From positions 1 to 35,746 of the forward strand of contig JACPXM010000026.1 of the NCBI GenBank assembly GCA_016196545.1: a stretch of DNA of 35,746 bases, written 5' to 3'. Within the stretch, counting starts at the first letter, position 1; the number at the start of each line of letters is the position of its first letter. The notes beneath the pieces are model-generated. The model did not search any database. It worked only from the letters and a program-made list of their open reading frames with translations, and was not told the DNA's origin. Positions 1 through 35,746 of the stretch are shown here, one piece after another. The position numbers were made by a program, and so were the translations under genes. This stretch comes from Candidatus Omnitrophota bacterium. Its GTDB lineage: Bacteria; Omnitrophota; Omnitrophia; Omnitrophales; Aquincolibacteriaceae.

Positions 1-120
1 AAATTCTCCGCAGCGCGGGACGAGGGGTTTGAAACCGACTCCACTCCCGGGGTGAAAAAGCTTTTTCACCCCGGGAGTGGAGTCGGTTTCAAACCCCTCG
101 TCCCGCGCTGCGGAGAATTT
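1..120. repeat. Perfect 120-bp palindrome (60-bp arms, no spacer)
   Basis: Bases 1-60 are the exact reverse complement of 61-120 (read directly). Confidence 0.98.
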
Positions 121-687
121 TTTCATTACAAAGTTGTGCGCTCTCAAGACCTTCATTTGGGAAAAGACGTGCTTGGCCTGGATTTAGGATTTGGAAACAA
201 ACATTTTCCAGATTTCACTTTGCGGAATCTTAAAGAAGGCGAAATCCTGCACGTTGTGCGCACAAAAAAATCTTCCACGGGTGACAGCTACCGCTTTGAA
301 CGCGCTAAGCCTTCTGTAAACCGAACTCCAAGCGGTACCTTCTTCCACACTTACCAAGCCTGGGTGAAAAATGTGGTGGACGACGACACTTTGTGGACAG
401 AAATCGACGTTGGTTTTCGTAATACGGCGGAGCAAAAACTCAGGTTGCGTGGAATTAACGCGGCGGAAATCGAAAAGGCAAAGCCGGCCAGCGATTTTGT
501 GAAGCGTACGCTCGCCAAAGTTCCGTTTGTGGTGCTTTCGATTTTAGGCCGCGACAAATTCGGCCGTCCGCTCACGGATTTATTTTATTTAGAAGGGACC
601 GACGACCGCGACAAAGTCGCCCGCGAGGGTATTTACCTCAACCAGCAGTTGCTCGACTTGGGCTTGGCCGTCCGAATGGACGATTGA
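52..687 (+). CDS. Staphylococcal nuclease (SNase/thermonuclease)-like protein; true 5' end uncertain because the ORF start lies in the palindrome
   Basis: C-terminal half has SNase pattern VVDDDTLWTEIDVGF...LRLRGINAAEIEKAKPASDFVK...RDKFGRPLTDLFYL, keeping the equivalents of Arg35, Glu43 and Arg87. Confidence 0.7.
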   Translation: MKKLFHPGSGVGFKPLVPRCGEFFHYKVVRSQDLHLGKDVLGLDLGFGNKHFPDFTLRNLKEGEILHVVRTKKSSTGDSYRFERAKPSVNRTPSGTFFHTYQAWVKNVVDDDTLWTEIDVGFRNTAEQKLRLRGINAAEIEKAKPASDFVKRTLAKVPFVVLSILGRDKFGRPLTDLFYLEGTDDRDKVAREGIYLNQQLLDLGLAVRMDD

Positions 688-692
688 AAAAA

Positions 693-932
693 TTAGATGC
701 CGACTTTTACTTCAAGGCGTTTTACGCGGGAATAAATATCTGGTAAGGAAATCCGAATAGTGTCTTCTACCGTTGTAAGCCGGACTTTTATGTCTTTAAC
801 GTCGGTTTTTAGAATGTCGACGTCCCCACGAAGCGTAATTACGCTTTCAGCAATAATTGAAATGTCGGAACGTAGAGACTCCAAAATCGTTCCGACTTCC
901 GTGGAGGTGTAATATTTTTCATCGTGGGACAT
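693..932 (-). CDS. Small coiled-coil hypothetical protein (start at MSHDEKYY)
   Basis: ORF with heptad-like C-terminal region; ORF track start at 968 is probably upstream of the real Met at 932. Confidence 0.5.
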   Translation of the reverse strand: MSHDEKYYTSTEVGTILESLRSDISIIAESVITLRGDVDILKTDVKDIKVRLTTVEDTIRISLPDIYSRVKRLEVKVGI

Positions 933-1028
933 GTCACGGACTTTAGCAGAAGAAAAAGAAGCTGTCAATATTTATTTTAAGCATATTTAGTTGATTATTT
1001 TACAAATAAAATAAATTTGTTCTCATGA

Positions 1029-1034
1029 TATAAT
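1029..1034 (+). promoter_or_regulatory. TATAAT -10 element upstream of ileS
   Basis: TATAAT 10 nt before the ileS ATG at 1044; no convincing -35 found. Confidence 0.5.
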
Positions 1035-1043
1035 GCGCGTTTC

Positions 1044-4000
1044 ATGACCCAGGAAAAAAGCTACAAAGACACGTTGAATTTGCCCCAAACGCCTTTTCCC
1101 ATGAAGGCGGAGCTTGCGCGCCGGGAACCGGAAATGCTCAAGGGCTGGCAGGATGCTCACCTCTGCGAAGCTATTCGAAAAAAATCCCAGGGTAAAGACA
1201 AATACATTCTTCATGACGGACCTCCCTACGCCAACGGAAACATTCACATTGGCCACGCGCTCAATAAAATCCTAAAAGACATTATCGTCAAATATAAAAC
1301 CCTGCGCGGTTTTGACTCGCTTTATGTGCCGGGCTGGGACTGTCACGGGCTTCCTATTGAACACGCGGCGCTGAAAGAAATGGGAAAGCGCAAGGAGGAA
1401 GTGGACCGTCTGGCATTTCGCAAACAGGCGCGCGCGTATGCTGAACGCTTTGTCGGAATTCAGCGCGAAGAATTCAAGCGGCTCAGTGTTTTTGGCCGGT
1501 GGGAGAATCCCTACCTCACGATGAATTTTTCCTACCAGGCCACCATTGCCGGGTCCTTTCTGAAACTTTTCAAAAAAGGCTACATTGAACAGCGCTTAAA
1601 GCCGGTTCCCTGGTGCTGGGACTGCGAGACCGCTTTGGCCGACGCGGAGCTGGAATATGAAGATAAAACTTCACAGGCCGTTTATGTGGCGTTTGAGGTC
1701 GTTTGGGACGGCGCGGATAAAGAATTCATGGAACGAATTGGCGTAGGGGCGCAAAAAGGGGACAGGCTGAATTCCAAGCCTGTCCCCTTTTTGAAAGCCC
1801 ATGTTTTGATTTGGACCACTACCCCTTGGACATTGCCCGCAAACGTGGGAATTGCTTACCACCCCAATCTTTGGTATGTGGCGGTGAGGGCGAAGTCAAG
1901 CTGTCATCCTGAATCCCGCCAAAGGCGGGACGAAGGATCTAAAAATGAGATAGTTTATTTTGTGGCTGAGGATTTGCTTGAAAACCTTAAATCTAAAATG
2001 GGCTGGCAAGAGGTCGAAGTTCTGGAGCGATTCCGAGGGGAAGATACGCCCTTCGGCTGGGCCAAACATCCTTTTTTAAATCGTAATTCTAAAATGATTT
2101 CCGCGGATTATGTTTCCTCAACCGACGGGACCGGTTTTGTGCACATTGCACCGGGACACGGGGAAGAAGATTACCATTACGGTACCCTTGAAAACACGTT
2201 GCCCATTATTTCTCCGGTTGACGAAAAGGGGAGATTTACCCCTGAAGGGGGAGGGGGACTGGCGAAGGGGTTTGTCGAAAGTTATCCTGAATTTAAGGGA
2301 GTTCATGTTTTTAAGGCGAATCCCAAAATCACCGCGATTTTAAAGGAAAAAAATTCATTACTATTTGAAGAACCCCATTTGCATTCCTACCCGCATTGCT
2401 GGCGCTGCAAAAAACCGATTATTTTCCGCGCCACGCCGCAGTGGTTCCTAAAAATCGACCACGGCAACTTGAGGCAAAAAATGAAGCAGGCGATTCAATC
2501 CGAAATCAAATTCACGCCGGAATGGGGAAAAAATCGCATTGGTTCTATGGTCGAGACGCGTCCGGACTGGTGCCTTTCCCGCCAGCGTTACTGGGGAGTT
2601 CCCATTCCATTAATCCACTGCCTGTCCTGCAAAAAAATTTACGGCGAAGAAATCGAAGAAACGGTGTTGAAGTCGTTTCAGCACTTCGGCGCCGACATTT
2701 GGTTTGAGAAAGAGGCGGAATATTTCCTGGGAAACAGTGGGGGGCGGGCCCCAACCTGCTGTCCCAATCCGCAATTGAAAAAGGAAGAAGATATTATTGA
2801 CGTCTGGTTTGACTCGGGCGTGAGCCACCAGGCCGTCCTAAAACCTGCCTCCTACACACCCGGTGTGCAGCACACCGGGTGTGTAGGAGGGTTGGGTTAC
2901 CCGGCGGACCTTTACCTGGAGGGCTCCGACCAGCACCGGGGCTGGTTTCAAAGCTCGCTAACTACCGCCCTTGCGCTGGAAGGAAAACCGCCTTTTCGGG
3001 GAGTGTTGACGCACGGTTTTGTGGTGGACGGAGCGGGAAAAAAAATGTCCAAGTCGGCCGGCAATGTGGTGGCCCCTCAAGACGTTATGAAAGAATTCGG
3101 CGCCGACATTTTGCGGCTTTGGGTTTCCTCTTGCGATTATTCGCTGGACGTCCGGCTTTCCAAGGAAATTTTAAAGCAGCTCGCGGACCAGTACCGAAAA
3201 ATCCGCAATACCTTCCGTTATATGCTTTCGAATCTTTATGATTTCAATCCGGAAAAACAGGGCGAACACGCAGGTTCGCCGCCTCTGCACCCCTTGGACC
3301 AATGGGCCATTACCCTAACTCACGAATTGGCCCTTTCTGTTCGAAAAAGTTATGACGCCTTTGATTTCCATAAAATTTATGAAGCAATTCATTCTTTTTG
3401 CACCCTTCATTTGAGCAATTATTATTTTGACGTTTTAAAAGACACGCTCTATACCGCGAAAAAAGACGGATTCCTGCGCCGTTCGGCCCAAACCGGACTT
3501 TTCCGTGTTTTGAAAATTCTCGTCAAACTCACGGCACCCCTTCTCCCGTTTACTTCCGAGGAGGTTTGGAAATCCTTTCCGATTGAGCCGGGCGTGGATT
3601 CCGTTCACCTTGCGGACTGGCCTGAAGAAATTAAAACGGGCGAGCCTCCCGCCAGAGCCAATTTTGAAACCTGGTCGCATGTGCGCCGCATTCGGGACGT
3701 CCTGACGCCGTTTCTGGAGGAAAAAAGGGCCGAAGGGCTTATTGGCTCAAGCCTGGACGCTAAGCTTTCGCTGAGCTCGAAGGACGCAAAGATTGCCTCG
3801 CTTTTAAAAGAGGTTTGGGACGATTTGCCGCGCGTCTTTATTGTTTCGCAGGTTTATCCCTTAGCAGAAAAAGCCTCCTTCACACCGGGTGTGCAGGAGG
3901 TGGTTTACAGTTACGGGGACATTTCCGGGAAAATTTTACTTTCCGTCGAGAAGGCAAATGGTTTAAAATGCGTCCGCTGTTGGAATTATTCTCCCGCCGT

Positions 4001-4058
4001 GGGAAAGTCCGCGGAACACCCGGGGCTTTGCGGAAAATGTTTGGAAGCACTGGCATGA
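1044..4058 (+). CDS. ileS: Isoleucyl-tRNA synthetase carrying several in-frame palindromic insertions
   Basis: [65 protein letters not shown]-terminal CVRCWNYS...CGKC zinc motif. Confidence 0.97.
1752..1793. repeat. Palindromic element, GGGGACAGGC family, in-frame in ileS
   Basis: CAAAAAGGGGACAGGCT / AGCCTGTCCCCTTTTTG, 17-bp perfect arms, 8-nt loop; encodes [14 protein letters not shown]. Confidence 0.93.
1902..1941. repeat. Palindromic element, GTCATCCTGA...CGAAGGATCT family, in-frame in ileS
   Basis: tgtcATCCTgaatCCCGCCaaaGGCGGGacgaAGGATct; encodes [15 protein letters not shown]. Confidence 0.9.
2228..2271. repeat. G/C-run palindromic element in ileS
   Basis: ggggagatttaCCCCTgaaGGGGGaggggg...gaagggg; encodes [14 protein letters not shown], an insert relative to canonical IleRS. 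Confidence 0.65.
2848..2890. repeat. Palindromic element, CACACCGGGTGTG family, in-frame in ileS
   Basis: CCTCCTACACACCCGGTGTG-cag-CACACCGGGTGTGTAGGAGG, 20-bp perfect arms; encodes [16 protein letters not shown] between FDSGVSH and [10 protein letters not shown]. Confidence 0.96.
3261..3280. repeat. Short palindrome GGCGAAC-acgcag-GTTCGCC in ileS linker
   Basis: 7-bp perfect arms; encodes GEHAGSP. Confidence 0.6.
3874..3900. repeat. Palindromic element, CACACCGGGTGTG family, in-frame near ileS C-terminus
   Basis: CCTCCTtCACACCgGGTGTGcAGGAGG; encodes SFTPGVQE. Confidence 0.85.
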
Positions 4059-5608
4059 GCCTTTACGTTAAAAAGCGTAAAAGAGTTTTAAAAAAAGTAT
4101 TAATTGGTTTCAGCCTTTTTTTTGTCGGCTCGACGGCGTATGTCCTTTTCTCCTCCCTCACCAGCCGATTCTTTCCCTACCCTTTCATGGGAAATCCCGT
4201 CTTTGCAGTTTTGATTACCACGCTGGCCGCTCTCCTGACTTATAAACCGCTGGACTACCTTATGACGCAGCTTTTTAAAAATTATCTCTTCCGCAAAAAA
4301 AGCTACAGCCATATGGCGCTCATGGATTTGGCCGAGGAGCTTGCCACGATTCTGGATTTGACGGAACTGGCGAATCTTGTGGTGAACACCTTTGGCGAGA
4401 CGCTGCATTTAAAAACGGTGGCGCTTGTGATTCCAAGCCGCATTCGCGACGACTATGAAATTATTTCCGCCTACGGGTGGAATGTCTCCGACTGCAAGCG
4501 TGTCCGCCTGCCGAAGGATTCGCCCCTGCTGCGAATGATTCAGGACGGCGGCCCGCACGTCTTGGTGCGCGACCGGGCGCTGCGCACGCTGGATTGGCAG
4601 GAGGCCAACCGCCTTGCCCACGATTTTGACAGCCTGCGCGCCAGCTGGGTTATTCCCTTTTTCGCGAGGGAAGAATTCGTCGGCGTACTCACGTTTTCTT
4701 CTTATATCCCGGAAAGTATTTTTGACGAAGGCGACTTTCACTTTTTCCGCGAGTTTGCCCAGGAAGTGGCCAAATGCGTACGCAATGCCTTGAGCGTCCA
4801 GGAGCTGAAGCTTGCCAACCAAGAACTCCAGGACGTTCAGTCGCAGCTTTTGCAGTCCATTAAAATTCAGGCCATTGAGCAGCTTGCCACCGGAATCGCG
4901 CATGAAATTCACAATCCGCTGACCATTATTTCGGGAAAGGCGCAGGTGCTCTTGCTTCAGAAAGACCGGGCCTCTTACGATGAAAGGGTGGAGGAGGTTC
5001 TGAAGACCATTGTCAAACAGACCAAACGGGCCGCCGACATTACCAAAAAACTGCTTATGTTTTCCCAAAGCTCGGGTTCGCCTAAGGAAATGTTGGATTT
5101 GAGCCAGGTGCTGGAAGATACGATTGCGCTTGTTTCTTACCAAACTTCCCTTGAAGGGATTGAGGTCACGCGCTCCGTGGCCGGCGCGCTTCCTCCTTAT
5201 TATGCCAATGTTCATGAATTCCGCGAAGTTTTCTTAAATTTGATTTTGAACGCCGTGCAGTCCATTGGTTCGAAGGGAAAGATTCACTGTGAGATACGCT
5301 ACCGCTGCCAGGACGAAATCCTTGAAATCAGTGTTTCCGACACCGGAAAGGGGATTGACCCCCAGAACCGGGACAAAGTCTTTAATCCCTTTTTCACCAC
5401 GCGCACCAATGCGGTGGGGCTGGGTCTTTTTGTGACGAAGCAAATTGTGCACCGTTATGCCGGCTCCATTCGCGTGGAAAGCCGCGTGGGAGAAGGAAGC
5501 CTTTTTATTGTGCAGCTGCCGCTTATGGAATCTTCAAAAAGGGTGCCTGCGGAAAAGAGTCTGCCCCTGCCCTTTTTAAAACAGGTGGAAAGCGAAGCTT
5601 CATCGTGA
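4055..5608 (+). CDS. GAF-domain sensor histidine kinase with N-terminal TM segments
   Basis: ATG overlaps the ileS stop; H-box [12 protein letters not shown]-box [11 protein letters not shown]-boxes DTGKGID and GLGLFV. Confidence 0.9.
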
Positions 5609-5629
5609 ATCTAAAGGAGGATGAGTTTT

Positions 5630-6004
5630 ATGAAAAGGTTAGTGGTCGTCGATGATGAAAGTGAAATCTGCGATTTTTTGAAGGGGTTTTTCGCGGACCG
5701 TGATTTTGACGTGCGAACGGCCACCTCGGGAGAGCAGGCCCTTAAAACCATTGGGGCTCACAAGCCTCAAGTGGTTTTGCTGGACGTTCATATGCCCGGC
5801 ATGGACGGCATGGAGGTCCTGCGTGCCATAAAAAGCCAGTATCCGAATATCAAGGTTATTATGGTGACTGCCATTGAAACAAGAGAGAAAATTGAAGAAG
5901 CCATGCGTCTGGGAGCCGACAATTATATTACCAAGCCCCTTAGCCTGGAATACCTTGAGAAGGATGTCAAAGAGAAGGTTGCCCTTCTTTCAGAAAGCAG
6001 CTAA
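5630..6004 (+). CDS. CheY-like response regulator (receiver domain only)
   Basis: VVDDESEICDFL, VVLLDVHMPGMDG, VTA, KPLS; RBS aaaggagg at 5612-5619 supports start at 5630. Confidence 0.92.
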   Translation: MKRLVVVDDESEICDFLKGFFADRDFDVRTATSGEQALKTIGAHKPQVVLLDVHMPGMDGMEVLRAIKSQYPNIKVIMVTAIETREKIEEAMRLGADNYITKPLSLEYLEKDVKEKVALLSESS

Positions 6005-6080
6005 TCTCCCCAACCTCTTAGGTTACGAACCCCCCGGTGTGGGGGGGGGTACCTTTTGGTTTGAAGGATTTAAAAAGCTC

Positions 6081-6109
6081 TTGCCAGCTTGTCCGATAAC
6101 TCCTATAAT
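6081..6109 (+). promoter_or_regulatory. Sigma70-like promoter TTGCCA-N17-TATAAT upstream of traR/dksA-like gene
   Basis: -35 at 6081-6086, -10 at 6104-6109, 17-bp spacer. Confidence 0.75.
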
Positions 6110-6133
6110 TCGCTCTTCCTAAAGGAAAATTGA

Positions 6134-6526
6134 ATGAACGCTGAGACACCCAAAGACCTGGAACGCTTTAAGAAAATCCTGGAAGAGGTCCGCAAAAAAA
6201 TTGCGGGCGACATTCAGCATTTGGAAGGCGACACGCTGAATACCTCCGCCCGGGACGCTTCCGGGGACTTGTCCGGCTATTCTTTTCATATGGCGGACAT
6301 GGCCACAGATAATTTTGACCGGGAATTTACGCTCGGGCTTGCCTCCAACGAACAACAAATCCTTAATATGGTTGACAACGCCCTCCAGAAAATCAAAGAG
6401 GGTACTTACGGGATTTGCGAAACCTGCAAAAAATCGATTTCCCAAAAGAGGCTTTTGGCCATGCCCCACGCCCCTCTTTGTATTAAGTGTCAAGAGGGTG
6501 AGGAAAAAAAGAAACGCCGCACTTGA
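6134..6526 (+). CDS. TraR/DksA-family zinc-finger protein
   Basis: IKEGTYGICETCKKSISQKRLLAMPHAPLCIKCQ C4 zinc-finger signature. Confidence 0.88.
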   Translation: MNAETPKDLERFKKILEEVRKKIAGDIQHLEGDTLNTSARDASGDLSGYSFHMADMATDNFDREFTLGLASNEQQILNMVDNALQKIKEGTYGICETCKKSISQKRLLAMPHAPLCIKCQEGEEKKKRRT

Positions 6527-6957
6527 TTCGATTCTTCGCCCTCGTTGTCCTTATCCTCAGCTCCGACCAGTTTTTAAAAATAATCATTTTGCAGCGCCTC
6601 GCAGAGAAAGAATCAGTTCCCGTCATTACGAATATCTTTCATTTGACGCTTGTGCATAATACGGGAGTGGCCTTTGGTTTTTTCCGGGATTCGGAGGCGC
6701 TGCTTAGGGTTCTTATTTCATTAAGTCTCGTCGTCCTTCTTTATTGGGGAATAAGATTGCGCAAGACGGTTTATGGTGGTTCCTTTGCCCTCATTTTGGG
6801 GGGCGCCTTGGGAAATTGGGTGGACCGGTTGAGATACGGGGCCGTCATCGATTATCTGGATTTTCGGTTTTGGCCGGTTTTTAATTTGGCGGACTCGGCC
6901 ATTACTCTGGGGGTTGTCCTCTATCTATGGAATTATCTAAAAAGCAGCCGAACTTAA
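6523..6957 (+). CDS. lspA: Lipoprotein signal peptidase (TTG start overlapping traR stop)
   Basis: LVHNTGVAFGF, GGALGNWVDRLRYGAVIDYLDF, FNLADSAITLG. Confidence 0.93.
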   Translation: MIRFFALVVLILSSDQFLKIIILQRLAEKESVPVITNIFHLTLVHNTGVAFGFFRDSEALLRVLISLSLVVLLYWGIRLRKTVYGGSFALILGGALGNWVDRLRYGAVIDYLDFRFWPVFNLADSAITLGVVLYLWNYLKSSRT

Positions 6958-6968
6958 CCGCAGGGAAA

Positions 6969-7008
6969 CAGGGGACAGGCATGAACTGCAACTCATGCCT
7001 GTCCCCTG
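6969..7008. repeat. Palindromic element, GGGGACAGGC family, intergenic lspA-lgt
   Basis: CAGGGGACAGGCATGA-actgcaac-TCATGCCTGTCCCCTG, 16-bp perfect arms and 8-nt loop, same layout as 1752-1793. Confidence 0.95.
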
Positions 7009-7015
7009 AATTTTT

Positions 7016-7813
7016 ATGATGCCCGTCCTTTTTTCCTGGGGGCCGTTTCATTTGTATTCCTTCGGCCTTATGGTAGCCCTCGGGCTTGGGCTCACGTTTT
7101 ATCTTGTGACGCCGTGGGCCCGAAAGACAGGTTTTCCTCACCCAAATAAGGCCGCGGACCTGGTACTGGTGACCGTGATTTCCGGGTTTTTGGGCGCGCG
7201 GCTCTATTATGGACTTCAATATTTATCCGTTTATCTTGAAAACCCCCTCGCAATTTTTGCGGTTTGGGAAGGCGGCCTGATTTTTTACGGAGGAGTTCTC
7301 GGCTCCCTCCTCGGACTTTGGATTTTTTCCCGGCTTAAATCCCTTTCTTTTCTTGAGGCATTGGATTTTCTTATTCCTTTCGTTGCGGGGGTGCACGGTT
7401 TTGGGCGAATCGGCTGTTTTTTAAATGGCTGTTGCGGCGGCCGTGCCTGCGATTTGCCCTGGGCCGTCCGATTTCCCCCAGAGGAGGTCGCGGTTCACCC
7501 CACGCAGCTTTATGAGGCGGTCTTTAATTTCGCACTTTTCTTTTTTCTTCTCAACCGGTACTCCCACCGGACTTTCAAAGGCCAAATAATCGCGTTCTAT
7601 TTCCTTTTTTATGCCGTCGGCCGTTTCGTCATCGAATTTTTCCGCGTGCATGAAATCCAATGGGCCGGACTTTCCTCGAATCAATGGGTGAGTCTTGTAA
7701 TTTTTGGGGGAGGTATTTTCTTCTACGTCTATGCGAGGAGTTCCGCTAACGGCGGGACGACGAAGCAATCGAAGCGTCCTCCTGAGTCCCACCCGCGGCC
7801 GGACCAAGGATGA
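7016..7813 (+). CDS. lgt: Prolipoprotein diacylglyceryl transferase
   Basis: FYGGVLGSLLG, VAGVHGFGRIGCFLNGCCGG, HPTQLYEA. Confidence 0.93.
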   Translation: MMPVLFSWGPFHLYSFGLMVALGLGLTFYLVTPWARKTGFPHPNKAADLVLVTVISGFLGARLYYGLQYLSVYLENPLAIFAVWEGGLIFYGGVLGSLLGLWIFSRLKSLSFLEALDFLIPFVAGVHGFGRIGCFLNGCCGGRACDLPWAVRFPPEEVAVHPTQLYEAVFNFALFFFLLNRYSHRTFKGQIIAFYFLFYAVGRFVIEFFRVHEIQWAGLSSNQWVSLVIFGGGIFFYVYARSSANGGTTKQSKRPPESHPRPDQG

Positions 7814-7815
7814 CA
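7774..7815. repeat. Degenerate GTCATCCTGA/AAGGATGAC palindromic element forming the lgt C-terminus and stop
   Basis: gcgTCCTcctgagtcccacccgcggccggaccaAGGATGAc; similar to 1902-1941. Confidence 0.6.
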
Positions 7816-7816
7816 C

Positions 7817-8791
7817 ATGATATCCCAAGAAATCATCGTTGATTCCCACGCCTCCGTCGGCCAGCGATTAGACCTCTACCTCGCCCGTCTCAAGGCGGAG
7901 CAATTCTCCCGCTCCCGCATTCAAAGATTAATCGACACCGGTTCGGTCAAAGTCAATGGACACAGCGTGTCATCCCATTATCGGATAAAATTCCAGGATA
8001 AAATCGAATTTGAGGGCCTTCCGCTTTTTCGCGATGACCTGACAAGGGCCGAAGACATTCCGCTGGATATTGTGGCGGAAGATGAAGAAATCATTCTCGT
8101 CAATAAACCCCCCGGCATGGTGGTGCACCCGGCGCACGGCAATCTCAATCATACGCTCGTGAATGCGCTCTTGTTTCATTTGTCAAAAAACGCAGCGGCG
8201 AGATTCCCACGTCCGAGCGAGGGTGCAAAAACCGCGCCTCTCCTGTCGACCCTCGGCGGTTCGATTCGCCCCGGCATTGTGCACCGGCTCGACAAAGACA
8301 CTTCCGGCATTATGATTATCGCTAAAAACGACCACGCGCACCGCCTCCTCGCGAAGCAATTTAAAAATCAAACCCTTGAGCGCGTTTACCGTGTCATTGT
8401 CCGGGGAATTGTGCAGCACGACGAAGGGCATTGCGAAGAGCCGGTAGGCCGCGCGTTTCTGAACCGGAAAAAAGTGGTGGTGAAACCCTCAGGCGGCAAA
8501 GAGGCGCTGACCTATTACAAAGTGTTACGCCGCTACAAAAAAGCTACTCTGCTTGAAGTGCGGCCTCATACGGGACGCACGCACCAAATCCGCGTCCATA
8601 TGGCGCATTTGGGCTACCCCGTGTTGGGGGACGCCTTTTACGGTGTTACACATGGTGAAATTGCTCGCCAGGCTGTACACGCCCTTGGAATCGGATTTAT
8701 CCACCCCGCCACGAAGAAGAAAGTTTATTACGAGACTGCCTTGCCAGAGGACATGTCCCGCCTTCTCGCCTACCTCGAAGCCGAAAAATAA
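7817..8791 (+). CDS. rluD: RluA/RluD-family pseudouridine synthase
   Basis: S4 domain, GIVHRLDKDTSGIMIIAK, PHTGRTHQIRVHMAHLGYPVLGD. Confidence 0.93.
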   Translation: MISQEIIVDSHASVGQRLDLYLARLKAEQFSRSRIQRLIDTGSVKVNGHSVSSHYRIKFQDKIEFEGLPLFRDDLTRAEDIPLDIVAEDEEIILVNKPPGMVVHPAHGNLNHTLVNALLFHLSKNAAARFPRPSEGAKTAPLLSTLGGSIRPGIVHRLDKDTSGIMIIAKNDHAHRLLAKQFKNQTLERVYRVIVRGIVQHDEGHCEEPVGRAFLNRKKVVVKPSGGKEALTYYKVLRRYKKATLLEVRPHTGRTHQIRVHMAHLGYPVLGDAFYGVTHGEIARQAVHALGIGFIHPATKKKVYYETALPEDMSRLLAYLEAEK

Positions 8792-8832
8792 TCCCTCGGA
8801 ACCACCTCCTCCACACCGTGTGCGGGTGTCTT

Positions 8833-8849
8833 AAGGTACCTGGTACCTT
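8833..8849. repeat. AAGGTACC-t-GGTACCTT palindrome
   Basis: 8-bp perfect arms; ggtaccttttggttt shared exactly with 6048-6062. Confidence 0.8.
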
Positions 8850-8858
8850 TTGGTTTAC

Positions 8859-8887
8859 TTGCATCGCTAGAAGGGTTGCTCTATAAT
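8859..8887 (+). promoter_or_regulatory. Sigma70-like promoter TTGCAT-N17-TATAAT upstream of ubiD
   Basis: -35 at 8859-8864, -10 at 8882-8887; ATG at 8899. Confidence 0.75.
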
Positions 8888-8898
8888 TCAAAGTTCTT

Positions 8899-10389
8899 AT
8901 GGCTACCCTATTTGAAAATCCCGCGAAGACCCACCGCAGTCTCTCTAGTTTTATTGAGGAAATCCGGAAAAAAGGAGAACTGGTGGAGATTCATGCCCCG
9001 GTTGACCCTGTCCTCGAAATCACGGAAATCTATGACCGAGTTGTCAAAAAGCAAGGCCCTGCACTTCTCTTTCATAAGGTCAAAGGCTCGCAAATCCCTC
9101 TCCTGATTAATGCCTTTGGCTCTTTCAATCGAATGAATTGGGCGCTTGGCGTAGATTCGGCTGAAGAAATTGCCCAGGCCATTGAGGAATTTCTGGAGAT
9201 GAAAGTCCCGAGCGGCCTTTTGGACAAAATCAAAATGCTGCCCAAACTCGGCCTTCTGAATGCTTTAGGACCGGTGAGTGTAAAAACGGGTGCCTGCCAG
9301 GAGGTCGTGATTCCTGCCGGCCAGGGGCCACTGCTTGACAAACTTCCGGTTCTTCAATGCTGGCCCAAAGACGGCGGAAAATTTATCACGTTTCCCCTCG
9401 TGATTTCGCGCGACCCAGAATCCAACAAACGAAATGTTGGTCTCTACCGCATGCATGTCTATGACAATCAAACGACGGGCATGCATTGGCAAATCCATAA
9501 AGACGGGGCCGAACATTTCCGAAGGCTTGGCAAGGGGAGCGGAAGGCGCATGGAAGTTGCCGTTGCGATTGGTGCCCACCCTGCCACTATGTTTTCCGCG
9601 GCCTGCCCCCTGCCGCAGGGGCTGGATGAATTCATGCTGGCTGGATTTTTGAAAAAATCTCCTGTGGAACTTGTGAAATGCAAAACCGTGGATTTGGAAG
9701 TTCCGGCGGAAGCGGAAATTGTCCTCGAAGGCTATGTGGAAGAAGGCGACCTGCGCCTCGAAGGCCCTTTTGGTGACCATACCGGATTTTATTCCCGCGC
9801 CAAGGAATTTCCGGTGTTTCACCTAACGTGCATGACGCACCGGGAAAATCCCATCTATGTCACCACCGTCGTCGGCCGTCCTCCCATGGAAGACTGTTAT
9901 ATGGGCAAGGCGATTGAACGGATTTTTCTTCCCTTAATCAAGAAGCAGCTTCCCGAAATCGTGGATATCAATCTTCCCTGGGAGGGCTGCTTTCATAATC
10001 TGATTCTCGTTAAAATCCGCAAGAGCTATCCCGAACAGGCCAAAAAGGTCATGAGCGCGATTTGGGGGCTCGGCCAAATGATGTTTTCCAAATGCATTGT
10101 GGTCTTGGATGCAGATGCCAATATCCAGGATATTTCCGAAGTCAGCTGGCGCGTCTTTAATAATGTGGATCCCAAGCGCGACATTGTTACGACCGAAGGC
10201 CCGGTCGACGAGCTCGACCATTCCGCTAGCCGCGACTTTTTCGGTTCCAAAATGGGCGTCGATGCCACGCGTAAATCGGAGGCCGAAGGCATGCAGCGTC
10301 CCTGGCCGGAAGACATGGTCATGGAAGAGGGGATTAAGGAGCGGGTGACGCGGCGTTGGGCGGAATACGGATTGGGAGAATGGAAATGA
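8899..10389 (+). CDS. ubiD: UbiD-family decarboxylase, probable menaquinone biosynthesis
   Basis: UbiD-type sequence (PVSVKTGACQEVV, GLYRMHVYDNQTTGMHWQIHKDGAEHFR, EGPFGDHTGFYS); next to ubiA, ubiX, mqnA and mqnC. Confidence 0.92.
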   Translation: MATLFENPAKTHRSLSSFIEEIRKKGELVEIHAPVDPVLEITEIYDRVVKKQGPALLFHKVKGSQIPLLINAFGSFNRMNWALGVDSAEEIAQAIEEFLEMKVPSGLLDKIKMLPKLGLLNALGPVSVKTGACQEVVIPAGQGPLLDKLPVLQCWPKDGGKFITFPLVISRDPESNKRNVGLYRMHVYDNQTTGMHWQIHKDGAEHFRRLGKGSGRRMEVAVAIGAHPATMFSAACPLPQGLDEFMLAGFLKKSPVELVKCKTVDLEVPAEAEIVLEGYVEEGDLRLEGPFGDHTGFYSRAKEFPVFHLTCMTHRENPIYVTTVVGRPPMEDCYMGKAIERIFLPLIKKQLPEIVDINLPWEGCFHNLILVKIRKSYPEQAKKVMSAIWGLGQMMFSKCIVVLDADANIQDISEVSWRVFNNVDPKRDIVTTEGPVDELDHSASRDFFGSKMGVDATRKSEAEGMQRPWPEDMVMEEGIKERVTRRWAEYGLGEWK

Positions 10390-11306
10390 CCAAGCAAACC
10401 CTACCGGTTCCAGGTTGCCGGCGGCAACCTGGAACCGGTAGGGTTTGTATGTTTTTGGAGATGATTAAATTTGAGCATTCGATTTTTGCGCTTCCCTTTG
10501 CCTACCTTGGGCTTTTTCTCGCATTGGAAAATTGGCCGACCCCGCAGCTTTTTATGGGGATTACGGTCGCGATGATTTCCTTCCGGACCATGGGCATGGG
10601 ACTCAATCGTTTAATCGACAAAGACATTGACGCGCGCAATCCGAGGACACAAAACCGCGCCTTGCCGCAGGGAAGGCTAAAATTGAATTTTGTTTGGGCC
10701 GTCACTGCGCTCTCCTTTTTTATCTTTGAGTTTACGGCACTGAAGCTGGGGCGCCTTTGTTTTTTTCTCTCACCGATTCCCGTTGCGCTTGCCTGGATTT
10801 ATCCTTACACGAAAAGATTTACGTGGTCGTGCCATTTTGTTTTGGGTATCCTATTGGGCATTGCGCCTTACGGGGCCTGGCTTGCCGGCGGGCGCGAGTT
10901 CTCCTGGACGGCAGGGTTTCTCATGCTCGGAGTGGCCTCTTGGGTGGCGGGCTTTGATATTTTATATGCGCTTCAGGATTTAGAGTTTGACCAGAGAAAC
11001 GGCCTTCATTCTTTCCCGGCGCGTTTTGGATTTCATGCAAGCCTTCAAGCCGTAGGCGCGCTTCACGCCTCAACTCTTTTATTTTGGTATCTGGCGGGAA
11101 CTCAGGCCGGACTGGGTTTAATTTATCGGGCGGGGCTTGGTATCATCGCGCTCCTGCTGGTGCGCGAACACGCGCAGGTGCGCAAATTTGGTATTGCAAA
11201 AATCAACGAAACTTTTTTTACAGCAAATGCCAGGGTGAGCTTGTCGATTTTTTTGATGGTATTGCTTGATTTAATCCGGACAAGAAGCGGGGCGGGGGCG
11301 GTATGA
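10386..11306 (+). CDS. ubiA: UbiA-family prenyltransferase (MqnP-like); alternative start 10449
   Basis: FEHSIFALPFAYLG, NRLIDKDIDARNPRT, DLEFDQRNG. Confidence 0.92.
   Translation: MTKQTLPVPGCRRQPGTGRVCMFLEMIKFEHSIFALPFAYLGLFLALENWPTPQLFMGITVAMISFRTMGMGLNRLIDKDIDARNPRTQNRALPQGRLKLNFVWAVTALSFFIFEFTALKLGRLCFFLSPIPVALAWIYPYTKRFTWSCHFVLGILLGIAPYGAWLAGGREFSWTAGFLMLGVASWVAGFDILYALQDLEFDQRNGLHSFPARFGFHASLQAVGALHASTLLFWYLAGTQAGLGLIYRAGLGIIALLLVREHAQVRKFGIAKINETFFTANARVSLSIFLMVLLDLIRTRSGAGAV
10395..10447. repeat. Palindromic element, CCGGTTCCAGGTTGCC family, at the ubiA 5' end
   Basis: CAAACCCTACCGGTTCCAGGTTGCCG-g-CGGCAACCTGGAACCGGTAGGGTTTG, 26-bp perfect arms. Confidence 0.98.
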
Positions 11307-11920
11307 AACCTACGGTCGTGGCTTTTACGGGTGCCAGCGGAATCCTTTATGGCGTGCGTCTCGTCAGAGCCCTCCTTGAAGTCCAAAGGCCTGTGGCCCT
11401 TATTATTTCGGAGGCGGCGCGCCTTGTGATTCGCGAAGAGCTGGGAATTTCGATGAAAAGCTATACGAATCGGGAGGCCTTGTCCGAACTTTTAGGCTGC
11501 GAAACGAAACTCCTCAGTGCTTATGCTCCGAAGGATTTTAGCGCGCCTGTGGCGAGCGGCTCCTATCCCACGGAAGGGATGATTATCGTGCCCTGCAGTA
11601 TGGGAACTTTGGGGGCCGTGGCTTCGGCCGTGAGTCAAAATTTAATCCACCGCGCCGCGGACTGCACGCTCAAAGAAGGCCGCCGGCTTATTCTTGTGCC
11701 GCGCGAAACGCCGCTTTCAGCGCTTCATCTGGAAAATATGCTCAAGCTTGCCCGCCTCGGCGTCCGAATCGTGCCCGCGATGCCCGGCTTTTACAGCGGC
11801 GCCCAGGGCCTTCAAGAAATTGTGGATTTCATGGCCGGGAAAATCCTGGACCAAATGGAAATTCCGCACGCCCTTTATCCCCGCTGGACCGGTTCCCTGA
11901 CACCTCATGAAAACGCTTAA
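11303..11920 (+). CDS. ubiX: UbiX-family flavin prenyltransferase
   Basis: FTGASGILYGVRLVRALLE, IIVPCSMGTLGAVASAVSQNLIHRAADCTLKEGRRLILVPRETPLSALHLENMLKL. Confidence 0.95.
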   Translation: MKPTVVAFTGASGILYGVRLVRALLEVQRPVALIISEAARLVIREELGISMKSYTNREALSELLGCETKLLSAYAPKDFSAPVASGSYPTEGMIIVPCSMGTLGAVASAVSQNLIHRAADCTLKEGRRLILVPRETPLSALHLENMLKLARLGVRIVPAMPGFYSGAQGLQEIVDFMAGKILDQMEIPHALYPRWTGSLTPHENA

Positions 11921-12734
11921 AACAAAGCTGAGGATTGGAAAAATTTCCTATATCAACGCGATTCCCTTTTATCACGGGCTGGGGGACTCGGAGGCATTGC
12001 CCCTGGAATTTTACCCGGCCTACCCCACGAAAATTAATGAGGCCGTGGAAAAGGGCGAGCTGGACCTGGCTCCGATTTCAAGCCTTGCCTACCTCAAAAA
12101 TCAAAAAGAATACCTCCTCCTCCCTCACTTAGCCATTGGCTCGCGGGATTTTTCGGGAAGCGTCCTCTTGATTTCCCGGGAAAAAATTGAGAATTTGAAT
12201 GGAAAAGAAATTGCGCTCACGCCGCAAAGTTTGAGCTCGGTTGCGCTCTTAAAAATCCTTTTGAAGAATAAGTTTGGGTTTACGAATACGTTTGTGAAAT
12301 TGCCTTCAACTTGCCGGCCTGCCGCAACGCTCTTCATCGGCGACGAGGCCCTCTTTTTCAAATCCGAGGAATTTTTCTACAAATACGATTTAAGCGAACT
12401 TTGGTGGAACTGGACTGCAAAGCCCTTTTGCTTTGCCCTGTGGGCCCTGCGCCGCAAGTTTGCGCAATCCAATCCCGAGGAGGTCAGCGCCTTTGTCTGT
12501 CAGCTCCAGCGTCAGACCTTGTCCAACTTGTTGGATTTGGAAAAGCTGATTCAGGAGTCCCTTAAGCTTTCCTTTACGGAGGAGGCCTTCACCAAGGTCT
12601 TTGGCTATCTTTTTAATTTGAATTATCATCTGGATGAATCCATGAAAGAGGGGCTTGAGCTTTTTTTTCAAATGGCGTCGAATATGAATCTGGCGCCGAG
12701 GCCCGGAAAAATCGAATTCTTTGAACCGGCTTAA
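11907..12734 (+). CDS. mqnA: Chorismate dehydratase MqnA (futalosine pathway)
   Basis: RIGKISYINAIPFYHGL, ELDLAPISSLAYL, LFIGDEAL. Confidence 0.9.
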   Translation: MKTLKTKLRIGKISYINAIPFYHGLGDSEALPLEFYPAYPTKINEAVEKGELDLAPISSLAYLKNQKEYLLLPHLAIGSRDFSGSVLLISREKIENLNGKEIALTPQSLSSVALLKILLKNKFGFTNTFVKLPSTCRPAATLFIGDEALFFKSEEFFYKYDLSELWWNWTAKPFCFALWALRRKFAQSNPEEVSAFVCQLQRQTLSNLLDLEKLIQESLKLSFTEEAFTKVFGYLFNLNYHLDESMKEGLELFFQMASNMNLAPRPGKIEFFEPA

Positions 12735-12773
12735 CCCGGAGATTCACCCCCCGGGGTTTGGGAAGGTTGCGCC

Positions 12774-13850
12774 ATGAAAATTCAGGATCGAATTCTCGAA
12801 AAATGTCTTCAAGGCCAAAGGATAAGCTTTGAAGAGGGGGTGCTGCTTTATTCCTGCGACCTCTTGAGCCTTGGAAAGGTGGCGCAAACCCTGGTGCGCC
12901 GCAAAAATCCGGAGGGCAAAGTCACTTTTATTGTCGACCGCAATGTCAGCTACACCAATGCCTGCGTGGTGGACTGCGATTTCTGCGCCTTTTACCGCAG
13001 CCCCGGTCACGCGGAGGCCTACACCTTAACGTATGAGGAAATCTTTCAGAAAGTAGAAGAGCTTGTCGCGGTGGGCGGGACGCAAGTCCTCATTCAAGGC
13101 GGTGTGAATCCCTCGCTCCCGCTGGAATATTATTTGGATTTAATCCGGGCCCTCCGCGCCAAATTTCCAAGCGTGCACATTCATTCCTTTTCGGTGGTGG
13201 AATTTGACATGATTTCAAAAAAATTCCGAATCCCGCTTCCCGAGGTTTTTCGGCGTTTCAAAGAAGCCGGCCTCAATTCGCTTCCGGGCGGCGGCGCCGA
13301 GATTTTAGTGGAACGTGTCCGGAAAATCATAAGCCCGAAAAAGGCCTCTTCCGAACGCTGGATTGAAGTCATGAGGACCGCCCACGAGGCCGGTCTTAAA
13401 TCCACTGCGACCATGGTCTTCGGACATTTAGAGACCCTTGAAGAGCGCCTCCTCCATTTGCAGAAAATCCGCGATTTGCAGGACCAGACTCAGGGTTTTC
13501 GTGCGTTTATCCCGTGGACGCTTTCGCCTTACGGTACGCCCCGCATGAGTCATTTTAAGCCCGCAGGGGGGCAAGATTATTTAAAAACCGTCGCCATTTC
13601 GCGGCTCTTTCTCGACAATGTCGAGCACATTCAAAGCGGTTGGCTCACGGAAGGCTTCAAACTGGGCCAAATCGCGCTCGGTTTTGGCTGCGATGACATG
13701 GGTGGCACGCTTCTGGAAGACAAAGTTCTTGAGCCCACCGGGATTGAGGTGCATACACGGCCTGAAGACCTTATCCGCCTCATTCGCGAAGCGGGCTTTA
13801 TACCGGTTCAGCGCAACACCAATTACGAAACCCTTCATGTCTTTAATTGA
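12774..13850 (+). CDS. mqnC: Radical SAM cyclic dehypoxanthinyl futalosine synthase MqnC
   Basis: NVSYTNACVVDCDFCAFYRSPGHAEAY (CxxxCxxC), LIQGGVNPSLPLEYY, SLPGGGAEILVERVR, FRAFIPWTLSPYGT. Confidence 0.93.
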   Translation: MKIQDRILEKCLQGQRISFEEGVLLYSCDLLSLGKVAQTLVRRKNPEGKVTFIVDRNVSYTNACVVDCDFCAFYRSPGHAEAYTLTYEEIFQKVEELVAVGGTQVLIQGGVNPSLPLEYYLDLIRALRAKFPSVHIHSFSVVEFDMISKKFRIPLPEVFRRFKEAGLNSLPGGGAEILVERVRKIISPKKASSERWIEVMRTAHEAGLKSTATMVFGHLETLEERLLHLQKIRDLQDQTQGFRAFIPWTLSPYGTPRMSHFKPAGGQDYLKTVAISRLFLDNVEHIQSGWLTEGFKLGQIALGFGCDDMGGTLLEDKVLEPTGIEVHTRPEDLIRLIREAGFIPVQRNTNYETLHVFN

Positions 13851-14571
13851 AGCGATGATTCCTCCAGCTTCCGCTCCTTCCGAACTCAAAGCGACCGAGA
13901 TTCAGAATTTTTTCAACGCCATTGCCCCGCGCTATGACCTGCTCAACTCCCTCTTAAGTTTGCGGCTGGATGATTACTGGCGCGCCAAATCCCGCGACCT
14001 GCTTTTAGAAGGAGCCGGGAGCGCGATTTTAGATTTAGGGACAGGGACGGGAAAGTTTTTGGAGCTTTTTCTTTCTCGGAAAAAATGGAAAACGGCGGTA
14101 GGGCTTGACTTCTCGCGCCCCATGCTCAAGCAAACATCCTCTTTGGAGGACGGCCGAACAAATTCTGTCAAAATCATTCAAGGCGACTTTCATTCATTAC
14201 CCTTTTGTTCCGAATCGTTTGACCTCATTGTCTCCGCCTTCACTTTGCGCAGCGTCCGCCACATGGTCCCCTTTTTGGAGGGCGTTTACCGACTCCTGAA
14301 AGAGGGCGGAAGGGCCGGCTTTCTCTGCCTGACGCGTCCCGTGAATCCGATTGCGAAATTATTTTTTTATCCTTATTTGAAATGGGTTTTGCCGTGGCTG
14401 GGGGGCCTTGTTTCCGGAAACCGGGATGCCTATCTTTTCCTTCGTGATTCCATTTTGGAGTTTCAGGCGCCGACTCAAACCGTCGAAATCATGCGGCGTA
14501 CGGGCTTTCAAAGCGTGCGCGTTTACCGCTTCAGTTTCGGGATTGCCACTCTCCTGGTGGGCCGAAAGTAA
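13837..14571 (+). CDS. menG: UbiE/MenG-like methyltransferase
   Basis: FNAIAPRYDLLNSLLSLRLDDYWR, ILDLGTGTGKFLEL, overlaps mqnC 3' end. Confidence 0.9.
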   Translation: MSLIEAMIPPASAPSELKATEIQNFFNAIAPRYDLLNSLLSLRLDDYWRAKSRDLLLEGAGSAILDLGTGTGKFLELFLSRKKWKTAVGLDFSRPMLKQTSSLEDGRTNSVKIIQGDFHSLPFCSESFDLIVSAFTLRSVRHMVPFLEGVYRLLKEGGRAGFLCLTRPVNPIAKLFFYPYLKWVLPWLGGLVSGNRDAYLFLRDSILEFQAPTQTVEIMRRTGFQSVRVYRFSFGIATLLVGRK

Positions 14572-14580
14572 GAATCCATT

Positions 14581-15045
14581 ATGAATTATGAAGAGACCCT
14601 TAAAAAATTGAATCTCGCGATTCCCGAACCCCCCAAACCGGCGGGGGCCTACCAGCCCGTGGTGGAGGCGGGGGGATTGGCCTTTCTGAGCGGGCAGATT
14701 TCCAAAGACGCCGGGGGCCAAGTCCTTTCGGGAAAAGTCGGCCGTGATTTGACGCTTAAGGAAGGAAGAGAAGCGGCACGCATGGCGGCTATGAATGCGA
14801 TTGCCTTGATTCGTTCCCTCATTGGTTTCGACCGTTTCGAAAAAATCGTGCGCGTGGTCGGCTATGTTCAAAGCGCGCCTGATTTTTACGAGATTTCCAA
14901 AGTCATGGACGGGGCGTCTGAACTTTTTCAGTCGGTATTCGGGGAGGCAGGCCTTCCTGCGCGTTCTGCTCTTGGTTTGGCCTCCCTTCCCCTGAATGCC
15001 GCCGTTGAAATCGAAGTCACGGTTCAATTGAAACCCAAGGAATAA
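14581..15045 (+). CDS. RidA/YjgF/Rid-family protein
   Basis: GAYQPVVEAGGLAFLSGQISKD, EIEVTVQLKPKE. Confidence 0.88.
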   Translation: MNYEETLKKLNLAIPEPPKPAGAYQPVVEAGGLAFLSGQISKDAGGQVLSGKVGRDLTLKEGREAARMAAMNAIALIRSLIGFDRFEKIVRVVGYVQSAPDFYEISKVMDGASELFQSVFGEAGLPARSALGLASLPLNAAVEIEVTVQLKPKE

Positions 15046-15061
15046 CGAACGCGAAGGCCCT

Positions 15062-16525
15062 GTGAAATCATTATTTAAATTTCTCGCCGTTTTTGCTTTC
15101 ATTTTATTTTTGAGCTCGCTTGCGGCGCCTTTGCTTTATCGAATCCTGCCCTATAAATTCGAGCGCATCTTTAATCGCCTCGTTATGATTCAATCCCTGG
15201 CCGCGATTTTTATTTTTCTGCGGGGCCGGAATTTGAATCTCAAGCGTTACGGGCTGGTCTGGAGCAAGCCTCGGCTCATGCAATTTTTAACCGCTTTTTT
15301 TTTGACGCTCGGGGTCTTGTTCTGTTTGGAGGGTTTGCGCTTTGCGGCGGGCGTGGCCTCCTGGAGGCCAAATTTAGAAAACATGGGGGTTTGGATTGCT
15401 CCTATAATTTTTTTCTTTTTAACCGGATTGCTTGTGGCGTTGATTGAAGAATTTTTTTTCCGGGGTTTTGTCTTTTTATCGCTCGCGGGGCGTTTTCCGC
15501 TTGCGCTTAGTTTTATCCTCACCAATATGTTTTATTCATTGCTTCATTTTGTGAGCCGCGAAAGCCCTTTTATTGGGCCGGAACCCAATTTTTGGGACAG
15601 CCTCAAGCTGATTCAGGCCCCGTTTCTTTCCCTCGTTGAAATCCAATCCTTTTGGCCGCATGCCTTTGGGCTTTTTGTCTTGGGATTGGTTTTGAGCGGA
15701 CTTTTTTGGCGCACGGGGAGTCTTTATCCTTCTATGGGGCTTCACGCGGGCGGCGTTTTTTTTGTCAAGGCGGACGGCTTTTTCGTCGACTTAAATAGGG
15801 ATTCGTTTTGGCTCGGCACCAAGGCGGTGGTGGACGGCGCCTTGGTGTGGATTTTAATTCTTTTTTTAGGTTGGGGGATTGGAAAAATGCTTGGTAAAAC
15901 CGGGAGGCAGGTGACTCTTATTTTGGTCCTTTTAGGGGCCGGTACATTTTTCCCCGCGTATCCTGTTTTTGCAGCCAAACAAAAGTCGAAAAGTGAAATT
16001 TACTCATTTAGCCGCCACTTGCCTGAGGCGCGCGCTCAAATTCTTTTTTGGGAAAATGAAAAAAAACTGGACGGCATTTGGAAAGAAGGGGCGTGGGTTT
16101 TCGAAGGCCTGACGCCGGAGGCGAATGTCGGATTTGTGCCCGACGCCCTAAGAACCTCTGAAGAGAAATTCATCTCCTTCAATCCCGTTCAAGGCACCCG
16201 TCGTTTTCTCATTTTTGAAAAGGTGCCTCCCGGGCCGATTTTAAGGTTGGAATTCGAACTTCATTTTCCCCAAAAAGAGGAGCAGAGGTCTTCTAAAAAG
16301 AAGGAATTTTCGGCTTCTTATATGGATTTTCGAATTTTTCTGGGAAAGCACAGGCTCAAAAGGATACGTCTTTCCAACCAGGAAGGCCGCATTCGACAAG
16401 ATATTGATATGGGCGTTGCGGCCTTTTTCAAAGAACCTCACCCCGTGAGCTTTGAATTATCCAGCGAAAAGGAAAATCAAGCGACGTTTCTATTCAGGGC
16501 TAAAGTTTTATCCCCCAAAAATTGA
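15062..16525 (+). CDS. CPBP-family intramembrane protease fused to a C-terminal probably extracytoplasmic domain
   Basis: EEFFFRGF, FYSLLHF and LHAGG CPBP motifs; C-terminal soluble region after a TM/signal-like segment. Confidence 0.82.
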   Translation: MKSLFKFLAVFAFILFLSSLAAPLLYRILPYKFERIFNRLVMIQSLAAIFIFLRGRNLNLKRYGLVWSKPRLMQFLTAFFLTLGVLFCLEGLRFAAGVASWRPNLENMGVWIAPIIFFFLTGLLVALIEEFFFRGFVFLSLAGRFPLALSFILTNMFYSLLHFVSRESPFIGPEPNFWDSLKLIQAPFLSLVEIQSFWPHAFGLFVLGLVLSGLFWRTGSLYPSMGLHAGGVFFVKADGFFVDLNRDSFWLGTKAVVDGALVWILILFLGWGIGKMLGKTGRQVTLILVLLGAGTFFPAYPVFAAKQKSKSEIYSFSRHLPEARAQILFWENEKKLDGIWKEGAWVFEGLTPEANVGFVPDALRTSEEKFISFNPVQGTRRFLIFEKVPPGPILRLEFELHFPQKEEQRSSKKKEFSASYMDFRIFLGKHRLKRIRLSNQEGRIRQDIDMGVAAFFKEPHPVSFELSSEKENQATFLFRAKVLSPKN

Positions 16526-16526
16526 C

Positions 16527-16558
16527 TCCCCCCTTCACACCGGGTGTGGGGGTGGGGG
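16527..16558. repeat. CACACCGGGTGTG-family palindrome
   Basis: ctccccccttCACACCgGGTGTGggggtggggg directly after the CPBP stop. Confidence 0.8.
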
Positions 16559-16570
16559 CCGGACAGGTTT

Positions 16571-16599
16571 TTGCAAAAGCAGCTTGAAAGGGTTACTCT
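16571..16599 (+). promoter_or_regulatory. Possible promoter TTGCAA-N17-TACTCT
   Basis: Hexamers with 17-bp spacing upstream of RBS agagagg and GTG 16617. Confidence 0.5.
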
Positions 16600-16616
16600 T
16601 TAAAAGAGAGGACAAT

Positions 16617-17945
16617 GTGCCCATTGTTTCCAGATTTCGAATCCTTTTCGCCTTCCTTTTTTTCTCCATTTTTTTGCCGCATTCCTCGTTTCTTTTAGAA
16701 AGTCTTTACGCGGAAGATAAATCCGAGGAAGGCTACCTCGTTCAGGACTTAGCTTTGCTTTCACAATCCCGGACTTCCTCCAAAGAACCTGTCGTGGCGA
16801 GTTCTGCCACCGTTCTCCCCATGCCTCCTCCGCAACTTCCGGAAGATTATGATTATGCCCCGGAAGACATCCCTTTAACGGAGGCCCTGGAGAAGCCTGG
16901 GTGCGGCAATGCCATTGTGGAAAGCGGAGAAGAATGCGACGACGGCAATCGAGATGATTTGGACGGGTGCAATTCCAGTTGTAAAACGGTGACGACGGAG
17001 GTTTTTTCTTGTGGTGACGGGGAGGTCAATGAGGGAGAGGCTTGTGACGACGCAAACACGCGAAATGGAGACGGCTGTTCGGCTTCATGTCAAAGTGAGG
17101 AAGAGAGGGTGGCGCGCTGCGGCGACGGTATTCTCGACCGCGGCGAGCAATGTGATGATGGAAATTCCTCAGATTCGGATGGCTGTAACAATCAATGTCA
17201 AAACTCGCGCTGCGGCGACGGCTTGGTATCCACGGGAGAGCAATGTGACGACGCGAATCAAGTGCCCGGGGACGGCTGTTCGGAGTCCTGTCAAAACGAA
17301 ACGGTTCAGGTGGCGTGCGGCAATGGAAAAATAGAATCGGGGGAAGCCTGCGACGACGGGAATACGAACGGAAACGACGGTTGTTCGGCTAAATGTGCGA
17401 AAGAAATATGCGGCGACGGCCAGCTTCAATCCAAAGAACAATGCGAATCGGGTTCTCCCTGTCCGGGCTCAGGATTTATTTGTGACACGCGAAGCTGCTC
17501 CTGTGCGGATTGCAGCTCTGCGGTTCAAAACCAGTGTCTCGATGATGCCGATTGCCCCTCCGGGTCCGTTCATTATTCGGGCCAGGATTGCGTCCTTGAA
17601 GTCGGTGTTTGTTCTCCCGTGAGCTCCACGTGTCCGGGAGTCTCGGGAAGCACCTGCTCTTTTAAGACCGAGGCGGGCCAATGGGATAGTGACGTTAGCC
17701 GACAGATTCGCGGAACAACCGCGGAAGGGTGTAATTTTACCTGTGATGCCATTCAAAAAAGCTGCGCCGGCAGTCCCGCCGGTCCCCTAACCTATTCCAA
17801 TGCCCGCTTCACGGGAGGGAGTTTTTTAATTGCCGGGGATCCCAACAATTGCCAATGTGATTGTCAGACGGGCATTGCCGTCGGAGGACCGGGATGCGTG
17901 GATATTACCTGCCCGCCCTCGCCGGCGCTTAATTGCGCGGGATAA
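16617..17945 (+). CDS. Secreted Cys-rich protein with tandem Myxococcus-type disulfide repeats (CGDG..E.GE.CDDGN....DGCS..C)
   Basis: N-terminal hydrophobic signal; five CGDG/CGNG-CDD-DGC-C repeats and one partial. Confidence 0.85.
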   Translation: MPIVSRFRILFAFLFFSIFLPHSSFLLESLYAEDKSEEGYLVQDLALLSQSRTSSKEPVVASSATVLPMPPPQLPEDYDYAPEDIPLTEALEKPGCGNAIVESGEECDDGNRDDLDGCNSSCKTVTTEVFSCGDGEVNEGEACDDANTRNGDGCSASCQSEEERVARCGDGILDRGEQCDDGNSSDSDGCNNQCQNSRCGDGLVSTGEQCDDANQVPGDGCSESCQNETVQVACGNGKIESGEACDDGNTNGNDGCSAKCAKEICGDGQLQSKEQCESGSPCPGSGFICDTRSCSCADCSSAVQNQCLDDADCPSGSVHYSGQDCVLEVGVCSPVSSTCPGVSGSTCSFKTEAGQWDSDVSRQIRGTTAEGCNFTCDAIQKSCAGSPAGPLTYSNARFTGGSFLIAGDPNNCQCDCQTGIAVGGPGCVDITCPPSPALNCAG

Positions 17946-17974
17946 AATCCTGCCCTTTCCCGAGGCTTGGGAAA

Positions 17975-19327
17975 TTATTCTTTAATGACGTAAGAGCTCG
18001 TGACTGTTTTCTTCGCCTCTTTTTTGACTTCCACGGCAGAACTCATGCACTCAAAATAATCCGCGAAATCCTTCTTCACGTTCGAAACTCCTGCCAGAGA
18101 AATGGAGAGGAGTGGGAATTTTATGGTGACCTCTTCGCCGGTTTCCGCGAGCCTGCGCCGGTCAACTTGAAGCGTATAACCCTGGTCATAATCATCCTTG
18201 CGATAAAGCGAGCGTACGATTTCATGGTCAAATCGTTTCACAAGGGTTTCTGCGATTTCCCGGGCATGCTGCGGCTGAACGGTTAAGACAAAGTCGTCTC
18301 CGCCTTGATGTCCGACAAAATCATCGGCCGCCCCTTTTTCCTTGACGACGTCTTTCAAGAGCCGGGCCGTTTTTTGAATGGCTTCATCCCCGCGCGCAAG
18401 GCCGTAATGGTCGTTGAAGACTTTGAAACGGTCAAGGTCAATATGGAAAAGGACAAATTTCTGCCTTTCATGAAGCCGTCTGCGGATTTCATGAAAAATA
18501 CCTTGATTGCCCGGCAGCTGGGTGAGGGGATTGGAATCCTCGGCCCTTTTTTTCATTTCATTGAGAGACTCCACCATTTGATTAAAGGTGTCTCCTAGCG
18601 CCCCGATTTCATCGCCCGTATGAATGGGGACTTTTCGATTCAGATTTCCTTTCACGATTTCCCGTGTCGCTTCATTTAATGCCTTCAGGGGATTGGCAAT
18701 CGATTTTGCCAGCCCGTAGCCCATGAGGACGCCGGTCAAGGCAATGAGAAGAAAAGTCACAAGCAGTGTCCAAACCGATTGGGAAAGCGCTTTGCGAAGG
18801 CTGGCGAGGGGGTAAATCGCGCGCGCAATGTAGAGCGCGGAGTAACCCGGCCGGTCGACGGGAATATAGCCGACCAGCCGTTTGGCCGCCTTGTCCACTT
18901 TGATATGGTAGGGTTTGCCAAGCGTTTTGTGATAAATGCTTTCTTCGGCACCGGCAAGGTCAAAGGCGTCCCAAACAAATTCTGGATTTTCGGTCAGAGG
19001 TTTTTTTTCAAAAAGGTCGTAAATCTCTATCGAGGCGACTTGATGAAAAGTCTTCATCGTTTCCAGTGTTTTCGCCAGCTCGGGGGAATCCACGGAGAAG
19101 CCCTCCCGCTTGAATTCGGCGTCCAGGGCTTTCTGAATGGAGTCGAAAATAAAACGGCTCTCAATTTTGTAGGACTCGTTCATTGCATTCATCTGGTTGG
19201 TGAGCTGAAGTGTGGTAAAGACAACCGCTAGAAACAAAAGTGGAACCGTAAGCCGAATCAAAATACGAGAATAAAGTCCCTGGAATTTGCGTCTTTTCTT
19301 GCGCTTGTAATAGTAAAGAGAGGTCAT
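17975..19327 (-). CDS. Membrane HAMP-GGDEF protein (putative diguanylate cyclase, GGDDF motif)
   Basis: Two TM segments, HAMP (LAKSIANPLKALNEATREIVKGN), FHIDLDRFKVFNDHYGLARGDEAI, HQGGDDFVLTV. ATG at 19327 preferred over the ORF-track start. Confidence 0.85.
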   Translation of the reverse strand: MTSLYYYKRKKRRKFQGLYSRILIRLTVPLLFLAVVFTTLQLTNQMNAMNESYKIESRFIFDSIQKALDAEFKREGFSVDSPELAKTLETMKTFHQVASIEIYDLFEKKPLTENPEFVWDAFDLAGAEESIYHKTLGKPYHIKVDKAAKRLVGYIPVDRPGYSALYIARAIYPLASLRKALSQSVWTLLVTFLLIALTGVLMGYGLAKSIANPLKALNEATREIVKGNLNRKVPIHTGDEIGALGDTFNQMVESLNEMKKRAEDSNPLTQLPGNQGIFHEIRRRLHERQKFVLFHIDLDRFKVFNDHYGLARGDEAIQKTARLLKDVVKEKGAADDFVGHQGGDDFVLTVQPQHAREIAETLVKRFDHEIVRSLYRKDDYDQGYTLQVDRRRLAETGEEVTIKFPLLSISLAGVSNVKKDFADYFECMSSAVEVKKEAKKTVTSSYVIKE

Positions 19328-19388
19328 GAAAGCGATAACGGCAAATTTGACGTAATACTTGACGCGGCAATCACTAACGGGTGCACGC

Positions 19389-19446
19389 AAAGGTACCAGG
19401 TTCCTTTTTGCAAACCCCCTGCACACCGGGTGTGTAGACAGCGGGT
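19389..19446. repeat. Composite repeat: AAAGGTACC/GGTTCCTTT palindrome followed by CACACCGGGTGTG
   Basis: aaaggtaccaggttccttt; ctgCACACCgGGTGTGtag. Confidence 0.75.
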
Positions 19447-19462
19447 GTGGGCGTCAGGAGAT

Positions 19463-19491
19463 TTGAAGTTCTTAAAAGCGTGGGGTACAAT
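19463..19491 (+). promoter_or_regulatory. Sigma70-like promoter TTGAAG-N17-TACAAT for the exopolysaccharide locus
   Basis: -35 at 19463-19468, -10 at 19486-19491. Confidence 0.6.
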
Positions 19492-19551
19492 TTAAATGTA
19501 CTAACTCTTTTTGATTGCAGGGGTTAGGAATAAAAGAGCAGGGTTTTTCAT

Positions 19552-19746
19552 TTGAGAGCATTTCTTTCCGGATTATTTATCCTTTTGATTTTAATCGCGT
19601 TATCTTCTTTGATTTTCTTTCTCTATTCCAACTTTATTTTGGATTATAGTTTGGAAGACCTTCAAATCGCGGTTCAAGGAACGGAAAATGACCGCGAACA
19701 AACGTCTCCTTTAGTTCACCGGGTTTATCAAAGACATGTGTCTTGA
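19552..19746 (+). CDS. Small single-TM protein, overlaps the next ORF in another frame
   Basis: TTG-start ORF, hydrophobic N-terminus. Confidence 0.5.
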   Translation: MRAFLSGLFILLILIALSSLIFFLYSNFILDYSLEDLQIAVQGTENDREQTSPLVHRVYQRHVS

Positions 19747-21295
19747 CGCGGTCTATCGTGGGATGCAGCGGATTTACGAACAATTTTTTATTTTCCTCAA
19801 TTATCTTCAGAAAAAATTTCTTCCGAAATTACCCGAGATCAAAGAACCTTACGAATACTCCAGCATTCTTCTCCTGAATCAGGCTGAGGAAAAGGAGAAA
19901 AACTGGAGGCTCGATGAAGCGGCGACGCTTTACCGCAAATACCTGCGCCATTACGGTTCGCGTCCCGACAGGGCCTATGTGGCCATTTCGCTTGCGCATA
20001 TTTTAATCCGGCAGAAAAAAACTCATGAAGCGGAACGTTTGCTGCGTACCCTTGAGGTGGGATTTGCAGGCCAGGATGAGGGAAGAATTGCCTCGAGCCT
20101 CCTGAAACGTTTAGGCGTCATGAAAAAACGCGAAATCCTTATCTTTCAGCTTCAAAGGGAATTTCCGGCTTATGAAGGAACGGCCCACGGAGAAGAGCTT
20201 GAGTTCAAATTGGCCTTGGCCTATCTTTCCACCTACCGGCTTTCGGAAGCCCAGGAGCATTTTAAAAAACTCGAAAACTCCAGCCAGGAGGACCTCCGTC
20301 AAAAATCCAAGTTTTACCGTGCCTGGATTTTGAAACTCAATGAGAATTTGGGAGGAGGCGAACAGTTAATGCTGAATTTATTGGAAGAACCGGAAATTAA
20401 CCGGGAATTGGGGCTTGGGATTAAGGCGGAGTTGGCCGATATTTATTATCAGCAAAAAAATGTAGATAAAGCTTTAAAAACTTATGAATCCCTTTCCGCG
20501 GAGGGTGAAGAGGGAAGGCTTTCTCAAATTGCGGCTCAGGAAGCCTGGGTGGCCTTGGCGGAACTGGAACAGGCCAATATTTATTATTTTGACAAAGGGA
20601 ACGCGGAGCTTGGGGCCCGGCACCTTAATAAATTAAATACTTTTTATCCCCAAGTGAGTTTTGCAAAAAATTTGAACCGGGCCTTTAAAGAATCCAGCGA
20701 ATCCGATTTAAAAGCGAAGGCCTTTAAAGCTTTAAAGCAAAGAAATATTCATCTGGCTTATGAATTATTCCGGAGAAATGTGGAGCGTCAACCCCGCGAC
20801 GGCTGGACCCACAGCGGGCTTGCGACCGTATTTGTGCTTATGGGAGATTTGAATGAGGCGGCCGATTACGCCGCCGAAGGTCACAGACTTAGCCCGGATG
20901 AATATACCTCTTCGGTGCGCGGCTATGTGGAAGGTTTTTTGCTCCATTGGGATCTTTCCGTCGAATATTACCTGGCCGCCCTCAGCCGGGCACCCGGATA
21001 TATTCCGGCGCGGTACAATTTGGGTTGCGCCTACCTCAAGGCCGGAAAATTCCCGGAGGCTTATGAGCTCTTTGAGAGTCTGAATACAGAGTTCCAAAAG
21101 GTAAAAAATGTCATGCGGTCTAAAATTTTAAATAATATGGGTTATTCCCTGTGGCACATGGGCCAAAAAGATGAGGCTTATGGGTGGTTTCGCGAATCTT
21201 TGGAGGTCACGCCCGGCTTTGCGGATGCAAAACGAAATTTGTCTTTAGCCGGTGCCCCTCGCTCCACGGCCGCGATTTCGATGGAAGGACCATGA
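19736..21295 (+). CDS. TPR-repeat protein
   Basis: Repeated helix pairs such as WRLDEAATLYRKYLRHYG, ARYNLGCAYLKAGKFPEAYELFESL, KILNNMGYSLWHMGQKDEAYGWFRESLEVTPGFADAK. Confidence 0.82.
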   Translation: MCLDAVYRGMQRIYEQFFIFLNYLQKKFLPKLPEIKEPYEYSSILLLNQAEEKEKNWRLDEAATLYRKYLRHYGSRPDRAYVAISLAHILIRQKKTHEAERLLRTLEVGFAGQDEGRIASSLLKRLGVMKKREILIFQLQREFPAYEGTAHGEELEFKLALAYLSTYRLSEAQEHFKKLENSSQEDLRQKSKFYRAWILKLNENLGGGEQLMLNLLEEPEINRELGLGIKAELADIYYQQKNVDKALKTYESLSAEGEEGRLSQIAAQEAWVALAELEQANIYYFDKGNAELGARHLNKLNTFYPQVSFAKNLNRAFKESSESDLKAKAFKALKQRNIHLAYELFRRNVERQPRDGWTHSGLATVFVLMGDLNEAADYAAEGHRLSPDEYTSSVRGYVEGFLLHWDLSVEYYLAALSRAPGYIPARYNLGCAYLKAGKFPEAYELFESLNTEFQKVKNVMRSKILNNMGYSLWHMGQKDEAYGWFRESLEVTPGFADAKRNLSLAGAPRSTAAISMEGP

Positions 21296-22722
21296 GAAAA
21301 AAGATTATGCCACGCCTCGGAGCCGCTTTTTTTTTGGGCGGTTTTCTTTGCCTTGCTCCCGCCCGGGTTTACGGGGTGGTCGGACAGGCGGAGGAATGGG
21401 ACCCCTTTAAAGAGGCGGATTTAAAGGATTTTCATGACGAACTTGTCCATGAAGAGGAAAAAAAAGAGATGGCCCAGGCGGATGAAATCCGCGGGCTTTT
21501 GAAAGACAAAAAAAAAGAGGTCTCGGGAATGGACAAAGAGCAAAAGCAAATCGCCGAGCAGGAAATTAAAAATATTGAAAAGGAGCTTATGGCCTTTCCC
21601 AAGCGGGACCGGATACGTTTTGAAACGGGCGGCCAATATCAATACGACAGCAATATCAAACGAAATATTATTCACAAGGAAAAAGGCGATTCTGTTTTTG
21701 ACACCACCGGCACCGCGCTCTTTGATTTAAGCGGCCGAAAAACGGACCTGCGTTTTGAAGTCACGGGGGCCAAGCAATGGAACATTCATTTTCCGGAAAA
21801 GGATTTTTGGCTTGGAGAAGAACGGATACGCACCCGAAGAAAATATTTGAGACGGATTCATCATGTTTTAAATTCCAGGGTTGCGCGGACCAGCTCCAAG
21901 ACGCCGGAAATCGATGAAAAGAAAATCCGCTGGGACTCTTATCAAAATACGGCCTTTAATTATGCCTTTTCACGGAAGTTATCGATGAATGTGGAAGCCA
22001 ATGCCAATAAAAGGCTTTTTACCACCGAACCCTTTGACCAGGATTCGGCCTGGGAAGTGAATATTTCTCCGAGTGCGTTTTGGAATTTTACGCCGAAAAG
22101 CCGTGCTTCACTCGGATATACCTACGGGGCCAACCGCATTCGGACCAAATCCACGAACACGGATTCCCAGGAAGTGCGAGTGGGCTATTTTGGCAAAATC
22201 ACAGGGAAGACTTCGCTTAGCGCCGATATTTCTTACGGTCATCAAACTCCAAAAGCCATTGAAGCGCCCGAGGTCAATACGATTAATGTCGGAACGGGGC
22301 TTATTTGGCAAAAGTCCGCCAAATCCCAATGGACGTTGCAGCTTTTACGCTCCGTTCAGAATACGACGTCAAACCAAGTATCCCAGACCAATCCCAATCT
22401 TGTGACCAAAATCGACAGCCATTTTACTAATGACAGCATTTCTTTGTCCTTGAATCAGCGGCTTGGCCGGAAATTAACGGGGCTTATGACCTTAAATTTT
22501 TCCCATCTCAGAACGCATGTCTCAAACCCCACGGCCACCCAGGATGAAGTGGATTCCGAAACCCGGCAAATCTCATTTCCCTTGTCCCTGGGCCTCACGT
22601 ATCAAATGAAGCAATGGCTTCGCTTGCGTTTGGGGTATACTTTTAGCTATAGAATGGGAGATGAAAAATCAGATTATTACAGAAGTCATAATCTCGTAGC
22701 GGGAATTTATTCGATTTTTTAA
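21292..22722 (+). CDS. Outer-membrane beta-barrel protein (BBP2/exopolysaccharide-associated type)
   Basis: Signal peptide, then alternating beta-strands ending ...LRLRLGYTFSYRMGDEKSDYYRSHNLVAGIYSIF (C-terminal Phe). ATG overlaps TPR stop. Confidence 0.75.
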   Translation: MRKKIMPRLGAAFFLGGFLCLAPARVYGVVGQAEEWDPFKEADLKDFHDELVHEEEKKEMAQADEIRGLLKDKKKEVSGMDKEQKQIAEQEIKNIEKELMAFPKRDRIRFETGGQYQYDSNIKRNIIHKEKGDSVFDTTGTALFDLSGRKTDLRFEVTGAKQWNIHFPEKDFWLGEERIRTRRKYLRRIHHVLNSRVARTSSKTPEIDEKKIRWDSYQNTAFNYAFSRKLSMNVEANANKRLFTTEPFDQDSAWEVNISPSAFWNFTPKSRASLGYTYGANRIRTKSTNTDSQEVRVGYFGKITGKTSLSADISYGHQTPKAIEAPEVNTINVGTGLIWQKSAKSQWTLQLLRSVQNTTSNQVSQTNPNLVTKIDSHFTNDSISLSLNQRLGRKLTGLMTLNFSHLRTHVSNPTATQDEVDSETRQISFPLSLGLTYQMKQWLRLRLGYTFSYRMGDEKSDYYRSHNLVAGIYSIF

Positions 22723-22768
22723 ATCGATCGATGGTTATGGAAAGTTGGCAGCGTCGCACGCGACATCC

Positions 22769-22861
22769 TTAGTCGCGGCGACGCAGTACTTGCGCAAGAG
22801 CGCAAGTGCAGAGTTAGTCGCGGCGACGCAGTACTTGCGCAAGAGCGCAAGTGCAGAGTTA
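22769..22861. repeat. Two tandem 45-bp direct repeats, each with two hairpins
   Basis: TTAGTCGCGGCGACGCAGTACTTGCGCAAGAGCGCAAGTGCAGAG x2; GTCGC-G-GCGAC and ACTTGCGC-aaga-GCGCAAGT. Confidence 0.97.
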
Positions 22862-22872
22862 GGGAGGACCTT

Positions 22873-23562
22873 ATGAGAATGGGTTACGTTTTTGTTTTTA
22901 GCTTAGTGGCGGTCGTACTTTGTCAACCGCTGCTTTTTTCTGAGGAAGATTTTGAATCAGACAATGTCCACGCTTCTGCGGAAATGCTCCAAGACCCCGT
23001 AGAAGTCGGGACTGGGGTAGGGCCGGCGGCCGCCCAGATCCAAGGAAGTGAGGAGGAATCCTATCTCCTGCGGGTGGGGGATAGAGTACGGATCAAAATT
23101 TATCCCGAGGATGACTATATCAAGGGCGGAGAAATGGAGATAAGTTCGGAGGGGAATGTGACGATTCCTCTTGTAGGTAAAGTGAGGGTGGAGGGCCGCT
23201 CCGTCATTGAAGCGGAGCGGGCCATTGCTCAAATCCTTACCCAGGATTATATTGTCAATCCCGAAGTCGTGATTGAAGTCCTGGAATACAAGAAACTTTC
23301 AGTCGTCGTTCTGGGTGAAGTCCGAAAGCCCGGAACGTACCAGTTCCCCTCAGGGCAGACGAAGCTTTCGCTCCTGCAGGCTGTTTCCCTCGCGGGAGGT
23401 TTTTCGGACATCGCAAATATTAAGAAAATCCGGATTGTCCGGGACTTCGACGGCAAAAAAGAGGTGCTTCACGCCAATGCGGAGGCCATTATTAAAGGCA
23501 ATGACCCGGACATCCGACTGAAGGCCGGCGATGTCATTAATGTGTCGGAAAGCTTATTTTAA
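22873..23562 (+). CDS. Polysaccharide export protein (Wza-like, SLBB)
   Basis: YLLRVGDRVRIKIYPEDD, NVTIPLVGKVRVEGRSV, VVVLGEVRKPGTYQFPSG. Confidence 0.92.
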   Translation: MRMGYVFVFSLVAVVLCQPLLFSEEDFESDNVHASAEMLQDPVEVGTGVGPAAAQIQGSEEESYLLRVGDRVRIKIYPEDDYIKGGEMEISSEGNVTIPLVGKVRVEGRSVIEAERAIAQILTQDYIVNPEVVIEVLEYKKLSVVVLGEVRKPGTYQFPSGQTKLSLLQAVSLAGGFSDIANIKKIRIVRDFDGKKEVLHANAEAIIKGNDPDIRLKAGDVINVSESLF

Positions 23563-23583
23563 TTTTCACCGGAAAGATTAGAA

Positions 23584-25392
23584 ATGGCAGATAAAATCAT
23601 CGCACAAGATTATGTGGAAGAAGTCGAAAAGCCGATTGATTTTAAGTACTACTTTTATCTTCTCGCAAAAAATTTTTACGTCATCCTTACCTTCTTTATT
23701 ATTACCGTGACGCTGGCCACGATTTATGTCTCCCGCATGCCGGACCAATACCACAGCATGGCCCAGCTGATTATCGAACGGCCCAAAACCACTTATGCCC
23801 CCGACAAAAAGGAAACGGGTCCGATGATCGAAGGCTGGTCGGAAGATTATTACAATACCCAAAAAGAAATCATGACCTCGCCCACGGTTTTAAGGCAAGT
23901 GGTCGAAGAGCTGAAACTGAATGAATATTTCGGCAATGAAAATGAGGAGGATCTCATCGCAAAAGTCGCAAATCGGATGAATGTCGAGAGAATCCGCAAC
24001 AGCCGTATCTTTAATATCAACGTTCGGGCCCCCGATGCGCAGCTTGCCGCCAACCTCGCCAACAGCATTTCGCGTGCGTATATCCGGAAAAATTTCGAAG
24101 ATTATCTTTATTTTTCCAAAGAAATCCTGGCTTGGCTTCCCCAGGAACAGGGAAAATCTGACGGCGATCTTATCAGCGTGGAAGACCCTTTTGGAGGGGT
24201 CAAACAAGTCAGCCGCAAAGAGCTCATTGAAAGCCTCCCTTCCATTCAAACGGATGAAACCGTGCGAGAGCTTCGGGAGAAGAAAAGTTTTCTGGAAGCG
24301 GAGCTGACCTCGCTTTTACGCCAGTACCGCGAAAAACATCCTCTCATTGTCAAGGCGCGCGCCAACATGGCTTTTCTTGAAGATAGTATCGAGGCCGAGA
24401 AGGCGCGTGTGATTGAGGGCTTGAAAAGCCGGGCCGAAGGACATATGCAGGTCAGCCATGCCCGGATATTGGAAGAGGCCACCGTCCCCAAAGAACCCTC
24501 AGGTCCGGACCGGCAGCGTATTGTTTTAATCGCCGCGCTGATTGAAATCTTCGTTGGTTTTCTTGTCATTTTTCTGCTCGATTACTTTGACGATACGCTT
24601 CATTCCCTTGAAGACATGGAACGCAAGGGGATTGCGCTGCCCTTTTTAGGGCCCATTCCGTTAATGAAGGGGAAAAAAATTAAGCCCGATTTTACTTCTC
24701 TGGTGACTTACCATGACCGGAAATCCGATATTGCGGAATCTTTCCGCTACCTGCGGGTGGCCATAAATTTTTCCGCTTCTCCGGAGTCTCTAAAGAATCT
24801 TGTGATTACCAGCTGCCTTCCCTCCGAGGGAAAGTCCTTTATCTCACACAATATTGCGGTTTCACTCGCCTTGGATGGAAACAAGACGCTTTTGGTGGAC
24901 GCGGATTTAAGGCGCCCGGTGGTGCATGAAAGATTCCGGATTGAAAATGAAATCGGCCTTTCCAATTATCTGACCAGCAACCTTGAATTCGAATCCGTCC
25001 TTAAAGAATGCTTTGTCGAAAATTTAACCGTCATTCCAAGCGGCCCGGTTTCGCCGAATCCGGCTGAAATCTTGGGTTCCGAGAAGATGAAAACATTTTT
25101 GGAGGAGGCCCGCAAGCGCTTTGACCGCGTGATTATCGATTGCCCGCCGCTCACGGGTCTGGGCGACGGGTATGTGGTGGGAAATCTGGTTGGGCACGTC
25201 ATTTTGGTGATTCGAGCGGCCAACACGCCCTCCGACCTGATTTCGCGCACGCACAAACAACTCGACAAAATGGGGATTAAAATCATCGGCGCCATCCTGA
25301 ATCAAATTGATATCGAAAAAGAGCGCTACAAGGGTTATTCCAAATATTATTACCACACCTACAACCGGTACTATAACGAGCAGGGCAAATAG
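23584..25392 (+). CDS. Wzc-like chain-length determinant/BY-type tyrosine kinase
   Basis: N-terminal Wzz region, TSCLPSEGKSFISHNIA (Walker A), LLVDADLRRP, VIIDCPP, C-terminal Tyr cluster YKGYSKYYYHTYNRYY. Confidence 0.93.
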   Translation: MADKIIAQDYVEEVEKPIDFKYYFYLLAKNFYVILTFFIITVTLATIYVSRMPDQYHSMAQLIIERPKTTYAPDKKETGPMIEGWSEDYYNTQKEIMTSPTVLRQVVEELKLNEYFGNENEEDLIAKVANRMNVERIRNSRIFNINVRAPDAQLAANLANSISRAYIRKNFEDYLYFSKEILAWLPQEQGKSDGDLISVEDPFGGVKQVSRKELIESLPSIQTDETVRELREKKSFLEAELTSLLRQYREKHPLIVKARANMAFLEDSIEAEKARVIEGLKSRAEGHMQVSHARILEEATVPKEPSGPDRQRIVLIAALIEIFVGFLVIFLLDYFDDTLHSLEDMERKGIALPFLGPIPLMKGKKIKPDFTSLVTYHDRKSDIAESFRYLRVAINFSASPESLKNLVITSCLPSEGKSFISHNIAVSLALDGNKTLLVDADLRRPVVHERFRIENEIGLSNYLTSNLEFESVLKECFVENLTVIPSGPVSPNPAEILGSEKMKTFLEEARKRFDRVIIDCPPLTGLGDGYVVGNLVGHVILVIRAANTPSDLISRTHKQLDKMGIKIIGAILNQIDIEKERYKGYSKYYYHTYNRYYNEQGK

Positions 25393-25403
25393 CCCCCCTT
25401 TGC

Positions 25404-27338
25404 ATGTTAGCCGTCGTTGATTTTCTTTTTTTAAGCCCGCTCCTTTTAAGCCTCTTTTTGATTTTAATCAGCCTGGGCACGGTTCAATACGGGGCCTCGC
25501 TGATGTATCAAATCCTGAGTGCTGCGATGGTGTTTTTGGGATTTTTGGCGCTGAAGCTGGGGATTGGGGCCCGGCGCTGGACCTGGGTCGCTTCTTCGGC
25601 ACTGGGTTTTCTGGCGTTGGTTTATTTTTATCTTGTGCTTCAGCGAAACGGCTGGCATGCGTTTACCTCGACGGGAAGCTGGTATGCGCGTCTGGAATTG
25701 GCGGGCCTCTATTTTTCCGGATTCGCTCATTTTTTTTATGCCTCTCAGGCGCTCAAACACCGCCCCCTCATCGAATTTTTTTTGAAGGTTTGGGTGGCCC
25801 TGACCTTTTTGCTGGCGGTCTATTTTATGGCCCTTTGTTTTACCTCGCCGCGTCATTCGGCGGAAGGCCTTTCGGGGCCTTTCCCCGTCCTCTATGTCCT
25901 GCAGCCTCTGGCCGGAAACTGGATTCAACCCAATAATTTAGTCGACCTTTTTATTCCCGGTTTCTTTTATTCCTTTTCCTTTTTTTTGTATCGCCTCATG
26001 AGACCCGCTTCGGGAGAGGCGAAACGGATACGCCTAAGCCGATTATTTTTGTATTTTTGCGTTTCCGCGGTTTTGGCGGCCGCCCTTCTTTTTACAAAAT
26101 CGAGGGCGGGCATTGCCGCCGTGGGAGGGGGATTTGGTGTTTATGTTTTAGGGGTCCTCTATTATCACCGGCGCGAGCGCCGGCTCGCCCGGCGGCTGAG
26201 CGTCGCGGCCCTTTTAATCTTTCTTTTTTTGACTTCGATCGGCGTGCGGGAAGTGATTCAAGAAATGGGCACGATTGCCCAAGCCGTGAAACAGGAGGCG
26301 GATTTTCAAGGGCCCCGTTTTCAGGTGATTGCTGCCAGTCTGCAATTAGTCAAAAAGTTCGGGCTGGCCGGCGTCGGGCTCGGAAACTTTCAATCGGCAT
26401 GGCTTTTTTCACATGAACCGCCGGCCTATGATTTTCCGGCAAATTCCTATAATGATTTTTTATGGGTTTGGGCCGAATTAGGGATTGCCGGCTTTCTCCT
26501 TTTTGCTGGTTCCCTTTTGGGGGGAATTTTCCGCCTCCTTTTGCTGGGCTTTAAAAGTGAAAGTTATTTTCTGGCCCATATGAGATTTGCCTCGGCCGGG
26601 ACGCTCCTCGCTTTTGCGCTGCACGCGCTTGTGGACACCACCTTTTTTATCCTTCCCCTTTATGTCCTCATGATGACGGTTTTGGGGGCGGGGGAAGCCT
26701 TGGGGGCAATCGATAGGGAGGCGGATCCCACTTCAAAAAAGACACAGGGTTTCCGATGGCCGGGACGGCTGGGGCTTATTTTTATCTTTATCGTGGCATT
26801 TTTTACGGCCTGGCTTGGGGCCAAACGGTTTCTTGCGTATTCTATTTCCAAATCGAATCACAAGGATGCGCTTTTAATGGCGCAGAATTTGGACGTTTTC
26901 AATCCCCTCTATGCGGCCCACCATCTTAGAAATCTAGAACAAGAATATCTTCGAAATCCGGATTCCGTCCGGCTCGCGAATCTTCTCCTCACGGCAGATG
27001 AGGCTATACGCCGGGATCCCTTTCAAGTCCTTTATTATGTCCGCCGTGCCGAAATCTTTATGCTTGTCGGCAGAGAAGAGGGGGTGCGGGAAAGTTTTGA
27101 GCTGATGCGGGACCGGCTTCCCGGATTTTATTTAGCGGAACTTGCCGCAGCGGGATTTTATATGAGCCAGGCGGTCAAAACCAAAGACGCGGAGCAGGGC
27201 CGACGTTTTGAGGCCAAAGGCATTCGTCATTTCCGGAAGGCCCAGGAGCTTCATCCTCAAATGCGGGCCCATAACCTTTATGGACTGGCATCCCAGGAAG
27301 CCATGGAGCGGTTTTTTAAATTGCAGGATTCCCCCTAA
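25404..27338 (+). CDS. O-antigen ligase/polymerase-like (Wzy) membrane protein
   Basis: Multiple TM helices; GLAGVGLGNFQSAWLF...PANSYNDFLWVWAELGIAGFLLF. Confidence 0.85.
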   Translation: MLAVVDFLFLSPLLLSLFLILISLGTVQYGASLMYQILSAAMVFLGFLALKLGIGARRWTWVASSALGFLALVYFYLVLQRNGWHAFTSTGSWYARLELAGLYFSGFAHFFYASQALKHRPLIEFFLKVWVALTFLLAVYFMALCFTSPRHSAEGLSGPFPVLYVLQPLAGNWIQPNNLVDLFIPGFFYSFSFFLYRLMRPASGEAKRIRLSRLFLYFCVSAVLAAALLFTKSRAGIAAVGGGFGVYVLGVLYYHRRERRLARRLSVAALLIFLFLTSIGVREVIQEMGTIAQAVKQEADFQGPRFQVIAASLQLVKKFGLAGVGLGNFQSAWLFSHEPPAYDFPANSYNDFLWVWAELGIAGFLLFAGSLLGGIFRLLLLGFKSESYFLAHMRFASAGTLLAFALHALVDTTFFILPLYVLMMTVLGAGEALGAIDREADPTSKKTQGFRWPGRLGLIFIFIVAFFTAWLGAKRFLAYSISKSNHKDALLMAQNLDVFNPLYAAHHLRNLEQEYLRNPDSVRLANLLLTADEAIRRDPFQVLYYVRRAEIFMLVGREEGVRESFELMRDRLPGFYLAELAAAGFYMSQAVKTKDAEQGRRFEAKGIRHFRKAQELHPQMRAHNLYGLASQEAMERFFKLQDSP

Positions 27339-27357
27339 GGCGGTTCCGGAGAGTTTG

Positions 27358-27404
27358 GCCTAGTACCGCGAACCCCTAAAATTTAAAATGACGCGGTACT
27401 AGGC
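27358..27404. terminator. Inverted repeat between convergent genes
   Basis: GCCTAGTACCGCG / CGCGGTACTAGGC, 13-bp perfect arms with 21-nt loop. Confidence 0.6.
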
Positions 27405-27788
27405 GGATTTCTCAATCATGAGATAGGATTCAAACTGGGTTTTCCAGTCCAGAATCACGCGAATGCTCAGAAGCGAGGGTTTGTGAATGACGAGGTCTTG
27501 GGGGAAAAGGTGTTTATGCCAACGGAAAAGCACCGAATTGGTGACGGGTTCAATATCCATGGGCGGTGTGCGCAGGGCCGGGCCGTTTTCGGGGACGTAC
27601 TCAAGTACTTCCTTATGAAAGCGCGGGTCTTTTCTCCAGCAGGTTACGACATAGGTTTCTGAAAAATGATGAGGGAAGTGGGAGACATAAAGGTTACTGT
27701 GAATATGTTCCGCGCTGTAGCCGTCACGGCCTGTTTCTTTAAAATTGCGGCAGATAAAAAATTGAAGAAGCTGGATTTCCCCTACCAT
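27399..27788 (-). CDS. Hypothetical protein (129 aa)
   Basis: Intact ORF filling the gap between converging/diverging genes; no family recognised. Confidence 0.6.
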   Translation of the reverse strand: MVGEIQLLQFFICRNFKETGRDGYSAEHIHSNLYVSHFPHHFSETYVVTCWRKDPRFHKEVLEYVPENGPALRTPPMDIEPVTNSVLFRWHKHLFPQDLVIHKPSLLSIRVILDWKTQFESYLMIEKSA

Positions 27789-27811
27789 GAAAGGATATTA
27801 TACTCAAAACC

Positions 27812-28348
27812 ATGAAATTCACACGCCTTGAAATTCCCGATATTATCTTAATCGAGCCCGAGATCAAAAAGGATGTTCGCGGCGCCTTCGCTGAAAATTA
27901 TCGTAAAGACATCTTTGCAAAACAGGGAATAAAGGAAGATTTTATTCAAGACAATTTCAGCATTTCCCGGCCCGGGGTTTTGCGCGGGCTTCATTTTCAG
28001 GCGCCGCCGAGGGCCCAATCCAAACTTGTCCGTGTGACCCACGGCAAGGCCTGGGATGTTGCGGTGGATATCCGCAAAAAATCGAAGACCTACGGCCGGT
28101 TTGTGGCGGAAATTTTAAGTGGTGAAAATCAAAAAATGATTTATATCCCGCCGGGATTTGCCCACGGATTTCTTGTCTTGGCGGGCGAAACGCAGTTTCT
28201 CTACAAAGTCTCCGACTATTATTCCTTGCCGCATGACGGCGGCGTTTTATGGAATGACCCCGACCTTGGTATCCCCTGGCCGAAGCTCGCGCGGGAATAC
28301 CTTTTGTCCGAGAAAGACAGGCAATTGCCCCGCCTGAAGGATTTGTAA
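27812..28348 (+). CDS. rfbC: dTDP-4-dehydrorhamnose 3,5-epimerase family
   Basis: GVLRGLHFQ, KLVRVTHGKAWDVAVDIRKKSKTYG, YIPPGFAHGFLVL. Confidence 0.95.
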   Translation: MKFTRLEIPDIILIEPEIKKDVRGAFAENYRKDIFAKQGIKEDFIQDNFSISRPGVLRGLHFQAPPRAQSKLVRVTHGKAWDVAVDIRKKSKTYGRFVAEILSGENQKMIYIPPGFAHGFLVLAGETQFLYKVSDYYSLPHDGGVLWNDPDLGIPWPKLAREYLLSEKDRQLPRLKDL

Positions 28349-28352
28349 ATTC

Positions 28353-28391
28353 TACCGGTTCCAGGTTGCCGCCGGCAACCTGGAACCGGTA
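28353..28391. repeat. Palindromic element, CCGGTTCCAGGTTGCC family
   Basis: TACCGGTTCCAGGTTGCCG-c-CGGCAACCTGGAACCGGTA, 19-bp perfect arms; same arms as 10395-10447 with the centre base complemented. Confidence 0.97.
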
Positions 28392-28399
28392 AGTTTTGT

Positions 28400-28428
28400 T
28401 TGATTTCGAACGATCGTTCGATTATAAT
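28400..28428 (+). promoter_or_regulatory. Promoter TTGATT-N17-TATAAT with SOS box CGAACGATCGTTCG (28407-28420) in the spacer
   Basis: 14-bp perfect palindrome matching CGAAC-N4-GTTCG. Confidence 0.85.
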
Positions 28429-28434
28429 TCGCTC

Positions 28435-29025
28435 ATGCCTAAGCGAATTGATTTTCAAGCGGTCATCGCAAAACTCCGTTCTTTTTATGCAAAGCGGCGG
28501 CGCCTGCCGAGTTTTTCAGAGCTTCAGGAACTTCTGGATTATCGCTCAAAAGGGAGTGTCTCTGCGCTCGTGGGGCATCTCCTCCGCCGTGGCATTGTCC
28601 GCCGTGACACGACAACAGGACGCCTCCTTCCCACGCTGCTTCTGGAACCGCATTTAAAAGTTCTCGGCACCATTCAGGCGGGATTTCCCTCGCCCGCCGA
28701 AGAGGAGCTCCTCGATACGCTTTCCCTGGATGAATTTCTCATCCGCAAACCCGAGGCGAGTTTTCTTGTCAAAGTGACGGGAGATTCCATGATTGAGGCA
28801 GGCATTTGCCCCGGGGACCTTGTGATTGTGGAGCGCGGCCGCGATCCTAAACCGGGCCATATCGTGATTGCGGAAGTCGACGGGGAATGGACGATGAAAT
28901 ACTATGAAAAAAGAAAAGGACAGATTGTGCTGAGGGCCGCGAACAAAAAATACCCCTTAATTTTTCCGAAGCAAGAATTAAAGATAGGAGGAATCGTAAT
29001 CGCCAATGTCAGAAAATATGAATAA
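28435..29025 (+). CDS. lexA: LexA/UmuD-like self-cleaving repressor (wHTH + S24 peptidase)
   Basis: N-terminal HTH (LPSFSELQELLDYRSKGSVSALVGHLLRRGIV), AG cleavage site IQAGFPSPAEEE, catalytic TGDSMIEAGICPGD, Lys region WTMKYYEKRKGQIVL. Confidence 0.9.
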   Translation: MPKRIDFQAVIAKLRSFYAKRRRLPSFSELQELLDYRSKGSVSALVGHLLRRGIVRRDTTTGRLLPTLLLEPHLKVLGTIQAGFPSPAEEELLDTLSLDEFLIRKPEASFLVKVTGDSMIEAGICPGDLVIVERGRDPKPGHIVIAEVDGEWTMKYYEKRKGQIVLRAANKKYPLIFPKQELKIGGIVIANVRKYE

Positions 29026-29050
29026 GAAAATGCAAAAAACTTTTTGATCT

Positions 29051-30337
29051 ATGACTTCTTCATTTATTCACGTTGATTGCGACGCGTTTTTCGCCTCCGT
29101 CGAACAGGCCCTTCATCCCGAGCTTCGCGGCAAGCCTGTTGTTACGGGAAAGGAGCGGGGGATTATTGCCTGCGCCAGTTATGAGGCAAAGGCGCTTGGC
29201 GTGCGCCGTCCCATGGCGCTTTTTGAGGCCCGTAAGATTTGTCCCCAGCTTATCTGCCTTCCCAGCGATTACGAATCCTACAGCCTTTTTTCCCGCCGCC
29301 TGTTTCATATCATCCGCCGCTTTACACCCATCGTGGAAGAATATTCCATCGACGAGGCCTTTGCTGAACTCTCAGGTCTCAGACGGCTCTTTCACTGCGG
29401 CTATGCGGAAATTGCCTGGCAGATCAAACAGGCCATTCAAAAGGAATTGGGCATCACGGTTTCGGTGGGCCTGAGCCTTTCCAAATCGCTTGCCAAAATC
29501 GCGTCCAAAGAAAAAAAACCTGATGGTTTTACGGTGGTAAAAGGCCAGGATTTGGAATCCTTTATTTCTAAAATCCCTTTGGAGAGGGTTTGCGGTTTTG
29601 GGCCTAATTCCGTGGCGCTTTTGGAAAAACAGGGGCTTCGTTCGGTGCTCGATTATACCCGGCGTCCCGAGCCCTGGGCAAAAAAAATGCTTGGGAAGGT
29701 GGGCGTTGAGCTTTGGCATGAATTGCGGGGCGAACCGGTTTATGGCTTTATGACCGAACCCAAAGAAGATTATCTTTCCCTCAGCAAGACCAAAACTTTT
29801 ACGCCGCCTTCTTCGGAAAAGCCTTATGTGAAGGCGCAGCTTCTGCGCAATCTTGAATCTGCATTTATCAAATTGCGCCGTCACAAACTGCGCGCCCGCG
29901 GTCTTTCGGTTTTTTTGAGGACGCAGGAATTCCGTTCCTGGGGGATGGAAGCCCAGTTGGATCGCGCAACGCGCTCGACGCTTGAGGCCGTGCGGCTTGC
30001 CGAGGAATTGTTCGAAAAGGTGTTCCGGCCCGGAATATTTTACCGGCTGACGGGCGTGGTGCTTTCCAAAATCGAAAGCGACGACGCCGAAATTCAATAT
30101 TCCCTTTTCGAGGATGTGGCAAAAATAAAATCCCTGCGCGCTATCGATGAGGCGATTGACAGCGTGAACGCATTTTACGGCAAACATACCTTGCATTTGG
30201 GTTCGACCTTGTGGCTGGGCCGGCGCCGTCAGCACTTGGCCGCGCGCGGGGATTTAGCCCGGCGCAAACTCGAACTGCTTCCAGGCGAAACCTTCCGTCA
30301 GCGGCTCTCAATTCCGATGTGGGATATTCGACTGTAG
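29051..30337 (+). CDS. dinB: Y-family DNA polymerase (DinB/UmuC)
   Basis: FIHVDCDAFFASVEQ, EYSIDEAFAEL, SVGLSLSKSLAKIASKEKKPDG. Confidence 0.94.
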   Translation: MTSSFIHVDCDAFFASVEQALHPELRGKPVVTGKERGIIACASYEAKALGVRRPMALFEARKICPQLICLPSDYESYSLFSRRLFHIIRRFTPIVEEYSIDEAFAELSGLRRLFHCGYAEIAWQIKQAIQKELGITVSVGLSLSKSLAKIASKEKKPDGFTVVKGQDLESFISKIPLERVCGFGPNSVALLEKQGLRSVLDYTRRPEPWAKKMLGKVGVELWHELRGEPVYGFMTEPKEDYLSLSKTKTFTPPSSEKPYVKAQLLRNLESAFIKLRRHKLRARGLSVFLRTQEFRSWGMEAQLDRATRSTLEAVRLAEELFEKVFRPGIFYRLTGVVLSKIESDDAEIQYSLFEDVAKIKSLRAIDEAIDSVNAFYGKHTLHLGSTLWLGRRRQHLAARGDLARRKLELLPGETFRQRLSIPMWDIRL

Positions 30338-30400
30338 ATTCCCTCACCCTAACCCTCTCCCCGAGGGAGAGGGAATTGCGCAGGCTTAAAGTGAGGGGGA
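30338..30400. repeat. Nested palindrome of the CCCTCACCCTAACCCTCTCCCC family between convergent dinB and aminotransferase
   Basis: CCCTCTCCC-cga-GGGAGAGGG (30353-30373) inside CCCTCAC...GTGAGGG. Confidence 0.9.
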
Positions 30401-31570
30401 AAGAATTCGTTTGATGCCATTTTTAAATATATTCGTAGGCGGTAAAAGGCTTAGCACGATAAAGCTTCCTTCCTCAAAATCAAAAAGATAGCCCGGATGC
30501 GTCAGGACATGCGCCTTTTCAAGAAACAAAAGCGCCCATCCTTCATCCGTGCGGGAAGGGGGGAATTCCACCACCGTATTCCAGCCTCCCTCCGGCGGGT
30601 AGAGTTTAACGTCCTTCCGATTTCGAAGCGCCTGCTCGAGGCTTTTAAGATTTTTTTCAAGCCTTTGGCGGATTTCATCCTGAATCGCCTTTTTGAGTCC
30701 GAGCCAAACGGGGAGTGCGTTTTGCGAGGGCGTGCTGGCTGAAAGGTAAGTATCTGAAATAATTTCGAGGCGCCGCGCGGCCTCCAAGGCCTGCTTTTCT
30801 GGGCCCGTCACGATAATCCAGGCGAGTTTCATTTGCGGCAGGCCGAGGCTTTTTGAAATACCGCCCAAGGTGAAGGTGAGCACTTCGTGGTTCGAGGCAA
30901 AGCTAACCCTCTCCCCAAAGGGGGGAGGACTAGGGGGCGGGGGGAAATCAAAATCTAAGAACACTTCGTCGGCAATGATCGCAAGCGTTTGCGCTTGAGC
31001 GAATTCGTTTAACATTTTTCTTTCTGCCTCTTTGACATAATTTCCCGTGGGATTATTGGGATTGACCGTGAGGAGTGCGCGTACGGCGGGCCCCGTCATG
31101 GCGGTGAGATGCGGTGAAATTTCCCACGCCTCCTTTTTCCAGACAAGCGGATAGCGGCGCAGTTTTACATCATTCATCGGGGCAAGAAAATCCAGCAAGG
31201 GATAGCTCGGCTGCGGTGCAAGCAGAAGCTCACCGGGTTCCAGGAGCAGCCGAAAGAGAAACGTGTAGGCCTCGCTCGTGTTTGCCACAAGAAAAATCTG
31301 CTCCGGTTGGAGCGTTATCCCTTGGCTTGCGTAGTTTTGTGCGACGGCTTTGCGCGCTTCCATAAGACCGCGCGGATGGGGGTCATAAACTAAATTCTGG
31401 GAATGAAGCAGCTCCTCAAGCAAAAGGCCTTGAAGGTATTGAAAGGCGCATCGTGTGGGATTGGATTCCGTTAAATTAAAAATCTCAACGCCCTGAGCTT
31501 TTAAATGCAAATAGTTTTCGGTCAGGGGATTGGCTTCATTTGACCACGCGGACCGCTGGCTGAATCGCAT
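30386..31570 (-). CDS. PLP-dependent aminotransferase class I/II
   Basis: NPNNPTGNYV, IIADEVFLDF, TFTLGGISKSLGLPQMKLAWI. Confidence 0.92.
   Translation of the reverse strand: MRFSQRSAWSNEANPLTENYLHLKAQGVEIFNLTESNPTRCAFQYLQGLLLEELLHSQNLVYDPHPRGLMEARKAVAQNYASQGITLQPEQIFLVANTSEAYTFLFRLLLEPGELLLAPQPSYPLLDFLAPMNDVKLRRYPLVWKKEAWEISPHLTAMTGPAVRALLTVNPNNPTGNYVKEAERKMLNEFAQAQTLAIIADEVFLDFDFPPPPSPPPFGERVSFASNHEVLTFTLGGISKSLGLPQMKLAWIIVTGPEKQALEAARRLEIISDTYLSASTPSQNALPVWLGLKKAIQDEIRQRLEKNLKSLEQALRNRKDVKLYPPEGGWNTVVEFPPSRTDEGWALLFLEKAHVLTHPGYLFDFEEGSFIVLSLLPPTNIFKNGIKRILSPSL
30903..30945. repeat. CCCTCTCCCC-family palindrome, in-frame in the aminotransferase
   Basis: CCCTCTCCCCaaaGGGGGGAGG...; encodes PPPPSPPPFGERV on the minus strand. 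Confidence 0.75.
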
Positions 31571-31630
31571 GAGAAATCCTTTGATCTTTATTTAATCTTG
31601 AGTATATTAAGGGCTTTCCAAAGTAATGCC

Positions 31631-33037
31631 ATGAAAAATATTAAAACTCCCTTAATCTTTCTTTCGATCCTTTCGGTGGTTGGCATTCTTTCACAGGCCT
31701 CCGGGTTTTCCTTTAAGCAAATTGTCTCGACGCTTGTTTTTCTCACCGTGCTTTGCGGAACGCTTTTTTACTGGAAATTTCGTCTCGCCTTTGCCTGTGC
31801 CGGCATCGCAATCCTTTTGGCCCTGGGACTCATGGATGTTTCCCACATGATTGAGTATGCGAGCCTCGATATCATCCTTTTTCTCGTGGGCATGATGACC
31901 ATTGTCGGATTTTTAGAAGAACGGCATTTCTTTGAGTACCTGGTGGCCAAGGTCGTGGACACTATCGGAGAACGGGCACAGCTGCTCATGGCCGTCTTGA
32001 TGACGCTTTCCACTTTTTTTGCCGCGCTTGTCGACGAGGTTACTTCCATCCTTTTTATGATGGCGACGATGCTTCATATTACGAAACGATATAAGGTCAA
32101 TCCCATCCCGTTTGTCCTCATGATTGTCTTTTGCACTAATATCGGAAGTGCCGCGACAGCAGTCGGAAATCCCATTGGAGTCATGATTGCGCTCCGGGCG
32201 AAACTTTCCTTTATGGACTTCCTGCGTTGGGCGGCCCCGGTTTCTTTATTGTGTCTGGTTGTCACGATTGCGATTTGTTTCGTCCTTTTTAAAAAACCGA
32301 TGGAAGAGCTCAATCAAAAAATGAAAAAAATGCGCGGGGATATGGAGGAGCTCAAGCACGTCCATTACAAAAAAAGCGACATCCGTCTTTGCTGGATTTT
32401 ATTCCTTTCGACGATTGCCTGTCTTGTCCTGCATCATAATATCGAACACGCGCTGCATCTTGAGAAAAATACGCTCCTTATCGGCACGGCGCTTTTCTTC
32501 GGGGCCGTTGCCATCCTGCTGACGGGCGACAATGCCCGCGAATTTTTTATGCGGCGTGTCGATTGGTGGACGCTGACCTTTTTCCTGATGCTTTTTGCCT
32601 CGGTGGGGACCTTAAAATATGTCGGCGTTACGGAGCGCGTTGCTCAGGGGATGATTCAAGTGGCGGGTGAGGGAAATGTTTTCCTTTTAAATATTTTTAC
32701 GGCCGCGATTTGCCTTCTGACCGCATTCATGGATAACGTGCTTGCGGTCGCGACCTTTATCCCGATTCTTTCGGATATCGAAAAAATCGGGATTTACATT
32801 TATCCCTTCTGGTGGGCCATGCTTTTCGGCGGGACGATGTATGGGAATGCTACCGTGATTGGTTCCACGGCCAACATTGTCGCCATGGGCCTTCTCGAAA
32901 AAGAAGGGGATAAACCTATTAGTTTTATGGAGTGGTTGAAGCCTGGGGTTCTTGTTTCCACCGTAACGATTCTACTCGCCATGACGGCGCTCTACCTGCA
33001 ATTCCCTCTGATGCCTGGCGCCCCCGCCCAGTTTTAG
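31631..33037 (+). CDS. Ion transporter-superfamily permease (ArsB/NhaD/SLC13-like)
   Basis: About 11 TM segments; FCTNIGSAATAVGNPIGVMIA and GNATVIGSTANIVAMGL repeats. ATG at 31631 preferred over the TTG at 31598. Confidence 0.85.
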   Translation: MKNIKTPLIFLSILSVVGILSQASGFSFKQIVSTLVFLTVLCGTLFYWKFRLAFACAGIAILLALGLMDVSHMIEYASLDIILFLVGMMTIVGFLEERHFFEYLVAKVVDTIGERAQLLMAVLMTLSTFFAALVDEVTSILFMMATMLHITKRYKVNPIPFVLMIVFCTNIGSAATAVGNPIGVMIALRAKLSFMDFLRWAAPVSLLCLVVTIAICFVLFKKPMEELNQKMKKMRGDMEELKHVHYKKSDIRLCWILFLSTIACLVLHHNIEHALHLEKNTLLIGTALFFGAVAILLTGDNAREFFMRRVDWWTLTFFLMLFASVGTLKYVGVTERVAQGMIQVAGEGNVFLLNIFTAAICLLTAFMDNVLAVATFIPILSDIEKIGIYIYPFWWAMLFGGTMYGNATVIGSTANIVAMGLLEKEGDKPISFMEWLKPGVLVSTVTILLAMTALYLQFPLMPGAPAQF

Positions 33038-33127
33038 CTGCTCTAAAAAAACAGGCGGCGCAGCAATTGCTACGCCTTAATCGATTCAAGACGAAACTGG
33101 CAAGAAACACCCTCATGGCGGGGAAAT

Positions 33128-33211
33128 TGGGGAGTGAAGGATTCGAACCTTCGAAGGCGTTAAGCCAACAGATTTACAGTCTGTCCCCTTTGGCCGCTTG
33201 GGTAACTCCCC
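33128..33211 (-). tRNA. tRNA-Tyr (GTA)
   Basis: 84 nt, acceptor GGGGAGT/ACTCCCC, anticodon loop CTGTAAA, long variable arm, GGTTCGAATCC T-arm. Confidence 0.95.
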
Positions 33212-33283
33212 GCTAAAAAAACTCAAAAAACAATTATCAAAAAGATTCTTTTTAAATTTTTACTTTTTCCTTCCGGTTTATTT

Positions 33284-33355
33284 AGCTGGCGGTCCGATTT
33301 GAACGGACGACCCGCTGTTTACAAAACAGCCGCTCTACCACTGAGCTACGCCAGC
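33284..33355 (-). tRNA. tRNA-Thr (TGT)
   Basis: 72 nt, acceptor GCTGGCG/CGCCAGC, anticodon stem GCTGT/ACAGC with loop TTTGTAA. Confidence 0.94.
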
Positions 33356-33423
33356 AAACTTTAGATTGTCCGCTAAAGCTTCATTGCGGCAACACTAATT
33401 TAATAAGCCCACTTATAAGAACC

Positions 33424-33452
33424 GCAGTCCCGCGCAACGGCGCGGGGCTGCG
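33424..33452. repeat. GC-rich hairpin
   Basis: CGCAGtCCCGCGC-aacg-GCGCGGGgCTGCG, one G-T position in the stem. Confidence 0.7.
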
Positions 33453-33622
33453 CCAGCAAATGAGGCCTGAATTCTACCTAATCGAGAGCTAAAAATAAAG
33501 ATAATGATTCTCCCGGCCACTGCGCCACACCCGTCGTATCCTGGAACCTGCAGGGATAAAAAAGTTTCGTAGATGGAAAAAATAATGCTAGTATAAACAC
33601 CCACTGTAACAGGAGGTATGCG

Positions 33623-35746
33623 ATGAAGACATTTTTTCTCGAAACTTTTTCTTCCCGCCCGGAAATGGTCTGGATTCACACGGCCGCCGATTTCTTCGCC
33701 GCATTTTCCTATTATTTATTATGCTTTCTTTTCCTTCGTTTTGTTCATGCCCGAAAGGATTTGACTGCTCGGAAGCGCACGATTTTCATAGGAGTTTTTT
33801 TCTTTTTCGCGGGCACGGTTCATGTTTTTAACCTCTGGGCCCCCTGGTATCCGGTTTATAGCCTTCAACTCCTTGCAAGATTTATCGCTGCAATTTCCGC
33901 ATTGGTGTCTGTTGTTTTTCTCTGGCGCATTCTTCCTAAGGCGCTCTCCCTGCCCGGACCCCGCAAGATTGAAGAGTTGATGGACAGAATTGTCCGAGAA
34001 CAGGAAGCCCAAGAGAAGGCGCATCGGGAAAAAAAGGGTCTGGAAAAGATGCTGGAAGAAAAAAAGGGCGAGCTCCATCAGCGCGAAGAAGCCCTGGAGT
34101 GGGAGAAAAAAGAAAGGCTTTCTACGGAGGGAGCTCTTAGCGAGACGGAAGCCTCCATTCGTTCCTTGGCCGATACGATGGCGACCATCGAGGGGGCCCG
34201 GGATTTTTATACGGCACTTGAGACGACTGTGCGAAAAATCTGCGAGACGGCGGGTTGTGATTACGGAGAAACCTGGATTCCGCGTGCGGACGGAAAGGTC
34301 CTCGAAGGCATGTCGGCCTGGTATCAAAATGCAGATTTTGCGGCCTTATTTCAAATCGTCCGAGAATTAAAATTTCCTCCGAATATGGGCTTGCCGGGGA
34401 GGGCCTGGAGTAGTCGTGGACCCTGTGCGATCGAAGAAATTTCGCAAAACTCGAGTAAAGAATTCTTCGGCATCGAAACGCTTTGGGAGAAAGGGCTGCG
34501 CTCTGCTTTAGCAGTTCCCGTTCTTGTTCGTGAAAAGGTTGTCGCGGTGTTAACCTTCTATTCCCTTTCCTGCCGCCAGAGAATCGATCCCTTTAAGGAT
34601 TGGGTCATGGATGTGGTCAAGTGTCTGGGATCCGTCATTGAGCGGCAACGTTTGGAAGAAAGAATTTCCGATGTTGAAAAACTCATTGAAAGACGCGTGC
34701 AAGAAAAAGTGGAGGTTCTCGAGAAGTCGAATCAGGATCTTGAGCGGGCCATGGCGGAAAGCCGGAAGACGGAAGAATCGGTAAAAAAATCACAAGAAAA
34801 TTTCCAAACCCTTGTAAATTCGATTGAAGGCATTGTCTGGGAATATGACCTTTTAAATGCCCGATACACGTTTGTGAGCCAGCAGACAGAAAAGATTCTG
34901 GGCTATCCGGTGTCGGCTTGGCTTTCGGACCCAACCTTTTGGCAGGATCATGTTCACGGGGCGGACCGAGAAATGGCCATGAGTTTTCGCAAAAAGGCCG
35001 TGCAGGACGGCCAAAATGAACAGCTCGAATACCGAATGGTGAGTATCGAAGGTAAGACGCTCTGGCTGCGGGATATGATGAGCACTGTGGTGGAAGAGGG
35101 AAAGACCGTCAAATTAAGGGGTGTGATGGTGGACATCACAAGCCGCAAGGAAGCCGAAGCCGCGTGGCATGACGAGAGAAACTTTGTCTCTGCCGTTTTG
35201 GACACGGCCAGCGCTTTAGTCATGATTTTAGATACCGAGGGTCGCATTGTCCGGATGAATCTTGCCTGTGAAAAACTCAGTGGTTATAAAGAGCAAGAAA
35301 TAAAAGGAAAATTATTTTGGGATCTGCCTCCCTCCGAAGAGGTTTTGACGGTGAAGTCTGTTTTTCGCCGTCTCCTTGCCGGACAATTCCCCGCAAATTA
35401 TGAAAGCAGTTGGGTGGCCAAAGACGGCACCCACCGGGACATCGCTTGGTCGAATACGCTTCTTAGCGGAAAGGATCGCGCTACGATACACATCATCGCA
35501 ACGGGGGTGGATATCACCAAAAGAAAAGAAATTGAAAAAAAGCTGCATCAGGCGGTAAAAGAGCTCGCGCTCAGCAATCAAGAATTGGACAAATATTCCG
35601 CCCAGATGCAGGAGGCCAATGAGCGGCTCAAAAAGCTGGATGAACTCAAATCGCGTTTTATTTCCGCGGCCTCGCATGAGTTAAAGACCCCTTTGACCTC
35701 TTTAAAAGGGTATGTCGAAATGGTGCTCAATGAAGAGGCCGGGTCC
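33623..35746 (+). CDS. Multi-domain sensor histidine kinase, truncated by window end (ETR1-like TM domain + GAF + two PAS + HisKA)
   Basis: RBS aggagg at 33611-33616; open frame of 708 codons to window end; HisKA SRFISAASHELKTPLTSLKGYVEMVL. Confidence 0.88.
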   Translation, partial: MKTFFLETFSSRPEMVWIHTAADFFAAFSYYLLCFLFLRFVHARKDLTARKRTIFIGVFFFFAGTVHVFNLWAPWYPVYSLQLLARFIAAISALVSVVFLWRILPKALSLPGPRKIEELMDRIVREQEAQEKAHREKKGLEKMLEEKKGELHQREEALEWEKKERLSTEGALSETEASIRSLADTMATIEGARDFYTALETTVRKICETAGCDYGETWIPRADGKVLEGMSAWYQNADFAALFQIVRELKFPPNMGLPGRAWSSRGPCAIEEISQNSSKEFFGIETLWEKGLRSALAVPVLVREKVVAVLTFYSLSCRQRIDPFKDWVMDVVKCLGSVIERQRLEERISDVEKLIERRVQEKVEVLEKSNQDLERAMAESRKTEESVKKSQENFQTLVNSIEGIVWEYDLLNARYTFVSQQTEKILGYPVSAWLSDPTFWQDHVHGADREMAMSFRKKAVQDGQNEQLEYRMVSIEGKTLWLRDMMSTVVEEGKTVKLRGVMVDITSRKEAEAAWHDERNFVSAVLDTASALVMILDTEGRIVRMNLACEKLSGYKEQEIKGKLFWDLPPSEEVLTVKSVFRRLLAGQFPANYESSWVAKDGTHRDIAWSNTLLSGKDRATIHIIATGVDITKRKEIEKKLHQAVKELALSNQELDKYSAQMQEANERLKKLDELKSRFISAASHELKTPLTSLKGYVEMVLNEEAGS

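Follow-up and report, generated by a model that had tools for sequence, protein, structure and literature searches.

Palindromic repeats of three families lie in frame within the isoleucyl-tRNA synthetase gene of an Omnitrophota bacterium

The gene for isoleucyl-tRNA synthetase (ileS) in a Candidatus Omnitrophota bacterium contains several palindromes within an essential coding sequence. The question that this raises is what these palindromes are, how they came to lie there, and whether they benefit the enzyme or are simply tolerated by it. The window analysed here is a stretch of 35,746 nucleotides and is contig C56 of the host genome, a MAG of 1.20 Mb in 57 contigs that is 72% complete. A sequence-only reading of the window had proposed that ileS carries five to seven palindromic insertions. 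The product of the gene has a bacterial IleRS (8c9e, E 5.5e-243) as its top PDB match. The features of the window are collected in Table 1.

Table 1. Positions of ileS, the palindromes within it, and further repeat copies in the window.
Feature	Position	Strand	Remarks
ileS, isoleucyl-tRNA synthetase, 1004 aa	1044..4058	+	insertion host gene; single open frame
Family A palindrome, 42 nt (codons 237-250)	1752..1793	.	5' of editing-domain strand; perfect 17-bp arms, loop 8
Family B element (TGTCATCCTGAATCCCGCC...GGATCT)	1901..1940	+	imperfect inverted repeat; 13 residues read in editing domain
Weak palindrome, not an element	2228..2271	+	z -0.3; mostly ancestral variable loop
Weak palindrome, not an element	2736..2770	+	z 0.0; ordinary loop-length variation
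Family C palindrome	2848..2890	.	after FDSGVSH; perfect 21-bp arms, loop 1; read as (A) + 13 residues + (G)
Weak palindrome, not an element	3261..3280	+	z -1.2
Short family C palindrome	3874..3900	.	imperfect; read as SFTPGVQE; C-terminal region of ileS
Family A copy, intergenic	6969..7008	.	
Family D copy, probably intergenic	10391..10447	.	between stop 10389 and likely start of UbiA-like gene near 10449
Family D copy, intergenic	28353..28391	.	

Four of the ileS palindromes are copies of repeats present elsewhere in the host genome, and they belong to three families. The family A element is predicted to fold as RNA at -40.4 kcal/mol (z -7.7 against shuffled sequence), and a copy with 95% identity is found at C7:113-152. 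The family B element (z -3.4) matches a copy at C48:68990-69029 in 39/40 bases (97.5%), the family C element (z -6.4) one at C45:17375-17417 in 41/43 (95%), and the short family C element (z -3.3) one at C26:22040-22066 in 26/27 (96%). The 1004-aa reading frame is uninterrupted throughout, which together with the near-identical copies bears out the earlier proposal that several unrelated families are present in an open frame. Its count was too generous: four insertions stand, and the three weak palindromes fold about as well as shuffled sequence. At the first of these, the apparent length difference (residues 402-413) corresponds in part to a homologous 8-residue loop already present in two relatives (G001 and G029). 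In a palindrome scan, 42 were found in 407 kb of the real host genome, and 188 kb generated by a first-order Markov model held none of that score.

The host protein was aligned with 34 Omnitrophota IleRS sequences, none of them from the host's own genus. In this alignment, the family A, B and C elements coincide with apparent insertions that are absent from all 34 relatives: residues 248-252, 287-301 and 607-614 respectively are missing in every one. Residues 248-252 form the tail of the 14-codon family A palindrome, with boundaries that are uncertain by some residues since the loop is variable. The short family C element also lies in a variable loop, with a net gain of about three residues over the relatives. 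In another genome (L031), the loop that holds family C in the host carries an unrelated insert. A poor AlphaFold2 model built from a six-sequence alignment (mean pLDDT 54, pTM 0.40) shows the inserts at 236-248 and 286-301 as low-confidence coil between strands, much of the rest also being of low confidence, and we give this model no weight as evidence.

The distribution of the repeats was counted in 783 of the 1204 kb of the genome, 90% of it coding according to a simple home-made codon-usage gene caller. There are 105 element loci between genes, 11 near gene ends and 17 deep within genes; the density is approximately 1.3 per kb outside genes and 0.024 per kb inside, about 54-fold lower. The automatic genic count is too low for family B because the query library was without imperfect palindromes. 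The recurrence of the same families in intergenic DNA, noted previously for the window, is confirmed by these copies across the host genome. Because the repeats are mostly intergenic (105 against 17 deep in genes), the genic copies look like rare tolerated survivors rather than elements selected as readable. The proportion of palindromes that lie in genes is unusually high for family A, at four of nine. The core GGGGACAG is found in the ileS element and in all the listed family A copies but one, which has GGGGACCG. Of the 116 genomes searched, 18 contain family A cores; the exact family B core is found in the host and at 16 places in G033, and the exact family D (22 copies) and family E (7 copies) cores in the host only. 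In-frame copies also lie in genes that resemble uvrB, proC, nuoN and the genes for a prephenate dehydrogenase, a YggS-like protein and a DUF1015 protein.

It had been suggested that the elements are selected to be readable as protein, in which case they would be protein-coding selfish elements whose families evolve stop-free frames. This now appears unlikely. Intergenic copies are indeed open in 4.3 of six frames, compared to 3.5 for arm-shuffled palindromes, and the coding-strand motif GGGGACAGG of genic copies is mostly read in one frame, as GDR (9/13). However, natural proteins contain GDR too, and this frame count is not clean for that reason. The 54-fold rarity within genes also argues against such selection. 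Family D is open in 4.9/6 frames on average, yet none of its 23 copies is deep in a gene, and readability is therefore no predictor of genic location. Finally, genic family A copies are open in 5-6 of six frames, compared to 3.8 outside genes, which is what a filter would give.

Just one further PF00133 synthetase was found in the host genome, the valyl-tRNA synthetase (ValRS) on contig C10, and it contains remnants of families A and B. Just before the editing-domain strand, at the counterpart of the ileS site, GGGGACAGTCCCCCAAAAAGGGGACAGGCTT is read as QKGDRL, and the Zn-type loop contains family B in reversed orientation (SKILHPVKSGTQDD). By a post-hoc count, ileS and valS hold 4 of the 17 automatically counted deep loci in 0.8% of the coding DNA. 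Relatives also have repeat-like peptides in ValRS (G031, G037 and G041), as judged by peptide pattern; in the loop before the editing strand these read SRFRGND in G041 and ARSEATKQSSEIA..ARND in G037. In IleRS, G002 has inserts of 40 and 26 residues, the latter in the loop that holds family C in the host, and G041 has inserts of 43 and 16 residues; several of the inserts in these two proteins have hairpin-forming DNA. Different repeat-like inserts are thus present in IleRS or ValRS of several other genera, in part at matching loops, and across the genomes compared IleRS and ValRS appear to be repeated landing sites for palindromic parasitic DNA read in frame with the enzyme.

Two further observations concern ValRS. 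A palindrome with 17-bp arms (TCCGGCCAAAAGGTGCC..GGCACCGTTTGGCCGGA) is located at codon 764 of the host gene (L146, G000:C10:6536-9388), and L177 and L188 have inserts of 21-23 residues in the matching loop.

It could be supposed that class I synthetases with an editing domain, namely IleRS and ValRS, are favoured for landing or retention across Omnitrophota, and that the elements alter editing, tRNA handling or mRNA control and are sometimes kept for that reason. We consider this decidedly unlikely; if it were true, parasitic hairpins would repeatedly supply IleRS and ValRS with new loops. Still less probable is that the hairpins were recruited to regulate ileS, whether by acting as translation-coupled terminators, as RNase III sites or in some similar way. 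The family A hairpin, at -40 kcal/mol, has TTTTT at its end, family C forms a perfect 21-bp stem, and related remnants are found in ValRS of the same genome, all of which would suit such a role. However, the inserts are conserved in none of the 34 relatives, and they are in mid-gene, where translation would mask hairpins. The least credible explanation is that these are ordinary hypervariable loops with chance-palindromic DNA, or assembly artefacts, since although the sites are in loops of varying length and there is an apparent fold-back at the contig end (1-120), near-identical copies exist elsewhere, none appears in the Markov control, four internal sites leave the frame intact, and the phenomenon recurs in other genomes, there with different families.

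On the basis of these observations, it is very probable that the inserts in ileS represent non-autonomous palindromic repeats, of REP/TIR/RPE type, that entered the gene after the split from the nearest sampled relatives, with family A most likely moved by a Y1 transposase and the survivors tolerated. Family A would most likely consist of the two ends of a Y1 (HUH) transposon of TIRYT/RAYT type, facing each other and without the transposase gene, the hairpin being moved in trans, end-to-end as a single strand, by an enzyme of this type. Insertions that break the frame or the fold would be lost. Those that remain are in frame and stop-free, and lie in connective-peptide and C-terminal loops that would tolerate extra residues. 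We infer both the movement by a transposase and the tolerance, as opposed to benefit.

The likely mobiliser of family A, judging from sequences in relatives, is a Y1 transposase of RAYT/TIRYT type. A Y1 transposase (PF01797) is present in 91 of the 116 genomes searched, and none was found in the 72%-complete host assembly. Among Omnitrophota Y1 transposase genes, 19 of the 45 tested have flanking inverted repeats scoring at least 20, compared to 1 of 60 mispaired controls. Many of these repeats contain GGGGACAGG or GGTACC motifs, and some pair a family E-like GGTACC with GGGGACAGG; the Y1 genes of L126, L131 and L138 are flanked by repeats with GGGGACAGG, and D/E-like motifs are found at the Y1 genes of other relatives. 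The closest match is in G078, where the ends of the Y1 locus (L079), AAAAAGGGGACAGGCTACTTTT, share AAAAAGGGGACAGGCT with the ileS element, the first 16 bases being those of the ileS element's arm. The motif GGGGWSAS is the published end motif of TIRYT elements (PMC3733652, PMC6006769), and the Y1-flanking repeats in relatives fit such elements. The earlier suggestion that a mobilising enzyme is encoded elsewhere is thus supported by the Y1 genes of relatives, with family A ends exact in G078, and is without a counterpart in the host assembly as it stands; families B and C are matched to no transposase.

Genome G041 also has a Y1 transposase gene (L129, G041:C6:15808-18137) with a full 34-nt palindrome, AAGGGGACAGCGCCCT..AGGGCGCTGTCCCC, on either side. 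The same genome contains 28 family A palindromes.

The ileS elements can be compared with several known systems. Rickettsia palindromic elements (RPEs; Ogata 2000, 2002; PMC2229807) are likewise palindromes found between genes and in frame in conserved protein genes, where the inserts are tolerated. An RPE insert in the guanylate kinase of R. conorii is translated, and the enzyme is active with a changed substrate affinity (reviewed in PMC2229807). As with RPEs, the ileS inserts are in frame in a conserved protein gene and absent from orthologues, and the likeness to elements inside Rickettsia ORFs that had been noticed from the sequence holds for this in-frame insertion, here with a single gene holding several families that are unrelated to each other. 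The likeness is one of behaviour only: RPEs in PMC2229807 are 105-146 bp long, whereas the ileS elements are 27-43 bp, belong to Omnitrophota, and represent several families within a single gene.

Intragenic GTAG/CGTC REPs (Di Nocera 2013, PMC3733652) are closer in size, being 20-40 bp, mainly intergenic, and in some cases within ORFs that include tRNA synthetases. Some ORFs in that study are hit twice by REPs; the presence in ileS of four single elements, drawn from three families, goes beyond the dual inserts that the text of PMC3733652 describes. By inspection, and in contrast to these REPs, the ileS elements A, B and C are without a GTAG tag at their ends, and they appear to be without a CGTC tag as well: one at one end is absent from families A, C, D and E. 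Family B begins TGTCATCC, and the L031 insert starts CGTCATTGCGAG. GTAGG is present in some family D copies, inside the stem and in both arms. The CGTC repeats, Rickettsial ones included, had no transposase of their own in the 2013 survey (PMC3733652).

REPINs (PMC2817692, PMC3116915) are similarly non-autonomous hairpins whose movement in trans is ascribed to a Y1 transposase, the RAYT, but their ends differ in sequence, and no RAYT was seen in the host assembly. The terminal repeats of TIRtrons, or TIRYTs (PMC3733652, PMC6006769), are the nearest counterpart: the family A core fits GGGGWSAS, and Y1 genes of relatives are flanked by such repeats. Like the TIRs of TIRYT/RAYT elements, family A is a short, repeated, mostly intergenic palindrome, and the same sequence flanks a Y1 gene, in relatives only. 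It differs in that its ends are joined as a mini-palindrome and lie inside essential genes, and no TIRYT gene was found in the host assembly.

In-frame palindromic elements are thus already known from Rickettsia and others, as are intragenic REPs in synthetases. The open-access literature searched yielded no account of palindromic repeats within genes of Omnitrophota, and as far as that literature shows, the new points are the phylum, the accumulation of three families within a single essential gene, and the recurrence in IleRS and ValRS loops across genomes. An uncultured phylum joins those with palindromic selfish DNA translated inside essential proteins; several element families accumulate in a single enzyme, as well as in loops of the paralogue and the orthologues; and at least one family (A) is tied to a candidate mobiliser (Y1 TIRYT/RAYT), unlike the CGTC repeats in the 2013 survey. 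Since the combination of loop and element varies from relative to relative, these enzymes are natural insertion experiments on protein tolerance.

It is worth adding some minor observations on the other repeats. An ORF at 10380 seemed to carry an in-frame family D element and was rejected, its start codon being probably downstream. Family D copies (L106-L117) have a common core with variable outer arms, often truncated on one side, and many retain just one complete outer arm, either CTAACAAAACCTACC or the complement, as though the ends had been trimmed on insertion. One family D palindrome (G000:C48:120089-120149) lies exactly between two genes that converge on it, and both seem to take their stop codon from its outer arms. 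Repeat-like peptides of other families (PPHLYPLPHRGEGRV and GAPPCGRPVPPAGGHGGSPPCPPL) are found in two further genes, at G000:C26:48256-49206 and G000:C46:91841-93295. The window itself starts with a perfect 120-nt palindrome (1-120), whose arms enter coding sequence and whose centre resembles a long family C; this is probably an assembly fold-back at a repeat.
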